Both the position numbers and the translations under genes were made by a program. Below are positions 1 through 64,000 of a stretch of DNA of 64,000 bases, in pieces. The number at the start of each line of letters is the position of its first letter. The stretch's first letter is position 1. The notes under the pieces are model-generated. The model ran no database searches and was not told the DNA's origin. It worked only from the letters and a program-made list of their open reading frames with translations. This DNA comes from Alkalicella caledoniensis (GTDB lineage: Bacteria; Bacillota; Proteinivoracia; Proteinivoracales; Proteinivoracaceae), in NCBI RefSeq assembly GCF_014467015.1, contig NZ_CP058559.1, positions 1,550,001-1,614,000 on the forward strand. The letters run 5' to 3'.

Positions 1-1550
1 TGTTTTTCAATCTTAGTTGCAAAGTTCAGTGCAAGAATATACTCATCCTTATAGTCCTCAATAACTTTCTTTAGGTTATGGTTAATGATTTTCTTACCAG
101 CCCTTAATCTTTCAATACTGGAAGTTATATGAAGACACAATCCATAGAATGTTTTATTTGGGAAAACTCTATTAAGCTTTGTCCCAGCAAAATAGATAAA
201 CTCCTCTACGAGGTCCATGGTTTCTTTTTCCACAAGTTTAGAAAGCTCTTCTTTATTTATGTTACCTTGAGATTTGTCGATCAGTTCCTTAAAATAGCTT
301 TCTATCTCAAAGGACATCAGTACATTTATATCTTCTTCTTCCACCCCTCGTTGTTTCAATTCTTGTACCCTATCCTCTAAATTTTCGTAAAAAAGCCCTT
401 CGAAAAGACTTTGTGCTCCCTCGTACTTCTTCTCTATGCCATCTGAGCTAAAGGATAGTCTTTCATTGCCATCCACTATGGTATCTATGTATTCCTTATT
501 GTTTTTGTATAATATTAACCCTTGCTTTACATGGCTGGCAAAATCAGTACTGTGTAATGATATCTCTTTTTGCTTTTTTGATATGCTCTTTAAAAATACA
601 TTGGCACACCCTAATTGGATATCGCTTTTTAGTTGACCTACATTACCTGTACAATTATATAATAAAAGACTTCTCAACGAGTTTGGAGAAACAACTATTT
701 CCCTACCAATTCTTGATGATTCAACCTTTATGAATTCGCATATAAGCCCATACCTTTCTTCAAGGGTTCTTTCCCTAAGTGGTGGAATTGTAATACTTAT
801 AGGTATTCTCCTTGTAAATGTAGATAGTAGACTAGTATCTGCTTCTTCAGTTGTTGCGCAGATAATTAAAACATTACTTTTTTTGGTTTGATCTTCTCCT
901 AAAGGAGTAAATTCCCCTTTATCCATCAAGTAAAATAGCATTTCCTGGCCTTCTGGAGGGAGCCTATGCACTTCATCTAACAGCAGTACGCCATTATTAG
1001 CTTTTTCCACTAGGCCAACCCTATCTTTGTCTGACCCAGTATAGGATCCCTTTTTTGAACCAAACAATTGAGCCATCAGTAGCTGTGGTAGGCTTGCGTA
1101 ATCAGCACAGTTAAATGTAATAAAGGGAGCATTTGGCTGAAGTATTCCATTTTCTATGGCAAACCTGTGCATAAGCTCAGCAAACAAAGTTTTTCCCACA
1201 CCTGTTTCTCCCAGCAACAGTGAATAGAGGCCCCTTGGAGGATACAAAATGGATGCTTTTGCCTGTTGGATACATTTCTTAAGACTTTTATCAGCTCCAA
1301 TTGTATTATCGAAACCTCCTCGTTTGTTTTCTTGGGTATTATTTTTATTAAGAGTGTATAGTACTGGTTTACCTTTTATTTTTATGACCAAGCCTTCTTC
1401 GTATAGTTGATTTAACAGCTTACTTACATTCGCCCTATCTATCTCTATGTCCGTGGCTATGCTGTTTGTATCTATTCCTATTCCAACATTTCTATCATTG
1501 AACTTCTCCAGGTACCTAAGTACTTTATCTCTATTTGTAAGCTTTTTCAA
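1..1550 (-). CDS. LevR-type sigma-54-dependent activator with PRD (3' end outside window)
   Basis: About 516 codons are visible and the frame runs off the left edge. An N-terminal winged helix (about residues 8-65) is followed by an AAA+ sigma-54 activator domain with Walker A GETGVGKT at 114-121, a Walker B-like LLLDEVHR and a GSYTGS loop where classical activators have GAFTGA. A PTS regulation domain (PRD) follows, with the GLCLHITSSIERL histidine region. By analogy with LevR, EIIA/EIIB-like and second PRD domains probably lie beyond the edge. The start is TTG at 1550, chosen because GGAGGTG sits about 6 bases upstream and no ATG fits the frame. It is divergent from the lysine operon. Such proteins turn on PTS sugar operons with RpoN; the target is not in view. 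Confidence 0.85.
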   Translation of the reverse strand, partial: MKKLTNRDKVLRYLEKFNDRNVGIGIDTNSIATDIEIDRANVSKLLNQLYEEGLVIKIKGKPVLYTLNKNNTQENKRGGFDNTIGADKSLKKCIQQAKASILYPPRGLYSLLLGETGVGKTLFAELMHRFAIENGILQPNAPFITFNCADYASLPQLLMAQLFGSKKGSYTGSDKDRVGLVEKANNGVLLLDEVHRLPPEGQEMLFYLMDKGEFTPLGEDQTKKSNVLIICATTEEADTSLLSTFTRRIPISITIPPLRERTLEERYGLICEFIKVESSRIGREIVVSPNSLRSLLLYNCTGNVGQLKSDIQLGCANVFLKSISKKQKEISLHSTDFASHVKQGLILYKNNKEYIDTIVDGNERLSFSSDGIEKKYEGAQSLFEGLFYENLEDRVQELKQRGVEEEDINVLMSFEIESYFKELIDKSQGNINKEELSKLVEKETMDLVEEFIYFAGTKLNRVFPNKTFYGLCLHITSSIERLRAGKKIINHNLKKVIEDYKDEYILALNFATKIEK

Positions 1551-1694
1551 TTAGTTCACCTCCATTTTTTGTGCTTCATTTATTTTACATTTTAACACAT
1601 ATCTATGTAGTTCAGAATATTAATTAAATATATTTTATTACACACATTAACAGATAATGGTTCCTAGACAAACCACGCCAATTTTTATTTCCTA

Positions 1695-1723
1695 TTGACA
1701 ATAATTCTTTATTACGCTAAACT
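1695..1723 (+). promoter_or_regulatory. Sigma-A promoter of the lysine riboswitch operon
   Basis: TTGACA at 1695-1700, a 17-base spacer and TAAACT at 1718-1723. Transcription would begin near 1730, about 35 bases before the aptamer P1 stem. Confidence 0.7.
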
Positions 1724-1763
1724 GATACTTACAAAATTGAATATTACCTCACTTCTTAAGATG

Positions 1764-1944
1764 GTGAGGTAGAGGCGCGGTAATTATTAGTATGTAGTTG
1801 AGCTAGGAGTAGCAAAGATTCTACAGAAAGGATTTACCGCCGAAGTGGTCACATGACTCCCCATGTTTCTGCTGGGTCTACAGTTAAGAGCTGTAGGACT
1901 GTCACAATAAGCTATCCCAAGTTTGTTGTGTTGCGCTATCTCAT
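1764..1944 (+). promoter_or_regulatory. Lysine riboswitch (L box) aptamer
   Basis: The order of conserved L-box segments is present: GAGGTAGAGGCGCG, TAGTATG, CTACAGAAAGG, CCGCCGAAG, GCTGGGTCTACAG and GTAGGACTGTCA. P1 forms between GTGAGGTAG (1764-1772) and CTATCTCAT (1936-1944), allowing G-U pairs. The L box binds lysine and turns down lysine biosynthesis or transport genes, which fits the lysA gene directly downstream. A terminator follows at 1986-2013, so control is probably by transcription attenuation. Confidence 0.95.
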
Positions 1945-1985
1945 GTAAGGGAAAGAAGGGGACTTAGTTATGTAGCAATTTATTG

Positions 1986-2013
1986 CGACCTGAGTTTCTC
2001 AGGTCGTTTTTTT
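1986..2013 (+). terminator. Attenuator terminator of the lysine riboswitch
   Basis: A perfect 9-bp stem, CGACCTGAG / CTCAGGTCG, with a TTT loop, is followed by seven T residues. It lies between the aptamer and lysA, where lysine binding would favour premature termination. Confidence 0.9.
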
Positions 2014-2049
2014 GTTTTAAACTATATTTTTGAAGGAGTTGTTTTTCAG

Positions 2050-3342
2050 ATGACTAACCCATCTAATTTTCACTTTGCAGGTTGTGATACTGTAGAACTA
2101 GCTAAACAGTTTGGTACGCCTTTATATGTTGTATCTGAAGACATCATAAATGTTAAGTGCCAGCAGATACGTGAACTTTTTTTAAATAAATACCCTAACA
2201 CCAAAGTTGCATATGCCAGTAAAGCATTTTTAACCCTAGCTATGTGTAAAATTATAGATCGAGAAGGCTTAGGTCTTGATGTGGTTTCAGGTGGTGAATT
2301 ATACACAGCCATTAATGCTGATTTTCCCATGGAAAAAGTTATGTTTCATGGAAACAATAAGTCATATGAAGAACTGGTACTAGCCGTAGATAACAATGTT
2401 GGCAGGATCATTGTGGATAATTTTTTTGAGTTAGATATGCTAGCTTCAATTGCCAAAGATAGAGATAAAATAGTTAGTATTTTATTTAGAGTAGCTCCTG
2501 GAATTGGCGGAAAAACCCATGAATACATCAGTACTGGTCAAACGGATTCTAAATTTGGCATCTGTCTTGAGGGAAACATGGTTCAAATGGCTGTAAAGCA
2601 GGCAGTTGCCTCACCAAACATTGATTTAAAAGGATTCCACTTCCATGTAGGCTCGCAGCTTTTTGATATTCATGGCTACCTGTCATCAATCCAAGTAGTG
2701 TTAAGAATAATGAGAGAGCTAAAAAGCACTTTGGGTTTTGTGGCAGAAGAGTTAAATATAGGTGGAGGTTTTGGTATCAACTACACAGATGGTGATGAAG
2801 AAACTAAACCACTATCCTTTTTCGTAGATCCTATTATGGCAAACATTAAGACTGGTTGCGAAATAGTAGGTATAGATATGCCAACTATCATAATAGAGCC
2901 TGGTAGATGGGTTGTGGGTGAAGCTGGAATCACTTTATATACAGTTGGAGCCATAAAAGAAATCCCTGAAGTTAGGACATATGCAAGTATCGACGGGGGG
3001 TTCCCCGATAACCCAAGACCTGCTTTATATAAGTCAAAGTACCATGGCATATTAGCCAACAAAGCTGATAAAGTGGCTGATAAAACTGTCACCATTGCAG
3101 GAAAATGTTGTGAAACAGGAGACATCTTAATATGGGATCTTCAAGTCCCACAAATAGAATCTGGTGATACATTGGCTGTTCTTAAAACAGGGGCTTACAA
3201 TTATTCCATGGCTAGTAATTATAACCGTTTGCCTAGACCAGCTGTTGTGCTACTAAGCGGCGGAAAACCACAAGTGATTGTTGAAAGAGAATGTTATCAA
3301 GATCTCATAGCTAGAGAGATTATACCCAGTAGCTTAAGATAG
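2050..3342 (+). CDS. lysA: Diaminopimelate decarboxylase
   Basis: Fold-type III PLP enzyme of 430 residues that decarboxylates meso-diaminopimelate to L-lysine in the cytoplasm. The N-terminal TIM barrel carries the PLP lysine in YASKAF (K58), HVGSQ at 199-203, the glycine-rich GGGFG near 238-242 and EPGR at 283-286. The C-terminal barrel has CETGD with the catalytic cysteine at 354 and GAYNYSMASNYN near 381-392. Length is normal for the family. GAAGGAG lies upstream of the ATG. It is the first gene after the lysine riboswitch, which supports the lysine assignment over related ornithine/arginine or carboxynorspermidine decarboxylases. Confidence 0.93.
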   Translation: MTNPSNFHFAGCDTVELAKQFGTPLYVVSEDIINVKCQQIRELFLNKYPNTKVAYASKAFLTLAMCKIIDREGLGLDVVSGGELYTAINADFPMEKVMFHGNNKSYEELVLAVDNNVGRIIVDNFFELDMLASIAKDRDKIVSILFRVAPGIGGKTHEYISTGQTDSKFGICLEGNMVQMAVKQAVASPNIDLKGFHFHVGSQLFDIHGYLSSIQVVLRIMRELKSTLGFVAEELNIGGGFGINYTDGDEETKPLSFFVDPIMANIKTGCEIVGIDMPTIIIEPGRWVVGEAGITLYTVGAIKEIPEVRTYASIDGGFPDNPRPALYKSKYHGILANKADKVADKTVTIAGKCCETGDILIWDLQVPQIESGDTLAVLKTGAYNYSMASNYNRLPRPAVVLLSGGKPQVIVERECYQDLIAREIIPSSLR

Positions 3343-3386
3343 TAAATTTTGGATAGGAAGTGTTGATTTAAAAGAAAGGAGGTTTA

Positions 3387-3428
3387 ATGTTTCTATCAGC
3401 TTCTAATCATCTTATATATACTAACTAA
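3387..3428 (+). CDS. Possible 13-residue leader peptide before spmA
   Basis: A 13-codon frame starts with ATG after a strong AAAGGAGG and its stop is followed directly by the GGAGG of spmA. It translates as MFLSASNHLIYTN. The paired ribosome sites suggest that it may be translated, perhaps coupling lysA and spmA translation. Codon-level evidence is too short to prove this, and a chance frame remains possible. Confidence 0.3.
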   Translation: MFLSASNHLIYTN

Positions 3429-3441
3429 GGAGGAAAAATAC

Positions 3442-4080
3442 ATGATAAATTATGTTTGGTTTGGACTTATAGCCATTGGAGTTATAGTTGGAGCATTAAC
3501 TGGGAATATTGAAGCAGTGACAGACGCTGCTATTAGTAACGCAAGAACAGGTGTTGATTTATCTTTAGGACTTATAGGTACTATGGCTTTATGGTTAGGA
3601 ATTATGAAAATCGCAGAGGACTCTGGTCTTATAAAGTCCTTAGCTAAAGCCCTTCGTTTTATAATGGTACCCCTCTTTCCTGATGTCCCAGCAGATCATC
3701 CAGCAATGGGAGCTATGATTATGAATATGTCTGCAAACATGCTAGGTCTTGGAAATGCAGCTACCCCCCTTGGACTTAAAGCAATGACTGAACTTCAAAA
3801 GCTTAATCCTAACAAAGATACTGCTACAAACGCCATGGCTACTTTTTTGGCCATTAACACATCGTCAGTAACACTTATTCCTGCATCAGTTATCGCTATT
3901 AGGGTAGCAGCAAATTCTGCAAATGCTACAGAAATCATAGGGCCAACAATTGTTGCTACATTGGCTTCAACTATTGCTGCAATTATTGCAGTTAAGCTTC
4001 TTCAAAGGTTGCCTATGTTTCAGATTAAACCTGAAAGTGTAGTAGAAGTTACGTCAGATCAGGCGAGCTTAAACGAATAG
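3442..4080 (+). CDS. spmA: Spore maturation protein A (nucleoside-recognition/gate family)
   Basis: A 212-residue polytopic membrane protein resembling SpmA. It starts MINYVWFGLIAIGVIVGALTG and has the family segments GTMALWLGIMKIAEDSGL, NMSANMLGLGNAATPLGLKAM and INTSSVTLIPASVIAIR. In Bacillus, SpmA and SpmB are needed for full spore-core dehydration and are encoded with the DacB carboxypeptidase; the transported solute is not settled. Here it follows lysA under a lysine riboswitch and precedes spmB by 13 bases. A role in lysine, DAP or muropeptide movement is an inference from context only. Confidence 0.9.
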   Translation: MINYVWFGLIAIGVIVGALTGNIEAVTDAAISNARTGVDLSLGLIGTMALWLGIMKIAEDSGLIKSLAKALRFIMVPLFPDVPADHPAMGAMIMNMSANMLGLGNAATPLGLKAMTELQKLNPNKDTATNAMATFLAINTSSVTLIPASVIAIRVAANSANATEIIGPTIVATLASTIAAIIAVKLLQRLPMFQIKPESVVEVTSDQASLNE

Positions 4081-4093
4081 GAGGGGATTTCTA

Positions 4094-4630
4094 ATGTTTA
4101 CAGAAATAATTCAAAAAATATCTTTATACGCAATCCCATTTATAATTCTTGTAATCCCAGCTTATGGTTTTGTAAGAAAAGTTAAAGTATATGAGTCATT
4201 TACAGATGGTGCAAAGGATGGTTTTAACACAGCAGTTAGAATTATTCCCTTTTTAGTAGCTATGCTAGTTGCAATTGGTGTTTTTAGAGCTTCAGGAGCA
4301 ATGGACATTGTTACAAATGCTTTAAGCCCTATTACTAACTTAATCAATATGCCAGCGGAAGTACTTCCTTTGGCTATAATGAGACCTTTATCAGGTGGTG
4401 GTGCCCAAGGTGTAATGAGTGAATTAGTAACAAACCACGGTGCAGATTCTATAATTGGCCGTACAGCTTCTATTATGCAAGGCTCGACTGAAACAACTTT
4501 TTATGTTTTAGCAGTATACTTTGGAGCTGTTTCAATCAAGAAAACTAGACATGCTCTACCAGCAGGACTTATAGCTGACTTTGTAGGTATTATTACAGCA
4601 GTATTAGTAGCGAACTTAATGTTCAGATAG
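4094..4630 (+). CDS. spmB: Spore maturation protein B (nucleoside-recognition/gate family)
   Basis: A 178-residue membrane protein, the usual partner of SpmA. Family landmarks are IPAYGFVRKVKVYESFTDGAKDG near the N terminus, IIPFLVAMLVAIGVFRASGAMD, and MRPLSGGGAQGVMSEL followed by GSTETTFYVLAVYFGAV. It is read with GGAGGGG upstream, 13 bases after spmA. A strong terminator lies just downstream, closing the riboswitch transcript after three main genes. Confidence 0.9.
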   Translation: MFTEIIQKISLYAIPFIILVIPAYGFVRKVKVYESFTDGAKDGFNTAVRIIPFLVAMLVAIGVFRASGAMDIVTNALSPITNLINMPAEVLPLAIMRPLSGGGAQGVMSELVTNHGADSIIGRTASIMQGSTETTFYVLAVYFGAVSIKKTRHALPAGLIADFVGIITAVLVANLMFR

Positions 4631-4637
4631 TGAAGTT

Positions 4638-4666
4638 AAAAGGGCTAAGTAACTTTAGCCCTTTTT
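4638..4666 (+). terminator. Intrinsic terminator after spmB
   Basis: AAAGGGCTAA / TTAGCCCTTT stem with a T tail. It separates lysA-spmA-spmB from the LD-carboxypeptidase pair, so lysine control of the latter would need readthrough. Confidence 0.85.
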
Positions 4667-4761
4667 TCGTTTATTACTACTATTTATGGTATTAGTCGAT
4701 TATAATAATAAAAAGCAATCAACTATCTAATAATCATTTGTAAAAGGAGATGTATTATACA

Positions 4762-5691
4762 ATGATAAAACCTAAAAAACTAGAATATGGAAACACAATA
4801 GGAGTAGTAGCAACATCTAGCCCAGCTGATCGAGAAAAGGTACTTCGAGCTAAGGGTGAATTAGAAAGACTGAGTTTTAAAGTAAAACTCATGCCCAGTT
4901 GCTTTGAAGTTCATGGTTACTTATCAGGTAGTGACCAACTAAGAGCTGACGATTTAAACTCACTTTTTGCAGATAAAGATGTGGATGGAATTATTTGTTT
5001 ACGGGGTGGCTATGGTTCAACAAAAATTCTAGGCAAGGTGGATTTTGATTTAATAAAAGCTAATCCTAAAGTTTTTGTGGGATATAGTGATATAACTGCA
5101 CTACATATATCTATGAATCAGTTTTCTAACCTTGTTACATTCCATGGCCCTATGCTAGCTGCAGATATGCCCACGGGATTAGACGAATTTTCTAAGACAG
5201 AGTTACTAAGGGCAATTACAGATCCAAGCCCCATGGGACCTATAAATAATCCTGTGGGGATAAAGATTCATACCCTAGTGGGAGGAAAAGCAACTGGTAT
5301 CATCGCAGGTGGTAATTTAGCATTGATCGCAGCCACCATGGGTACACCTTATGAAATTGATACAAAGGACAAATTGCTATTTTTGGAAGAGATAGGGGAA
5401 GAGCCTTACCGCGTGGATCGAATGCTTACACAGCTAGCTTTGGCGGGTAAGTTTGATGATGCAGCTGGCATAATACTTGGAGATTGGAATAACTGCGAAG
5501 CCAGCAAACATAAAGTTAGTCTAACACTTATGGAAGTTTTTCGCGAAATAATTGTACCCTTTAATAAGCCAACAATCTTTGACCTAAAAGCGGGTCACTG
5601 CAACCCGAAAGTTACTTTGCCATTTGGTGTTAAAGCTACTTTATATGCCGATGCCGGACAGTTAACTATTGAGGAGGGTGCTACATTATAA
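4762..5691 (+). CDS. Peptidase S66 family LD-carboxypeptidase
   Basis: The 309-residue protein matches LdcA/YkfA-type S66 peptidases, which remove the D-alanine from murein tetrapeptides. The nucleophile is Ser109 in VGYSDIT, after the RGGYGS segment at 81-86; a catalytic Glu candidate lies in FLEEIGEEPYRVDRML and the His in KAGHCNPK. The start at 4762 is preferred over an ATG at 4750 because AAGGAG abuts the latter with no spacer. No signal peptide, so it should act on recycled cytoplasmic muropeptides. The stop overlaps the next start as TAATG, indicating coupled translation with the M20 enzyme. Substrate beyond the family is inferred. Confidence 0.87.
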   Translation: MIKPKKLEYGNTIGVVATSSPADREKVLRAKGELERLSFKVKLMPSCFEVHGYLSGSDQLRADDLNSLFADKDVDGIICLRGGYGSTKILGKVDFDLIKANPKVFVGYSDITALHISMNQFSNLVTFHGPMLAADMPTGLDEFSKTELLRAITDPSPMGPINNPVGIKIHTLVGGKATGIIAGGNLALIAATMGTPYEIDTKDKLLFLEEIGEEPYRVDRMLTQLALAGKFDDAAGIILGDWNNCEASKHKVSLTLMEVFREIIVPFNKPTIFDLKAGHCNPKVTLPFGVKATLYADAGQLTIEEGATL

Positions 5692-6881
5692 TGAAAAGTA
5701 ATGAGTTATGGGGGAAAGTTAATGATTTAAAGGATTGGTTAATAGGTCTACGTAGAGACTTTCATCGATATCCCGAATTTGGTATGGAAGAATTTCGTAC
5801 CATGGGAAAAATCACACATTATCTTGATCAAATGGGTATTGAATATGAAAAGGGTATTGCAACAACAGGGGTCGTAGGAATTATAAGGGGCTCTAAGCCT
5901 GGCAAAACCGTTGCTTTAAGGGCTGATATGGATGCTCTTCCCCTTGAAGAACTAAGTGACGTACCCTATAAGTCTAAGTCACCTGGTAAAATGCATGCCT
6001 GTGGCCATGATGCACATATGACGGTCTTACTGGGAGCAGCAAAAATACTTACTGAGATGAGAGATCAGCTTTCTGGCAATGTAAAGTTGCTCTTTCAGCC
6101 TGCTGAAGAAACAGTTGGTGGAGCAAAACCTATGATAGAAGCAGGTGTTATGGAAAATCCAAAGGTAGATGGTGTATTTGGACTGCATGTATCCTCAGAA
6201 ATCCCAGTTGGTGAAATAAAGGTGCGGTATGGTCAAATGAACGCATCCTCTGACACTATAAAAATTGTGCTACATGGGAAAAGTAGCCATGGAGCTTATC
6301 CCCATGGTGGTATAGATGCTATTATGATGTCATCCCATGTTTTATCGGCTCTGCAGACAGTTGTCAGTAGAAATGTTGATCCCAGAAATTCTGCAGTAAT
6401 AACCCTAGGTACCATAAATGGTGGAACTCAAGGGAATATTATAGCTGACAAAGTAGAATTAGTAGGAACCGTAAGGACCTTAGACCCAGTTACACGGGAT
6501 TTTGTATTGAACAGAATCGAGAGGATAATTACTGATGTCTCCAGCTCTTTAGGTGGTAGTGGTAAATTAATTCGCAGTGAGGGTTATGCAGCATTAATCA
6601 ATCATGTTAGTATGGTTGATATCGCTAAAACAAGCGGAGAAGAACTTTTAGGTCCTGAAAACGTAAGTCTACTAACAAAGCCTAGCTTAGGCGTAGAGGA
6701 TTTTTCTTACTTTGCCCAAGCAGCCCCTGCAGCTTTCTTTAACCTAGGTTGTAGAAATGAAAGTAAGGGTATTGTTCATGAGGCACACTATGGCTTATTT
6801 GATATCGATGAAGATTGCTTAGTAATAGGTACAGCCCTTCAGGTTAAGAATGTCTTAAGTTTTTTAGAGACAAATTCTTAG
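5691..6881 (+). CDS. M20D amidohydrolase, possibly N-acetyl-diaminopimelate deacetylase
   Basis: A 396-residue metallopeptidase of the M20 amidohydrolase branch. Metal-site motifs are MHACGHDAHM, PAEETVGGAKPMIEAG and LGVEDFSYFA, with a dimerisation domain in between (GKSSHGAYPHGGIDA). Relatives include hippurate hydrolases, amino-acid acylases and the DapL/YkuR N-acetyl-DAP deacetylase. It overlaps the LD-carboxypeptidase stop by one base. Location next to murein-peptide and lysine genes favours a DAP or peptide substrate, but the sequence does not fix it. A paralogue lies at 47282-48457. Confidence 0.87.
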   Translation: MKSNELWGKVNDLKDWLIGLRRDFHRYPEFGMEEFRTMGKITHYLDQMGIEYEKGIATTGVVGIIRGSKPGKTVALRADMDALPLEELSDVPYKSKSPGKMHACGHDAHMTVLLGAAKILTEMRDQLSGNVKLLFQPAEETVGGAKPMIEAGVMENPKVDGVFGLHVSSEIPVGEIKVRYGQMNASSDTIKIVLHGKSSHGAYPHGGIDAIMMSSHVLSALQTVVSRNVDPRNSAVITLGTINGGTQGNIIADKVELVGTVRTLDPVTRDFVLNRIERIITDVSSSLGGSGKLIRSEGYAALINHVSMVDIAKTSGEELLGPENVSLLTKPSLGVEDFSYFAQAAPAAFFNLGCRNESKGIVHEAHYGLFDIDEDCLVIGTALQVKNVLSFLETNS

Positions 6882-6894
6882 CCACTGATCCACT

Positions 6895-6930
6895 TGATCT
6901 TAATGATCTTAATGATCTTAATGATCTTAA
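6895..6930. repeat. Four tandem copies of a 9-bp unit
   Basis: TGATCTTAA is repeated four times without error just after the M20D stop. A 13-bp direct repeat, CTTAGCCACTGAT, flanks it at 6878-6890 and 6951-6963. No coding role; slipped-strand expansion is likely. Confidence 0.85.
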
Positions 6931-6987
6931 GACAACAGCAAATTCAAAGGCTTAGCCACTGATTTGCACGGATTTTCACAGATTTAT

Positions 6988-7025
6988 AAAAACCTAAGTA
7001 TTTTTTAAATACTTAGGTTTTTTGT
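6988..7025 (+). terminator. Terminator of the LD-carboxypeptidase/M20D pair
   Basis: A hairpin of AACCTAAGTATTT with AAATACTTAGGTT and a following T run. The 7026-7319 stretch holds only the upstream region of the L25 gene; a TATAAT-like TGCTATAATTA near 7190 could serve as its promoter, but no convincing -35 was found. Confidence 0.8.
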
Positions 7026-7319
7026 GTTGTGTTTTTATCCTCTAAGCTTTATTTTGCAGGATGAGCTAATATATCAAAGTCTCACTCAGTAATTATGCGA
7101 AACCATGCAAATGTTTAACCACAGGGGGATTTTGCCATGAAAATGCCTGTATTTACTCACTTATCCCATTTTTCAGATAAGTCTTTATGTGCTATAATTA
7201 TTAGTAACAATTCTTAATTTCCCTTTTGTTTTGGACAATCTATCAAAATATGAATTGTTTTAGGAAATGAATAGTATATATAAATATATAACGCTAAAAG
7301 CGAAGGAGGAGGAGTTACA

Positions 7320-7931
7320 ATGGGGCAAGTAACATTAAATGCTGAAGTTAGAAAAACTAGGGGTAAATTAAGGGATCCCAGGTTTATTCAAGGTGTTGTT
7401 TATGGTCATAATGTTGAAAGTACTGCTGTGAAATTTGAGGAAAAGGATATTCGTCAAGCTATTTCAACTAGTGGACCAAATGCAAAGGTATGGATTAGTC
7501 AAGGTAATGAAGGAAAGAAATTCGGCTTCATAAAAGAAATCCAACGACACATAACAAAAGACCAAATCATACATGTTGATGTTCAGTTAGTTGGAAAAGA
7601 TCAAGAAATAAACATCCAGATCCCTATTATTTTTAAAGGACATGAACAATTAGGTTCTAAGGGGCTAAGACTTCAGATAAACAAGTCAGAAGTTGACGCA
7701 TTGGGCAAAATGCTTGATATGCCAGATGTACTTGAAATAGATGTGTCGGACAAGGAGTTAAACGATACTATAACCATAAATCACTTTAATCTACCTGATG
7801 ATATTAAAATAAATGACGCTACCGATGAGCCATATGCTTCCATCGTTCATCTTGAAAGAATAACAGACGATGATTTAGAGTCTGAAAACATTGATGAAAT
7901 GCCCGAACCTGCAGTTATCGGTGAAGAGTAA
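7320..7931 (+). CDS. rplY: Ribosomal protein bL25, Ctc-type
   Basis: The 203-residue protein has an N-terminal L25 beta-barrel (about 1-95) that binds 5S rRNA and a C-terminal TL5/Ctc domain (about 96-190). In Bacillus the long form is the general stress protein Ctc. The start is fixed by GGAGGAGGAG before ATG. The acidic C-terminal tail after residue 180 is typical. It stands alone, with its own terminator at 7938-7983. Whether it is stress-regulated here cannot be seen. Confidence 0.93.
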   Translation: MGQVTLNAEVRKTRGKLRDPRFIQGVVYGHNVESTAVKFEEKDIRQAISTSGPNAKVWISQGNEGKKFGFIKEIQRHITKDQIIHVDVQLVGKDQEINIQIPIIFKGHEQLGSKGLRLQINKSEVDALGKMLDMPDVLEIDVSDKELNDTITINHFNLPDDIKINDATDEPYASIVHLERITDDDLESENIDEMPEPAVIGEE

Positions 7932-7937
7932 AAATTT

Positions 7938-7983
7938 AGCCAGGTCATGCTTATCCTAATGGATGAGCTAACCTGGCTTTTTC
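7938..7983 (+). terminator. Terminator after rplY
   Basis: Outer stem AGCCAGGT / ACCTGGCT with an inner CTTATCC / GGATGAG stem, followed by a T tract. Confidence 0.85.
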
Positions 7984-8075
7984 CTAGTGTTAATTTATAC
8001 TGCTTCTTTCCCTTACTTATTGTGAGTAATTGTGGAAGAAATATTTTTTACTTGAAATATCCAAAGGGTAGGCTA

Positions 8076-9017
8076 TTACACATGGGAGATTATAAGTTCT
8101 AGATCTCCTTCAATAACATAGTCACCATATTCATGGGGGATTATAAAATGGTCACCTTTTTCAATCTTATTTACATCAAGATAACCACTGCCACTTAAAA
8201 CACTTACGATTTTAAATTTCCCAGTGTTACATATCTTTTGTTTACCGCTAGTTTTTATCCTATAGACAGAAAAGTACTGTTCTTGTACCAGAGACTCTAA
8301 TACGCCTTGTTCTAAATGAGAAACCACTTTATTTAAAGGATAGTCCTCATGGGGGGCATTTGCAACATCTAATGTTTTGCTAATATGCAGCTTCCTTAAC
8401 TTCCCATCTTCTAAACGATTATAGTCATACACCCTGTATGTTAAATCACTGGATTGTTGAGTCTCTAGAATCATAGTACCTTTTCCAATGGCATGGATTG
8501 TACCTGCAGGTATATAAAAAAAATCCCCTGGCTTAATGGGCACTTTTCTAAGAAGTTTATCCCAAAGCCCCTTTTCAATCATTTCCTGCATTTCTTCTTT
8601 GTCCTTAGCGTAATGACCTAGCACTAGTTCTGCTCCCAGTTCACAGTCTACTATATACCAGCATTCTGTTTTACCAAGATTACCATCTTCATACTTATAG
8701 GCATAATTATCATCAGGATGTACTTGTACACTTAAGTCATCCTTGGCATCGATAAGCTTAGTTAAAAGAGGGAACCTCTTTCCTGGAAGATCCCCGAAAA
8801 TGACTTTTTCATTTTCCCAAAGCCAACTTAGGGTCTTCCCTTTATATTTATTATTTAATATGGGACAATCTCCATTGGGGTGGGCACTAACCGCCCAACA
8901 TTCCCCAGTTTTATGGCTCTGAAGCTGGTAGCCAAAGTAATCACTTAATTTGCTCCCTCCCCAAAGTTTCTCATGGAATATCTTTTCTAAAAATATAATT
9001 TCTTTAATCAAATCCAC
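8076..9017 (-). CDS. manA: Type I mannose-6-phosphate isomerase
   Basis: The 313-residue protein interconverts mannose 6-phosphate and fructose 6-phosphate. It has the short Firmicute form: KLWGG near the N terminus, the metal-binding QVHPDD, GKTECWYIVD and the PAGTIHAIGKG cupin histidine motif, then EYGDY near the end. It lies 8 bases downstream of a Gfo/Idh oxidoreductase on the same strand, so the two are probably co-transcribed. The pairing suggests sugar or glycoside processing. No dedicated sugar transporter is beside it. Confidence 0.92.
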   Translation of the reverse strand: MDLIKEIIFLEKIFHEKLWGGSKLSDYFGYQLQSHKTGECWAVSAHPNGDCPILNNKYKGKTLSWLWENEKVIFGDLPGKRFPLLTKLIDAKDDLSVQVHPDDNYAYKYEDGNLGKTECWYIVDCELGAELVLGHYAKDKEEMQEMIEKGLWDKLLRKVPIKPGDFFYIPAGTIHAIGKGTMILETQQSSDLTYRVYDYNRLEDGKLRKLHISKTLDVANAPHEDYPLNKVVSHLEQGVLESLVQEQYFSVYRIKTSGKQKICNTGKFKIVSVLSGSGYLDVNKIEKGDHFIIPHEYGDYVIEGDLELIISHV

Positions 9018-9025
9018 CCTCCTAA

Positions 9026-10012
9026 CTATTTGCTATCTGCAGGGAAAATAATTCCTGACAGTCTTCTTACTTCATCTAATACTCCCATAACTTGCAAGGC
9101 TAATTCGTGTGTATTAACCCCAGATTCTATTTTGCCACTTTTTATGGTTCTAATAAATTCATCAACTTCATAGAACATGGCATCTTCACTCTTATCTTTA
9201 GCAATATTTTCTGTACTACCGTCTTTATAATGCACCATCACACTACCTGGCCTAGAAATCTTATCAATAACTATACTCCCTGCTTCTCCTTGAATTTCGC
9301 TAGAAACATATGAGTTAGTAATTTTCCCGTGAATTATAATTGCATCCATATCCTCGTAATGCATTGTTATGCTACCAGCACCATCCACACCAGACTCAAG
9401 GATAGTTGCACTGGCAGTTATAGATTCTGGAACCCCAAACAATGCCACAAGTGGGTAAATACAATACACCCCTATATCCATTAGTGAACCATTAGAAAAC
9501 TTAGGATTAAAGGCATTGGGATTTTTACCTGCTTTATATAAATCATATCTTGATGAGTATTGGCAGTAGCTACTGAAATACCTTCTCACCTTACCTGCCT
9601 TGTCTAAATTCTCCTGTATGGCCTTAAAATTAGGCAAGCAAGTAGACTTCATAGCTTCCATAAGTAACACATTATTTTGAGTGGCACTACTGATCATTTT
9701 TTTCAATTCAGTTGTATTTGATGCTATGGGCTTCTCACATAGTACATGTTTCTTGTTATTTAGAAATAGTATCGACTGCTCAGCATGAAAAGAATTTGGA
9801 GTAGCTATATATACAGCATCTATTACATCACTTTTAGCCATCTCCTCCAAATCAGTAAACACATGGGTAGCTTTATGTTTAAGTGCAAATTCCCTAGCTT
9901 TTTCATCTGTCCTTGAATATACAGCTTCTAATTTAAAATCCCCATGTAAATTTGCGCAACGTAAAAACTCTTCAGTAATCCAGTTGGTTCCAATAATCCC
10001 AAATCTAATCAT
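9026..10012 (-). CDS. Gfo/Idh/MocA family NAD(P)-dependent oxidoreductase
   Basis: A 328-residue enzyme with an N-terminal Rossmann fold (GIIGTNWI near residues 5-12), the conserved CEKPIASN strand with the family EKP lysine, and a C-terminal Gfo/Idh domain carrying MDIGVYCIYPL. Members oxidise or isomerise sugars, inositols or trans-dihydrodiols. The substrate is not readable. It is the first gene of a two-gene unit with manA, which makes a sugar substrate likely. Confidence 0.88.
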   Translation of the reverse strand: MIRFGIIGTNWITEEFLRCANLHGDFKLEAVYSRTDEKAREFALKHKATHVFTDLEEMAKSDVIDAVYIATPNSFHAEQSILFLNNKKHVLCEKPIASNTTELKKMISSATQNNVLLMEAMKSTCLPNFKAIQENLDKAGKVRRYFSSYCQYSSRYDLYKAGKNPNAFNPKFSNGSLMDIGVYCIYPLVALFGVPESITASATILESGVDGAGSITMHYEDMDAIIIHGKITNSYVSSEIQGEAGSIVIDKISRPGSVMVHYKDGSTENIAKDKSEDAMFYEVDEFIRTIKSGKIESGVNTHELALQVMGVLDEVRRLSGIIFPADSK

Positions 10013-10179
10013 TGTTATCCCTCCTACTTCTACTTTAATGCTTTATTATATTATCAACTTTTTAGCAAGTTTTGTAAATACTGTACTCCAAATAGGAGGA
10101 ATTCTTATTGTATTGTTGAATTGGTATTATATAAATATACTAACTATTAAGATTTTAGAATTTTTGAGGGGTGAGGGTA

Positions 10180-10926
10180 TTGGGTAGCTTCTTTGCTTTC
10201 TTTAGAAACGAAATTGTTCGACGTTTTTTGCGTTATTTGTCCTTTGGGGGCATTTGTGTAGGTGGTTACTTTATTTTCTTCACAAGGAACTACAACTTGT
10301 ATTGGACATACTACTTATTTGGATTTTCATTATTAATATTCTTTAACACTCTACCAAAGAAAAATAAATTAGATGCTGATTCAACTCCTTTTAGGGGAAA
10401 ATCTAAAATTGGTAGCATTATCTTAATGATTCTCAACACGCTTTTGTTTTTATACCAATACAATCAGAATCTTTCTCCACACACCTTAGATCAGAACCAG
10501 TATGATTTTTTTACAAGAAAAGCTGAGTACTCTATTACTGAGGAGAATCCCCCATCTAGATTCGAAAATATGGAGCAAAGTTTAGCTAGAATAAGAAAGA
10601 CTAAGTACCATGAAATGCAAGAGGATTTCGCAGAGTTGTTCCTTGACGATTTATCTGATTTTCAGGGAAAGAGTTTGAATTTTTTTGATTATCTTAATGA
10701 AGAAAGAATAAGGCTTCGAGAGGGCGAACCAGTGGAACTATATTTTCCCATTAGGTCTGTAGATGACATTAGGCTAGGACCTTTAAAAGTTAGAATCTAT
10801 CCTAATAAGTATATTTCTACTCATCTAATGATTCCAAAGGCAAGATTTAGAGTTTATGAAGTTGAGTACTCTGAAGAAACCAAGGAGCATTTTCTTGACA
10901 TTTATAACAGAGTCAGGTCAGAGTAA
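10180..10926 (+). CDS. Uncharacterised membrane protein with cytosolic C-terminal domain
   Basis: Not recognised. About 248 residues. Three hydrophobic segments fill the first 95 residues (FGGICVGGYFIFF; YYLFGFSLLIFF; IILMILNTLLFLYQY), followed by a charged soluble domain of about 150 residues that ends in a KARFRVYEVEYSEETKEHF region. TTG at 10180 is the preferred start because GAGGGGTG lies 6 bases upstream; GTG at 10171 directly abuts that site. The gene converges on the CBS transporter, sharing a terminator that overlaps both stop codons. No functional motif was seen. Confidence 0.7.
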   Translation: MGSFFAFFRNEIVRRFLRYLSFGGICVGGYFIFFTRNYNLYWTYYLFGFSLLIFFNTLPKKNKLDADSTPFRGKSKIGSIILMILNTLLFLYQYNQNLSPHTLDQNQYDFFTRKAEYSITEENPPSRFENMEQSLARIRKTKYHEMQEDFAELFLDDLSDFQGKSLNFFDYLNEERIRLREGEPVELYFPIRSVDDIRLGPLKVRIYPNKYISTHLMIPKARFRVYEVEYSEETKEHFLDIYNRVRSE

Positions 10927-10960
10927 CTCAACTTTTAGAGTTATTCTGACCTGTTTTTTT
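10914..10960. terminator. Bidirectional terminator overlapping two stop codons
   Basis: CAGGTCAGAGTAACTC (10914-10929) pairs with GAGTTATTCTGACCTG (10938-10953), followed by a T run. The last codons of both convergent genes lie in the stem. Confidence 0.88.
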
Positions 10961-12187
10961 TAATATTTCTATGCTTATTATCCCCTTTTTATCTACTTTA
11001 ACAATCTTGAGCTTTATATTCTGATAGTTAAATTCTTCACCCACTTTTGGTACTTTACCAAACATCTCTGTTAGCCAACCACCTAGAGTATGATATTTCG
11101 TACTAGGTTTTATTAAGTCATAATCTTTTACAAAACTCACTAGTGGATAATCAGCTTTGACAAATTGATTTGGTGTCCTTTCTTGTAGAGAAACTCCATT
11201 TTCATCATCCCATATTTTCCCAACTATTTTTTCAAGTATATCATCTAATGTGATAATTCCAGCTGTTTGCCCATATTCATCTGTCACAATGGCCATATGC
11301 TTTTTATGTCGTTGGAGTTTTGGGAGCATCTCTGATACTTTCTCTGATTCTGGCAGATAAAATGGTTCCCTAAGCAATGGGCGTATGCTATGGTGCTCTT
11401 TCTTTATTAAATTTGCATAAAATACCCTAGCAGATAAAATTCCTATAATGTTATCAATATTATCCTCATAAACTGGTATACGGGGATGATTTTCTCTAAA
11501 AAAAATGTCTGTTATCTCATCAAAATTAGTATTCACATCAGCTGCAATAATGTCTTTGCGAGGTATTATTATATCCCCTGCTACTAGGTCATTTAGCTCT
11601 AATGACCTATGAACAAGCTCTTTGTCTTGTTTTTTTATAACACCCTCTTGTTCACTTATTTCAACCATTACCTTGATTTCTTCCTCTGTCAAAGACTCGT
11701 TATTTGGTTTACTTCTAATAAGTTTAGATGCTATCACACGAATTTTAATAAATATCCATGTGACTGGCTTACATATTCTCATGAGCAAAGCTAAGGATCC
11801 TGCTGTTTTAATTGAACAAAATTCGGCATTTTCCTTTGCTAGGGATTTGGGTAGGATATCCCCAATTACTAGTACTAGTATGGTTACCCCAACTGTTGAT
11901 ATTATTACTCCTAGCTTTGGGCCCCAAATATCTGTGGATATTTGGGCTGATAGGGTCGCTGCTGCTATATTCGCAAGGTTATTTCCCACTAATATAGTGG
12001 ATAAAGCCTCGTCAAAATTTTCAGCTATACCCAAAGCTTTTTTAGCCCCTTTGTTCCCTTTTTCTCCAGAATTTTTTAACCTTATTTTATTCACACTGGA
12101 AAAAGAAGTTTCCGTAACAGAAAAATAGGCAGATAAAAGTATCAAGATAGTAAATAAGAATAAATGAGCTATTGGTATTTCATTCAA
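10928..12187 (-). CDS. CNNM/HlyC-CorC family transporter with CBS pair
   Basis: The 419-residue protein has an N-terminal DUF21 membrane domain (about 1-190) with TETSFSSVNKIRL, a CBS pair (about 205-325) with MAIVTDEYGQTAGIITLDDILE, and a C-terminal CorC/HlyC domain. This family is linked to Mg2+ or Co2+ efflux or homeostasis (YhdP/MpfA, CorB). The older name hemolysin is misleading. It is monocistronic, and no Mg2+ riboswitch was seen upstream. Confidence 0.88.
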   Translation of the reverse strand: MNEIPIAHLFLFTILILLSAYFSVTETSFSSVNKIRLKNSGEKGNKGAKKALGIAENFDEALSTILVGNNLANIAAATLSAQISTDIWGPKLGVIISTVGVTILVLVIGDILPKSLAKENAEFCSIKTAGSLALLMRICKPVTWIFIKIRVIASKLIRSKPNNESLTEEEIKVMVEISEQEGVIKKQDKELVHRSLELNDLVAGDIIIPRKDIIAADVNTNFDEITDIFFRENHPRIPVYEDNIDNIIGILSARVFYANLIKKEHHSIRPLLREPFYLPESEKVSEMLPKLQRHKKHMAIVTDEYGQTAGIITLDDILEKIVGKIWDDENGVSLQERTPNQFVKADYPLVSFVKDYDLIKPSTKYHTLGGWLTEMFGKVPKVGEEFNYQNIKLKIVKVDKKGIISIEILKKTGQNNSKS

Positions 12188-12347
12188 ATAATCACACTCC
12201 TTACGGAAATTACATTATATATTGTTATCATAAATGGCTGAAAGTAGACCTTAATTTTTGTAAGAAAAGTTAAATAAGGTTTCAGGAACTTTTTTCGTTA
12301 ACTAAAGTCAAATTATTATATATATTTTTTCACTAGGGAGTGATTAA

Positions 12348-14300
12348 ATGTCAAAGTTTACAAAACACCTTTATCTATTTTTTTACTTTAATATTTCTTT
12401 AGTCTTCATGGAATTAATTCTAAGGTCTACCACTTCAGGAGATGTCTTTTCCATGGGCTTTATTATTTCATGTTTATTTTCAATTCCTGTATCCCTTGTA
12501 TTCTTTCAGCTATGTAATTTTTTTAAAGATAAGTTTATATTATTTTTTTCTACCCTACTGCTAGCTATATCAGGTTTTATATATTCCACTCAACTAATTT
12601 ATTTCAACATTTTCAGGACTTACTACAATATATATTCTGCGGGAAATGCAGGTCAAGCTGTGGTTTTTTGGAGGGATGCCTTAGATGTATCTCTGAGTAA
12701 CATCCATTGGATTTTTTTATTATTACTCCCTGCATTATTAGCAATCTTTGTATCTAAGAAATACAAAATTTTTGTTAAGGTTAAAGGTTATACACTAGGG
12801 CTACTTTCATTTTACCTGGTATTTTATATTATCCTTTTCCAGCTAGGGGGGATTGGTGTAGTTTATTTAAGTGGGCATGGAACTAACTCAGCCTATGACT
12901 TGTATTTTAAAAACAGTAACCCTTTGGTCTCTGTACAAAAGTTGGGCTTAATTACTAGCATGCGCATAGATTTTCAAAGAACAGTTACAGGGTGGTCTCC
13001 AGTATTAGACGTATATATGCCAGAACCAGAACCCATTAGCCCTGATGGCGACGAAACAGAAATCGGTTATAATGTACTGGATATTGATTTTGATAAGCTT
13101 ATCTTAGGGGAAGAAGAAGACACCATTAGAAAAATGCATGAGTATTTTAAGCATGTACAACCTTCTGCTAAAAATGACTACACAGGTAAATTTGAAGGCT
13201 ACAATCTAATACTTTTAACTGCCGAATCTTTTGCCCCTTATGCTGTTCACAAAGAAATTACTCCTACCCTTTATAAGATGGTGCATCAGGGCTATAATTT
13301 TACAAATTTTTATGTTCCCTTATGGGATGTTAGTACAACTGACGGGGAGTATGTTGCATTGACTGGGCTTATTCCCAAAAGTGGCGTTTGGAGTTTTTAT
13401 CATTCTAGGAATAATAACCTCCCTTTTGTAATGGGTAAACAGTTTAGAGATTTAGGTTATAAAACTGTGGCTTACCACAACCACACTTACAATTATTATC
13501 GAAGGGACCTATCCCACCCCAACATGGGTTACGAATATAAAGGAATTGGTAATGGTCTAGATGTTAAAAAGGTATGGCCTGCTTCAGACTTAGAAATGAT
13601 GGAAAAAACAGTATCTGAATACATTAACAATGAACCATTCCACGCTTACTATATGACTGTCAGTGGTCACCTTCAATATAATTTCTACGGAAACTCCATG
13701 GCCAATAAAAATAGGCACTTTGTCAATGACCTACCATATTCCACACAGGCACAGGCATACCTAGCTACACAAATTGAGTTAGATAGAGCTTTGGAGTATT
13801 TGCTAGCTAAGCTTGACGAAGCTGGCATAGCAGATAAAACACTAATTGCCCTAAGCTCTGACCACTATCCTTATGGATTAGATGATGAGGTAATTGATGA
13901 ACTCTCTGGTTATGAGATTGAAAAACATTTTGACTTGTACAAAAGTACATTTATAGTTTATACAAAGGGGATGGAACCTAAAACCATAAGCACACCCTCA
14001 TCAAGCTTAGATATAGTGCCCACACTGTCTAACCTATTAGGGTTAGAGTATGACTCAAGACTTTTAATGGGAAGGGATATCTTTTCAGATTCAGATCCCT
14101 TAGTTATCTTCCGAGATCATAGCTTCATCACTGATAAAGGAAGATATAATGCAATAACGGGAGAATTTATTCCAAATACCGGTATGAATGTTAACAAGGA
14201 TTATATAGATAAAATATCTAGAATAGTGAATAACAAATTTTATTTCTCAACGCAAATCCTTGATCACGATTATTATGGTAAAGTACTAGAGGGATTTTAG
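12348..14300 (+). CDS. LtaS-like phosphoglycerol transferase/sulfatase
   Basis: The 650-residue membrane enzyme has about five N-terminal transmembrane helices (to about residue 175), then an extracellular alkaline-phosphatase-fold domain. The metal and nucleophile region reads LLTAESF (E293) and PLWDVSTTDGEY (Thr330/331), with SSDHYPYG near 490 supplying the Asp/His ligands. LtaS transfers phosphoglycerol from phosphatidylglycerol to build lipoteichoic acid. The nucleophile loop differs from the classical GKTSDAE form, so substrate or acceptor may differ. It has its own upstream region and a shared downstream terminator. Confidence 0.87.
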   Translation: MSKFTKHLYLFFYFNISLVFMELILRSTTSGDVFSMGFIISCLFSIPVSLVFFQLCNFFKDKFILFFSTLLLAISGFIYSTQLIYFNIFRTYYNIYSAGNAGQAVVFWRDALDVSLSNIHWIFLLLLPALLAIFVSKKYKIFVKVKGYTLGLLSFYLVFYIILFQLGGIGVVYLSGHGTNSAYDLYFKNSNPLVSVQKLGLITSMRIDFQRTVTGWSPVLDVYMPEPEPISPDGDETEIGYNVLDIDFDKLILGEEEDTIRKMHEYFKHVQPSAKNDYTGKFEGYNLILLTAESFAPYAVHKEITPTLYKMVHQGYNFTNFYVPLWDVSTTDGEYVALTGLIPKSGVWSFYHSRNNNLPFVMGKQFRDLGYKTVAYHNHTYNYYRRDLSHPNMGYEYKGIGNGLDVKKVWPASDLEMMEKTVSEYINNEPFHAYYMTVSGHLQYNFYGNSMANKNRHFVNDLPYSTQAQAYLATQIELDRALEYLLAKLDEAGIADKTLIALSSDHYPYGLDDEVIDELSGYEIEKHFDLYKSTFIVYTKGMEPKTISTPSSSLDIVPTLSNLLGLEYDSRLLMGRDIFSDSDPLVIFRDHSFITDKGRYNAITGEFIPNTGMNVNKDYIDKISRIVNNKFYFSTQILDHDYYGKVLEGF

Positions 14301-14344
14301 GATTTCCTTCATTGTAATCATCATTTAGCAGTTATTCAAAGATT

Positions 14345-14382
14345 AAAAAATAGGAACCTACGTTTAGTAGATTCCTATTTTT
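14345..14382. terminator. Bidirectional terminator between LtaS-like gene and ECF S-component
   Basis: ATAGGAACCTAC / GTAGATTCCTAT hairpin with A and T runs on either side, between convergent genes. Confidence 0.82.
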
Positions 14383-14395
14383 ATTTGAACTGGTT

Positions 14396-14917
14396 TTATT
14401 TATTGTATTTAATAAGCTTTTTGGACACTAAAAGGGCTATGAAACCACCAATAAGAGCTGTATACAGTTGTGGAAACGTCATCATTTCAACTATCTTTGG
14501 TGGAACTTGAGGTAAAAAATAGCTGGCAATATACCTAACAGATATAGATAAGAACAAAAATTTTCCTGCAGCACCTGCTATTACTCCTAAAACATCACCA
14601 TACTTACCGTTTATTTCTCTTACAAAGGTAAACAAGATAACTAAAGTAACATTGGCTATCATTATAAATGATACTATGGGAAATAGGGGCATAATACCTA
14701 ACAAAAATGCTGAAAGGGGGGTTAATGTCCCAATTAATGCTGCTGAAATAGGTCCTACATAAATAGCTGCTATAAATAGGGTCATATTAACCAATGGACC
14801 AACTGCAGGCTGTGCAAAAGTACTAAAACCTATTTGAAATGTTAATGCTAATGCCAGTAAAACACCTGTTTTAGTTAAATAACTAACGTTTAGTTGTTTA
14901 ACTGCTGTTTTTATCAT
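14396..14917 (-). CDS. ECF transporter S component
   Basis: A 173-residue protein with about six membrane helices, matching the size and architecture of energy-coupling-factor substrate-binding subunits. Early segments are TKTGVLLALALTFQIGF and PAVGPLVNMTLFIAAIYVGP, and the region FPIVSFIMIANVTLVILF resembles vitamin-type S components. No ATPase or T component is nearby, so it should use a shared module elsewhere. It begins 16 bases after the hydrogenase stop with GGAGG upstream and is probably co-transcribed with it. The substrate is not deducible. Confidence 0.78.
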   Translation of the reverse strand: MIKTAVKQLNVSYLTKTGVLLALALTFQIGFSTFAQPAVGPLVNMTLFIAAIYVGPISAALIGTLTPLSAFLLGIMPLFPIVSFIMIANVTLVILFTFVREINGKYGDVLGVIAGAAGKFLFLSISVRYIASYFLPQVPPKIVEMMTFPQLYTALIGGFIALLVSKKLIKYNK

Positions 14918-14933
14918 CTTTATTCATCCTCCT

Positions 14934-16733
14934 TTAACTATGATTTACTTCATCAGCTATTGCTACCTCTTTTAATGTATCTTCATCACTTAAGAAATAT
15001 TTGTCTCTAACGCTATAGTGAGTGTGAAGTAATTGATGTGATTTTATACTATTGGGTTGACCTAAGAATTCTTCGTAAAGTTTCTTAATAAATGGATTTT
15101 GGTATGATTTACGTACTTCTTTTAAAGCATCCTCTTGATATAATACCTTCGCTCTCTCTACCCGTACATCCAACTCAAGCTTCTTTTTTGCTGAAACATG
15201 GGGCTGTCCTCCACCTGTCACACAGCCACCGCTACATCCCATGATTTCGATAAAATGATATTTTTTTTCACCATCTTTAATCTGACTTAACACTTCATTT
15301 GCCATGGCTGTTCCATGGACAACAGCAAAATTCAACTCATTACCCTTTAAAGAAATTTTCCCTTCTTTAATTCCCTTTACGCCTCTTACCTGATTATATT
15401 CAATCTTATCCATATCCTTACCTTCAACCAAGTCTACGAGGGTTCTTAAAGTAGCTTCCATTACTCCACCAGTAGCTCCAAAAATTGCTGCTGCCCCTGT
15501 ATATTCTCCTAATGGGCTATCAAACTCGCTGTCCCCCAGTTTATTAAAATCAATTCCAGCTTGTCTGATCATTTTTCCAAGTTCCCTTGTGGTTATTACA
15601 GCATCAACATCCCTTAAACCATTGACCTGATTTTCTTCTCTGGCTGACTCAGCCTTTTTTGCAATACATGGCATTACAGATACAACAAATATTTTCTTTG
15701 GATCTATTTGATTTTTTTCTGCATAATAAGACTTAACTATGGCACCAAACATTTGGTGGGGCGACTTACATGTAGATAGATTTTCAATAAAATCGGGATG
15801 GTTAAATTCACAATAACTTACCCAGCCTGGTGAACATGATGTAATCATAGGGAGCCTACCGCCATTTTCTAGACGGTTAAGTAATTCATATCCTTCTTCC
15901 ATTATAGTTAAGTCAGCTGCGAAGCTTGTATCAAAAACCTTTGAAAAACCGAGCCTTTTTAGAGCTGAAACCATTTTCCCCGTCACCCTAGTGCCTATGG
16001 GTAGCCCAAATTCCTCACCTAAAGCTGTCCTAATGGCTGGTGCAGCCTGAACAACAACATGTATATCATTATCCTCAAGTGCATCCCAGACCTTTTCTAT
16101 ATCCTCTTTTTCTTTCAAAGCTGCCACAGGACAAGCCATTATACACTGCCCACAGTTAACACAAGCTGTTTTATCCATACTTCTATTAAAGGCTGGTGTA
16201 ACCTCTGTATCTATGCCTCTATGTGTAAAGTCTAGAATACCTATTTTCTGTATATCTCTACATGTGGCTATACATCTTCCACATAGAATACATTTACTAG
16301 AGTCTCTTACTATAGCCACAGAAGCATCATCATAAGTAATATTTTCTCTATTGAATTTAAACGGTACATCATCAATATTTAGTTCTTCTGCTAATGATTG
16401 AAGCTCACAGCTTTTATTTCTAAAGCAAGTTAAGCACTCTCTATTGTGATTAGAAAGAAGTAGTTTCAAAGTACTCTTTCTAACATTTCTTAAGGTTTTG
16501 CTATTAGTGCGTACAACCAGTCCTTGAGCCACTGGGTAAACACATGCAGGCTGCAGATTTCTCTGTCCTTCGATTTCAACTAGGCATATCCTACATGCTC
16601 CTATTTCATTTGTTTCTTTTAAAAAACATAGAGTTGGAATATCGATTCCTGCCCTTTTTGCTGCTATTAATATTGTTTCCCCTTCAGTTGCTTCTACAAC
16701 ATTACCATCAATTGTGAGTCTTAACATCTCCAT
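14934..16733 (-). CDS. hydA: [FeFe] hydrogenase, M3 (CpI-like) type
   Basis: About 599 residues. An N-terminal [2Fe-2S] ferredoxin domain is followed by the His-Cys3 cluster segment (HNRECLTCFRNKSCEL), two [4Fe-4S] ferredoxin repeats (CILCGRCIATC, CVNCGQCIMAC) and the H-cluster domain with TSCSPGW, MPCIAKKAES and MGCSGGCVTGGGQPH. It is the monomeric clostridial enzyme reducing protons with ferredoxin. The frame extends to 16751, but four in-frame ATGs lie there; 16733 is chosen because AGAGGA is 9 bases upstream and family members start about here. A Rex-like site overlaps its promoter. Confidence 0.95.
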   Translation of the reverse strand: MEMLRLTIDGNVVEATEGETILIAAKRAGIDIPTLCFLKETNEIGACRICLVEIEGQRNLQPACVYPVAQGLVVRTNSKTLRNVRKSTLKLLLSNHNRECLTCFRNKSCELQSLAEELNIDDVPFKFNRENITYDDASVAIVRDSSKCILCGRCIATCRDIQKIGILDFTHRGIDTEVTPAFNRSMDKTACVNCGQCIMACPVAALKEKEDIEKVWDALEDNDIHVVVQAAPAIRTALGEEFGLPIGTRVTGKMVSALKRLGFSKVFDTSFAADLTIMEEGYELLNRLENGGRLPMITSCSPGWVSYCEFNHPDFIENLSTCKSPHQMFGAIVKSYYAEKNQIDPKKIFVVSVMPCIAKKAESAREENQVNGLRDVDAVITTRELGKMIRQAGIDFNKLGDSEFDSPLGEYTGAAAIFGATGGVMEATLRTLVDLVEGKDMDKIEYNQVRGVKGIKEGKISLKGNELNFAVVHGTAMANEVLSQIKDGEKKYHFIEIMGCSGGCVTGGGQPHVSAKKKLELDVRVERAKVLYQEDALKEVRKSYQNPFIKKLYEEFLGQPNSIKSHQLLHTHYSVRDKYFLSDEDTLKEVAIADEVNHS

Positions 16734-16816
16734 CCCCATACATCCTCTCATTTTAGTGTTCTAAACCTTTTCTTTAGCACTTTAATAACTAAATGCATAA
16801 TTTATTGAATTTTCTG

Positions 16817-16834
16817 TTGTTAACAGTATTACAA
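16817..16834. promoter_or_regulatory. Putative Rex operator of hydA
   Basis: TTGTTAACAGTATTACAA matches the Rex pattern TTGTTAA-N4-TTAACAA in 12 of 14 specified positions. It overlaps the -10 of the hydA promoter, as expected of a redox (NADH/NAD) repressor site. Confidence 0.6.
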
Positions 16835-16853
16835 AACGTATAAACTGCCTCAA
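16826..16853 (-). promoter_or_regulatory. hydA promoter
   Basis: TTGAGG (16848-16853), a 16-base spacer and TAATAC (16826-16831) on the minus strand, about 90 bases before the start codon. Confidence 0.5.
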
Positions 16854-16898
16854 AACTGGGGAAAATAGGGTTTTCCTAAGAATATTATATATTCCCAC

Positions 16899-16936
16899 AC
16901 ACTCCTTGTCAATGTGTTCACATTCACAAGGAGTGT
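16899..16936. repeat. 38-bp palindrome upstream of hydA
   Basis: ACACTCCTTGT and ACAAGGAGTGT are perfect 11-bp arms; AATGTG and CACATT form an inner 6-bp stem around TT, with single C/C mismatches. No T tract follows on either strand. It sits about 45 bp upstream of the hydA -35 and just past the merR terminator, so an operator is as plausible as an RNA hairpin. Confidence 0.75.
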
Positions 16937-16941
16937 TAAAT

Positions 16942-16986
16942 TAATATTACACTAGCTACCCTTTTGGGGTAGCTAGTGTAATATTA
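16942..16986 (-). terminator. Long hairpin after the merR gene
   Basis: TAATATTACACTAGCTACCC (16942-16961) pairs perfectly with its complement at 16967-16986, a 20-bp stem directly after the merR stop. It would end merR transcription before hydA, though the T tail is poor. Confidence 0.7.
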
Positions 16987-16991
16987 AATAT

Positions 16992-17747
16992 TTATTTAGT
17001 ATATACGAGTATAGCATCTCGTAAAAATTCTGCTGCTCCTGGTTTTCTTCCGTCATAGTAGGCTCTAAACCTCTCGTCGTCCACATACATTTGCGCAAGT
17101 CCAATATGTGCCTCTTTATTATAATCACTCCAGTAAAAAGTAAGCCACTTTTTGTGTAAATGAGCAACCCTCTGTGCTATTTCACTTGACGGATCCTTTG
17201 TCTCCATAGCTAGATACAATGTCTCAATGATCTCCTCAGCTAGCTTTGTTATTTCTTCATGTTCCTCCTCTGTCATGTTCTTTACTTTGTTATTAGACTT
17301 TTCTACAACTTCATTACCATATTTTTCTCTAATCTCTTTACCGTATTCCTTTTCATTTTTATCAATCATCTTTTCTTTAAACCCTTGAAACTTCTCTTTA
17401 TTTGACATATATGTTCCCCCTTTTGTACTTGCTATGGTTTTATCAACATTATCAATTAACAGCACAAGCTGTTTTTTCTTCCTAAGGAGTTTTTCCCGAT
17501 GGTCTATTAAAGCCTTGTATGAGTCAAATGAAGGAGATTCCATAATCTCCTTTATTTGCTCTAGGCTCATGTCCAGTTCCCGATAAAAAAGAATCTGCTG
17601 TAATCTATCTACTTCATTTTGACCATAGATCCTATACCCTGAAGAATTGATTCTTGCGGGCTTAAGAATCCCTATCTCATCATAATACCTTAGTGTCCTA
17701 GAGCTAATACCTGCAAGTTTCCCTAGTTTTTGAACTGTATATTCCAT
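16992..17747 (-). CDS. MerR family regulator with TipAS drug-binding domain
   Basis: The 251-residue protein has an N-terminal MerR winged helix (YTVQKLGKLAGISSRTLRYYDEIGILKPARI, 3-33), a coiled-coil dimer helix (about 75-115) and a C-terminal TipAS fold (about 150-248) with HLHKKWLTFYW and GLAQMYVDDERFRAYYD. TipAS domains bind hydrophobic or thiopeptide antibiotics. Its promoter has the MerR-type 19-bp spacer, so it is probably autoregulated. The gene follows the permease on the same strand but has its own promoter. No exporter responsive to it is obvious besides that permease. Confidence 0.92.
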   Translation of the reverse strand: MEYTVQKLGKLAGISSRTLRYYDEIGILKPARINSSGYRIYGQNEVDRLQQILFYRELDMSLEQIKEIMESPSFDSYKALIDHREKLLRKKKQLVLLIDNVDKTIASTKGGTYMSNKEKFQGFKEKMIDKNEKEYGKEIREKYGNEVVEKSNNKVKNMTEEEHEEITKLAEEIIETLYLAMETKDPSSEIAQRVAHLHKKWLTFYWSDYNKEAHIGLAQMYVDDERFRAYYDGRKPGAAEFLRDAILVYTK

Positions 17748-17769
17748 CTTGTAACCTCCTCACAAGTAC

Positions 17770-17800
17770 ATGTTACACCTTTACGCAACGTCAATGTCAA
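17770..17800 (-). promoter_or_regulatory. MerR-type promoter with 19-bp spacer
   Basis: TTGACA (17795-17800) and TAACAT (17770-17775) are separated by 19 bases, the long spacing that MerR regulators untwist. The spacer carries TTGACGTTGCGTAAAGG, resembling MerR operator half-sites. It lies between the permease stop and merR. Confidence 0.8.
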
Positions 17801-17820
17801 CACCCATAAAATATATTTCT

Positions 17821-18753
17821 TTAAAATAGTCTGTAGATATACCCTGCAACAATAGCACCTACCATACTAACAGTAACATAAAGAATAAATGTTTTTCTTT
17901 TTACTATTGAAAACACCGCCACCATTGCAGGGATTGATGTAGCTGCACCTCCAATCATAAAGGCTAGGGCCGTTCCCTTATCCATCCCCAGTTCCATAAA
18001 CCCTCTGATAAGTGGTATCGCAGAAATACTACTTGTATACGCAGGTACACCTATCAGTGCAGCGATAATTGGTCCAAAGGGGTTATTTCTTCCTAATAGA
18101 CTTCCTACCCAATCCATTGACACATATCTCACAATTAAAGCCTCTAATAAGAAAGCTACGAGCATGTACTTTCCAACAAATATAGCCATATCTTTAAAGT
18201 TTATTAAAAATTGGAATCCTCTCACTGTTAATAGCTGCCCTTTGGTAAGATTTTCTTCAATTAGGTCCTCTGTTGCAGCAGTTTGATTGTTCCCAAAGTC
18301 CTTTAATATTTGATTATCCAAATATCCTTTGTTAGAAAGGTATAATGTTAGATATCCAGCTACCAGTCCTAAGGATATAGTAGTTAACAACCTAGCAATA
18401 GCCAGTCCTTCTCCTAGCACACCATAGGTTAACACAAAGGTTTCAGGATTCATCAGTGGTGATGCTATCCAAAAAGCCATTATTGGTGCTAAAGGAATAC
18501 CCGATGCTAAAAGTGCAGCTATGGCAGGAATAACGCCACAGGAGCAAAGTGGACTGAAAGAGCCTGCTGCGGTGGCAATTGGTATAGCTGTGTATTTCTT
18601 ATTTTCTAAGGATCTACCTAAAAACCTATCTAGCTTAAATGTTTTTATAGCTGCAGCTATACCTATACCAAAACTAAAAAATATTAGCATTCCTTTTACG
18701 TTAGTATACATAAAATCTATAATATACTTCAAATCTTCTAACATAAATCTCAC
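17821..18753 (-). CDS. ArsP/DUF318-type permease
   Basis: The 310-residue protein has eight or so membrane helices in two related halves, with the family motif GSFSPLCSCGVIPAIAALLASGIPLAPIMAFWIASPLMNPE in the first half and GVPAYTSSISAIPLIRG in the second. Homologues include ArsP (organoarsenical efflux) and YraQ. The paired cysteines in PLCSCG could bind soft metals or thiols. Its upstream DNA carries a 16-bp element nearly identical to one at the MarR gene promoter, so that regulator probably controls it. The substrate is inferred only. Confidence 0.83.
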   Translation of the reverse strand: MRFMLEDLKYIIDFMYTNVKGMLIFFSFGIGIAAAIKTFKLDRFLGRSLENKKYTAIPIATAAGSFSPLCSCGVIPAIAALLASGIPLAPIMAFWIASPLMNPETFVLTYGVLGEGLAIARLLTTISLGLVAGYLTLYLSNKGYLDNQILKDFGNNQTAATEDLIEENLTKGQLLTVRGFQFLINFKDMAIFVGKYMLVAFLLEALIVRYVSMDWVGSLLGRNNPFGPIIAALIGVPAYTSSISAIPLIRGFMELGMDKGTALAFMIGGAATSIPAMVAVFSIVKRKTFILYVTVSMVGAIVAGYIYRLF

Positions 18754-18781
18754 TCCTTAATTTATTTGCAATTATCAACTC

Positions 18782-18797
18782 TTGTATTATACAAGTA
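18782..18797 (-). promoter_or_regulatory. Putative MarR operator at the permease promoter
   Basis: Minus strand TACTTGTATAATACAA, centred on the 15-bp perfect palindrome CTTGTATAATACAAG (18781-18795) and containing a TATAAT -10. It differs at only two positions from the element at 19473-19488. The remaining 18800-18996 stretch shows nothing else recognisable. Confidence 0.6.
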
Positions 18798-18996
18798 ATA
18801 TAAAAAATAAAAAGTCACTTACCCCCCAATTATATTCTTCTGTTTTACTTGGCTACAGCTACCTTTAAAATTTTACTGTGCTGCAACAAATCTTTCTTTT
18901 CTCTAATTTGAAATTCCTCCAGCTAATTGTAAAATTATCATGACTAAACAGCGATTGTTAACAGTTTAGCCATGACTTCCTACCTAAGTCTATACC

Positions 18997-19452
18997 TTAG
19001 CAACAATTAGGATTAACCTTATCAAAGGCTTTTATCAATAGTGAAACAGATCTAAGAACATCATCAATCTGGCCCTCTGGCAGACTATCAACTATCCTTC
19101 TATAATAATCTGATATGGCTAATTCTAGTTTTTCTGCTACCTCGATTCCACCTTGGGTAAGTCTAACTAACACTATTCTTCTATCATCTTCATCTTTATA
19201 TCTCTCAACATATTTATCCCTTACGAGATTGTTAATAAGTCTTGTCATTGTACTTGTTGTGACATTCATTTTTTCACTAAGTTCATTCATTGTTAACTGT
19301 TTGGATTTTTTAAGTTCAATCAAGATGTAGCTTTGTGATGATGTAAACCCATGGGGTTTTATCTGATCCCTTTCAAATAACTGCATAACCCTCACAAGAT
19401 GTTGCACCATTTTCCCAACTTCATCAATACAGCAATCGGGTTTTAGTTCCAT
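18997..19452 (-). CDS. MarR family regulator with terminal cysteine pairs
   Basis: A 151-residue winged-helix regulator with the recognition region MNELSEKMNVTTSTMTRLINNLVRDKYVERYKDEDDRR. A Cys-Cys pair sits at residues 6-7 (KPDCCIDE) and another at the extreme C terminus (NPNCC), unusual positions suggesting thiol, metal or redox sensing. ATG at 19452 is chosen because AAGGAGGG lies 5 bases upstream; a longer frame to 19500 would run through the gene's own -35 box. A palindrome in the promoter spacer suggests autorepression, and the same element sits at the permease. Confidence 0.9.
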   Translation of the reverse strand: MELKPDCCIDEVGKMVQHLVRVMQLFERDQIKPHGFTSSQSYILIELKKSKQLTMNELSEKMNVTTSTMTRLINNLVRDKYVERYKDEDDRRIVLVRLTQGGIEVAEKLELAISDYYRRIVDSLPEGQIDDVLRSVSLLIKAFDKVNPNCC

Positions 19453-19471
19453 AATATCCCTCCTTAATTTT

Positions 19472-19500
19472 ATTGTATCATGCAAGTATTGCATGGTCAA
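19472..19500 (-). promoter_or_regulatory. MarR gene promoter with overlapping operator
   Basis: TTGACC (19495-19500), 17-base spacer, TACAAT (19472-19477). The spacer holds the perfect palindrome CATGCAATACTTGCATG, and TACTTGCATGATACAA (19473-19488) is shared with the permease promoter. Confidence 0.75.
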
Positions 19501-19540
19501 TATATTCGTACCATTTTTTTAAACTTTATAGATACATTAA

Positions 19541-19578
19541 GAAAATAACGGAGATCTTTCTGACTCTCCGTTATTTTC
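19541..19578 (-). terminator. Terminator after rsgA
   Basis: Perfect 14-bp stem GAAAATAACGGAGA / TCTCCGTTATTTTC between the rsgA stop and the MarR promoter. Confidence 0.75.
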
Positions 19579-19648
19579 TTATAAAATATACGATTATTTT
19601 CCCACTATCATCTATGTTAAGTCCGACTATCTAATAATTTCATCATAC

Positions 19649-20716
19649 CTACCTGCCTCGTTTCATCTTCTTATTTTTATACTCTCTTTTTCTCTCTTCT
19701 AAGCGACGAACCTCTTTGAGGGACTTCTTATAACGGATATATCTTTGTTCAGACAATTCTCCGCTATCTAAAGCATCTTTTATTGCACATCCTGGTTCTC
19801 CATCATGTGTACAGTTTGAGAATTTGCACCTAGCTATAGTATCAATAACCGCTTGATACACGGTACTAATATCCTCTTCATCTGCCCACAGCTGCAATTC
19901 TTTCATCCCAGGTGTATCAATAATCATGCATCCAGTTTGGTGAAAAAACATCTGTCTATGGGTTGTGGTATGTTTCCCTTTACCAGAATGGTCACTGGTT
20001 GTATTTGTTATTTGAACCTGATCTTCGAACAATGAATTTAGTAGTGTGGATTTACCTACTCCTGAGGATCCCACAAAGGCTATTGTTTTTCCACAGGTTA
20101 TATATTCACTCAATTGGCCAATTCCTTGTTTGGTCAACGCACTTACTGCCAAAACAGGGGCGTTGCCAGCAATCTTACTTACCTCATTTATTTTTTCTTC
20201 CATGTTCTCACATAAATCTAATTTATTTAGCAAAATAGCCACATTAAGGTTTTGATGTCGTATAAGGGCTAGGTATCTTTCAAGTCTAGGAATACTGAAA
20301 TTCCCGTCTAGGCCACATATAACAAAAATGACATCTAGGTTAGCTGCTATTACCTGTTCTTCAGTTACTCCTCCATCTATCATATTATCCTTAAGTTTCC
20401 TGCCCCCTGATATGGGCATTTTCCTTGAGAAAGAGTTTTTTCTATCTAACAATTCATGAATTTGAATGTTATCACTGCCCTTGGCTTTCCCTACAATAAC
20501 AAAATCCCCCACCACTGGGAAGTCCTTTACCTGCTTTGTGTTGAATCGGAATTTACCAGTTACCTTAGCATTATGCTCCCCTTGTTCAGAAAGCAAGGTA
20601 TACACATCTCCTTTTTGAGCTATTACCCTAGCGGGGAAGGTATTTTCTAGTTTGACGGCCATATTATCCTTGAAAAATTCATTCCACCCTATTTTTTGTA
20701 ATTGATTATTAGTCAT
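19649..20716 (-). CDS. rsgA: Ribosome small subunit-dependent GTPase A
   Basis: A 355-residue circularly permuted GTPase that helps mature the 30S subunit. An N-terminal OB fold is followed by NKLD (G4), GSSGVGKSTLLN (G1), TTTHRQM and DTPGMKEL (G3), in that permuted order, and a C-terminal zinc finger CKFSNCTHDGEPGC. The start at 20716 follows GGAGGAT; a longer open frame to 20818 runs through a terminator-like hairpin and is rejected. An attenuator-like leader precedes it, unusual for rsgA. Confidence 0.94.
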   Translation of the reverse strand: MTNNQLQKIGWNEFFKDNMAVKLENTFPARVIAQKGDVYTLLSEQGEHNAKVTGKFRFNTKQVKDFPVVGDFVIVGKAKGSDNIQIHELLDRKNSFSRKMPISGGRKLKDNMIDGGVTEEQVIAANLDVIFVICGLDGNFSIPRLERYLALIRHQNLNVAILLNKLDLCENMEEKINEVSKIAGNAPVLAVSALTKQGIGQLSEYITCGKTIAFVGSSGVGKSTLLNSLFEDQVQITNTTSDHSGKGKHTTTHRQMFFHQTGCMIIDTPGMKELQLWADEEDISTVYQAVIDTIARCKFSNCTHDGEPGCAIKDALDSGELSEQRYIRYKKSLKEVRRLEERKREYKNKKMKRGR

Positions 20717-20747
20717 AATATCCTCCATTATATCTATTTTTGCACAC

Positions 20748-20776
20748 AAAAAGACCACAAGGATAGGCCTGCGGTC
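20748..20776 (-). terminator. Attenuator-like hairpin in the rsgA leader
   Basis: On the minus strand GACCGCA pairs with TGTGGTC (one G-U) and is followed by TTTTT, 30 bases before the rsgA start. Upstream, GCAGATG / CATCTGC and AAGTTGT / ACAACTT hairpins suggest a folded leader running from about 20960. Confidence 0.55.
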
Positions 20777-20882
20777 TAGTTTTTTGAATGAGTTAAGTTG
20801 TATGACAAAAAACCCCACAACTTTGCTTGAAATGAGCGTAACCCCTGATTTTTGCAGATGCTAACCATCTGCCGCTATAAGT

Positions 20883-20930
20883 TTATTGTAAAATCACCTT
20901 AGCTATAATTTGATAATCTTGGCGTTTCAT
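20883..20930 (-). CDS. Possible 15-residue leader peptide upstream of rsgA
   Basis: ATG after GGGAG reads MKRQDYQIIAKVILQ and stops. It lies between a weak promoter-like TTGTGT-17-TATACT and the hairpins of the rsgA leader. It could be an attenuation peptide or a chance frame. Confidence 0.25.
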   Translation of the reverse strand: MKRQDYQIIAKVILQ

Positions 20931-21116
20931 GCCACTCACTCCCTTCAACTACAATATAATTCCAGTATATATGGTATTTAGCATATACACAATTCTATTT
21001 AACTTATTTAATTATTTGTTAATATTTTACTACTAGTGATTATCTGTAATAATAATTAAAAAGTCACCCTAAATGTTAGCCTTTGTAAGACATCATAGTT
21101 ATTTAACAAATGCTAA

Positions 21117-21145
21117 TTGTTTTATCTGGTTCAATGGAATATAAT
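21117..21145 (+). promoter_or_regulatory. Promoter of the small basic protein gene
   Basis: TTGTTT, a 17-base spacer and TATAAT, about 48 bases before the start codon. Confidence 0.7.
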
Positions 21146-21192
21146 ATTAACGTGAATTTAAATTTGTTTTACTAAAAGGAGAATAAATAAAA

Positions 21193-21402
21193 ATGTCTGA
21201 TACAGAGAAAAATCAACAGGGTGAACAACCCCAAGAGAGAAAGAAAATGAGTTTAGCAGAAGCTATGAAACAGAAGCTAGAAGCCCAAAAGCAACAACAA
21301 GGAAAAGGTGTGTCTTCAACAAACAATCATCAAGGTAATAAGAAAATGAAAAGTCAACAAACTAAAAAGTCCACAATGCATCGCCGCACAGGTGGAGCAT
21401 AA
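21193..21402 (+). CDS. Small Gln/Lys-rich protein of unknown function
   Basis: 69 residues, no hydrophobic segment, strongly enriched in Gln and Lys, with MSLAEAMKQKLEAQKQQQ in the middle and a C-terminal KKSTMHRRTGGA tail. It has a consensus promoter, an AAAGGAG site and its own terminator, so it is very likely expressed. Similar low-complexity basic proteins with a closing RRTGG occur in Firmicutes, as far as I recall, without known function. It could bind nucleic acid. Confidence 0.75.
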   Translation: MSDTEKNQQGEQPQERKKMSLAEAMKQKLEAQKQQQGKGVSSTNNHQGNKKMKSQQTKKSTMHRRTGGA

Positions 21403-21430
21403 AACTTATTTCTTAAAGAGTATTACACAA

Positions 21431-21457
21431 AAGCGCCCTTGACTTGGGCGCTTTTTA
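21431..21457. terminator. Terminator between the small protein and the FtsX-type permease
   Basis: AAGCGCCC / GGGCGCTT stem with a TTTTT tail on the plus strand. It is the only strong hairpin between these convergent genes. Confidence 0.9.
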
Positions 21458-21477
21458 CTTTACACTCCTTTAATTAC

Positions 21478-23802
21478 CTATTCTTCCCTAGCTTTAAGAC
21501 CTTGCACTATATCAAGTTTTTTGATATACCTTATAGCTAATAGCTTAGTTATAACTATAACAAGTATTAAAATCATCAATGAGTAGAAATAGCTCGAGGG
21601 ATAAATATGCTCCTTCATTACAAAAAACTCATTAGAAAATTCTTCTTTTATGGCTGAAAGGATAAACATGCCACCTATAAAACCAAAGGGAATAGATATT
21701 AGTAACTGCAAGATTGTTTCCTTTATATATGCAAGCATAATATTAGATGTACTATATCCCATCACACTAAGCAAATTAAACTCATAAGTTCTTGCAGTTA
21801 AGTTGATGGCGCTTACTGAATAGAGGACCGTAATCCCTAGTACTATGGCAAAACAAACCAGAACTAAGACTAATATATCAATTAGACTCATAAGTTGCAA
21901 AAGCGTATTTTTTTCACTTTCTGCGGAAGCGACAGATTTAACTTTTTCTAGACCTCGTATTTCTTCAGAAGCGTTATTGTATCCCCCTTCTGTAGTTACA
22001 AATAAGACATTATAGAAGGATAAGTCGTCAGAAATCTTGCTGTTCAAGTATTCATAGGTTAAATACACATAAAAAGATGTTCCTTGATCACTAATATTGG
22101 AAATTTCCACTTCAAAGGTACTCTGTCCGTCTAGTGTGGCAACTTTAATAGAATCGCCAATTTTAACATTAAGTCTTTCAGCATAATACAAAGGTAGAAT
22201 AGCCCCACTATCATCTAAGTGAATTTTATTTCCCTTGTTATCTTCTAGCTTCAAGGCATTAAAATCCCTTTTACTAACCAGTATGGAAATATCTGCCTCC
22301 ATCTCACCTTTTGATATTTTCATTGGTGCTAAAAGGGCAGTATGGTAAGCAGAAACAATGTCCATTCCCTTTAATAAAGATTCTTCTCCTATCAGTCTAG
22401 GTTCCACTTCTACTAGTAGGTCATAGTTCACCACCTGAGTATAATGTCTATCCACTAGATGCTCTAAGGAATCACCAAACCCTAAAGAAAATAAAGTTAG
22501 GGATAGTGTTGCTACCATTCCTAATATTACAGCTATAAACCTCCCCTTATTTCTTAATGCAGTTTTCAAGGCATACCTACTATTAAAGGAAAGCTTATTC
22601 CAAACACCTGGGATTTTTTCAAGAAGTGACATTTTACCATCTTTAGGCTTTTCAGCATGCATTGCTTCTGCAGGGTTAATTTTTGTTATTTGCTTTACAG
22701 CAATAATATTGGAAAAAGCGGTGACTACTAGGGCCACTAAAGACCCAATTAACCAATAGTCAGTTACTAGCTCAAGCTCTAAGCCTGGTATCTCCAGCAT
22801 TTGCTGAAAAGCTGTTAGTATAAATTGACCAAATATATTATATAATCCAATACCCAATATACTTCCTAAGACACTTAGTAACAGCCCGTATTTTAAAAAG
22901 GATTGTAGTACATGATAATCACCATACCCAAGAGCTTTTTGTATCCCAATTTGCTTTCTCTCCTGTACAACATTTCTCTTTTGTAACACATAGATCATTG
23001 TAGATCCAATTAGCAAAAACACCATAGGAAATACATAAGCCATAGAGTTAATCTGATCTATATCCGCAGCATAGCTACTATAGCTAATCTGATTATCCTT
23101 TGTTATGGCATTTTGAATTTTTCCTGGTTGTAGGGTGCTGTGTATATCTCTAATTACATTACCTCTATCCACATCACCATCAAACAGCATAATGATCTCA
23201 TTGTATTGTATATCCTCTCTTAATAACGTCTGCCCATGTACATATCCAATTCCGAAATCAGATGAACTAGCCAGGGGAACACTGGAACTTTGACTTAGAT
23301 AGATATACTCAGGGCTAGCTATAATTCCCGATATTATTAGTGAAATAGTACTATCTGGAAATTGTACTATAATCTCATCCCCTAAATTAAGTTCATGTTC
23401 TTTTGCATATTTTCTACATATTGCAAGTTCTCCATTCTCTGGACTTCTACCATCATAATAAAAGGGAACATTGATAGGCTCTTCAGTAAGGGGTAAAGAC
23501 ATAATCCTCAATTGCGAATCATTATATCTAGTATCAATTGTAACTCTAGGAGCTACTTCTTTAATATGGGCCATTTCCTTCAAAATATCTACATCATCCT
23601 CATTAAAAGCGCTACCGTATATAGTGTAATCTGCTAAACCATGTACATTGATATAATTTTCAGTAATATTTTCTAGATTGTACGCAAAGGATTTCAAGGT
23701 AATATAAAATCCAATTCCTATACTAATTATCAATACAATAGATAGAAAAGCCCTTGCATTCCCCACAATTTTCCTCAAAAATAATCTATTTGAGATCCTC
23801 AT
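21478..23802 (-). CDS. MacB/FtsX-type ABC transporter permease
   Basis: The 774-residue protein has two FtsX-like halves. Each has a large extracytoplasmic domain, with helices near 20, 255-385, 425 and 640-765. The motif RKQIGIQKALGYGDYHVLQSFLKYG marks the first half and FNLLSVMGYSTSNIMLAYIKE the second. It works with the ATPase encoded 8 bases upstream. Type VII ABC systems of this kind move no solute through a pore in many cases; they expel peptides or lipids or act as mechanotransmitters. The TetR gene in front suggests drug or peptide induction. Confidence 0.88.
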   Translation of the reverse strand: MRISNRLFLRKIVGNARAFLSIVLIISIGIGFYITLKSFAYNLENITENYINVHGLADYTIYGSAFNEDDVDILKEMAHIKEVAPRVTIDTRYNDSQLRIMSLPLTEEPINVPFYYDGRSPENGELAICRKYAKEHELNLGDEIIVQFPDSTISLIISGIIASPEYIYLSQSSSVPLASSSDFGIGYVHGQTLLREDIQYNEIIMLFDGDVDRGNVIRDIHSTLQPGKIQNAITKDNQISYSSYAADIDQINSMAYVFPMVFLLIGSTMIYVLQKRNVVQERKQIGIQKALGYGDYHVLQSFLKYGLLLSVLGSILGIGLYNIFGQFILTAFQQMLEIPGLELELVTDYWLIGSLVALVVTAFSNIIAVKQITKINPAEAMHAEKPKDGKMSLLEKIPGVWNKLSFNSRYALKTALRNKGRFIAVILGMVATLSLTLFSLGFGDSLEHLVDRHYTQVVNYDLLVEVEPRLIGEESLLKGMDIVSAYHTALLAPMKISKGEMEADISILVSKRDFNALKLEDNKGNKIHLDDSGAILPLYYAERLNVKIGDSIKVATLDGQSTFEVEISNISDQGTSFYVYLTYEYLNSKISDDLSFYNVLFVTTEGGYNNASEEIRGLEKVKSVASAESEKNTLLQLMSLIDILVLVLVCFAIVLGITVLYSVSAINLTARTYEFNLLSVMGYSTSNIMLAYIKETILQLLISIPFGFIGGMFILSAIKEEFSNEFFVMKEHIYPSSYFYSLMILILVIVITKLLAIRYIKKLDIVQGLKAREE

Positions 23803-23810
23803 ATCTGCAC

Positions 23811-24515
23811 CTACCAGTTAACCTGATCTGGAGAAATGGGTGTAGGGTTTTCTATAACCTCAACTACTTCACCATTGCGCATTTTGATAACAACATCTGC
23901 TATCTTTGCTATATCTTGACTGTGTGTTATTACAATTATTGAAGTCCCTTGCCCTTTGTTAATGCTCTTCAAAACATGCAATATTTTAACACCAGTATCG
24001 GAGTCCAGTGCTCCAGTTGGTTCATCACAAAGAAGCACCTCAGGTTTCTTTGCCAAGGCACGGGCAATGGATATCCTTTGTTGCTCTCCACCGGATAATT
24101 GTGATGGAAAATGATTATATCTCTCCTCTAATCCAACAAGTGCCATTGCTTCTTTTGCTACTTCCCTTTTAAGACCAGCTATTTCAGTTGAAAATTCAAC
24201 ATTTTCAAGGGCTGTTAGACTGGGCAGAAGGTTATATGACTGGAATACAAATCCTATTTTTTCTTTCCTTAACTTAGTTAGCTGTTTTTTGTTATATTTA
24301 GATATATCCATTTGATTAAAAGTTACTTGACCACTTGTTGGTATATCCATACCCCCTAAAATATTTAACAAGGTACTTTTCCCCGAACCACTGGGACCAA
24401 GCACAACAATAAACTTTCCCTTCTCAATATTTACAGATGTATTATTTAATGCAAGTACCTTCCCCTGATTTTCACCATAAGTCTTTGTTAAAGCTTTAAC
24501 CTCATATAAATTCAT
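23811..24515 (-). CDS. MacB/LolD-type ABC transporter ATP-binding protein
   Basis: A 234-residue nucleotide-binding domain: Walker A GPSGSGKST (about 39-47), Q-loop FVFQSYNLLPSLTALENVEF, signature LSGGEQQRISIARAL, Walker B LLCDEPTGALD and H-loop VITHS. All key residues are present. It lies 2 bases after the TetR stop and 8 before the FtsX permease, an evident operon. Confidence 0.93.
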   Translation of the reverse strand: MNLYEVKALTKTYGENQGKVLALNNTSVNIEKGKFIVVLGPSGSGKSTLLNILGGMDIPTSGQVTFNQMDISKYNKKQLTKLRKEKIGFVFQSYNLLPSLTALENVEFSTEIAGLKREVAKEAMALVGLEERYNHFPSQLSGGEQQRISIARALAKKPEVLLCDEPTGALDSDTGVKILHVLKSINKGQGTSIIVITHSQDIAKIADVVIKMRNGEVVEVIENPTPISPDQVNW

Positions 24516-24517
24516 AA

Positions 24518-25111
24518 TTAGCCCCCAATTCCTAGAGAAATATAATCTATTAGTTTATCAATAAGCAAATCACATGTGTCTTCTAAAACATCTACGTTTA
24601 ATAAGTGCCTTGAACATACTGTCAATATAAGGACCTTTGTAAGATTTGACACAATCATTGGATCACACTTTTGAAAATCAACTTGCAAAAACCTCATTAA
24701 ATCAATTATAGAATCATTGTCTTCATTTAAATGATTAGCTATTCTTTCTGGGGGTAGTTTGATCATTATTTGTTCTAACTCTACCATCCTACTATAAAAA
24801 CCTATACTTTCCTCAGAAAGCACAGCTTCTTTAAGAAATTCCCTCAAACCACTTAGCACATTCGTTGGTTCATTAAGGACTTCAAAGACTCTGGCTTTTA
24901 TGTTACGATCATGAATCTCAAATATATCAAAAAAGAACTCTTCTTTGGAATTAAAGAGAGAATAAAACGTTCCCTTTGATACACCTACAGCTTTTGTAAT
25001 CTCTTCAATATTACTTTTTTTAATGCCGTACTGCAGTAAGGATTCTTTACCCTTTTCATAAAGTCTTTGTCTTATATTCTCTTTCTCATACTCAGAAAAA
25101 CTTCTAGCCAC
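24518..25111 (-). CDS. TetR family regulator
   Basis: A 197-residue repressor with an N-terminal helix-turn-helix (IEEITKAVGVSKGTFYSLFNSKEEFFFDIFE) and a variable ligand-binding C-terminal domain. The start is GTG at 25111 with AAGGGAGG 10 bases upstream. It heads the operon with the MacB-like ATPase and permease, so it probably represses its own exporter. No clear palindromic operator was identified in 25112-25235. Confidence 0.9.
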   Translation of the reverse strand: MARSFSEYEKENIRQRLYEKGKESLLQYGIKKSNIEEITKAVGVSKGTFYSLFNSKEEFFFDIFEIHDRNIKARVFEVLNEPTNVLSGLREFLKEAVLSEESIGFYSRMVELEQIMIKLPPERIANHLNEDNDSIIDLMRFLQVDFQKCDPMIVSNLTKVLILTVCSRHLLNVDVLEDTCDLLIDKLIDYISLGIGG

Positions 25112-25235
25112 TGTGATTGTGCCTCCCTTGCGACTGAAAATTCTTTTTTAGTCATTAAGTTCATGGTAGCATAGGGTAAATATTCCAGCAAGTAATTTTA
25201 GTACTACTTAATACAAATTTAATATTTAAAAAAGC

Positions 25236-25269
25236 AAAAAGTAGAAACCTTCAGCGGTTTCTACTTTTT
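25236..25269 (-). terminator. Terminator of the ABC-2 exporter operon
   Basis: 14-bp perfect stem AAAAAGTAGAAACC / GGTTTCTACTTTTT with T runs, 14 bases after the last permease stop. Confidence 0.88.
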
Positions 25270-25283
25270 ACCTCCGTTCAACT

Positions 25284-26081
25284 TTAGCTGCTAGCGCTTT
25301 TATAATTCTTCAGTCCCAACTTCCAAAGTCCAAGGGTAATGGCAGTAAATATTATCACTATTCCCGTGGCATATCCCAATTGCATTATAGATAAACTCTC
25401 AGTAAAAAACTGTGTAGGAATAGTTGCCATGATTCCATAGGGGAGAAATAAATAAAAAATCACTTTAAAAGCTCCTTCAAAAAGCACCCCTGGTATTTTC
25501 ATACATAAAGTTATTAATTCTCCTTCTAATCTTTCCAATGCTGATGCTTGTATTACAAAAAATGCAATTGTCCTTAATAGTACCATGGTGTCATAGTAAA
25601 GGATAAGCATTAGGTTTACTAAAATTATATAACCTAACACCATTGACGCCGTTATTTCTAATGTCATCCCTGAAACAGCATAAATCAGTATCCCAATACT
25701 TCCTAAAACAAGGGGGAATGAACCCAAGTTTATGTTTTCAAATGATAGATATAGTAGAGGCTTAACAGGTTTTGTAATATATAGGTCTAACTGTCCTGAG
25801 CTTATTTTATGGGGTATAGAAATTATCCCAAAGAAGAAAAATGTCATATTCAAGGCATTTATCAGTGAGAAAGTACCTATAAAAAACAGCATTTGTTGGC
25901 GGTCCCAGCCCCCTATACTATCAACTTGTGAGTATATAGATGAAAACATTAGTAGCTGAATCAAAAACATAATCCCATCAACAAAGAATGCTCCGAAAAA
26001 CGAGAATCTAAAAGCCATGGTCCTAGCGAGCTTCAATTTAAATAATATATATAAAAATCTCAGTTGTCCTTTTAATCCCAT
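25284..26081 (-). CDS. ABC-2 family export permease (COG3694-like)
   Basis: A 265-residue membrane protein with six helices, beginning MGLKGQLRFLYILFKLKLARTMAFRF and containing GQLDLYITKPVKPLLYLSFE, the conserved cytoplasmic segment of this permease type. The ATG at 26081 is chosen; a longer frame to 26102 overlaps the upstream gene. It is the second of two paired permeases that work with the COG4586-like ATPase upstream. It is intact, but its two partners carry frameshifts, so the complex may be dead. Confidence 0.83.
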   Translation of the reverse strand: MGLKGQLRFLYILFKLKLARTMAFRFSFFGAFFVDGIMFLIQLLMFSSIYSQVDSIGGWDRQQMLFFIGTFSLINALNMTFFFFGIISIPHKISSGQLDLYITKPVKPLLYLSFENINLGSFPLVLGSIGILIYAVSGMTLEITASMVLGYIILVNLMLILYYDTMVLLRTIAFFVIQASALERLEGELITLCMKIPGVLFEGAFKVIFYLFLPYGIMATIPTQFFTESLSIMQLGYATGIVIIFTAITLGLWKLGLKNYKSASS

Positions 26082-26082
26082 A

Positions 26083-26876
26083 TTAAATCCCCACCCCATC
26101 ATATTTAGTTCTTAACCTTTTATAGGTTAATTTATTTAATAACCAAAAAGCTAGATTCCAGATAATTAGGGTAACAAGGCCTACTGTTATTTCCCCTTCA
26201 TTTTCCCCCATTAACAACATGGATGGGAGATATATTATATAATAGAAAGGGAAATATCTCATAATATCTTGCACGAGTGTGGGAAGTAGCCCTAGGGGTA
26301 TAAGTGATCCTGTTACAAACTGCATTATATTATCCTTTATCATCATGAACATACCAGTATCAAGAAACTTAAATGCTAATATTCCTATATAGAAGTTGAG
26401 CTGCATCATAAACAATAAACCCAGTCCGCATATAACAAGTGTAGATAGGAGTGTAAATGGATTATATGATATAACAAATTTAACCCTAAATACAAACACC
26501 CATAGTACTGCTGCTATTAAGTTAAAAGACAACAAAAATACCGAGACACCTACTGTTTGAGAAACAAAATATCCAAATACACCCATTGGTCTAACCATAT
26601 ACTTTGAAAACTGTCCACCTCTAATTTCTCTTGAGATCTGCCCTCCTGTACCTGACGACTGGTCAAGTTGTGCTATAAAGGAACCTATGATGTAGTAGGA
26701 AATCATAGTGTTGAATGTAAATCCTGCCACCACAGCACGGTTATCAAAAATAGCACCCCATAGTACGTATGCTAGATAATCTTTGAAATAGTAAATATCA
26801 TACTAATAATTGTGTCGAATCTATACGCTAGCTGAGCTTTAAACAAAACCTTTGCTGTTTCTATATACTTTCTCAT
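26083..26876 (-). pseudogene. ABC-2 family permease (COG4587-like), frameshifted
   Basis: Reading from ATG at 26876, which overlaps the ATPase stop as ATGA, gives MRKYIETAKVLFKAQLAYRF and then a stop near 26772. The downstream frame continues IYYFKDYLAYVLWGAIFDNR and runs on to 26083, with GGQFSKYMVRPMG as in functional family members. The offset (143 bases between the two frame anchors) equals one missing base near 26775-26810. A start at GTG 26733 would give a 216-residue protein lacking the first helix. Assembly error and true decay cannot be told apart here. Confidence 0.8.
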
Positions 26877-27895
26877 TCATTTACCACCCCTTTTATCTCT
26901 GACTTTACTTCACTATTACTAGACATTTTACTTTCATATATCCGTTCAACCACGTTTCCGATATCCTCTTCTTCAATGGATATATCACTTATTTCTCCAT
27001 TTGACATGATGGCTTTTAATACTTCTCGCACATCATTTTTTTGTGCCCTAAATGTTAGTTTTAAAGGATTTTGGTCAATTATCTCTACGTCAAATGGTGG
27101 TACATAGTTTACCGGATCATCAAATGATACTCTGATGACTTTATGGGTTTGATAACGGTTAAACAAAGTATCTAAATCGCCGTCGTATATCTTTGTCCCC
27201 CATTAACAACAACGCATCTTTTGCATAGACTTTTGATATCTTCCATGTAGTGACTTGTTAAGATAATTGTAGTCTTTTTTCCCATATTTACTTGTTTTAA
27301 GAAACCCCTAATTTGCTTTTGGGCCATGGCATCTAAACCAATTGTAGGTTCATCGAGAAATAATATCTTGGGATTGTGTAAGAGTGCTGCAATAAGCTCC
27401 ATCTTCATCCTTTCACCTAAAGACAATGTTCGAACTTGCACATTTAGATATTTTTCAACACCAAATAACTCAATAAAGTACTCTAGGTTTTTCCGATATT
27501 CCCTATCAGGTATGTTATATATTTCTTTAAATAGCAAGAATGAATCCGCCGCTGTTAGCTCAAAAAATAACTGACTTTTTTGTCCCATTACCACTGCATA
27601 TTGCCTCTTGTATTCATTCTTTAGGTCATTTGGAGTGTACCCTAGAACTGAAATCTCACCACTTGTTGGTGCAATGATACCTGTAAGCATTTTTATTAGG
27701 GTTGTTTTACCAGCCCCATTAGGTCCTATAAGACCCACGAACTCACCTTCGTTAATTTCAAGAATCGAAGGCTTTTACAGCTTCTTTAATTATTTTCTCC
27801 CGACTAAATAGGCTTTTAATACTACCCCTTAATCCTTCTTCCTTTTGAAATCTTTCATAGGTTTTAGTTAAACCTCGTGTTTTTATAATTGACAT
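26873..27895 (-). pseudogene. ABC transporter ATP-binding protein (COG4586-like), two frameshifts
   Basis: Three frames are needed. From ATG 27895 comes MSIIKTRGLTKTYERFQ to AVKAFDS and a stop at 27758. Frame two gives EINEGEFVGLIGPNGAGKTT, signature LSLGERMKMEL and Walker B ILFLDEPTIGLD, ending at 27172. Frame three gives IYDGDLDTLFNRYQ and the C-terminal domain to 26873. The joins imply one extra base near 27760 and one missing base near 27185-27200. Without them the protein would be about 340 residues, normal for this family. Confidence 0.85.
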
Positions 27896-27986
27896 TTTTT
27901 TATATCTTCCTTTCCTTTGCAGTTAGTTTCGTTTAAATTACTCAGTCTGTTAGGACACGCACTAATGACCTGAACCTATAATAAAT

Positions 27987-28046
27987 AAAAATGCCCGCGG
28001 GAAGACACACCACACCTTAAAAAAGTGCAGATTGCTCCTGCGGGCA
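27987..28046 (-). terminator. Leader terminator 2 before the ABC-2 exporter
   Basis: GCCCGC / GCGGGC closes a long imperfect hairpin (inner GGAG / CTTCC and GCAC / GTGT) followed by TTTTT on the minus strand, about 90 bases before the ATPase start. It may be the off-state of a regulatory leader. Confidence 0.65.
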
Positions 28047-28132
28047 GAAATATGGAATATCATATTGTTTGACAGTTATCCAGAGGGGTTAATTGCTATA
28101 TGTTATTAAGCCCAGGTAACTGAATTTATAAT

Positions 28133-28160
28133 AAAAAGCATGGCAAATTACCTGCCATGC
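28133..28160 (-). terminator. Leader terminator 1 before the ABC-2 exporter
   Basis: GCATGGCA / TGCCATGC stem with a TTTTT tail on the minus strand, about 65 bases after the three-way-junction RNA. Two terminators in series precede the ABC operon. The 28047-28132 stretch between them shows no frame or motif. Confidence 0.75.
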
Positions 28161-28224
28161 TCCACATTTATATACATAAGTAGTTAAATGTTATTCCAAG
28201 ATATATTTGAAGCAGTCTGTAAAG

Positions 28225-28314
28225 GTAATGTCTTTTCAGGCACAACAAAAACACGGGCTACTCCCGCCCCATGTGCCTCTTACAACCTATTTAATTAGTT
28301 GTAAACCTCATTAC
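28225..28314 (-). ncRNA. Structured leader RNA, putative three-way junction
   Basis: On the minus strand GTAATG (28309-28314) pairs with CATTAC (28225-28230). Inside, TTACAAC / GTTGTAA and GGCACA / TGTGCC form two further helices, the second topped by GGGC / GCCC. I could not match it to a riboswitch class I know. It sits between a promoter-like sequence and a terminator, upstream of an ABC exporter, which is the layout of a riboswitch or small RNA. Confidence 0.45.
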
Positions 28315-28362
28315 ATACAGAACTGACAAACAAACACATCCTTTCAATCTTATTCTAATTAA

Positions 28363-28391
28363 ACATTACCATATGCTAAAAAAATATTCAA
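28363..28391 (-). promoter_or_regulatory. Promoter of the structured leader
   Basis: TTGAAT (28386-28391), 17-base spacer, TAATGT (28363-28368), minus strand. The -10 is weak. Confidence 0.4.
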
Positions 28392-28440
28392 CGGGAATAT
28401 TATTAACAAATTATTAACTCTATACTACCCAATTTAAAAT

Positions 28441-29088
28441 TTAGTCTTTAACCACAAGCCCTAAGATCTTTGAAAATTCAATGGCTTGTAATGGCGAGAC
28501 TACTGCACCTTTAAGATTTTCTGGGCGTATGTTCATCCCTTCTACATTTGAGCTACTTAGGTCTATGCCATTAAGCGAAGTGCCTGACATTTGGCTGAGC
28601 CTCATATTACATTCTTTGAAATCTACATTGGACACCTTGCTATCTTGAAAACTCGAGCTTTCAAAACTGCAATTAGCTAATGTGGATTTAGTAAGTTTAC
28701 AAAACCCAAATAATCCAAAGTTTACGTTACAATTTTCCATAAGAATATTTTGTAATGTAGCCTCAGTGAAATTTGTACCTAACAGTTTACAGTTTATAAA
28801 TTCCACCCTATGAACACTAGCCTCACTGAAGTCAACATTTGATAAGTCACAATCTACAAATCTCACATCCAATAGATTTGCTGACTTAAGTGTGGTGTCT
28901 ATAAAAGTTACCTTCTTAAAAACAACTCCATCGAACTTAACATTTGAAGCATGCTGGCTTTCGAAAACCCAGTTGGATAAATATACATCCCTTAAAGTAT
29001 CTTCGTCTTCAATTTCATATATTTCTGTTACAGCCATTTCTATATCATCTATAAGTTTTGGTTTTTCCACTCTATTTTTTTTATTCAT
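28441..29088 (-). CDS. Pentapeptide repeat protein
   Basis: A 215-residue protein with A(D/N)LXX-like repeats from about residue 45 to 195, for example CDLSNVDFSEASVHRVEF and CNMRLSQMSGTSLNGIDL, forming a right-handed quadrilateral helix. The C-terminal GAVVSPLQAIEFSKILGL resembles the cap of Qnr/MfpA-size proteins, which mimic DNA and protect gyrase. Length fits that group, but the family is broad and quinolone protection is not shown. It is 23 bases downstream of the TSUP gene. Confidence 0.85.
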   Translation of the reverse strand: MNKKNRVEKPKLIDDIEMAVTEIYEIEDEDTLRDVYLSNWVFESQHASNVKFDGVVFKKVTFIDTTLKSANLLDVRFVDCDLSNVDFSEASVHRVEFINCKLLGTNFTEATLQNILMENCNVNFGLFGFCKLTKSTLANCSFESSSFQDSKVSNVDFKECNMRLSQMSGTSLNGIDLSSSNVEGMNIRPENLKGAVVSPLQAIEFSKILGLVVKD

Positions 29089-29111
29089 GTTTATCTCCTT
29101 TGCAGGTTTTT

Positions 29112-29846
29112 CTAAATACCTGACACTATGGATAGTAACCCCATGGCCATTATTAGGCTCATTGCAAGTTTCTTAAATAAGAGTTCATCTACCTTGTTCC
29201 CTACACCTATGCCCAGTAAAGTCCCTACAATGAGTCCTGGGAATAAATAAGCAGAATAGTTAACCACTTCTTGGGTAATAAGACCGCTAAAAAAATATGT
29301 TGGTATTGTAATTACATTCAAAATCCAAAAATATAAAGTTAAGTTCGCTCTAAATATTTGCTTTTCAACACCTTGATTGGACAGAAAAAGTACTAGTGGA
29401 GGCCCTGCCAGTGAAACACTGCCATTTAATAACCCACTCACTAGACCAATTGGCATATATGATAGTTTTTCATTCTTAACTTTAAATTTGTATCCAAGAA
29501 AGTTAGCTAATGTAGATATGGTTATGATGACTCCTATTATGATTTTCAAAGTATTTTCATCCATAATTTTTAACAAATGAGCCCCAAAGGGGGTTGCTAT
29601 TATGCCAAATATGGCAACAATATATATTCGTTTTAGGTTGATATGCTGTCTAATATTATAAAGAATTATGGAGTTCAGTATAAAGCTATAAATGATTAAG
29701 ACAGGCACGATAATTCTTAAAGGTAGAAACAACCCTAGTAAAGGAAGTGCAAGTAATGAAAAACCAAAACTTGCTATCCCTTGAGTCATTGAAGAAAAAA
29801 ATATAATAATAGCCCCTATTAAAGTCTGCAAAATTAAACTATCCAA
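29112..29846 (-). CDS. TauE/SafE (TSUP) family membrane transporter
   Basis: 244 residues with about eight helices in two inverted halves; typical motifs are SSMTQGIASFGFSLLALPLLGLFLP near the N terminus and GLVSGLLNGSVSLAGPPLVLFL in the second half. The family exports sulfite, sulfoacetate or related organosulfur anions. Co-directional with the pentapeptide gene, with no obvious functional link. Confidence 0.88.
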   Translation of the reverse strand: MDSLILQTLIGAIIIFFSSMTQGIASFGFSLLALPLLGLFLPLRIIVPVLIIYSFILNSIILYNIRQHINLKRIYIVAIFGIIATPFGAHLLKIMDENTLKIIIGVIITISTLANFLGYKFKVKNEKLSYMPIGLVSGLLNGSVSLAGPPLVLFLSNQGVEKQIFRANLTLYFWILNVITIPTYFFSGLITQEVVNYSAYLFPGLIVGTLLGIGVGNKVDELLFKKLAMSLIMAMGLLSIVSGI

Positions 29847-30033
29847 GTTATTTCATCTCCCATTTTTGATTTACTATATACTATGATACCATACTTCTTC
29901 TGAACTTGGCCCCTTTAAAATATTATAATTAGCAAAATATCTTTTACATAATATCCCTTTAGAATTGAATAAGCACTCTTTGTTATAGAAAGACTAATAG
30001 AGATAAAATTCACCTATCAAGGAGGCTTTTAGT

Positions 30034-32160
30034 ATGTCAGATAAGGATATTGAAAAATCTTTTGAACGCAGTGCTGAAAGGATGCGCGGAGACAACAAGA
30101 CCTTTGCATCAGATTTGACTGACCAGGATTATAATGATCCTGAGCGCCATCAAGACCATGACATGAAAATTGAATACAGCAGAATCGAAAAATCCCCTTC
30201 CATGGAACAGGTTCATGCTTGGCAAAGGGAACATATCAAAAAAGACGATCAGTCTAAAGAAGGCTATCCTCTAAACACTATTATAGATCCAGCCATGCGT
30301 GAAATGTATCAGGTAGTACATAATGCAGGCATGACTAATGTTTTTGATCGTTTTAGTGAGCAGCAACCCACTCAATGCAAATTCTGTATAGAAGGATTAT
30401 CTTGCCAGCTTTGTGCCAATGGTCCTTGTAGAATTAGTAAAAAAGCTCCTAGGGGTGTTTGTGGTGTTGACGCTCATACAATGGTGGCAAGAAACTTCAT
30501 GTACCGCCATGTCACAATAGGAACATCTGCAAACATTTTCCACTGTCACCAAGCAGCAAGAACATTAAAGGCGGCTGGAGAAAGCCCAGACAGCGGTTTA
30601 AAGATACGCGATGCAGAGAAGCTTAAGAAATATGCGGATATGGCCGGCCTTGATGCAAATCAACCCATTGAAAAGCTAGCTATTGATTTTGCACAATGGG
30701 TAATGGATGATATCCATGCTCCTCATCATGTGGAGTCTAAGACCGTGGAAGCCTTCGCTCCAACTAAAAGAAAAGAGCTTTGGAGAAAGCTAGGCCTTTT
30801 CCCAGGGGGAGGATATAGCGAAGTAGCTTATTCTCAAACCCAATGTATGACAAACTTTAACTCTGATCCAATTGAGTTCTTACTTCGTTCCGTAAGACTT
30901 GGTATCGCCAATGAGTACCAAGGGTTATTCATGCTTAACATAATCCAAGAGATTTTAATGGGTACCCAAAAAATAGCTATGAAACAACAAAACATGGGCC
31001 TTTTAAAAGAAAACAAAATCAATATAATTACAAATGGGCATATGCCACTACTTGCCCATGTGGCAATAGACATTGCATCAACTGATGAGTGGCAACAAAA
31101 AGCCAAGGCTGCTGGCGCAGAAGGGATTCAAATTCTTGGTCATGTATGTGAAGGACAACAGCTTATTAACTATGAAGGTACACACAATCAGGCCGCTTAT
31201 GGTGGTCAAGAAGGTGAGTGGTTATCCCAAGAGTATCTTCTAGCTACTGGTGTAGTTGATTTATTCATGTTTGACTATAACTGTACTGTTCCTACAATGC
31301 CACTTTTCGCTAAGAAGTTTGGTACTAAGCTTTTAAGTACACATCCAGTTATTAAACTTCAAGGAACGGAAACCTTAGACTTTGTTCCAGAAAAAATGAA
31401 AGAGCAAGCCATCAAAGCATTAGATATGGCCATTGAAGCATATAAAGAAAGAAAATCCCAAAACAAAGAAACCTATATTCCACCACATGTTTCAGACTGC
31501 ATGGTTGGCTTTAGCACAGAGTCAGTAAAAGCAGCCTTAGGTGGTAGCTTCGATCCATTAATTGAACAAATAGCCAATGGGAATATCCGCGGTATTGCAA
31601 CTATAGTAGGTTGTACAACTGCAAGATATGGCCAAGGTGGTTCCAACATCTTTAAGATTACTAAAGGATTAATTGAAAATAACATTTTAGTACTATCAGG
31701 GGGATGTACATCTTCTGTTATGGAGTACACAGGACTTACAAATCCAAATGCTGCTGAGGAATGTGGCGACGGACTTAAGGCAGTGTGCCAACAGTTAGGA
31801 ATACCTCCAGTTCTAACATACGGTGCATGTGTTGATATCGGCAAAATGACACACACTGCTAAAGAGCTGGCAGACGCTTTAGATGTGGATACAAACATGC
31901 TACCACTGGTAATTGGGGCTCCTGAGTATCTAGAGCAAAAAGCTGTTGCTGATGCATGTACTGCTGTTGCATTAGGCTGGTTAGTACATGTGGCACCAGT
32001 TCCATCAATTACTGGTAGTGATGTTGTAGTAAAAACACTTACAGAAACAACAGAAACCCTAGGACTGGGTAAAGTAGTTGTAGAAATGGATGCAGAAAAA
32101 ACTATCCAAATCTATGTTGACCACATCGAGAAAAAACGTAAAGAGTTAGGTTTAAATTAA
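30034..32160 (+). CDS. cooS: Ni-Fe carbon monoxide dehydrogenase catalytic subunit
   Basis: The 708-residue anaerobic CODH oxidises CO to CO2 reversibly. Cysteines at 115, 118, 124, 127 and 132 (QCKFCIEGLSCQLCANGPC) supply the [4Fe-4S] B cluster. Candidate C-cluster ligands are His335, Cys372, Cys417, Cys527, Cys558 and Cys599 (VGCTTA, GGCTSS, GACVDIGKM). An extra N-terminal stretch of about 85 charged residues has no cysteine, so the usual D-cluster pair just before the B cluster seems absent. No cooF, cooC, acs or hydrogenase gene is adjacent. AAGGAGG lies before ATG. Electron partner unknown. Confidence 0.93.
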   Translation: MSDKDIEKSFERSAERMRGDNKTFASDLTDQDYNDPERHQDHDMKIEYSRIEKSPSMEQVHAWQREHIKKDDQSKEGYPLNTIIDPAMREMYQVVHNAGMTNVFDRFSEQQPTQCKFCIEGLSCQLCANGPCRISKKAPRGVCGVDAHTMVARNFMYRHVTIGTSANIFHCHQAARTLKAAGESPDSGLKIRDAEKLKKYADMAGLDANQPIEKLAIDFAQWVMDDIHAPHHVESKTVEAFAPTKRKELWRKLGLFPGGGYSEVAYSQTQCMTNFNSDPIEFLLRSVRLGIANEYQGLFMLNIIQEILMGTQKIAMKQQNMGLLKENKINIITNGHMPLLAHVAIDIASTDEWQQKAKAAGAEGIQILGHVCEGQQLINYEGTHNQAAYGGQEGEWLSQEYLLATGVVDLFMFDYNCTVPTMPLFAKKFGTKLLSTHPVIKLQGTETLDFVPEKMKEQAIKALDMAIEAYKERKSQNKETYIPPHVSDCMVGFSTESVKAALGGSFDPLIEQIANGNIRGIATIVGCTTARYGQGGSNIFKITKGLIENNILVLSGGCTSSVMEYTGLTNPNAAEECGDGLKAVCQQLGIPPVLTYGACVDIGKMTHTAKELADALDVDTNMLPLVIGAPEYLEQKAVADACTAVALGWLVHVAPVPSITGSDVVVKTLTETTETLGLGKVVVEMDAEKTIQIYVDHIEKKRKELGLN

Positions 32161-32181
32161 AAAGACAAAAAAAGAGGCATT

Positions 32182-32189
32182 CGTAAGAA
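32182..32189. repeat. Left target-site duplication of the IS1182-type element
   Basis: CGTAAGAA, identical to 33888-33895, directly abuts the left inverted repeat. The pair marks a recent, undisturbed insertion. Confidence 0.88.
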
Positions 32190-32242
32190 GAGGGCACTGA
32201 AAATCTTATGTATTTCATTTAAACAGAATAACTTGTACTAAA

Positions 32243-32288
32243 AAAAAACGACTCTCTATTCAAAATTTGAATCTAGAGTCGTTTTTTA
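32243..32288 (-). terminator. Transposase terminator, IS left end
   Basis: AAACGACTCT / AGAGTCGTTT with an inner ATTCAAA / TTTGAAT stem and A and T runs on both sides. Confidence 0.85.
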
Positions 32289-32319
32289 ATGATTATGCCA
32301 TTTTTTATTTCGCTTATTC

Positions 32320-33771
32320 TTAATCCATTATTTTTAAAATTCTTTTTAGGTTTACCGTAAATATTGACATAGCTCCCTGCATCTCCATGCCAATTAGACC
32401 CGAGGATTTTGAAACATCATACCCGTGTCTATGTTTTAATTCACTATTTTTTGCTTCTATTTTATAGCGCTCTTTAGATTTTTCTTTAAAGTAATCACTT
32501 TCTTGGAATTTCGCCTGCTCGGTATGTTCGTCAGATTTGATGCTTACGGAATAGGTCTTACTTTTAGCTCCAGATTTATAGCACCCTTCTTTTAAATGGC
32601 ATACCTTACACTTTTCTATATCAAAATAGTATGTGTCTGTTTGATTAGTGGAAAATTTTTTCTTCCCTTGGCGAGCTTTACGTATAGCCATATGGCCAGC
32701 CTTACATATATACATTCCAGCATCTTTATTAAAATCGAATTCATCTTCTTTTTTTCGGAAACCTTGTGTTACAGATGGGTTTAATTTGGCGACTAATTTT
32801 ATTTTTTTCTCTTTTGTATATTCAATGTTGCCTTTTTCAGAATATGCAGCATCACCGATAACAGTTTCAACTTTCATCCCAGCTTTTACACTTTTTTCTA
32901 TCAGTGTTTCTAATTGTTTCCCATCATTTTTTTCTCCGGTTGTAACTGTTGCAGCTGTAATAATTCTTTCTTCGCTTATGGCAATATGGGTTTTGTAACC
33001 AAAAAATGATGTATCGGCACTTTTATGACCTATTCTTGCATCTTGATCCTGAGATATTTGTAAGTGTTCAATATCATCAGCAACTGATTCTTTTAAAAGG
33101 TTCAATTGTTCCTTTACTTTTGGATATTGAGCAAAAGCATCTTCCTTTTCAACCACCTCAATAAGCTTGTGGCAATAGTCTATTTCAGCTTCTAAGGCAT
33201 CTGTTGTGTTTTTGGTAGGAAATTTATCCTTCATAGTTTCATCTATCTGATAAATAACTTTTCTCAGCTTTTTAGACCGATCCATCAGAATTTCTCTGGG
33301 GGATTTTTGATTGTAGCGCGCTCTTGTGTGGGTGGCATCCACGATAATGGATTTACTTTTGATGATTTCCTTTTCAATGGCTATTTCAACAGTTTTATTG
33401 ATAAGCATATCCAATAAGTTTATATTTTCTAAGCGTAGTTTTCGAAATTTCGTAAGAGAACTTGGCTCTATCACCGACTCTTCAGGAGCCATATTTAGAA
33501 AATACTTAAAGGACATGTCATATTTTGAGCGTTCCACCACATCTACATCCGACAAGTCATAAATCGTTTTTAGTAATAAATACTTAAACATGCGAATGGG
33601 ATCGATAGCATTTCTACCGTTATTATGGCAATATTTATCTTTAAGCTCACCATAAACAAAAGAGAAGTCGACCAGATCATTAATTCTACGGAGTAAATTT
33701 TCCTTTGGAACGACCAAATTATATATCTCCATATATGGACTTAAAATCATTGACTGTTGATTTTGTATCAT
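32320..33771 (-). CDS. IS1182-type DDE transposase
   Basis: About 483 residues: an N-terminal DUF772 domain (about 10-110: FVYGELKDKYCHNNGRNAIDPIRMFKYLLLK), then a DDE domain with VDATHTRARY, VIGDAAYSEKGN and a CxxC-type insert (CKVCHLKEGC), ending in SELKHRHGYDVSKSSGLIGMEMQGAM, the final acidic region. ATG at 33771 with GGGTGG upstream is preferred over GTG at 33780. The frame is intact, so it is potentially active. Confidence 0.93.
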   Translation of the reverse strand: MIQNQQSMILSPYMEIYNLVVPKENLLRRINDLVDFSFVYGELKDKYCHNNGRNAIDPIRMFKYLLLKTIYDLSDVDVVERSKYDMSFKYFLNMAPEESVIEPSSLTKFRKLRLENINLLDMLINKTVEIAIEKEIIKSKSIIVDATHTRARYNQKSPREILMDRSKKLRKVIYQIDETMKDKFPTKNTTDALEAEIDYCHKLIEVVEKEDAFAQYPKVKEQLNLLKESVADDIEHLQISQDQDARIGHKSADTSFFGYKTHIAISEERIITAATVTTGEKNDGKQLETLIEKSVKAGMKVETVIGDAAYSEKGNIEYTKEKKIKLVAKLNPSVTQGFRKKEDEFDFNKDAGMYICKAGHMAIRKARQGKKKFSTNQTDTYYFDIEKCKVCHLKEGCYKSGAKSKTYSVSIKSDEHTEQAKFQESDYFKEKSKERYKIEAKNSELKHRHGYDVSKSSGLIGMEMQGAMSIFTVNLKRILKIMD

Positions 33772-33812
33772 AGCACCCACCCAATTCTTAATTGATACTT
33801 CAATTATACAGC

Positions 33813-33858
33813 AAAAAAAGCATAATTACCTTAGTGTTTAAGGAATTATGCCTTTTTT
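33813..33858. terminator. Insulating hairpin at the IS right end
   Basis: AAAAAGCATAATT / AATTATGCCTTTTT stem, upstream of the transposase gene, likely stops entering transcription. Confidence 0.75.
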
Positions 33859-33887
33859 CGCTTTGAAGGGACTTTTTCAGTGCCCTC

Positions 33888-33895
33888 CGTAAGAA
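33888..33895. repeat. Right target-site duplication of the IS1182-type element
   Basis: CGTAAGAA, matching 32182-32189, directly after the right inverted repeat. The stretch 33909-34046 holds nothing recognisable. Confidence 0.88.
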
Positions 33896-34046
33896 TTAGC
33901 CTCTTTTTTATATCCAAAATTACTATATGTTTGTAAATCTAAATATCAATCTTTCACCATCAAAGGTTTCACCAATGGACTTCTGGTGTTTGAGTTATTT
34001 ATCCACCATATTATAGTTAGGAAAATCGCAAACTAGTTGCAAGCTT

Positions 34047-34310
34047 TTAGGTTTTTGAATATACAATTTTTTTAATGCTATCCATGGAGAGACAGAACTC
34101 CTCACCTAACTCATAGATACTTTTTCCTGTTTGGAATTTATCAAGTATCTCGTTGTTCCTAATCTTAAGCCTTTCCCTACTACCTGAACTTCCCCACTGT
34201 TTGCGTGTTCCCTCTGGCTTGGGAATATAGATCATTTCTCCCTGAACATATTTTTGTAATTCTTTTAGTAAGTGTTCAGGAATAACATTATCTGCATTAG
34301 TATATTTCAT
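34047..34310 (-). CDS. CD3324-like small helix-turn-helix protein, copy 1
   Basis: The 87-residue protein is a close paralogue of the one at 40004-40273: both have an N-terminal MKY..A.NV.P..LL segment, QGEMIYIPKPEG and a C-terminal helix-turn-helix (GKSIYELGEEFCLSMDSIKKIVYS). ATG at 34310 is preferred from the paralogue alignment. The frame extends upstream to 34415 with a CNNC motif, which the paralogue lacks. Likely a DNA-binding regulator, target unknown. An AATGGCAATT / AATTGCCATT inverted repeat lies about 85 bp upstream. Confidence 0.75.
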   Translation of the reverse strand: MKYTNADNVIPEHLLKELQKYVQGEMIYIPKPEGTRKQWGSSGSRERLKIRNNEILDKFQTGKSIYELGEEFCLSMDSIKKIVYSKT

Positions 34311-34593
34311 TTTACTCAGCTCCATTAAAATATTCTTTAATTTTAATGATGCAAAGTCTAAATAAAACATTTCATCTAGTAGATAATGGCAATTATTGCA
34401 TATTACTCCATACAAACAATTGCCATTGTTTATATTTTAGACTTTGCATGGAGCAAAAACCCATATTTTGTTTTCCTCATACTAGAACCCCCGATCAATA
34501 TGTTTCAATAGTTTAATAATACTAACATTTGTTTTGCGGATCAATGGTTTTAAAGTTATTTGTTTTAATTTAAGAAATACCTATAAAAAAACA

Positions 34594-34623
34594 AAAGACA
34601 AGGCAATCACTCACCTTGTCTTT
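34594..34623 (-). terminator. Terminator after the SEC-C protein gene
   Basis: AAAGACAAGG / CCTTGTCTTT, 10-bp perfect stem just before the SEC-C stop codon. Confidence 0.8.
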
Positions 34624-34628
34624 AATTT

Positions 34629-35153
34629 CTATTTATTTATACAACATTTTTTATACTTTTTACCACTGCCACATGGACACGGTTCGTTTCTTCCTACTTT
34701 GTTTTCGTTAATAACCATACGAGACTTATTGTAGTCTTTGGTTATCTCTCTTCTCTTTTCCACTGTAAGAATATCGTCCCACTGGGGTAAGCTATATAAC
34801 CAAGTTGCCTTAGCATCTAGCATGTTAAAATAAAGCAACTGAAAATCTATGGAAAGTTTAATATTACTTTCTTCTGTTAGATTATCAAGATCTAGTTGTT
34901 CTGTAAGACTGGTGTTAATACCGTCTAAAAAGCCTGTGAATGTAAGGACATCCATACCATATCTTTCAGCTAGTTCTCCTACAGAACCTTCAACTACTTG
35001 TTCCTTATTTTCTAAAATTTGCTCATAGTTTTTTTGTTCTTTTGGGAAGTACTCATTCCAGAACGCATCATATTCCTCTTGACTACGTTCAGCGTAAGCA
35101 TCTTCTCTCCATTTTTCAAGTAAAGCCATCAATTCCACCCTTTCTATTGCCAA
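34629..35153 (-). CDS. SEC-C motif protein
   Basis: 174 residues, mostly helical, acidic and soluble, ending in the zinc-binding SEC-C motif [17 protein letters not shown], which is shared with SecA and YecA. The upstream 150 residues carry no recognised domain. SEC-C may mediate binding to the ribosome, SecB-like clients or nucleic acid. Function unknown. Monocistronic with its own terminator. Confidence 0.85.
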
Positions 35154-35251
35154 AACTAAAATTGTTCCTATGTATTATATCACATCTTATTTATAAAAAT
35201 CTAAAATTCTTTTACATTTTTTTATTACAGGAGATTCCTATACATCTTTTA

Positions 35252-35923
35252 TTATAAAGACATATAACCTCCAAACCTTCCTAAATAAGCTTGCTTTTCT
35301 TTATAGTCAGGCACAACACTGCCAACTAATCGCCAAAAAGATCTGTCATGATTCATGTGTACAAGGTGACATAACTCATGAACTATTACATAATCAATTA
35401 CATCAATAGGAGCCATAATTAGCCTATAGTTAAATTCTATTTTTTTATCCCAAGTGCAACTACCCCATTGAGAGTTTGATTCAACTATTTTCACGCTCTT
35501 GGGCTCTACTCTAAGATGTTTTTGATATATTTTTATCCTCTCGTTTATGATTCTCTTACAGTTTTTTATATAAAATTTCTTCACAATATCTGGTATCAAT
35601 TCATTGCTAATTCCATTTGTCTCTATTAGCTCGTTTAGTGAATATTCTTTTCCGAGATATGGAAATTTGCCTTGTTCAGTATACTTCTTATCCTTTGACA
35701 TTTCTCTTATCTGTGATACCCTTCCTAACCTCTCCAGTATTATCTTTCCATTTGCCTCAACATTTTTTTTAATTATTTCTTCACTGGTACCCTTAGGTAC
35801 TTTCACAGTTATATGTCCTACAGCATCTATTTCAATAGTTGATTTCTTGCCCTTCCCATATTGAACATCAAAAACTATATAATCATTACCAAACTTTATA
35901 CGCACAGTACAATCCCCAATCAT
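35252..35923 (-). CDS. YgjP/DUF45-type M48-like metallopeptidase
   Basis: 223 residues. The first half carries the DUF45 beta domain with GHITVKVPKGTSEE; the catalytic part has SQWGSC, then VIVHELCHLVHMNHDRSFW, a zincin HExxH variant HELCH with a downstream His-Asp. Family members (YgjP/UPF0758 neighbours, Wss1-like) are putative proteases, possibly acting on DNA-protein crosslinks; this is inferred. Start ATG at 35923, preceded by the terminator of the lipoprotein gene. Confidence 0.85.
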   Translation of the reverse strand: MIGDCTVRIKFGNDYIVFDVQYGKGKKSTIEIDAVGHITVKVPKGTSEEIIKKNVEANGKIILERLGRVSQIREMSKDKKYTEQGKFPYLGKEYSLNELIETNGISNELIPDIVKKFYIKNCKRIINERIKIYQKHLRVEPKSVKIVESNSQWGSCTWDKKIEFNYRLIMAPIDVIDYVIVHELCHLVHMNHDRSFWRLVGSVVPDYKEKQAYLGRFGGYMSL

Positions 35924-35935
35924 TATTTGGTATCT

Positions 35936-35990
35936 AAAGGGTCAGGCTAATTTTACCCTATTATGGATAATTTAGCCTGACCCTTATTTT
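35936..35990 (-). terminator. Terminator after the SurA-like lipoprotein gene
   Basis: AAGGGTCAGGCTAA / TTAGCCTGACCCTT stem with flanking A and T runs, starting immediately at the stop codon. Confidence 0.85.
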
Positions 35991-36683
35991 TTAGATAAAC
36001 TTTTCTATTTGGCTATTAGCCAAAATTTCATCTATTAGGTCTGATAGTTGAACATGTTGTTTCTGCTGTTTTACGCTATATATAATTTCTTCTTCAACTT
36101 CTTCAAAGGTCAGAATTTCAGCTTCTTGTCCAGTTAGTTCAGCTTGCAGCTGAGTCTGTTCTTTATATTCATTATAAACATCCATCTTCTCTTCTTCTGT
36201 CACTGTAGGCTCTTGAATTTTATCATCTAAAAACTGTTCAATGGCAAGATCCCTAGCCAATAATTCTCTGAAACTCTCAGATGTGTAATTGCTTTCATCA
36301 AGGGCAGTTTGGAATTCCTCATCACTTTCAAACTGTCCTTTGATATAATCATACTCTTCATCTAAAACTTCCTCAGAAACTGCATATCCTTCTTCTACTG
36401 CTTGTTGAAATAATGCTTCTTGTTCAATCAAACTCTTTATGACCATTTCCCATAATTGCTCTAATAACTCTTTGCCTTCTTCACCTTCGAAATCATAACC
36501 TTGCCATTCGTATTCTTCTCTTACTCTACTTACTGTATTTTCAAACATCTCTTTATCAATATCAACACCATTAACAGTAGCCACCACGTCTGGGATTTTT
36601 TTGGAGCTATTAGAACTGCAACCTATTGCTAAAATACCCACTAAGATTACTGTCAAAATCACTATACTTTTTTTAGTAAACAT
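35991..36683 (-). CDS. SurA N-terminal-domain lipoprotein
   Basis: 230 residues. A lipoprotein signal with lipobox LAIGC (Cys at 22) is followed by a SurA_N chaperone domain (VVATVNGVDIDKEMFENTV onward). There is no visible parvulin (PPIase) domain, unlike full PrsA, so this is a chaperone-only, membrane-anchored foldase-type protein outside the cell membrane. Its very acidic composition (Glu-rich) fits many anaerobic Firmicute or haloalkaliphile surface proteins. Confidence 0.87.
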   Translation of the reverse strand: MFTKKSIVILTVILVGILAIGCSSNSSKKIPDVVATVNGVDIDKEMFENTVSRVREEYEWQGYDFEGEEGKELLEQLWEMVIKSLIEQEALFQQAVEEGYAVSEEVLDEEYDYIKGQFESDEEFQTALDESNYTSESFRELLARDLAIEQFLDDKIQEPTVTEEEKMDVYNEYKEQTQLQAELTGQEAEILTFEEVEEEIIYSVKQQKQHVQLSDLIDEILANSQIEKFI

Positions 36684-36801
36684 AAGCTAACTCCTTTCTT
36701 TTGGTTCGCTTTGTCTATGGTAACATATATGTATTTCAATTACAAATAAGTGAGCTATCCCTAAATCCATTAAGGCCTACTACACTTGATTAAACCATGA
36801 T

Positions 36802-37503
36802 TTATAAAATATTTGTAAACAACGAAAATGGCAAAACTTCTTCTGGTATGGATGTATACACTAATCTCTTCTTGGTTTTTGGGTGTATAAAACTAAGTTC
36901 TGTGGACCAGAGGGCAATTTGTGTCCATTCTTTATTCTTAACAAAAGCTTTATTGTATTTGTTATCACCCCAGATGCCCAGACCGGAGTATGCTAATTGT
37001 ACTCTTATCTGATGATGTCTACCAGTCTTTAAATTAATTTTCATAAGACTCAGTTGTCCATATTGTTCATCTTTTATTGTTTTTAAAACCTCATACTCTA
37101 AAATTGCTTCCTTAGAATTCTTTGTTCCAGTTTCAACTACCTTTGACATATTTACAGATGATAACTTTAAAAGAAAGTCCTTAAGTTCTCCTTGAGTTTG
37201 CTCAGGTTTACCACATGCTACAACTAGGTACTTCTTCTGAAAGCTTTTGTCCTGCATTTGCTTTGACAAAAACCCGTTTGCCTCTTTAGTTTTAGCGAAT
37301 ACCATTACTCCACCCACGGGCCTATCTAGCCTGTGAACTAATCCTAAATATGGATTTTTGACTTTAGGATATTCTTTTTTAAGGTGTTCCTTTAGTAACG
37401 TAAGCATATCCGCATCTCCTGTAGGATCACCTTGAGAGGGTACCTTAGGGGGTTTTACACAAACTATTAAATGGGGGTCTTCGTATAGTATCTCTATTTC
37501 CAT
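36802..37503 (-). CDS. RluA family pseudouridine synthase
   Basis: 233 residues with the RluA motif GLVHRLDRPVGGVMVFAKT, whose Asp is the catalytic nucleophile, then KKYLVVACGKP and TGRHHQIRVQLAYSGLGIWGD. No S4 domain, so it is the short form related to YlyB/RluC-like enzymes without the RNA-binding module. It converts uridine in rRNA or tRNA; the site is not known. Confidence 0.9.
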   Translation of the reverse strand: MEIEILYEDPHLIVCVKPPKVPSQGDPTGDADMLTLLKEHLKKEYPKVKNPYLGLVHRLDRPVGGVMVFAKTKEANGFLSKQMQDKSFQKKYLVVACGKPEQTQGELKDFLLKLSSVNMSKVVETGTKNSKEAILEYEVLKTIKDEQYGQLSLMKINLKTGRHHQIRVQLAYSGLGIWGDNKYNKAFVKNKEWTQIALWSTELSFIHPKTKKRLVYTSIPEEVLPFSLFTNIL

Positions 37504-37578
37504 GGCTTGGTCATTCCTTTTACCTTTTATTTTTAATCTATTCTATTGTACTTATTCTGAGGAAAAAATTCAAATATT

Positions 37579-37612
37579 AAAGAGAATCCTTTCTAGTGAG
37601 AGGATTCTCTTT
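37579..37612 (-). terminator. Terminator after the GNAT gene
   Basis: AAAGAGAATCCT / AGGATTCTCTTT, 12-bp perfect stem, with a modest T tail on the minus strand. Confidence 0.8.
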
Positions 37613-37621
37613 AGATTGTTA

Positions 37622-38434
37622 TTAGTATTTTATTGTACAAACTTTGTACTTATAATATAGCTTTAGTCCGTTTTTTTCGGCTGTTTTTTGGGAAGCTATA
37701 TTATTTTCCCAACAGTCCCACCAAGGGATAATGTCTTTTTCTTTAAATAGTTTTAATAAAGATTTAATCAATGAAGCTGCTAATCCTTTCCTTCTATAAT
37801 CCTTTAGAGTTTCCACACCTATAGCCTGTATGTTACCATATGCAGAACTGGATATTGCAAAGCTTACTATCTTGCCATCTTCTACAGCAGCGAACCCATG
37901 TCCCTTCTCCAAGTATTTATCCACGGTTCCCCACCATGTTTTTAAATAGTCCAGCAGGAATTCTGGATTTGTCACATCACCATTTTTTATGGCGTAGATA
38001 AATTTACTATCTATTTGTTTTCCATTATCATTGACCTCTAATTCATCATTAAATGCGTTATCTTCTAATTTATATACAAGTTGTGTGCTTTCCTCAATAA
38101 TTGTGTCTTGTAAAATACCCTTTATAACATCTAACCATCTTTCATCATCAAGGGAGAAATCAAAGTAATCTGCTTTATTCTTCAGGAACTCTTTAGCTGA
38201 ATTATATACAAAAAACTTAAGATTGTTTTTTAGAATTTGTTCACTAAACTCACCCATAAACTGAAACCCCGTCTGTCCTTCATAAAATACTATTGCTGCT
38301 TTGGGGTCCGTTAAATTATCAACCCAAACTTCCCCAGGGTTATTACCACATAGTACACCTGCAAAACTCATATCACTATTGGTGTTGACTATTCTTTTTG
38401 CCAGTGTTTCATCTCTTTTTTCAACCTTGAACAT
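37622..38434 (-). CDS. GNAT family acetyltransferase
   Basis: 270 residues. The C-terminal half (about 150-260) holds a GNAT fold with AIGVETLKDYRRKGLAASLIKSLL, the acetyl-CoA-binding motif A, and ENNIASQKTAEKNGL, motif B. The N-terminal half resembles the PF12746-type GNAT_acetyltran fold, which binds substrate. Substrate unknown; resistance, amino-acid or peptide acetylation are all possible. Stands alone. Confidence 0.85.
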   Translation of the reverse strand: MFKVEKRDETLAKRIVNTNSDMSFAGVLCGNNPGEVWVDNLTDPKAAIVFYEGQTGFQFMGEFSEQILKNNLKFFVYNSAKEFLKNKADYFDFSLDDERWLDVIKGILQDTIIEESTQLVYKLEDNAFNDELEVNDNGKQIDSKFIYAIKNGDVTNPEFLLDYLKTWWGTVDKYLEKGHGFAAVEDGKIVSFAISSSAYGNIQAIGVETLKDYRRKGLAASLIKSLLKLFKEKDIIPWWDCWENNIASQKTAEKNGLKLYYKYKVCTIKY

Positions 38435-38506
38435 TATGTCCCCTCACTTTTCTACCTTCATTGTTTTTATGATAAGGGTAAATTCCACAAAAGGAAAAGG
38501 TTTTTT

Positions 38507-39574
38507 TTATATAATTTTACCGATTATAACTTCTTGGACCTCCCATCCTAAGTCCCAAACATTTGCTTGTTGATTAGACATTATTATTATTGTTAGGTCA
38601 TACTGTGGGTAGTAGTTCATAACACAGCTTACTCCTGAGTTGATACCGTCTTTTTGAATATAAAAAATCTCTTCGTCATCGTTCCTTATGAAAAATTGGA
38701 ATCCATAGCCCATGTACTGAGTTACCTTACCATATCTTTTATAAAACTCTTTAGGCTTAAATAAACATTCAGTTGATTTTTTTGACAGCAAATTACCATC
38801 CCTTAAACTTCGGATAAATAAATCCAAGTCTTCAGGGGTTGTTAAAGCACCTGCATCTGCAGACCCTATGGTCGGGTAGGAGTAAATGTTTTTTCTATAT
38901 CCTATGATATTCTCTTCATCATCTAATATTGAAGCATAGTGTTCTGCCATATTTCCAACAACTTCATCCATTGAATAAAACCCTGTGTTAGACATACCTA
39001 TAACATCAAAAATATTTTCTTTAACATACTCTCTATAACTTTTCCCTGTGACTTTTTCAATAACTAATCCAAGGAGAATAAATGCACAGTTATTATAACT
39101 ACACCCTTGTCCTGGGGCAAACTTAGGTTCCTTATAGATAAATTGTGCTAAGTAGTCAACGGTTTCTTTTACAGAGTAATTAGGTTTTTCCTTCCAAATT
39201 TCCTCATAGCTTTCCCCCGCCTCTTCATCAGCATCATCTGCTATCCCTGAGGTGTGGGTCAATAATTGATATATGGTGATTTCACTACTTATTTTAGACT
39301 CACCAATATCTATTATATCTAAGACCTTATGGTCTAAAGTAACTAAACCTTTGTCAACCAGCTGGAGAATAGACACAGCTGTGAACATCTTTGTAATTGA
39401 TGCCGTATCAAACTTAGTGTTTAGGTTATTGGGTATCTTAAATCCCCTATGTGCATACCCATAAGCTTTGTGAAATATTGCTTCAGAACCTTGCCTTACA
39501 AATCCCACTCCAGAAAAATTCTCGTTTTCTACATATTTGTTAAATACTTCTTCTATATTTTTTTTAATACTCAT
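38507..39574 (-). CDS. Class C beta-lactamase-like serine hydrolase
   Basis: 355 residues. The SxxK motif is SITK near residue 59 (TASITKMFTAVSI), the YxN motif is YNN (CSYNNCAFILL), and LLTHTSGI is present. There is no export signal, so a cytoplasmic esterase or peptidase (EstB/DAC-like) is more likely than antibiotic hydrolysis. Substrate unknown. Own promoter region; no partner gene. Confidence 0.88.
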   Translation of the reverse strand: MSIKKNIEEVFNKYVENENFSGVGFVRQGSEAIFHKAYGYAHRGFKIPNNLNTKFDTASITKMFTAVSILQLVDKGLVTLDHKVLDIIDIGESKISSEITIYQLLTHTSGIADDADEEAGESYEEIWKEKPNYSVKETVDYLAQFIYKEPKFAPGQGCSYNNCAFILLGLVIEKVTGKSYREYVKENIFDVIGMSNTGFYSMDEVVGNMAEHYASILDDEENIIGYRKNIYSYPTIGSADAGALTTPEDLDLFIRSLRDGNLLSKKSTECLFKPKEFYKRYGKVTQYMGYGFQFFIRNDDEEIFYIQKDGINSGVSCVMNYYPQYDLTIIIMSNQQANVWDLGWEVQEVIIGKII

Positions 39575-39681
39575 TATGTATCCTCCAAATGTATCTTTGA
39601 TACTTTTAATTCTAATAGACAGAGATGAATTCTAATATAGCAAGAACTATTAATAATTGTTTTCAAACAAAGCTAAAAATT

Positions 39682-40000
39682 AAGCCCGCCTTTTAGGCGA
39701 GCTTCAGCTTGTAGACAAACCTAAGACAAAGTCATTGACCCTAGATGTGTATATTAAAAAGCAGTACAATTAATTCGAGGAGATAGACTTAAGAGCTGAA
39801 TAGCTAAACGGAAGAAGGGGCGAGAAACAGGACGTTTCGAGAGCTCCACTGAACCATGGACGGTGAATTGGAGCGGTACCCTTCTGGAGTTTAGATAGAA
39901 GCCTTAAGTCTCGACGCAGAATTTTGTACAGCGTTTAATATGCGACATTCCTAAAAAATGACTTTGTCATCAGTCTGAAGCCCGCCTTTTAGGCGAGCTT
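39682..40000. ncRNA. 319-bp symmetric structured element with hairpin ends
   Basis: Identical 23-bp imperfect hairpins (AAGCCCGCC...GGCGAGCTT) close both ends, at 39682-39704 and 39978-40000. Moving inwards, nested pairs are GACAAAGTCATT/AATGACTTTGTC (39725/39957), ATATTAAA/TTTAATAT (39751/39934), GTACAA/TTGTAC (39764/39924), AGACTTAAG/CTTAAGTCT (39785/39903) and AGAAGGG/CCCTTCT (39813/39879). Two apical hairpins are GAAAC/GTTTC and GCTCCA/TGGAGC. No frame of useful length lies inside. It could be a structured non-coding RNA, an IS200/IS605-like non-autonomous element, or an orphan guide-RNA-type (omega/HEARO) relic. Strand is unknown. Confidence 0.65.
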
Positions 40001-40003
40001 ATG

Positions 40004-40273
40004 TTAGTTCTTCCTTGAATACACAATCCTCTTGATACTTGAAATAGATAGGTAAAATTCCTCAGCAAGTTCTTCAATACTATATCCTTTAGAAAAGTAG
40101 TCACTAATTTCACTGTTCCTTTGCTCTAGGTACTTCCGATTGCCCGAAGATTCTCCCCACTTCTTTCTAACTCCCTCTTGCTTTGGGATATATATCATTT
40201 CTCCTTGTATATGTTTTTGTATTTCAACAAGTAGTTCCTGTGGAAAAACATTTTCAGCTTTAATATATTTCAT
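40004..40273 (-). CDS. CD3324-like small helix-turn-helix protein, copy 2
   Basis: 89 residues, a paralogue of 34047-34310, with MKYIKAENVFPQELLVEIQ, GEMIYIPKQEGVRKKWG and a C-terminal helix-turn-helix (GYSIEELAEEFYLSISSIKRIVYS). AAGGAGG lies before ATG. Its stop codon sits 4 bases from the structured element at 39682-40000. The role is unknown; a local transcription factor is the simplest reading. 40274-40488 holds its upstream region and no other feature. Confidence 0.8.
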   Translation of the reverse strand: MKYIKAENVFPQELLVEIQKHIQGEMIYIPKQEGVRKKWGESSGNRKYLEQRNSEISDYFSKGYSIEELAEEFYLSISSIKRIVYSRKN

Positions 40274-40488
40274 GTAAATCTCCTCCTTAAGGTATTCAAT
40301 AATCTAAGAAGGGTTACCTACATTGTTAATTTAAAGCTATACCTTTGATGAACTCCTTGTTTCTCTCAGTTTCACATAGTAAACCTAATCATTTTTTTCA
40401 CTCCTTCAAACTTTAAAATTGAATTTGACTATAGTATATCATGTCCTAATACAATCTTGAATAAATTCCCAATATATTTAATAAATTG

Positions 40489-41571
40489 TTAACTTACGTT
40501 GATCCTAACAATCTCACTGTTAGTAAATAAACGCATGGGTGGACCCCATGTGCCCGTTCCTGATGTTGTGTATATATGTGAGTTTCCTAGAGAATGTAAA
40601 CCATAGGAGTATGGATATTTTATTGGAACCAACATGTTTAAAGGTGGGAGTTGCCCTTTGTGGGTATGTCCAGAAAGCTGTAGGTGTACACCCATCTCAG
40701 ACAGCTTATTAAACCCCACAGGTTGGTGAAGTAATAAAACATTATATGAATCTTTATCCTTACCAATGAGTTCGCCCACTTTTTGGTATAAAGTACCGCT
40801 TTTAACGAGGTTATCATCTATGCCAATTAGATTTATTTTATCATCCACCATTATGGATTCATTATCTAATACAGTTATATTTGCTGCTTTACAGAATTCG
40901 TAGAAGTTATGAATTCCCTGATAATGCTCGTGGTTTCCTGCAACTGCAAAAACCCCATTTTTAGCTTTGATACTAGCCATTTTGGGAGCAAACTTTTTAA
41001 CAATATGGAATGAATCATCTACCATATCACCGGTTATAACTACCATATCGCCATTTAAATCATTAACTTTTTTAACAACATCTTCTAACCACTTTTCCGA
41101 GGTCATTACACCTAGATGTATATCCGCTAGATGAATAATTGATGTTGATTTGCCATTGTTTTTACTTCTATTTATGTCAACACACTTAATCTTAGGTCCA
41201 GCTTTAACTTTAAAAAAGGAATATATTATCATTATCAAGATAATCATATAAGCTACTAGGTATAGGTCATTATCTATAGGTAATAGCCATGCACTCAAGT
41301 CTCTAACTAAAAAGATAGTCATTGATATACCTAAAATTCCCATCCAGACGGACCCTAAATAAGTTAGATTTGATGTAGTTACCTTTCTTTTTAAAATCTG
41401 ACCACCTATGTACGCTGTGCCTAGCACCCAGAAAGATAACCTAACTAAAATTAAAGTTATACCAGCAATTTCTATCCCTGCAACTATGCTTTTATACACA
41501 TAGTAATTCATGCCACCATATATGGCCATAAACATAAATAGGCCCAGTGCAATCAATAGTATCTTTTTCAA
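40489..41571 (-). CDS. Membrane-anchored metallophosphoesterase (YaeI-like)
   Basis: About 360 residues. Four to five N-terminal helices (to about 125) precede a calcineurin-like domain with HLADIHLG, VITGDMVDD, AGNHEHYQG, LLLHQP and LSGHTHKGQ, all dimetal ligand motifs present. Relatives (YaeI, YkuE) act on lipid or cell-wall-linked phosphodiesters. TTG at 41571 with GAGGG upstream is preferred to TTG at 41589. Confidence 0.87.
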   Translation of the reverse strand: MKKILLIALGLFMFMAIYGGMNYYVYKSIVAGIEIAGITLILVRLSFWVLGTAYIGGQILKRKVTTSNLTYLGSVWMGILGISMTIFLVRDLSAWLLPIDNDLYLVAYMIILIMIIYSFFKVKAGPKIKCVDINRSKNNGKSTSIIHLADIHLGVMTSEKWLEDVVKKVNDLNGDMVVITGDMVDDSFHIVKKFAPKMASIKAKNGVFAVAGNHEHYQGIHNFYEFCKAANITVLDNESIMVDDKINLIGIDDNLVKSGTLYQKVGELIGKDKDSYNVLLLHQPVGFNKLSEMGVHLQLSGHTHKGQLPPLNMLVPIKYPYSYGLHSLGNSHIYTTSGTGTWGPPMRLFTNSEIVRINVS

Positions 41572-41690
41572 ATTACATCCCTCTTTCAATCAGATATCTA
41601 TTATTAAGTATCTTTTGTTTGTATCTCTAAATATTACCATATTCCTACTTTCTGTTACAAGTTCTAGTGTTAAAGAGTAACAAGTAAAAA

Positions 41691-41722
41691 GGATTTTGTA
41701 AGGTGTCAACCTTACAAAACCC
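41691..41722 (-). terminator. Terminator of azlCD
   Basis: TTTTGTAAGG / CCTTACAAAA stem, directly at the azlD stop codon. Confidence 0.75.
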
Positions 41723-42055
41723 TTAAAAGATAAATTGAACAAGTATCATATAAGTAATGGTGCCTGTAAAAATACTGAACAAGTAGTTATTCTTCCATAA
41801 ATGAACTATAGCAACAGTAAATACCGCCAGAATTTCTGGTGCCCCGAAATGTGGCCTGTTAAACTCAACATTCCTAACGGAGTATATTATAAGCATAGCC
41901 ATAACTGCAGGTGGTAAATAGGTACCAATATACTCAATGAATTTTGGTACTGCCTTATCCTGCCTAAACAATAAAAAAGGTACTACCCTTGTACCAAAGG
42001 TCACCAATGCGATTATAAAAATTCCTATCATTGTGTAAGTATTGGTATTAGGCAT
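41723..42055 (-). CDS. azlD: AzlD family branched-chain amino-acid exporter subunit
   Basis: 110 residues, four helices, with the AzlD pattern GTRVVPFLLFRQDKAVPKFIEYIGTYLPPAVMAMLIIY. ATG at 42055 follows GGAGG by 7 bases and overlaps the azlC end by 8 bases. AzlCD exports branched-chain amino acids or analogues such as azaleucine; substrate here is assumed. Confidence 0.9.
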   Translation of the reverse strand: MPNTNTYTMIGIFIIALVTFGTRVVPFLLFRQDKAVPKFIEYIGTYLPPAVMAMLIIYSVRNVEFNRPHFGAPEILAVFTVAIVHLWKNNYLFSIFTGTITYMILVQFIF

Positions 42056-42752
42056 CTTTTTCTTCCTCCTTTTGCGACCCCTCAATTTGTTTTCTGAACA
42101 TAACAAGGGCTAGAGTAATAGATGCCATGGCAGGTAATATTATTTGCTCTGGGCCAAATACCCATAGAGCAAGTCCTGTGCAAATGGTACCAATGATTGC
42201 TGGTAGATGTGTTTTGTAACTTCTCCACTGATCAATAAAAATAACTACAAATAATGCTGTCATAGCGAAATCTAAACCTTCTGTGTTAAAATTAATCATT
42301 GTTCCAGCTAAAGAACCTATCATTGTACCTGTTATCCAATAAAGTTGGTTCATAATAGCTATGGTAAAGAAAAACTTTCTCTTATCTAGACCCTCAGGGA
42401 TTTTTACATTACCTAGTAGTGAGTAGGTTTCATCAGTTAATGAAAAAATCATATATGTTTTTCTTCTTCCCATCCCATTAAAAAACTTAATAAAAGATAA
42501 CCCATAGAACATATGCCTTAAATTGACAAACAAAGTTACTATAGCCATTTCTACGAAGCCTACACCAGCAGTAAATAGTTGAATAGCTATAAATTGCATT
42601 GCTCCAGCATATACTATGCTACTCATAAGAAAGGCCCATAAAAAGTTGTAACCTGTTTGTTCAAACAACAACCCAAATGCTGTTCCAACAGAGACATAAC
42701 CCATCATTACAGGCAAGGTCACTGGTATTGCTGCTTTTATTTCCTTTTTCAT
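42048..42752 (-). CDS. azlC: AzlC family amino-acid exporter
   Basis: 234 residues, with the AzlC signatures PVMMGYVSVGTAFGLLFEQTGY, SSIVYAGAMQFIAIQLF and LFVNLRHMFYGLSF. ATG at 42752 follows AAAGGAGGT; the longer TTG start at 42773 falls within that region. Operon with azlD. Confidence 0.92.
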   Translation of the reverse strand: MKKEIKAAIPVTLPVMMGYVSVGTAFGLLFEQTGYNFLWAFLMSSIVYAGAMQFIAIQLFTAGVGFVEMAIVTLFVNLRHMFYGLSFIKFFNGMGRRKTYMIFSLTDETYSLLGNVKIPEGLDKRKFFFTIAIMNQLYWITGTMIGSLAGTMINFNTEGLDFAMTALFVVIFIDQWRSYKTHLPAIIGTICTGLALWVFGPEQIILPAMASITLALVMFRKQIEGSQKEEEKDA

Positions 42753-42960
42753 TCCTGTGACCTCCTTTATCAATTCGCTACTAAAAACACACTATTAAAA
42801 GAACTCAGTGACAATTAACACCACACTTTTCTCCCAAAGCCCATACTATTTTTTCCTGTTAAAGTAGTGCAGTGCCTAATACAATAATATACTACAAATG
42901 ATGGTATGTAGTAAATAGATTATAGTGAAATTAGTTATAATGATAGTATTGAAATATTTA

Positions 42961-42991
42961 AGCCCAGCACCTATTAAGTAGGGACTGGGCT
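42961..42991 (-). terminator. Terminator after the CxxC lipoprotein operon
   Basis: AGCCCAG / CTGGGCT with an inner CCTA / TAGG stem, 10 bases after the lipoprotein stop. Confidence 0.65.
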
Positions 42992-43001
42992 CTCTAACAA
43001 T

Positions 43002-43808
43002 TTAGAATGATGGCTTTATAAGCCACATATAGAATTCATTGTAAATTTGGTCAAAATCATTATTTTTATAGTGTAAGTCAATGGGATCTTTTCTTTCTAT
43101 GGCATCATTTATATCATTCATAAATGTCTCTAACCTACTGACCACCTCAATTATGTCAGCATAATCATTTTCATTTAAAACGTTGAACATAGCTTTAATC
43201 TCATTAAGCTTTTCAAAGCTTAGTAACTCAACTTCGTCTAGTTTAATATGGAACTCCTCGTAGTTTATAGCTGCATAAGCATCTTCTAGCACAGAAACAA
43301 ATTCAGATGCAAACCCTTGATCAACTAACTCAGTGTATATTCTTATCTCCCTCCCCATACCACTTAGTTCAGCCTTTTCGATCTTAGCATCCACAATACG
43401 ATAATAGTAATAATATCCTAGGTCATCTGCCACATCTTCAACCTTGATTTTGCCAGTAACCCTTATAGGGATATCTTGAAATCTGAAGGATTGTCCTTCC
43501 GGTGCATAGACAGCAATTGTATTTGCCAGTACGTTGGTGTTTGGTATGCAAAAGGGACATGATTGGTAGGGCATATTTTGCAAGTACATGTAACTACCGT
43601 CAAGGGGGGATGTTGTAGACATAAACCCTATCATGGTAACCATTTGACCATCTAGCTTTTCAATCTCCTCTAAAGAGACTGCATCTGCAAAAGATAGTTC
43701 TACTATACCTTCTGCACTAGACCTTTTAGTTTTATTACACCCCGTACTGATTAATATCAACGCTAGTATGTAAACTACGATCAATATGGCTCTACTCCTA
43801 TTTCTCAT
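43002..43808 (-). CDS. CxxC lipoprotein of an ABC system (DUF3299-like region)
   Basis: 268 residues. The signal peptide ends at lipobox LISTGC (Cys24). A domain of about 45-160 carries MVTMIGFMSTTSPL and YLQNMPYQSCPFCIPN, a CPFC metal or thiol motif (Cys84, Cys87) reminiscent of DUF3299 proteins. The rest is helical. It overlaps the permease stop by 11 bases, so the lipoprotein is probably the extracellular binding or accessory part of that ABC system. No database check was made, so the family name is tentative. Confidence 0.6.
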   Translation of the reverse strand: MRNRSRAILIVVYILALILISTGCNKTKRSSAEGIVELSFADAVSLEEIEKLDGQMVTMIGFMSTTSPLDGSYMYLQNMPYQSCPFCIPNTNVLANTIAVYAPEGQSFRFQDIPIRVTGKIKVEDVADDLGYYYYYRIVDAKIEKAELSGMGREIRIYTELVDQGFASEFVSVLEDAYAAINYEEFHIKLDEVELLSFEKLNEIKAMFNVLNENDYADIIEVVSRLETFMNDINDAIERKDPIDLHYKNNDFDQIYNEFYMWLIKPSF

Positions 43809-45006
43809 TAGATAAAGCCTCCTTGTACATCTTATTTAGATATATGAACACAGGCGACAAACATAGGGCAAGAATTACAAGCCCTATTATATATTCTAGG
43901 TAATAAACCTTACCTAAGTCCAGAACAATACCCATTGTAGATGATAACATGTTTGCCACATATACTACCCCTATGGTAAGTAGCCTGGAAAGTATGGTGC
44001 TAAAGAGGCCAAGTAACAAAACTTGATATACAACATATTTGGATATTATCCCTCGATTTAGCCCTAAAAATCTTAGTGTCCTAACCTCTTTATTTAGGCT
44101 ATCTAGCATAAGCATGGTCATTATACACACGATAATAAAGGCCAACACCAAAATAATAGAGCAAAGAAGAAAAGCCACTTGTTTGCTTAAATCTATGTTT
44201 GTAGTTAACTTCCTCATAACTGATGTGGGATGCACCGCCTGATATTCCGGCTTTGAATTAAAGTCACTGGTTATTTCTCTAGCAGCAGATTGATTACCGG
44301 ACCTTATGATGATAGCTGTTACTAATTCTTCCTCAGGTGTTAGTGCACCAGTGTGATTATGGGCAAGCCAAATACTTTCTATACTAGTATATAGTGCGTT
44401 ATCATAGGCGGAATTATCTCTTCCCAGTATTCCCACCACTTTATATGGTGTATTATCGTGGGAATCTAAATATTCTTCATCATCATGGTCGTGAAATAGG
44501 CATGCTAAGCTATTTATACTATGGTCTGCTACTCCATGGGATGTAATCAGCTCATCCCCTATTTGGAGGTTATGGTTTTTTGCTACATTGTAACCAACTA
44601 CTACCTCAAAGGGGCTGGTGAAGCTGTTTCCTTCTACTATAGTCTTATTCCTCAAAAATTCAGGGTTTGTTCCTACTAGGTTATTTCCTCTGTAGCTATC
44701 TCCTAATGCAAAGGGTAGTACTATTTCTAGGTCCCCCCTGCTTTCTAGTTCCGTAACATAATCGTGACTTATGACACCCAAGGGCAAATCAGCAAAAAAC
44801 AATGTTGACATGAGCAATTGTGTTTCACTTCCGTTTGGACCAATTATAATATCATACTCCCTATCGGCCCGGATAAAGCCTTCACTTATTTGCGAAGATA
44901 TGTTTACTGCCACCATGCTTATGGTTAGTGCCACTATTAGGGCAATGGTAAAAAGGATGGTAGTGGATTTCCTCGCCCACATACTTTTCAAAGCATATTT
45001 AAGCAT
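43798..45006 (-). CDS. FtsX-type ABC permease with His/Asp-rich loop
   Basis: 402 residues, four helices around a large extracellular domain, typical MacB/FtsX: first helix about 15-35, three more after about 285. The extracellular part holds HDHDDEE near 172-178, a stretch well suited to metal binding. It is overlapped by the ATPase end (8 bases) and the lipoprotein start, giving a tightly coupled three-gene operon. Confidence 0.85.
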   Translation of the reverse strand: MLKYALKSMWARKSTTILFTIALIVALTISMVAVNISSQISEGFIRADREYDIIIGPNGSETQLLMSTLFFADLPLGVISHDYVTELESRGDLEIVLPFALGDSYRGNNLVGTNPEFLRNKTIVEGNSFTSPFEVVVGYNVAKNHNLQIGDELITSHGVADHSINSLACLFHDHDDEEYLDSHDNTPYKVVGILGRDNSAYDNALYTSIESIWLAHNHTGALTPEEELVTAIIIRSGNQSAAREITSDFNSKPEYQAVHPTSVMRKLTTNIDLSKQVAFLLCSIILVLAFIIVCIMTMLMLDSLNKEVRTLRFLGLNRGIISKYVVYQVLLLGLFSTILSRLLTIGVVYVANMLSSTMGIVLDLGKVYYLEYIIGLVILALCLSPVFIYLNKMYKEALSNEK

Positions 45007-45646
45007 CCCTTATACCCCCTAGCATGTCTTCAAACTTAATTACTTTATCAAAGTATTTACACATGCGGTCATCATGGGTTACAACAATTAAAATATTATT
45101 TTCTTCTTTATGTATTTTAACTAATAGCTCCATAATTTCTATACCCTTAGCTGTGTTTAGAGATCCGGTAGGTTCATCACACAACATTACTTTAGGAGAC
45201 TTTAAAAGTACCCTTGCTATTGCCACCCTTTGTTTTTCACCACCAGATAATCTCTTTATTTTAGCTCTTAGCTTATGCCCTAATCCAACCCACTTTAGGG
45301 CTTCCTCCGGCTTTTTTGTAATTTCTCCACCAAGTTCTACCATCGAGAGATTGTCCACCACCGTAAACTCGTCAAGGAGTTTTAAATCTTGAGGGATATA
45401 CCCAATGTACTCAAACCTAAATCTATCTAGCTCCTTTTCTAGCAAAGAGCTTACACGGTTTTCACCAACACAAACTTCTCCTTCTGTAGGCTTTGTTATT
45501 CCTGCAATAATATTAAGCAAGGTTGATTTCCCCGAACCTGAGGGTCCTAAAATACAATAAGATGTTCCATCTTCAAAAACAAAATCCCTAATACTGATAT
45601 GGGTTTCCCTATTATAAACCTTACGCACACCCTCTAAACTAATCAA
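44999..45646 (-). CDS. LolD/MacB-type ABC ATP-binding protein
   Basis: 215 residues: Walker A GPSGSGKST, Q-loop YIPQDLKLLDEFTVVDNL, signature LSGGEKQRVAIARVL, Walker B VMLCDEPTGSLN and VTHD. First gene of the operon with the FtsX permease and CxxC lipoprotein. The stretch 45647-45818 upstream shows no clear operator. Confidence 0.92.
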   Translation of the reverse strand: MISLEGVRKVYNRETHISIRDFVFEDGTSYCILGPSGSGKSTLLNIIAGITKPTEGEVCVGENRVSSLLEKELDRFRFEYIGYIPQDLKLLDEFTVVDNLSMVELGGEITKKPEEALKWVGLGHKLRAKIKRLSGGEKQRVAIARVLLKSPKVMLCDEPTGSLNTAKGIEIMELLVKIHKEENNILIVVTHDDRMCKYFDKVIKFEDMLGGIRDA

Positions 45647-45818
45647 TTTATTTCACCTCTTCCCACTAATACAGATCAATAAAAGAAATTATAATTAACT
45701 TAATATATTCTTATAACTCTTTAATTATTTCTAAAATAACCTATTTTTTTATAATATAAATAATATAATATACCCAATACCATTGCAAATAATTTAAGCG
45801 CTTTTAAATAAATATATG

Positions 45819-45855
45819 AAAAGGGCTTTACAAGTTTTACTTGTAAAGCCCTTTT
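45819..45855 (-). terminator. Terminator of the M20-AGCS operon
   Basis: 16-bp stem AAAAGGGCTTTACAAG / CTTGTAAAGCCCTTTT, 13 bases after the symporter stop. Confidence 0.9.
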
Positions 45856-45867
45856 TAAATATAGGAT

Positions 45868-47238
45868 TTAAGCCGATATATCTTTCTTGTCATCGATGTA
45901 CTTACCCGATGTGAAGAAATCCTTAGTTAAGTCTCTTACATCTTTAAACATGAACAATAACACAATTAAGTTTATCGCCACTGTCAGAGCCATGAAGAAG
46001 TCAAATAGACCCCAGATGAACTGCAATCCACCAACTGCACCGAACACTAGAATTAAAACATATAGTAGTCTGAATGGAATTGATATCTTGTTCCCGAAAC
46101 AGTACTGTCCACCTGCCTCTGCATAGTACCCTGCTAACAGTATAGTGGTGTAAGCAAAGAATAGTGTTGCAAAGGTTACTACCAAGTGACCGAAGTTTCC
46201 AGGTAGGCCTGTTCTAAAGGCCGTTGCCGTTAGGCTAGCTCCAATTTCCCCGCTTTGCCATTCTCCTGTTACAAGTATTACTAAACCTGTTATTGAACAT
46301 ACAACTATTGTATCTATAAATACCTCAAAAATTCCCCACATACCTTGTCTTGCAGGGTGGTCAGTTGTTGCTGTGGAGTGAACTATAGGTGAAGTTCCCA
46401 TCCCTGCCTCATTTGAGTAAACCCCACGGGCAAATCCTTGACGTATCATTAGCATGAACGTAGAACCCACAAAACCACCAACTGGCGCCATGCCGCTAAA
46501 AGCACTTGTAAAGATTAGATTAAATACACCTGGTAGTTGACCAAGGTTAAGGACTAGAATTATAAAAGCTCCTAAGAAGTAAATAATTGCCATTGTAGGA
46601 ACAACTTTCTCCGCCAACTTTCCAATCCTCTTAATGCCACCAAGCATAACAATACCTGTTAATACAGCAGTTATTATACCTACAACCAAAGGACTTAAAT
46701 CAAATGAAGACCTCATAACATCTGCTAAAGAATTAGACTGTACAGCTCCACTTATGGTAAATTGAGCAAACAATAAGAAACTCCAAACTAATGCTAGCCA
46801 CTTCCAATTCTTGCCCAAACCATTTGTAACCATATACATGAACCCACCACGATATTCCCCAGTTTCAGGGTCCTTTTCACGATACTTAATACCTAAAGCT
46901 ATCTCTGCATATTTTGCCACAGCAGCTACAAAGGCTACCACCCACATCCAAAACAATGCACCTGGGCCACCTACTCCAACTGCTATACCAACACCTGCAA
47001 TATTACCCATACCTAAGGTACCTGCAAGTGCCGAGGAAACGGCTTGGAATGGTGTCAATGTACCTTCACCTTTGGTCTCTTTTGTAAATATTTTTCCAAA
47101 GGTGTTCTTCATTATAAAACCGAACTTAGAAAATTGAAAAAAACCAAGACCTATAGAGTAAACCATAGAGACGCCAACGATAATTATAATTAAAGGCCAT
47201 CCCCACATCCAGTTGGTAAAGTCCATAATTAAATCCAT
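45868..47238 (-). CDS. Alanine/glycine:cation symporter (AGCS family)
   Basis: 456 residues, about eleven helices. Family signatures are FQAVSSALAGTLGMGNIAGVGIAVGVGGPGALFWMWVVAF, GGIKRIGKLAEKVVPTMA and RGVYSNEAGMGTSPIVH. It takes up alanine or glycine with Na+ or H+. It lies 43 bases behind the M20 amidohydrolase and should share its sigma-54 promoter, so uptake of a small amino acid seems linked to an acyl-amino-acid hydrolase. Confidence 0.93.
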   Translation of the reverse strand: MDLIMDFTNWMWGWPLIIIIVGVSMVYSIGLGFFQFSKFGFIMKNTFGKIFTKETKGEGTLTPFQAVSSALAGTLGMGNIAGVGIAVGVGGPGALFWMWVVAFVAAVAKYAEIALGIKYREKDPETGEYRGGFMYMVTNGLGKNWKWLALVWSFLLFAQFTISGAVQSNSLADVMRSSFDLSPLVVGIITAVLTGIVMLGGIKRIGKLAEKVVPTMAIIYFLGAFIILVLNLGQLPGVFNLIFTSAFSGMAPVGGFVGSTFMLMIRQGFARGVYSNEAGMGTSPIVHSTATTDHPARQGMWGIFEVFIDTIVVCSITGLVILVTGEWQSGEIGASLTATAFRTGLPGNFGHLVVTFATLFFAYTTILLAGYYAEAGGQYCFGNKISIPFRLLYVLILVFGAVGGLQFIWGLFDFFMALTVAINLIVLLFMFKDVRDLTKDFFTSGKYIDDKKDISA

Positions 47239-47281
47239 TTTTTAAATCCCCCTTTTTTTAATTAGAAAAAGTTGTAAATAT

Positions 47282-48457
47282 CTAATTTGTTAGAAATTCT
47301 AAAGCAGCTCTAACATGCATTTCTACACCTATAAAAAGTGCATCTTCGTCTATATTGAACTTCGGATGATGATGGAAATAATCAGTTTCTTTCTCTTTGT
47401 TTGCTATGCCTACAAAGTAGAAACAACTTGGTACATTTGATGAGAATTCAGAGAAATCTTCACCTAGCATATCTTGAACATCTGACTTTATGTTCTCTTC
47501 ACCTACAACCTTTGCGGCAACCCCTTCAACTAGTTCTGTAATTTCAGGATCATTGCTTAGCAGTCTGTTACCACATTTATATGTAAGCTCATAAGTGGTT
47601 TCATCTGATTCACATTGACAACGAATCTTTCTTTCAAAGAGTTCCTTAATTTTGTCTAGATTCCCATGTAAGCATCTGATTGACCCCTCAAGTTTAGCAG
47701 ATTCTGGGATTATGATGGGGAAATCCCCACCCTGAATACTGCCGAATGTAATAACAGTTGGTTCACTAATAACATTGATTTTTCTAGATTGTATCTGCTG
47801 TACTTGTTGAACAATGCTACTAGCACAGATAATAGGGTCAATACTTGCATGTGGTGCTCCTCCATGACCTCCCTTCCCTTTAATTTTGATGGTAAAATAC
47901 TCACTTGAAGCCATTAACGGTCCCTTAGCAATACCTATTTTCCCCGTTTCAATTGGCGACCATAGGTGTATACCTATGGCTGCATCAACCCTTGGATTAT
48001 CCAATACACCCTCATCTATCATATACTTTGCCCCAGCATCTTCTTCATTTGGCTGGAAGACAAACTTAATGTTTCCTTGAAGTTGCTCTTTTTTCTTGCT
48101 AAGAATCTTTGCAGCTATTAACATCATGGCCATATGACCGTCATGGGCACATGCATGCATAACTCCATTATTGACTGACTTATATGGAACATCATTTTCC
48201 TCAACTATAGGTAGTGCATCCATGTCAGATCTCATAAGCAAAGTTCGACCGGGTTTATCTCCTTTCAGTAAGGCTACCAAACCTGTTTTAGCTATTCTTT
48301 TTACTTCTAAACCGCAATCTATAAGATATCTCTCTAATACTTCTTGAGTCCTAAATTCTTGGAAGCCCAATTCTGGGTGCTGATGAAAATCCCTCCTTAA
48401 TGCAATTAGTTCATCCTTTAGCTCATAGATTTCTTTTTTAATGTCCATTAAGTTCAC
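47282..48457 (-). CDS. M20 family amidohydrolase
   Basis: 391 residues, a paralogue of the enzyme at 5691-6881. Motifs are MHACAHDGHM (Cys then His in the metal site), FQPNEEDAGAKYMIDEG, GGAPHASIDPI in the lid domain and MLGEDFSEFSSNVP. It removes an acyl or aryl group from an amino acid or small peptide. It is the first gene of the symporter operon behind a sigma-54 promoter, which suggests amino-acid or peptide catabolism rather than biosynthesis. Confidence 0.9.
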   Translation of the reverse strand: MNLMDIKKEIYELKDELIALRRDFHQHPELGFQEFRTQEVLERYLIDCGLEVKRIAKTGLVALLKGDKPGRTLLMRSDMDALPIVEENDVPYKSVNNGVMHACAHDGHMAMMLIAAKILSKKKEQLQGNIKFVFQPNEEDAGAKYMIDEGVLDNPRVDAAIGIHLWSPIETGKIGIAKGPLMASSEYFTIKIKGKGGHGGAPHASIDPIICASSIVQQVQQIQSRKINVISEPTVITFGSIQGGDFPIIIPESAKLEGSIRCLHGNLDKIKELFERKIRCQCESDETTYELTYKCGNRLLSNDPEITELVEGVAAKVVGEENIKSDVQDMLGEDFSEFSSNVPSCFYFVGIANKEKETDYFHHHPKFNIDEDALFIGVEMHVRAALEFLTN

Positions 48458-48516
48458 CTCGCGTTTTTTATATCAATATTGTGTAACACAATGATTCATT
48501 TATATATTTATATAAA

Positions 48517-48533
48517 AGCAACTTTCGTGCCAA
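48517..48533 (-). promoter_or_regulatory. Sigma-54 promoter of the M20-AGCS operon
   Basis: Minus strand TTGGCACGAAAGTTGCT matches the -24/-12 consensus TGGCAC-N5-TTGC exactly, with GG and GC correctly spaced. It lies about 60 bases before the M20 start. Confidence 0.9.
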
Positions 48534-48600
48534 GCTTCATCTTGATAGTACATAACTGTAGGAAGTTATTCATTTATCCTTTATCTAAAGGGTTAACAAA

Positions 48601-48630
48601 GATTATTTAAAACTATTTTTTTAAATAATC
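48601..48630. promoter_or_regulatory. Putative enhancer (upstream activator) site
   Basis: GATTATTTAAA (48601-48611) and TTTAAATAATC (48620-48630) form a perfect 11-bp inverted repeat 68-97 bp upstream of the sigma-54 promoter, the usual place for an activator site. Confidence 0.5.
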
Positions 48631-48646
48631 ACAGATGATTTAAGTA

Positions 48647-48690
48647 AAAAAGGGGTTAGTAAGTCACAATTGACTCACTAACCCCTTTTC
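48647..48690 (-). terminator. Terminator of the sigma-54 activator gene
   Basis: AAAAGGGGTTAGT / ACTAACCCCTTTT core stem with T runs. A second near-copy of the AGTCA..TTGA..CACTAA segment lies at 48704-48730. Confidence 0.8.
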
Positions 48691-48741
48691 AGTATATTAT
48701 TTATAAGTCATAATTGATTCGCCAATTCATTTATGACTTAT

Positions 48742-50451
48742 TCAGGTAATGTATTCCCTTATCTTCCTATTGGCTGTAGCTTGACTAATTTGCAGTGCCT
48801 CCGCAACTTTGTAACTACTCCCATATTTATTATATGCCGAGGTAATAATCTTCTTCTCAAACTCCCGTTTTGCTTCATCTAGCGAGGTCACCTCATCTAA
48901 TTTTTTAGCCCCTGTGTCGTATACATGGGAATCTAAATCAGAGAAATTTGAATTGTCGTTAGCCCTTTCTATTACTCCAGAAGGGTTTAAAACAACAAAA
49001 CACTCCATGGTATTCTCCAGTTCTCTTACATTACCTGGCCACTGGTATTCTAGCATTGCATTTAGTAAAGTTGTGCCAAGAACCACTTCTTTGTTATACC
49101 TGTTGTTGTATTTATGTAAAAAATGCTTAATCATGGGAATAAGATCTTCCACCCTCTGGGATAGGGGAGGAATATTAATAGGTACAACGTTCAGCCTGTA
49201 ATACAAATCCAAGCGGAACTTTCCCTGTTCCACCATTTTTTTAAGGTTCTTATTAGTTGCAGCTATAATCCTAGTATCTATATCTATAGGTTTTGTTCCA
49301 CCTACCCTAATAATCTTCTTGTCTTGTATAACTTGTAGCAACTTCACCTGCAGTTGCATTGACATCTCGCCTATTTCATCTAGGAAGAGAGTCCCATTAT
49401 GAGCCAGTTCAATTAAGCCCTGCTTTCCTGTTTTTTGAGCTCCAGTAAAAGCACCGGATTCATAGCCAAGGAGTTCGGACTCTAACAATGCTTCAGGTAT
49501 GGCCCCACAGTTTATTTCAACAAGTCTACCCCTTCGGCGGACACCGTTGTTGTGAATATACCTAGCTATTACTCCTTTTCCTACCCCAGACTCCCCTGTA
49601 ATTAAAACAGTGGAGTCAATATCTTTAAGCTGGTCAGATAAGCTAATTATGCTTTTCATACTGTTACTTTCAGTTATAATCTTTAAGTCATCCTTCTTCT
49701 TTATACTACTTTCTTTCTTTTGCCTTGAATGATATTTGTTAATAACACTCAGTTCTTTAAGATCTATGGAATTCATAATTATCCTAAAAATATTACCGTC
49801 ATCATCATATAGTGGTATTGCTGTTACTAGAGCTTCTTTCTGATTTTTTATTTTCTGGATAACTGAAACTCGCTTCTTCTCTTGTAGTACTAAACGTCCT
49901 GCGGCCGGACTGTACATCCCTTTTGCCTCCATTACCTTCACATCTACCCCTAGGGCTTCCTTTCGATCAATTCCTGTTATACTCTCATAAGTTTTGTTAA
50001 CCCTAAGGGTAACTCCATTTCCATCTAGAATAACTATTGAGTTAGGGGAGTGTTCAATAGCTTGGTCTAACTCCTGGTACATTAGCTTAGTTTTAAATAA
50101 TTCCACTAATTCCTTGGTAACTAATCCTTTAACCTCATGATTTTCCAATACAATGATATAAGCTTCTGGACTCTTTTCCCATATTTTAGTTATATTATCT
50201 AACTTATAGTTCCTATCCACAGTACAAATATCTTTGTTAGCAATTGTATAGATAGGATTTTTCACATGAGTCTGTGAAGCATAGGCTTGTACTATTTCTT
50301 TTTCTGTCACAATACCAACTATTGCCTCTTCTTTATATACTAAAAAATTACTTACATTTAAGTTCTCAATTCTTTCTAATAAAGTTCCAATGGTTTCATC
50401 AAAGTTAATAGCATAGATTTTGCAGAGTTCTAAGTTCTTAATATTCAACAT
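48742..50451 (-). CDS. Sigma-54-dependent activator with CBS and PAS domains
   Basis: About 569 residues: CBS pair (about 10-120), PAS (about 125-240), AAA+ domain with Walker A GESGVGKG near 288-295 and the sigma-54 contact loop GAFTGA near 335-340, then a Fis-type HTH (SYKVAEALQISQATANRKIREYI). The PAS-AAA-TyrR-like HTH build is like PrdR and other amino-acid-catabolism activators in clostridia. ATG at 50451 is preferred to GTG at 50457 from ribosome-site spacing. It is next to the sigma-54 promoter of the M20-AGCS operon and probably drives it. Confidence 0.92.
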   Translation of the reverse strand: MLNIKNLELCKIYAINFDETIGTLLERIENLNVSNFLVYKEEAIVGIVTEKEIVQAYASQTHVKNPIYTIANKDICTVDRNYKLDNITKIWEKSPEAYIIVLENHEVKGLVTKELVELFKTKLMYQELDQAIEHSPNSIVILDGNGVTLRVNKTYESITGIDRKEALGVDVKVMEAKGMYSPAAGRLVLQEKKRVSVIQKIKNQKEALVTAIPLYDDDGNIFRIIMNSIDLKELSVINKYHSRQKKESSIKKKDDLKIITESNSMKSIISLSDQLKDIDSTVLITGESGVGKGVIARYIHNNGVRRRGRLVEINCGAIPEALLESELLGYESGAFTGAQKTGKQGLIELAHNGTLFLDEIGEMSMQLQVKLLQVIQDKKIIRVGGTKPIDIDTRIIAATNKNLKKMVEQGKFRLDLYYRLNVVPINIPPLSQRVEDLIPMIKHFLHKYNNRYNKEVVLGTTLLNAMLEYQWPGNVRELENTMECFVVLNPSGVIERANDNSNFSDLDSHVYDTGAKKLDEVTSLDEAKREFEKKIITSAYNKYGSSYKVAEALQISQATANRKIREYIT

Positions 50452-50530
50452 GCTCACCCCTCTTAGGCTTATATAGGATATATTCTATATTGAATACACT
50501 TATCCCTGCTATTGCTATTCTACCTAAAGC

Positions 50531-50572
50531 AAAAAGGGTTCCACATCATTTGATGCGAAGCCCTTTTCTATT
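50531..50572 (-). terminator. Terminator after the DUF1450 gene
   Basis: AAAAGGGTT / AGCCCTTTT imperfect hairpin with A and T runs between the DUF1450 gene and the sigma-54 activator. Confidence 0.65.
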
Positions 50573-50644
50573 AGATTTCCTTGTATAAATTAGCTTCCCT
50601 TTGTTCCCTTATATGCCATTTTAGTAAAATGTTCTGAGGTTTCA

Positions 50645-50827
50645 CTAGGTGGCCTTTTCAATCTTTTCAATTAACTCGCCTTCGCTATCAGCCTCTATTA
50701 GTTCATCATCTACATAGGCCACAAATTCAGTTCCACATACACCAATACACTCTTCGACGATTTCTAGTCCTAGTTTTTCTAACTTGTCGATGTCAATATT
50801 ACAGCAGTCTGGGCAAATTCTTACCAT
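50645..50827 (-). CDS. DUF1450 family small protein
   Basis: 60 residues resembling YuzB-type DUF1450. Cysteines at CPDCC near the start and CIGVCGTEF in the middle suggest thiol or metal binding. GGGAGG before ATG supports translation. Function unknown. Confidence 0.85.
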   Translation of the reverse strand: MVRICPDCCNIDIDKLEKLGLEIVEECIGVCGTEFVAYVDDELIEADSEGELIEKIEKAT

Positions 50828-50897
50828 TTCTATTCCTCCCTAGGTTATATTTTTCTAGTATAGTATGGTTTTTTATATGGGTAAATATACTTATTAT

Positions 50898-51956
50898 TTA
50901 TAACCATTCATGGGGAGATGAATTAAAGGTTCTTGTACCGTGTTTTTCTTTAAATTCCTTAAAAATTCTTTCCATCAGCTCTGGTTGCCCTTTCATTTTC
51001 TCAACCAGGTCACCTTCAACCCCTTGGGAAAAAGGGCATGTTGATATACATACACCACAATCTGTCCCAACCTTCTTCCAAATATCAAAACAGTTTTCAG
51101 GTTCAATCTTCCATCTTAGGGCTCCATCAATCTCTTTTCTATTTTCTTTAGGTATAGCTTTTCCTGGACATACCATGGCACAATTACCGCAAATTTCACA
51201 GAACTGTGTTATTCCAAAGTCCTCCCTTTCATCTATCAATAGCTCTAGATTAGTTGTTACCACGCCTAGTCTAACCCTTTTACCATACTTTTTGGTAATT
51301 AGAATTCCACTTCTTCCTATCTGTCCTAATCCAGCTGCTTCTGCTACCAAAGGAGCTATCAATAAGTAATTACCATCCATATGATTTCTAGCATTATAGC
51401 CTAATTCCCTTAAATAGTAGCTCAAAATCATACCTATGACTGCAGTATTTACATAACCTTTAGTGACTTCGATTCCCTCACCTATTAAAGGGGCTCTGTT
51501 TATCATATCCTTGTCCATTTCCGTTGCAAAGACAATAGCATATTTGTGTATGTTATGCACTTCTTCACCGTAATTTTCTGCTTTCCTTCCCCTATGGGAG
51601 TAATAATACTCCTCTTTTAACTTAGTAACTCCCACCAGTTGAGCCCCGTAGAATTTAGCTAATCCTTTGAGCTTTTTTGTAATAACAGCAGGTTCAATTT
51701 CTACCTTCTGAGGATTTATCTCACCCTCGGAAAACTTACTTACATCAGCTAAAAATCTAAATGTAGCACCAGCTATAGCAGAATTTAGCGGAGTAAAAGT
51801 AGCTGTTCCTTCACCATATGGGAAAGGTGGTTGCCTCATCTTATCATCTGCTTCTTTAATGTCAGGGTTTCGTTTATAGTAATCCTCGTACTCAGGACTC
51901 CCCTCTTTATAAGAAAACCTAGCAAAGATAGTATCCCGTTCATCAAATCGTTTCAC
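50898..51956 (-). CDS. Reductive-dehalogenase/QueG-like Fe-S protein without export signal
   Basis: 352 residues. The middle part (about 100-240) resembles the corrinoid-binding domain shared by QueG and reductive dehalogenases (NHMDGNYLLIAPLVAEAAGLGQIGRSG). Two [4Fe-4S] sets follow: CEICGNCAMVCPGK and CFDIWKKVGTDCGVCISTCPF. There is no Tat signal, so it is cytoplasmic. No rdhB anchor is adjacent. Organohalide, queuosine precursor or another corrinoid reduction are all possible. Confidence 0.82.
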   Translation of the reverse strand: MKRFDERDTIFARFSYKEGSPEYEDYYKRNPDIKEADDKMRQPPFPYGEGTATFTPLNSAIAGATFRFLADVSKFSEGEINPQKVEIEPAVITKKLKGLAKFYGAQLVGVTKLKEEYYYSHRGRKAENYGEEVHNIHKYAIVFATEMDKDMINRAPLIGEGIEVTKGYVNTAVIGMILSYYLRELGYNARNHMDGNYLLIAPLVAEAAGLGQIGRSGILITKKYGKRVRLGVVTTNLELLIDEREDFGITQFCEICGNCAMVCPGKAIPKENRKEIDGALRWKIEPENCFDIWKKVGTDCGVCISTCPFSQGVEGDLVEKMKGQPELMERIFKEFKEKHGTRTFNSSPHEWL

Positions 51957-52035
51957 AATATCACCTCAGGTTTGTTAGATAGTTACATTTATTATAGCAC
52001 TTTTAGGGCTATATGTTAGGGGTGGGGGTTGGAGA

Positions 52036-52154
52036 GCTGTTCAAAAGTCTGTAGGTCAGAAGCACAAGAAAAACCCAACATCGGAGCGTATAATAATACG
52101 TGAGGTTGTTGGGTTTTTTGAAGTAACGAAGTGAGATCCTAGCTTTTCAACAGC
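52036..52154. repeat. 119-bp near-palindromic intergenic element
   Basis: Outer arms GCTGTTCAAAAG / CTTTTCAACAGC (11 of 12 paired) enclose AAAAACCCAACA / TGTTGGGTTTTT and a central CGTAT-AATA-ATACG hairpin. The middle stem with its T run can terminate the DDAH-like gene. It resembles a MITE-like or dispersed intergenic repeat, though no second copy was noticed in this window. Confidence 0.7.
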
Positions 52155-52156
52155 CA

Positions 52157-52918
52157 CTAAAACCTTAGGGATAAACAGCTAAGTCCTCCATCAAGCTTCT
52201 GGAATTCAGACATATCCAATTCAATAACATCGTAACCTGCTTTTATTATGGCATCTCTAGTATTTTTAAAGCCTTTAGGTACTAAAACCTTACCGTTGAC
52301 CCATATACAGTTTGCTGAGTAATCATCATCTTTACTTACCTCGATAATATTGAACTCCCTAAACTCAGTGCTATCAAGAAACTCCCCAGTTGCAAGGAGG
52401 TTGTTATTCCCTAGATAAGATACACCAGTTTTTAAGTGGAGGAATTCTTTGAGTGGAACAGTGCTTCCAGTATATCCGTACTTTTCAAGGAAGGAGATCA
52501 TCTGCCTAGCCCCTTCTTCATTGGTTCTAGCAGATAGACCGATATAAAAGTGATCCCCCACCATCATGATATCTCCACCTTCTACGGTGCCTGGATTTTT
52601 TATAACCTCTATGTTATCATAAAAATCCTTTAAAACTTCGCTAATCTCTTTTTCTTCACCTTTTCTGCTTTCGGCACCTGGGTTAGTGATTATGGCACAC
52701 TTTTTTGTCAACAGAGCTGTATCTTCAACAAAGCATGAATCTGGGTAGTCTTCGTTTGCTTCAAGTTCTATTGTATTTACTCCACAGCCTTTTAGTGCTT
52801 TTACATACTCACTATGTTGCAAAAGTGCTTTTTCATAATCAGGTTTTCCTAGGTTTACAGTGGTGATACCATGAACCATAGATTTACTTGGTTTTCTAGT
52901 TATTACGTTTTTAAACAC
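52157..52918 (-). CDS. Dimethylarginine dimethylaminohydrolase/arginine-deiminase-like protein
   Basis: 253 residues of the amidinotransferase superfamily: EANEDYPDSCFVEDTALL, GTVEGGDIMMVGDHFYIGLSARTN, NNLLATGE and a terminal LDGGLSCLSLRF with the nucleophilic Cys. Likely hydrolyses a guanidino group of arginine or a methylarginine to citrulline. It lies 20 bases after the NhaC-family gene on the same transcript, suggesting a carrier-hydrolase pair for a cationic substrate. Confidence 0.87.
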   Translation of the reverse strand: MFKNVITRKPSKSMVHGITTVNLGKPDYEKALLQHSEYVKALKGCGVNTIELEANEDYPDSCFVEDTALLTKKCAIITNPGAESRKGEEKEISEVLKDFYDNIEVIKNPGTVEGGDIMMVGDHFYIGLSARTNEEGARQMISFLEKYGYTGSTVPLKEFLHLKTGVSYLGNNNLLATGEFLDSTEFREFNIIEVSKDDDYSANCIWVNGKVLVPKGFKNTRDAIIKAGYDVIELDMSEFQKLDGGLSCLSLRF

Positions 52919-52937
52919 AATTACACCTTCTTATCTT

Positions 52938-54512
52938 TTATGCTGCTTTATTTTGTTGTAATTTATCTAAGTCTTTAGGGTCTACACTTTTACCAAAGAA
53001 GTTAAGGACTAGATAGGTAGCCGTAACCCCTATAGGTAGAGAAACAAACCATGGGACCCCAAAACCAGCTGGTATAAAACCTATTACTAGGGCTATGACG
53101 CCACCTGTTATGGCATATGGCAGCTGTGTCTGTACATGATCTATATGGTCACTACCAGATGACATAGAGGACATAATGGTGGTGTCTGATATGGGTGAAC
53201 AATGGTCTCCCCATATACTTCCAGTTAAGATTGCTGCTATGGTAGGTAGCATTTCCCCACCTAAACTATGAGCTAAAGGAATGGCCAGTGGCATAAGTAT
53301 AGCCATAGTCCCCCACGATGTACCTGTTGTAAATGATATAAATGCAGCTATAACAAAAATCATGGCAGGGATTATAAAGGCAGGTAAATTCCCTTCAGCT
53401 ATCCCTATGATGAATTCTGCTGTTTTCAAGTCAGAAGTAATTGCTCCAACTGACCAAGCCAACACTAGAATTAGGCAAGCTATAACCATTGCTTTAGTCC
53501 CTTCTACCCAGGAATCCACCACATCAGTAATTTTAATCTTACCAAATACTGCTGCAATAAATCCTGCTATAATGGTGCCTCCGAAGGCTGACCACATGAG
53601 AACAATACTTGAGTCCGCATTACCAAAGGCCTCACTTAGTGTTGCTCCATCTGCTCCACCACCGTCATACCATAAGCCAATCATGGTGAAAATAGCTATA
53701 CAAATAATTGGAATAAAGGCTTGAATCCAAGTAATACCTTTTCCCATAACTTCCATTTCTGATATTTCCTTAGAAGCTAACGGCGTAGACCCTTCCCTTA
53801 TAACTTTTCCTTCTTTATATGCCCTTACTTCGGCGTCATACATAGATCCCATATCTTTATCTTTTACAATAACCAGTAACACTAAAATGATAGCAAATAT
53901 GCTATAAAAACTGTACGGAATAGTTTTTAGGAATGTATGATATGCATTTTCGGAGATTCCTAAGTCACTGAATACACCTTCAATTAAACCCACTTCATAG
54001 GCTATCCACGTTGAAATAGGTACAAGACTTGCAACTGCAGCAGCTGTAGTATCAGTGATATATGCAAGCTTCTCTCTAGGAATCTTCATTCTATCTGTTA
54101 TTGGTCTCATTGTGTTACCAACAATCAAGGTATTTGAGTAGTCATCAAAGAATATAGCAAGACCTAGTAACCATGCAGCAAGTTTTGCATTTTTTACTGT
54201 CTTAGCTTTTTTAGCTATAGTATCACCTATAGCTTGAGCCCCCCCAGCTTTTGTTATAATACCTATAGTTCCACCTAAGGCTAAAATCACTATAAGGATA
54301 GCAGCATTCCAACCATCTGCCATGGATTCAAGTACATAAGTATCGGTGGTACGCAAAAATGCAGTTAATGGATTACCATTATATAGAATAAGAGCACCTG
54401 TAAAAACACCAATTATTAGTGATAATAATATCTGCTTAGTTTTCCATGCTAAGAAAATAATTAACAATGAAGGTAACAGTGATAACCACGGAAATCGAGT
54501 TAATAAATCCAC
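52938..54512 (-). CDS. NhaC family Na+/H+ antiporter or substrate:cation antiporter
   Basis: 524 residues with about eleven helices. GVFTGALI near the N terminus, FFDDYSNTLIVGNTMRPI and SISTWIAYEVG-like VPISTWIAYE, GTSWGTMAILMPLA and GSIWGDHCSPISDTTIMSS are NhaC/YqkI signatures. NhaC swaps Na+ for H+; some members exchange organic cations. The 20-base gap to the DDAH-like hydrolase favours that arrangement, but it is unproven. Confidence 0.9.
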   Translation of the reverse strand: MDLLTRFPWLSLLPSLLIIFLAWKTKQILLSLIIGVFTGALILYNGNPLTAFLRTTDTYVLESMADGWNAAILIVILALGGTIGIITKAGGAQAIGDTIAKKAKTVKNAKLAAWLLGLAIFFDDYSNTLIVGNTMRPITDRMKIPREKLAYITDTTAAAVASLVPISTWIAYEVGLIEGVFSDLGISENAYHTFLKTIPYSFYSIFAIILVLLVIVKDKDMGSMYDAEVRAYKEGKVIREGSTPLASKEISEMEVMGKGITWIQAFIPIICIAIFTMIGLWYDGGGADGATLSEAFGNADSSIVLMWSAFGGTIIAGFIAAVFGKIKITDVVDSWVEGTKAMVIACLILVLAWSVGAITSDLKTAEFIIGIAEGNLPAFIIPAMIFVIAAFISFTTGTSWGTMAILMPLAIPLAHSLGGEMLPTIAAILTGSIWGDHCSPISDTTIMSSMSSGSDHIDHVQTQLPYAITGGVIALVIGFIPAGFGVPWFVSLPIGVTATYLVLNFFGKSVDPKDLDKLQQNKAA

Positions 54513-54697
54513 GAAAATTCCCCCTTAATAATTTTATTTGCAATTACTTAGTTAGATATTCATCCCCCCCTTTGAACTTAATTATATTAGTAATTACATT
54601 ATTATATTACCATATTATTACACCATTGAACAGAATTTTGTAATAATTCTTAAAGGTTTATCAAGGTGCTGCTTTATATGAACAAAGTATAATACGT

Positions 54698-54726
54698 AAA
54701 AAAAGTAGCAGTTGATTCTGCTACTT
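54698..54726 (-). terminator. Terminator after the DUF1287 gene
   Basis: AAGTAGCAG / CTGCTACTT with a run of T residues on the minus strand, just before the DUF1287 stop. Confidence 0.85.
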
Positions 54727-54730
54727 CTCA

Positions 54731-55468
54731 CTAATCTTCATACCTCCATCTATAATGTCCTTCAATGGGTGTATTGTAAGATTTAAGTTTAACCTCGCTT
54801 GCATAGGGTGGACTGTTATGAATAATGTAAGGAGTCCCATCTTTTGCGCGGCGATCTGAAATAATTGCTACGTGCTTTAACCCTTCAAAAACCACTATAT
54901 CCCCTGGTTGCCATTGTTCTAGATTATCTATATCCCCAGGAATTACTTCGGTAGCAAGGGTCTCAGCATATCTTTCAAAAAATACATACTGATTCCCTAC
55001 CCTTCTAAAATCTATGTTTGGTTCACGTTTTCCATTGGTTCGAGGATACAGTTCAATATTATTTGCTATATCTTCATCCATTAGATCCTTTAAATTTATG
55101 CCTGCAGCCAATAATCCCCTCCAAATGACATCTGTACATACACCTTCATCATCTGGTGGATAGCCACCTGCATAGTAAACACTTTTATATGTAGTTCTCT
55201 GCTCAACTTCCTTCCTTGCAGCATTTACTATGTCTATTGGGTCAGCAATCCCATTATTATTTGCGTCCACTTGAGAGTAGCTTTCTGGAACTGTAACTCT
55301 TCTGCTCAACGGATTATCAATATGGATACCCAGAAAATCCAAGACGTAACCACTTCTATAAAATACGGAAACCATAAGAAGTAGTCCAGCTAAAGAAAGT
55401 ACTGTAATAATAGTGTACTTAAAAGTTTTACGGACTCTTCCCCCTCTAACAAGAACTCTGTCTGCCAT
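54731..55468 (-). CDS. DUF1287 domain protein, membrane-anchored
   Basis: 245 residues. A basic N terminus and one helix (about 18-38) precede a DUF1287/NlpC-P60-like domain: NNGIADPIDIVNAARKE, GVCTDVIWRGLLAAG with the Cys, LEQWQPGDIVVFEGLKHVAIIS with the His, and IIHNSPPYASEVKL. This predicts an extracellular cysteine hydrolase fold. ATG at 55468 follows AGGAG; the longer frame to 55519 has no ribosome site. Substrate is probably cell-wall peptide. Confidence 0.86.
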   Translation of the reverse strand: MADRVLVRGGRVRKTFKYTIITVLSLAGLLLMVSVFYRSGYVLDFLGIHIDNPLSRRVTVPESYSQVDANNNGIADPIDIVNAARKEVEQRTTYKSVYYAGGYPPDDEGVCTDVIWRGLLAAGINLKDLMDEDIANNIELYPRTNGKREPNIDFRRVGNQYVFFERYAETLATEVIPGDIDNLEQWQPGDIVVFEGLKHVAIISDRRAKDGTPYIIHNSPPYASEVKLKSYNTPIEGHYRWRYED

Positions 55469-55562
55469 ATAAACACTCCTAAAAAATGTAATTATTACTT
55501 CTTCTGCTAAAGATGCCATTTCTCCTTCTTTATAAGTTATTAACAGTGTTTTTTGTAAGTGT

Positions 55563-56156
55563 TTAAATAACAGATAGAATATTCTCTGGTTGATGTATCT
55601 TCAAGAGCTCTTTAAATCTTGCCCTAGCTGTAGATATCTTGTTGTATAGCTCGTCAGACTGCTGAGGGTCCCCGTATACCTTCCACCCATTTATTTTTGT
55701 TAGTTTCGATGTTGAGTAACCCATAAAACCCATCACATCTTTTAATGGATAACCCAGAAAAATACCAATCTCGTGGGGCATTTCACCTTTTTTCATTTTT
55801 GTTATAAGGATGTCTAGGTATGTTTCTATATTAAATTCTAGGGGGTAGTCTAAGAATTGTAAAAATAGATATATTTCTTCATCCATTAGTGTTGCCTCTA
55901 GCATGTAAATATCAAAAAATAGCAGTTTAGTGCAACCATGGCATGTAGTAAATTCTCTGTATTGAATTTTTCCACCCTTATCAACCATTTCTTTAATCTG
56001 TTCTTTTCGGGCATCTGCCATTTTACTGCCTTTGGGAAAGTTCACTATCTCAGCAGGTTTCGCTCTAAAAAGTACAGGTCCTAACATCTCCACTATCTGA
56101 ATAAATCTCGAATCGTTACAAGGTTGTGAGCAACAAGTGTATAAAGCAATACTCAT
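55563..56156 (-). CDS. DUF3793 family protein
   Basis: 197 residues, cytoplasmic, with an early YTCCSQPCNDSRF cysteine cluster, FTTCHGCTKLLFFD and GIFLGYPLKDVMGFMGY. ATG at 56156 follows GGAGGGG. Two Fur-like boxes with an attenuator-like hairpin between them precede it, pointing to iron or metal regulation. The exact role in the family is not known. Confidence 0.85.
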   Translation of the reverse strand: MSIALYTCCSQPCNDSRFIQIVEMLGPVLFRAKPAEIVNFPKGSKMADARKEQIKEMVDKGGKIQYREFTTCHGCTKLLFFDIYMLEATLMDEEIYLFLQFLDYPLEFNIETYLDILITKMKKGEMPHEIGIFLGYPLKDVMGFMGYSTSKLTKINGWKVYGDPQQSDELYNKISTARARFKELLKIHQPENILSVI

Positions 56157-56177
56157 TAATTCCCCTCCTCTAATCAA

Positions 56178-56192
56178 TGATAATAATTCTCA
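56178..56192. promoter_or_regulatory. Fur-like box 1 before the DUF3793 gene
   Basis: TGATAATAATTCTCA matches the 7-1-7 Fur pattern TGATAAT-N-ATTATCA at all but one position, between the hairpin and the start codon. Confidence 0.65.
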
Positions 56193-56201
56193 TTAATCCT
56201 T

Positions 56202-56228
56202 AAAAAACTTACACCCCGTTCGGGGTGT
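56202..56228 (-). terminator. Attenuator-like hairpin between the Fur-like boxes
   Basis: ACACCCCG / CGGGGTGT stem with TTTTTT on the minus strand, about 45 bases before the DUF3793 start. Confidence 0.65.
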
Positions 56229-56235
56229 ACCAACT

Positions 56236-56250
56236 TGAGAACTATTCTCA
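56236..56250. promoter_or_regulatory. Fur-like box 2 before the DUF3793 gene
   Basis: TGAGAACTATTCTCA is a 7-1-7 inverted repeat (6 of 7 paired) resembling a Fur site, just upstream of the attenuator-like hairpin. Confidence 0.55.
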
Positions 56251-56345
56251 TTATATCCAAGTAGTAGAGATATTGTCAATGAATATATAATTTATTTTTT
56301 TGACAACTATAAAAGCAATCATTTACTTATGCATGTGGTTTAATT

Positions 56346-57683
56346 CTAAAGATATGGGGCAAAGCGTATATAGAAAGTGGTGCCATTTTCTCCAGTTTTA
56401 AGCTCTATTGTTGCCCTATGCCTTTCTATAATTGCGTAGCTAGTGGCTAGACCCAACCCAGTTCCCTTATCTTTAGTTGTAATGAAGGGAGTCCCAATCT
56501 TCCCAAGTACTTCTTGAGATATTCCCTCCCCTTGATCACTAACTGAAAGTACCACGTCATCATCATCAATATATGTACTTATTGTTACTTCTCCTGCTCC
56601 TTGCATGGCATCTAATCCGTTTTGAACTAGATTAAGAAGAACTTGACGTATCTCTTCGCTGTCTATAGGTATGGGAGGGATATCTTTTAAATCAAGCCTA
56701 ATGCTTTTACTTGATTCAACAGCATTAGCATTCATTAAAGGTGCTAAATTTTGTATGATAATATTAAGATTTTGCACTTGCAAATGGGTTTTTTTCTCTT
56801 TACCCAGTGATAAAAATTCAGTGATAATGGAATTTGCTCTATCCAGTTCACTTATCATTAAATCAAAATACTGATAATCATTTTTATACTCTTTTTTATT
56901 CCTAAGCAGTTGTAAAAACCCCCTTACTGTTGTCATAGGGTTTCTTACTTCGTGGCTTATACTTGATGCCATTTGAGAGACTATTTCAAATTTCTCAAGC
57001 CTTTGTACAACTTCCTTGTATTTTTCCAGCTCTTCTACGGATTCTTGAATGTTCTCCTGTAGTGGCATCAGCGGTACTGATGCATTTTTATTATATAAAA
57101 AAGACGTGAATAATTCTGTGTCAGTCATTATGTATTGGTGGCTCTTCATAAGCTCTAGCTGGGCTTTGGATGACAATATATTACCATCATAGGCACAAAC
57201 AGATAAGGTGTTTTGTTTTTTAGTAAGTTTATCTGCTTTTTCTTCATACCTTTTCACTTTGTACAATAATTCAGGATGTTCCTTCCACAGAAGGTTTCCC
57301 CATGTCCTCACACACTCTCTCTTAGCTAGTAATGCTTTAATTATTGATGTTAGATTTTCAAGTATAAGATCACAATCAAAAACTGTATTCACCATATAAA
57401 ATTCGTTCTTATCTACGAAATGTATTTCCTCATCAAGTAAAGACTTATGGTGACCAGTCTTTATGAGCCTGTCTATAATTTTTGCATATCTAACGGAATC
57501 TTCTTGAAGTACAATGGCATGACCTAGCCTCAAACCAGTTGATATAAAGGCAACGGCATTATTTATATATCTTTTTTCATTGGTATATGTATAAAAGATA
57601 TGTGCACCTTGATTAACTGTGATATCTCCGGAAAAATCAATTTTGGGCTGTATAATACTTTTTTCCCCATTTAAACTTTCCAC
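56346..57683 (-). CDS. Orphan MEDS-domain histidine kinase
   Basis: 445 residues. An N-terminal MEDS-type sensor (about 20-195; GAHIFYTYTNEKRYINNAVAFISTGLRLGHAIVLQED) is joined to a HisKA domain with phospho-His244 in ASSISHEVRNPMTTVRGFLQLL and a HATPase domain (NLVQNGLDAM, DQGEGIS, KDKGTGLGL). The H-box motif is like the sporulation kinases KinA-E that feed Spo0F/Spo0A, and no response regulator is next to it. It may be a sporulation or DNA/metabolite-state kinase. The signal is unknown. Confidence 0.87.
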   Translation of the reverse strand: MESLNGEKSIIQPKIDFSGDITVNQGAHIFYTYTNEKRYINNAVAFISTGLRLGHAIVLQEDSVRYAKIIDRLIKTGHHKSLLDEEIHFVDKNEFYMVNTVFDCDLILENLTSIIKALLAKRECVRTWGNLLWKEHPELLYKVKRYEEKADKLTKKQNTLSVCAYDGNILSSKAQLELMKSHQYIMTDTELFTSFLYNKNASVPLMPLQENIQESVEELEKYKEVVQRLEKFEIVSQMASSISHEVRNPMTTVRGFLQLLRNKKEYKNDYQYFDLMISELDRANSIITEFLSLGKEKKTHLQVQNLNIIIQNLAPLMNANAVESSKSIRLDLKDIPPIPIDSEEIRQVLLNLVQNGLDAMQGAGEVTISTYIDDDDVVLSVSDQGEGISQEVLGKIGTPFITTKDKGTGLGLATSYAIIERHRATIELKTGENGTTFYIRFAPYL

Positions 57684-57876
57684 TGTATCACTCCCCCAAA
57701 TAAGCTTTTGGTTAATTCTAACTATTTAAATATTCGACGATAGTTTACAAAATCCTCCAATTCATATTTAATTCGTAATAAATATATCAATATGGGATGT
57801 GTTTTACCATCATAGTTTTACCCTTCCCTAAAACTCTATTAAGAGTCTATAAACATTTTACCGTCCCCAGTGAAAT

Positions 57877-57898
57877 AAGCCTCGATTGCTCGAGGCTT
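57877..57898 (-). terminator. Hairpin after the gene at 57902-58627
   Basis: AAGCCTCGA / TCGAGGCTT with a TTGC loop (plus strand), close to the stop codon, with a short T run. Confidence 0.6.
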
Positions 57899-57901
57899 AC
57901 T

Positions 57902-58627
57902 CTAATAATATCTTCTTATTTTTTTCAAGTCATGTTCAAGCTTAAAAATGTCCTTCTTATCTTCAATACCATAGTTTTCCATTAGCAAGTTTAAATCTCT
58001 GACCACTGATTCAATGTCTATTATCTCAACTGCTTCTCTAAGAATGTACCACCTCTCTTCTTCAGGCAGCTGAACTGAATACCCGAACTCATCTAATTCT
58101 AACTCCACTTCTTCAAGTAGACCTTCTCTTTCTTGAGATAGGCTTGTGCTAGCTCCTTCTTCAAATTGTACCTTACCCTTAGGTATTAGATCTGATTGTG
58201 TCTTATAAAATGCATCCCAGCATAGTTCATATTGCTCACAGCTTGTTTCATCAACTACAGAATCAACTTCAATTGGATTCTTTACTATGATTTGTATAAA
58301 TGATTTTAGGTCCATTTCGTTCTCAAAAGCCGCTAGTATCAGCTTATAAAGTTTTTTAGTGGTGTAGTGAGCCTTGTATCTCTTGTCATAAAACAATATG
58401 GCTTCTACAGTTCCGGCACTTCTTCCTGCAATGACACTAGATTCATCATGATAATAGGGTATACAGCATCTTTTTGGTTCTAGCTCTAGAAATAGATGAT
58501 CGTAGAGTATTTTGTCGTCTGTTAGCAAATATAATTCGCCAACTACTTCCATACAATTCCCGTCCTCATAGTTTGGTGGTTTTAAGCGAAATAATTGTCT
58601 ATATATATTTACTAAATCAATACTCAT
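57902..58627 (-). CDS. Uncharacterised acidic protein
   Basis: Not recognised. 241 residues, soluble, acidic in the last 90 residues (EEVELELDEFGYSVQLPEEERWYILREAVEIIDIESV). Contains KRCCIPYYHDESSVIAG and a C-terminal helical part ending KLEHDLKKIRRYY. GGGGAGGAG before the ATG supports it as real. Its own upstream and terminator suggest a single-gene unit. No functional clue. Confidence 0.75.
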   Translation of the reverse strand: MSIDLVNIYRQLFRLKPPNYEDGNCMEVVGELYLLTDDKILYDHLFLELEPKRCCIPYYHDESSVIAGRSAGTVEAILFYDKRYKAHYTTKKLYKLILAAFENEMDLKSFIQIIVKNPIEVDSVVDETSCEQYELCWDAFYKTQSDLIPKGKVQFEEGASTSLSQEREGLLEEVELELDEFGYSVQLPEEERWYILREAVEIIDIESVVRDLNLLMENYGIEDKKDIFKLEHDLKKIRRYY

Positions 58628-58777
58628 CCTATCTCCTCCCCGGTATTTAAAGCTTTTTATTAATGTTTATGCTTTAAATATTCGGGAATTCTTAAATTGC
58701 AATAATACTTTAACCAACTAAATTAAATTTTTTAACACTTTAATGCTCTCAATCTTACATTCATCACAATTAATTGC

Positions 58778-59938
58778 TTATACATAGTTACAAAGTCTGC
58801 TTATTGCAGTATCGTTAAAACCCAAGGTTTCTGCCTTTGTAACTTTACCACTGGCTACTTCTACTACTTCAGCCAATAACTCTTCACCCATTTCTTCTAT
58901 GGTTTTTTCCCCCTGGATAACTGGACTTACATCAAAATCCATGTTGTCTTTCATGTTTTCAAAGGTCATTTTATTCCCAGTAATCTTAATTACTGGCACG
59001 ATGGCATTTCCTGTAGGTGTTCCCCTTCCAGTAGTAAATACTATCACCTGACATCCACCTGCAGCCATTCCTGTAACTGACGCGATATCATATCCTGGTG
59101 TATCCATAACCACTAGGCCTTTTTTCTTTGGGTGTTCTGCATATTCCACTACTTTTACAATGGGTCTATGCCCACCTTTATGAATACAACCCAAGGATTT
59201 TTCTTCAAGGGTTGTTATACCACCAGCTTTGTTTCCTGGAGCTGGGTTACCTTCCCTCAAACTTTCTCCTACAGCTTTGATATGGTCTTCATATCTTTTT
59301 ACTATGTGAAGGATTTGCTCCTTAATTTCGGGAGTTGCTCCCCTTTGGGCTAAGATATGTTCTGCACCAACAAATTCTGTTGTTTCACTTAAAATGGATG
59401 ATCCACCTAAATCAACAAGCCTGTCACTTAAGTTCCCAACAACAGGATTAGAAGCGATTCCTGAGGTTGGATCAGATCCGCCACATTCTGTTCCTACAAT
59501 AAGCTCCGAAACATGGAATTCTTCTTTTCTGACTTTAGCTGCTTCTTGTACCATTATATTAGCTAATTCTTTAGCCCTCTTAATTGTGTTATTTGTACCA
59601 CCTTCTTCTTGAATGACAAGTTTCTTAAGGGGTTTATTAGTCTTTGACTTTATAAGTTCCTCCATATCATTGGGTTGTGCATTTTCACATCCTAAGCCTA
59701 TAAGGACAGTCCCATAGACATTTGGGTTTGCAGCAATGCCCGCCAATACTTGCTTTGTAAGCTCTAAATCTCCCTTTACCTGAGCACAACCATTTTGGTT
59801 AACTATGCTGGTAGCTCCTTGAACCTGGGCTGCAACCATTCTACATGTTTCACTAGAGCATGCACAGGTAGGCAAAATCAACACATGATTTCTTACTCCC
59901 ACTTTTCCATCGGGTCTTTTGTACCCCAAAAAGTTCAT
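58778..59938 (-). CDS. UxaA family lyase, large subunit
   Basis: 386 residues of the altronate/galactarate dehydratase C-terminal type: LILPTCACSSETCRMVA, the iron-site region GLGCENAQ, GTECGGSDPTSGIASNP, MDTPGYDIASVTGMAAGGCQVIVFTTGRGTPTGNA and KITGN. It follows the 98-residue SAF-domain subunit by 13 bases. Split subunits of this size occur in SuyAB (sulfolactate sulfo-lyase) and some altronate or D-carboxylic-acid dehydratases. The exact substrate is unsettled. Confidence 0.87.
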   Translation of the reverse strand: MNFLGYKRPDGKVGVRNHVLILPTCACSSETCRMVAAQVQGATSIVNQNGCAQVKGDLELTKQVLAGIAANPNVYGTVLIGLGCENAQPNDMEELIKSKTNKPLKKLVIQEEGGTNNTIKRAKELANIMVQEAAKVRKEEFHVSELIVGTECGGSDPTSGIASNPVVGNLSDRLVDLGGSSILSETTEFVGAEHILAQRGATPEIKEQILHIVKRYEDHIKAVGESLREGNPAPGNKAGGITTLEEKSLGCIHKGGHRPIVKVVEYAEHPKKKGLVVMDTPGYDIASVTGMAAGGCQVIVFTTGRGTPTGNAIVPVIKITGNKMTFENMKDNMDFDVSPVIQGEKTIEEMGEELLAEVVEVASGKVTKAETLGFNDTAISRLCNYV

Positions 59939-59951
59939 ATTATCCCCTCCT

Positions 59952-60248
59952 CTAGATGTGATCTGTTACTTCATTAGCGCTTACAATATTGTGTGTATGG
60001 ACATGCTGGCCCTTCATAATTAGCTCCGTTGTTCTACCGATAACTTGTCCATATTTGTATACAAGATCATCCTTGTATAATTCAAGGACCGAAAATTTAT
60101 GATAGATAGGAATATCTTGAATTATGTTAACTTCTATTATTTTTTCGTCTACTACAAATGTTGCAGTATCTCCTGACTTAAGCTCGGTAATAGCCACTGC
60201 AACACTATCTTCTTTACTAATTATCAAAGCATTTACTTTTTCTTTCAT
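59952..60248 (-). CDS. UxaA family lyase, small SAF-domain subunit
   Basis: 98 residues, an SAF-type beta domain: NALIISKEDSVAVAITELKSGD, then PIYHKFSVLELYKDDLVYKYGQVIG and HVHTHNIVSANEVTDH, the conserved end of the UxaA N-terminal half (metal-site histidines). Overlaps nothing but lies 13 bases before the large subunit, so one enzyme is encoded in two polypeptides. Confidence 0.88.
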   Translation of the reverse strand: MKEKVNALIISKEDSVAVAITELKSGDTATFVVDEKIIEVNIIQDIPIYHKFSVLELYKDDLVYKYGQVIGRTTELIMKGQHVHTHNIVSANEVTDHI

Positions 60249-60308
60249 TTGGTTCTTCCTTTCTATATAAGAAATAGAGTAATCCTATGGCATTTTGATA
60301 CAAAAAAT

Positions 60309-60334
60309 ACTCCATTATTATATCATAATGGAGT
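60309..60334 (-). terminator. Hairpin between the cyclase-family gene and the SAF subunit
   Basis: ACTCCATTA / TAATGGAGT perfect 9-bp stem. A moderate terminator could separate the cyclase-family gene from the UxaA pair. Confidence 0.6.
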
Positions 60335-60356
60335 AATGTCTTGTTTACATCTTATA

Positions 60357-60980
60357 TCAATATCTAGCAATAGCTCTCACTATTGATGCTTCTGCTTCGA
60401 TTTTTAGGGGAAGAGCTATAACTTCAAATTTAGGTACAGCTAGTAGCATATCAAGATTTGTTAGATTCTCCATGATAAATATATCTTGATCTAGCAATGC
60501 TTTGTGAATTTTAAAGGGCATATTGTCAGGTGATGCCATATCCACCCCTAAAAGTTTTATCTTCTTATCTATGAAGAAGTTGGCAAGCTTTAGGTCCATG
60601 GTTGGTTGATTTTCAAAGCCGTCGTAATAACCCTTTTTACCAAAGTATGGCCCTTGACCTGTATAAAGTAATACTATATCACCTGTTTGAACTTTGCCAC
60701 TATATTCATCTTTCAGTGTTATTATTTCCTCCCCCCTAACATCCAACAAGCATCCATTGCCAATAAAGCTCTCTAGGTTATAGTCACATATATACTTAGG
60801 GTTGTCGAGGAAATGCCTTGGTGCATCCACATGGGTTCCTGCATGCATACCAGCTTCTATACGTGTATTGTTGTATTTATCCCTTGCTAGTTCTTTATCC
60901 TGAATTACTTGAACAGGCCCGTCATAGGGGTGCACAGGCATATTATTTCGAATGGTTTGTGATAAGTCTACTATATTCAT
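60357..60980 (-). CDS. Cyclase family protein (kynurenine-formamidase-like)
   Basis: 207 residues with the metal motif HAGTHVDAPRHF (HxGTHxDxPxH), GNGCLLDVRG and LLGVDMASPDN. Members include KynB and dihydroorotase-like isatin or ring-opening hydrolases. GGAGGAG before ATG. Upstream of the UxaA pair on the same strand, so a lactone or cyclic acid may be the joint substrate; that is inference. Confidence 0.88.
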   Translation of the reverse strand: MNIVDLSQTIRNNMPVHPYDGPVQVIQDKELARDKYNNTRIEAGMHAGTHVDAPRHFLDNPKYICDYNLESFIGNGCLLDVRGEEIITLKDEYSGKVQTGDIVLLYTGQGPYFGKKGYYDGFENQPTMDLKLANFFIDKKIKLLGVDMASPDNMPFKIHKALLDQDIFIMENLTNLDMLLAVPKFEVIALPLKIEAEASIVRAIARY

Positions 60981-61138
60981 GTCATCTCCTCCTAGTAATA
61001 GCAGATATTTTTTATAGTTAGTCTCTTTTTTTATATGTTTTGTAGGGATCTAACCTTCTAAGTTATCTCTCCCTGCCTTGGACGGTTTCCTTTAAGCTTC
61101 ATACTATTATTCTTTATTTATTTCCCTCTATTATGAAA

Positions 61139-61170
61139 AAAGAAAGTACTATTCTTACAGTACCTTCTTT
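61139..61170 (-). terminator. Terminator after the ABC-2 exporter
   Basis: AAAGAAAGTACT / AGTACCTTCTTT (one mismatch) with A/T runs, about 10 bases after the permease stop at 61181. Confidence 0.7.
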
Positions 61171-61180
61171 AACATTTTAA

Positions 61181-62848
61181 TTAGTCTACGATTTCTCCGT
61201 AAACCTGCACCCCTTTTGTGGTGAGAAATTTATATAGTAAAATACTTATTCCTCCAGTAAATCCTATTATTAATGCAGTTGTTGTAGCAAAACTCAGAGA
61301 GCGTAACACAACTAGCAAAATAGTAAGTCCTGCAATTATTACTCCAGATAGCAAGTGAAACAAAACATTGAGATTTTGCTTAACTGCCTTTTGCTCATTA
61401 TCCCATACCAATTTTGGGTTAAATATATCTATAACAATCCCAAGCATTGAACTCATAAGTGTACCCAAAATACCCAAAACAAATATAATCATAGCTAGAT
61501 ACAGTGGAATACTGAGTAAGAACACTGTAACTATGAGTAATAGTAAGCTAGCAACTGTGGACAGTATTATACCAGGTATTATCTTACCTGTTATTTGCTT
61601 AGTATAGCTTAGGGGTATATATTTATTGGTAAAAAAATTATCCCCTTCTCTTGAGATGGCTGTGGCAGTTATTCCGTTAGATGATGAAGCAAATATTATA
61701 GCTGCAAAGCCTATGGCTATAACCAAGGGTTCAGCATTGTTTTTAGCAATTAAATCGCCTAAGTTTGGTAGAGCTCCTAAATCACTAGAGCCACTTAACA
61801 ATGGTATCAGAAGAAAAACAGGCCATAGGAAGTTTGTAATTACACAGTTTAGTAGAAAAGCTGGTGTTCTAAATAACACACGCAACTCTTTAGCTACATA
61901 GGTTCTTAAAGCTGAATTTTTAGCAGAACTTTTAGCCATTTCAGCGTTTGTAAGTTCCTTCTTCCTAGAGTCGGACTCAGAAATTCCTAGAACCCCTTTA
62001 AAGTATAATCTTTCCCCGAGGACTATAAATAGTGCAAATAACCCGAAAGTCATGGCAAGAAATATCAGTATATCATACAACCCAGACATAGTATTGCTTT
62101 GGCTAAGACCAGTTGCAGCATAGCTGAGCCCTGGAAATAGATTGCTAATGATGCGAACAAAGGAGTTATTACCCTCTATAAGGGCATTTAATATAAACTC
62201 TTCATCTAGTGCATTATTGGCAAATTTTTGGATAGCTATATTTACACCCACTGCAATACCTATAGCTAGGAAACTTCCAAGTAATTTGAACAAGTCTTTT
62301 TTCTTTCCAATATTAACAAATCGCATTAAGATCATAACTATTATTGAAGCAAAGGCCAGAGGTATAACTGGAAGTGCCAAAAATGTCAATAGTGCATATA
62401 TATAGTAAACAAGTCCTGCTGAACTTTTTATTCCATAGACCACAAGAATTGGCCCTAAAAACAATAACTCTACAATATACTCATATACCACTACTACAAT
62501 AAACTTTGCAGCTATAATTTGCGACGGTTTAAAGGGTAGTGGGATAAGGTTTTCTATGTCTAAGGAAAAGTAAAATGTTGAGATTACGTAGAAAATACCA
62601 AAGAAAAATATAACAAACCCACTTGCCACTATACCTAGACTCAATATAATACCCGTTTGCTGCAATGGATTTAAAAGATCATAACCCTTTGATATAAAGG
62701 TGATCAACCCTATAAGCACTGGTAGTAAACTTACAGCAACAATCCCTAGCATCCACATGTTTGTACGATCTTTCTTTTTTCCGGTTCCTGTTATAGAACT
62801 TAAACTAGTTTTGAGGAGCACTTTGGTTAATAATATAGTTTTATTCAC
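61181..62848 (-). CDS. Large ABC exporter permease
   Basis: 555 residues, about twelve helices, consistent with putative ABC-2 exporter permeases that hold two halves in one chain. Segments NLIPLPFKPSQIIAAKFIVVVVYEYI and ITATAISREGDNFFTNKYIPLSYTKQITGKIIPG are typical. The start overlaps the ATPase stop by 8 bases. The exported substrate is unknown. Confidence 0.83.
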   Translation of the reverse strand: MNKTILLTKVLLKTSLSSITGTGKKKDRTNMWMLGIVAVSLLPVLIGLITFISKGYDLLNPLQQTGIILSLGIVASGFVIFFFGIFYVISTFYFSLDIENLIPLPFKPSQIIAAKFIVVVVYEYIVELLFLGPILVVYGIKSSAGLVYYIYALLTFLALPVIPLAFASIIVMILMRFVNIGKKKDLFKLLGSFLAIGIAVGVNIAIQKFANNALDEEFILNALIEGNNSFVRIISNLFPGLSYAATGLSQSNTMSGLYDILIFLAMTFGLFALFIVLGERLYFKGVLGISESDSRKKELTNAEMAKSSAKNSALRTYVAKELRVLFRTPAFLLNCVITNFLWPVFLLIPLLSGSSDLGALPNLGDLIAKNNAEPLVIAIGFAAIIFASSSNGITATAISREGDNFFTNKYIPLSYTKQITGKIIPGIILSTVASLLLLIVTVFLLSIPLYLAMIIFVLGILGTLMSSMLGIVIDIFNPKLVWDNEQKAVKQNLNVLFHLLSGVIIAGLTILLVVLRSLSFATTTALIIGFTGGISILLYKFLTTKGVQVYGEIVD

Positions 62849-63566
62849 TTTGTGTCATCTCCAAAAATATTTTTTCTAAGGACTCATTGCTTTTAAAATG
62901 GTCCTTCATCTCATCTAGTTTGCCACAAAATAAAATCTTGCCTTTGTTTATTATGGCTACCCTGTCACATATTTTCTCAGCCACATCTAATACATGTGTT
63001 GAAAAGAACACTGTTTTACCAGCTTGAGTATGTTCTTTCATCATTTCCTTTAGTACAAAGGAAGACCTGGGATCTAAACCTGTCATAGGTTCATCTAAAA
63101 TCCAGACTGGGGGTTCATGAATCAATGCCCCCATAACTATTATCTTTTGTCTCATACCATGGGAGTAACTTTGAATCTTGTCTCCGAGGGCCTTAGTCAT
63201 CTCAAACCTCTTAGCCATCAAATTAATCCTCTCTAACCTTAAATCTCCAGGAACATCGTATACGTCAGCCATGAAGTTTAAGTACTCAATACCTTTTAGC
63301 CTCAGAAACATATTAGGACTGTCAGGTACAAATCCAAATTCTTTCTTAGCCCTTAATGATTCTGACAAAATATCTAAACCATTTATTTTGATATTTCCTT
63401 CATCAGGTTTTAATATCCCTGTTATCATTTTTATTGTTGTTGTTTTACCTGCACCGTTTGGACCTAAAAAACCAAATATTTCTCCATCTGGAATGGTTAA
63501 GTTAAGGGTGTCAACTGCTTTTTCTACGCCACTATAGCTTTTAGTTAAGTTTTGTAACTCTATCAT
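62841..63566 (-). CDS. ABC exporter ATP-binding protein
   Basis: 241 residues with Walker A GPNGAGKTT, signature SYSHGMRQKI, Walker B VWILDEPMTGLD and H-loop FFSTHV. The ATG at 63566 follows AAGGTGA; a GTG at 63581 is the alternative. First gene of a two-gene operon. Confidence 0.92.
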   Translation of the reverse strand: MIELQNLTKSYSGVEKAVDTLNLTIPDGEIFGFLGPNGAGKTTTIKMITGILKPDEGNIKINGLDILSESLRAKKEFGFVPDSPNMFLRLKGIEYLNFMADVYDVPGDLRLERINLMAKRFEMTKALGDKIQSYSHGMRQKIIVMGALIHEPPVWILDEPMTGLDPRSSFVLKEMMKEHTQAGKTVFFSTHVLDVAEKICDRVAIINKGKILFCGKLDEMKDHFKSNESLEKIFLEMTQSE

Positions 63567-63581
63567 AATGTTCACCTTCAC

Positions 63582-64000
63582 CTTTATATATTTTTTGTAT
63601 TTCTTTCACCTTCTACAAATATACTTTTTTCTCCTTCAAAATTACATTAAAAAAACATTAATTTTTACTTAAATATATTTAATTCTAGCAAATATTGTGA
63701 AATTTTACCTTTTACTTTTTAGTATAATGTGCTATAATAAAATCAAGAAGAGCAAAACTCTTCCACATACCCTAATTCACTTATTACGATTTATCAAGTA
63801 TTTTGTATTTGGTATTCAGTAGTTAGATTTAAGAATTGTGGGTTTTTTTATTACCTTTAAACCATTACCTTTTTGCATTTACTGATAGTTAGAGTGTTCA
63901 CTAAGCAATAAGCACTATCCTCCAAAATAGTACTTCGGATTTTATTAGTTAGGTTTAAGTTAGAAAATGATTTATGCTAGACCATTTATTAAGTAAGATG
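63582..64000. other. Non-coding AT-rich tail region
   Basis: No convincing frame. The left part is the upstream region of the ABC exporter. The right part, after the plus-strand promoter below, may be the leader of a gene beyond the window. AAGAG / CTCTT forms a small hairpin near 63747-63761. Confidence 0.5.
63711..63738 (+). promoter_or_regulatory. Plus-strand promoter pointing out of the window
   Basis: TTTACT, a 16-base spacer and TATAAT. It could drive a gene beyond 64000, with a leader of at least 250 bases. Confidence 0.4.

Follow-up and report, generated by a model that had tools for sequence, protein, structure and literature searches.

A cysteine-paired MarR regulator, an ArsP-family permease and a small Cys-pair peptide in a candidate metalloid-efflux regulon of anaerobic Firmicutes

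Introduction

Known arsenic repressors are mostly ArsR/SmtB proteins, and the ArsD metallochaperone, a small Cys-rich cytosolic protein, is proposed to pass arsenic to the efflux machine. In As(III)-responsive ArsRs the arsenic ligands lie at helix ends, which unravel on arsenic binding (PMC11868830). AfArsR of Acidithiobacillus ferrooxidans and CgArsR of Corynebacterium glutamicum use cysteines at the ends of the dimerisation helix (Cys95-96-102) or cysteines shared between the chains (Cys15-16 with Cys55) (PMC11868830). The MAs(III)-selective SpArsR of Shewanella putrefaciens is reported to induce arsP (PMC11868830, PMC9213503), and two cysteines suffice for methylarsenite in this protein (PMC11868830). 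ArsP proteins themselves share a conserved C(S/T)C motif (PMC4435449), and for Paraclostridium bifermentans the way in which arsP is activated is listed as "mechanism unknown" (PMC11653729). In the open literature, to which our search was confined, we found no MarR described as a regulator of arsP or arsM, nor a description of the cassette arrangement presented here or of the arsM-adjacent MarR clade related to it.

Here, we analysed a window of 64,000 nucleotides from Alkalicella caledoniensis (positions 1,550,001 to 1,614,000 of NZ_CP058559.1) in which a MarR regulator and an ArsP-like permease had been noticed to share a promoter sequence.

Results

A MarR regulator with two cysteine pairs lies ahead of an ArsP_1-family permease

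The two genes are encoded on the same strand:

18997-19452, minus strand: marR, a 151-aa MarR-family regulator (PF12802 and PF01047 above cut-off)
17821-18744, minus strand: ArsP_1-family permease, 307 aa (PF03773, 158.8 bits against a cut-off of 32.3), with a central loop free of cysteine

The regulator is clearly a MarR protein (52.7 bits with PF01047 and 51.1 with PF12802, against cut-offs of 27 and 24.6) to which no curated equivalog fits: BilQ, HpaR, FabT, AdcR, OhrR and others all fall far under their cut-offs, the best being BilQ at 53.8 of 125 bits, and none of its 18 NCBIfam and 12 Pfam matches is an ArsR/SmtB-type domain (e.g., NF033788). Translation would start at the ATG at 19452, which is preceded by a good ribosome site, AAGGAGG. 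The preliminary description had placed Cys-Cys at residues 6-7 and at the C terminus; both pairs are present, with the first to be renumbered Cys7-Cys8 and the second, Cys150-Cys151, forming the final two residues. In an AF2 model (pLDDT 88), whose top fold matches are MarR structures with AbfR among them, Cys7-Cys8 is immediately ahead of helix 1 and Cys150-Cys151 is past the last long helix.

The permease scores well above the gathering threshold of PF03773, a family that also includes Cu/Zn and other exporters, and its earlier assignment as ArsP-like is supported both by this match and by the linkage to marR in every cassette described below. It stays under the cut-off of every NCBIfam equivalog, including the predicted organometal exporter SaoE (NF040736, 132 against 325 bits) and the SO_0444 Cu/Zn efflux transporter (NF033936, 104.2 against 300 bits). 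The CSC motif noticed at first sight is found at residues 67-69 and is invariant among window-type permeases, its position in the membrane being assigned by homology only; judged from the sequence, it is the conserved C(S/T)C of ArsP. No solved structure matches the permease by sequence, and its AF2 model is weak (pLDDT 68).

The genome holds two further PF03773 matches, one of them interrupted. The uninterrupted one, a second ArsP_1-family permease at ~3351849 (L083:1465-2478), is closer to SaoE (217 of 325 bits) and carries CGCC in its central loop. The stop-interrupted match at 827573-828079 (L084) reads as two adjacent short permease-like frames of 161 and 179 aa, which may mean that the permease is split and not broken. 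Directly past the window permease on the same strand, a gene at 16992-17747 (minus) encodes a MerR regulator with a TipAS drug-recognition domain; it is probably unrelated because no such gene followed the permease in those relatives that were read. Elsewhere, a lysine riboswitch at 1762-1946 (plus, 107 bits) is the only Rfam match in the window at the gathering threshold.

Both promoters carry the same palindrome

The repeated 16-mer occurs as TACTTGTATAATACAA at the permease promoter (18782-18797, minus) and as TACTTGCATGATACAA at the marR promoter (19473-19488, minus), and its reported 14/16 identity, positions and strands are exact. Exact matches to the degenerate 16-mer number two in the window and 0.00 in 100 shuffles; likewise, the 13-bp core TTGYATNATRCAA has two exact window copies against 0.04 expected. 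Beyond the preliminary description, we found that the 16-mer belongs to an inverted repeat, with a palindrome TANTTGTATNATACAANTA derived from 31 exact sites in cassette loci (including one outside the cassette, L042:14599). The predicted operators of the window are:

18781-18795, no strand: permease-promoter operator, a perfect 7-1-7 palindrome CTTGTATAATACAAG (CTTGTAT-A-ATACAAG) that encloses the -10
19472-19486, no strand: marR-promoter operator, an imperfect palindrome over the spacer and -10
18765-18779, no strand: possible degenerate second operator TTTGCAATTATCAAC, found by eye, 16 bp from the permease operator

The marR promoter reads TTGACC-17-TACAAT, and its operator overlaps TACAAT, the -10, together with the last part of the spacer. 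The permease palindrome encloses a -10, TATAAT, for which the sequence offers no good -35. The overlaps with spacer and -10 originally proposed are thus borne out by the promoter sequences. A second site at the 16-bp step is also present in several relatives (L013, L014, L017). One-mismatch sites at genome position 574490 and at 60073 of the window lie inside coding frames and were dismissed as operators.

The cassette, its operators and its cysteines are conserved among anaerobes

A GTDB genome scan combined with genome searches yielded 16 marR-permease cassettes from 15 anaerobe genomes, the window included. Carriers are Alkaliphilus peptidifermentans (L015), Anoxynatronum (L012), Tindallia (L017), Clostridium punense (L019), several MAGs and others. 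Every cassette has an ArsP_1-like permease gene downstream of marR in the same orientation, either directly or with a small peptide gene between the two; the permease of L014 has a large internal deletion. When one mismatch at most was allowed, the operator core was found within 120 bp upstream of marR in 15/15 testable genes and in 14/15 marR-permease gaps, against means of 0.05 and 0.19 in dinucleotide shuffles of the same cassette sequences. The sole gap lacking a site is that of L041, where marR, peptide and permease genes are closely spaced, apparently as a single operon preceded by two sites. The gap of L040 was too short and was left out of the count; its site overlaps the start of the listed permease frame and, therefore, the true start is probably further in. 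The search for the 16-mer in related genomes, proposed as a check in the preliminary description, thus shows that the operator pair recurs across cassettes, and comparative genomics supports an operator shared by the two genes. Altogether, marR and the permease are almost certainly members of one regulon.

All four cysteines are invariant in an 11-row alignment and in the 15 cassette MarR rows of a wider one; loss of the cysteines among orthologues, which had been named as evidence against the reading, was therefore not observed. Two relatives without the C-terminal Cys pair, L020 and L085, are both without the cassette: L020 has no adjacent permease, and L085 has no operator and another gene between its MarR and a permease fragment. 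A class-wide search around G400 gave one further relative, which has neither the C-terminal Cys pair nor the cassette. Viral contigs contained no relative, and plasmids contained only MarRs of 31-34% identity, mostly from Priestia and Niallia.

A small Cys-pair peptide is a third member of the regulon

Genome-wide (3.7 Mb), the exact 13-bp core has just three copies: one each at marR and the permease, and one at an unlinked peptide gene that the preliminary description had not recorded as a regulon member. The third copy (1138376-1138388) is just past the stop of a 52-codon frame encoding MNKKLTLKDLFKIAKGEDSDCCEREQNKQNCCSSKKTMRDCECTNEEHSCCQ, and a near-match, TTGTAGTATACAA, overlaps the plausible -10 of the peptide gene's own promoter.

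Genome 1138405-1138563 (L039:8405-8563), minus strand, outside the window: intact gene for a 52-aa Cys-pair peptide, with operators on both sides (profile E=2.7e-21)
18745-18996 of the window, minus strand: marR-permease gap, which aligns end to end with the A. peptidifermentans gap

Relatives of the peptide, with an SLK-rich start followed by CC...CC, are encoded between marR and the permease in five other cassettes (L013, L014, L015, L016, L041). Four of the peptides have no NCBIfam match at E<=1 and nothing above cut-off in Pfam, and a fifth has no NCBIfam match at E<=0.001. The peptides do not reach the ArsD model NF033727, whereas the genuine ArsD proteins of L059 and L019 do score. The 52-aa Cys-pair peptide may represent a new family of small metalloid-binding peptides.

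The end-to-end alignment of the window gap with the A. peptidifermentans gap scores 127 against a shuffle maximum of 102, and other gaps aligned more weakly. Therefore, on sequence grounds, the window gap probably holds a decayed copy of the peptide gene, of which an intact copy persists elsewhere. The separate peptide gene with its operators resembles what would be left of a duplicated cassette; two cassette copies, one with a damaged permease, are likewise present in the MAG of L013 and L014.

A reciprocity that the preliminary description had not recorded links the peptide to the permease. Where a peptide gene is present, the central loop of the permease contains 0, 0, 0, 0 and 1 cysteines (the window, with its peptide in trans, L013, L015, L016 and L041); where no peptide was found, it contains 2-7 (L012, L017, L040, L042, L019, L059-L063). 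Where the script overran the loop, cysteines were counted visually on the printed sequence. A whole-genome profile search found no peptide in seven of the genomes without one, and for L059, L061 and L062 the reading covered the gap only. Because the permease tree explains the exchange with as few as two changes, the reciprocity is suggestive and not proven. It suggests that peptide and Cys-rich loop share one job; that this job is that of a carrier is a close call, which we leave slightly on the doubtful side.

Arsenic genes lie beside most sister regulators and several cassettes

What does the regulator sense? The closest MarRs outside the cassettes group in a sister clade (98/100 split), and nearly all of its rows carry CC at the C terminus and another CC where helix 1 ends (E-[AF]-[SAT]-CC). 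A TTG-N7-CAA element, which has the operator core in common with the cassettes, is located ~50 bp ahead of the start codon in 10/10 sister genes examined. Most sister marR genes are directly ahead of arsM, in several cases followed by an arsN1-like gene, and the clade is apparently an arsM regulator of its own kind. Curated cut-offs are exceeded by ArsM of L035, L036, L038 and L052 and by the ArsN1a next to L053. Sister MarRs preceding arsM with similar operators were seen in L035, L036, L038, L052 and L054, and also in L009, L010 and L061:527-967.

Several cassettes are themselves in arsenic neighbourhoods: (i) L059 directly follows arsR-arsD-arsA; (ii) L019 adjoins arsN1, an ArsR, an arsC-like gene, acr3 and arsD; (iii) L061 adjoins a sister MarR, a truncated arsM and an arsN1-like gene; and (iv) L060 adjoins an ArsR-like gene and a second ArsP_1-type permease. 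Such neighbours were seen only with Clostridium-type permease cassettes (28% identity to the window permease) and at none of the window-type cassettes. In the order of G404, an arsM-like gene is present in 4/6 cassette genomes vs 36/226 genomes overall. The window genome lacks acr3 and a close arsM, and the idea that every cassette genome produces methylarsenite was rejected, arsM being absent from this genome and most of its closer relatives. The arsM-like genes of G404, G520, G517, G524, G572, G578 and G579 contain one in-frame TGA and are probably selenoproteins; NCBIfam already includes selenoprotein ArsM models.

Given the position of sister regulators next to arsM and arsN1, and of some cassettes within ars clusters, a metalloid is favoured over a general oxidant. 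We consider it very likely that the inducer is a metalloid or metal, and likely that it is arsenic in particular.

Discussion

From the computed features (operators and their conservation, invariant cysteines, linkage and reciprocity) we infer repression, ligand, cysteine geometry, substrate and direction of transport, and hand-off as follows. The MarR protein would bind the 15-19 bp palindrome over the -10 of the marR, permease and 52-aa peptide genes and repress all three. The Cys pairs flanking the dimerisation domain would capture a thiol-reactive trivalent metalloid, in all likelihood arsenite or methylarsenite before any other, and the repressor would be released. In MarR dimers the chain ends pack together in the dimerisation domain and, therefore, the Cys pair of one chain could meet the pair of the other. 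The permease would then export the compound through a membrane path with the CSC motif, and the peptide would buffer the compound or pass it to the permease, as the equivalent in trans of the Cys-rich loop in cis. Because ArsR ligands lie at helix ends and two cysteines are sufficient in SpArsR, release of repression by a trivalent arsenical is the leading model. A metalloid-efflux regulon with a Cys-paired MarR repressor, trivalent (methyl)arsenic as the most likely signal, and an ArsP-family permease with a Cys-pair carrier is thus our preferred and reasonably probable reading.

Alternatively, inducer and cargo of the same regulon could be a soft metal ion (Cu(I), Zn, Hg(II) or Cd), with the Cys pairs as the metal site. 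Vicinal cysteines bind many soft metals, and the nearest NCBIfam models of the permease include SO_0444 and SaoE. However, both models are far under cut-off, arsenic genes are linked to the sister regulators and to several cassettes, and the cassettes that were read had no recognisable copper or mercury gene next to them, so that we regard a soft metal as unlikely. The Cys pairs might also be converted to disulfides by oxidants or disulfide stress, in the manner of two-Cys MarRs, with the permease exporting a product that is oxidised or electrophilic. Redox cysteines are well known among MarR proteins, AsrR being an example (PMC3410868), and AbfR structures match the AF2 model; yet adjacent Cys-Cys at both chain ends and the linkage to arsenic genes suit metalloid capture better, the carriers are anaerobic and no oxidant-defence gene was recognised in the cassettes, which makes a thiol redox switch quite improbable. 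Finally, the probability that the repeated 16-mer is a chance or promoter-composition effect rather than an operator is negligible: although the core includes the -10-like TATAAT/TACAAT and occurs 73 times in the genome with one mismatch allowed, the site is kept at both promoters in diverged genomes, the 15/15 and 14/15 counts make chance very unlikely, all three exact copies lie beside regulon genes, and coincidence is rejected by the window shuffles and the cassette-wide operator counts.

The preferred metalloid-efflux regulon has several implications. Because its arrangement is conserved in many anaerobes, several times beside arsenic-resistance genes, the cassette very probably represents an undescribed way of sensing and expelling arsenic compounds, as far as sequence comparison can tell. 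If so, the MarR clade adds a second family of arsenic regulators and could supply a missing step in anaerobic methylarsenite biology, such as the activation of arsP in P. bifermentans. With the operator sequence, additional members of the regulon can be sought in a simple way, the Cys-paired MarR could find use as a component of biosensors, and the peptide/loop exchange can be tested directly as a case in which a carrier protein would replace a transporter segment. A wider reading, which we put forward tentatively and hold to be somewhat doubtful as a whole, is that export (an ArsP-type permease) and methylation (arsM, arsN1) are controlled through related operators by two sister MarR clades, which share the C-terminal Cys pair and differ in their second one, with 45-55 aa peptides as a trans carrier replacing the Cys-rich loop, in an undescribed arsenical-response system of anaerobic Firmicutes.

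How does this cassette compare with described systems? The role proposed for the Cys-pair peptide is similar to that of ArsD, and no sequence relation between the two was found (no NCBIfam match). Campylobacter jejuni ArsP, which effluxes methylarsenite, shares the PF03773 family and the C(S/T)C membrane motif with the window permease (PMC4435449); in contrast, the window permease is predicted to be MarR-regulated and is paired with a Cys-pair peptide. The arsM-adjacent MarRs of the same phylum are a sister clade with the C-terminal CC and TTG-N7-CAA before the gene, but their second pair is at the end of helix 1 rather than before helix 1, and they precede arsM rather than a permease. AfArsR and CgArsR likewise have arsenic-binding cysteines, including adjacent Cys-Cys, at the ends of the dimerisation helix or between chains; since they have the ArsR fold and other Cys positions, any likeness to the modelled MarR would be convergent. 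SpArsR offers a parallel in that it is a repressor responding to trivalent organoarsenicals (a ligand only inferred for our regulator) that has few cysteines and controls an ArsP permease. SpArsR, however, belongs to the ArsR/SmtB family and has two cysteines at one place, whereas the regulator described here is a MarR with pairs at both chain ends.
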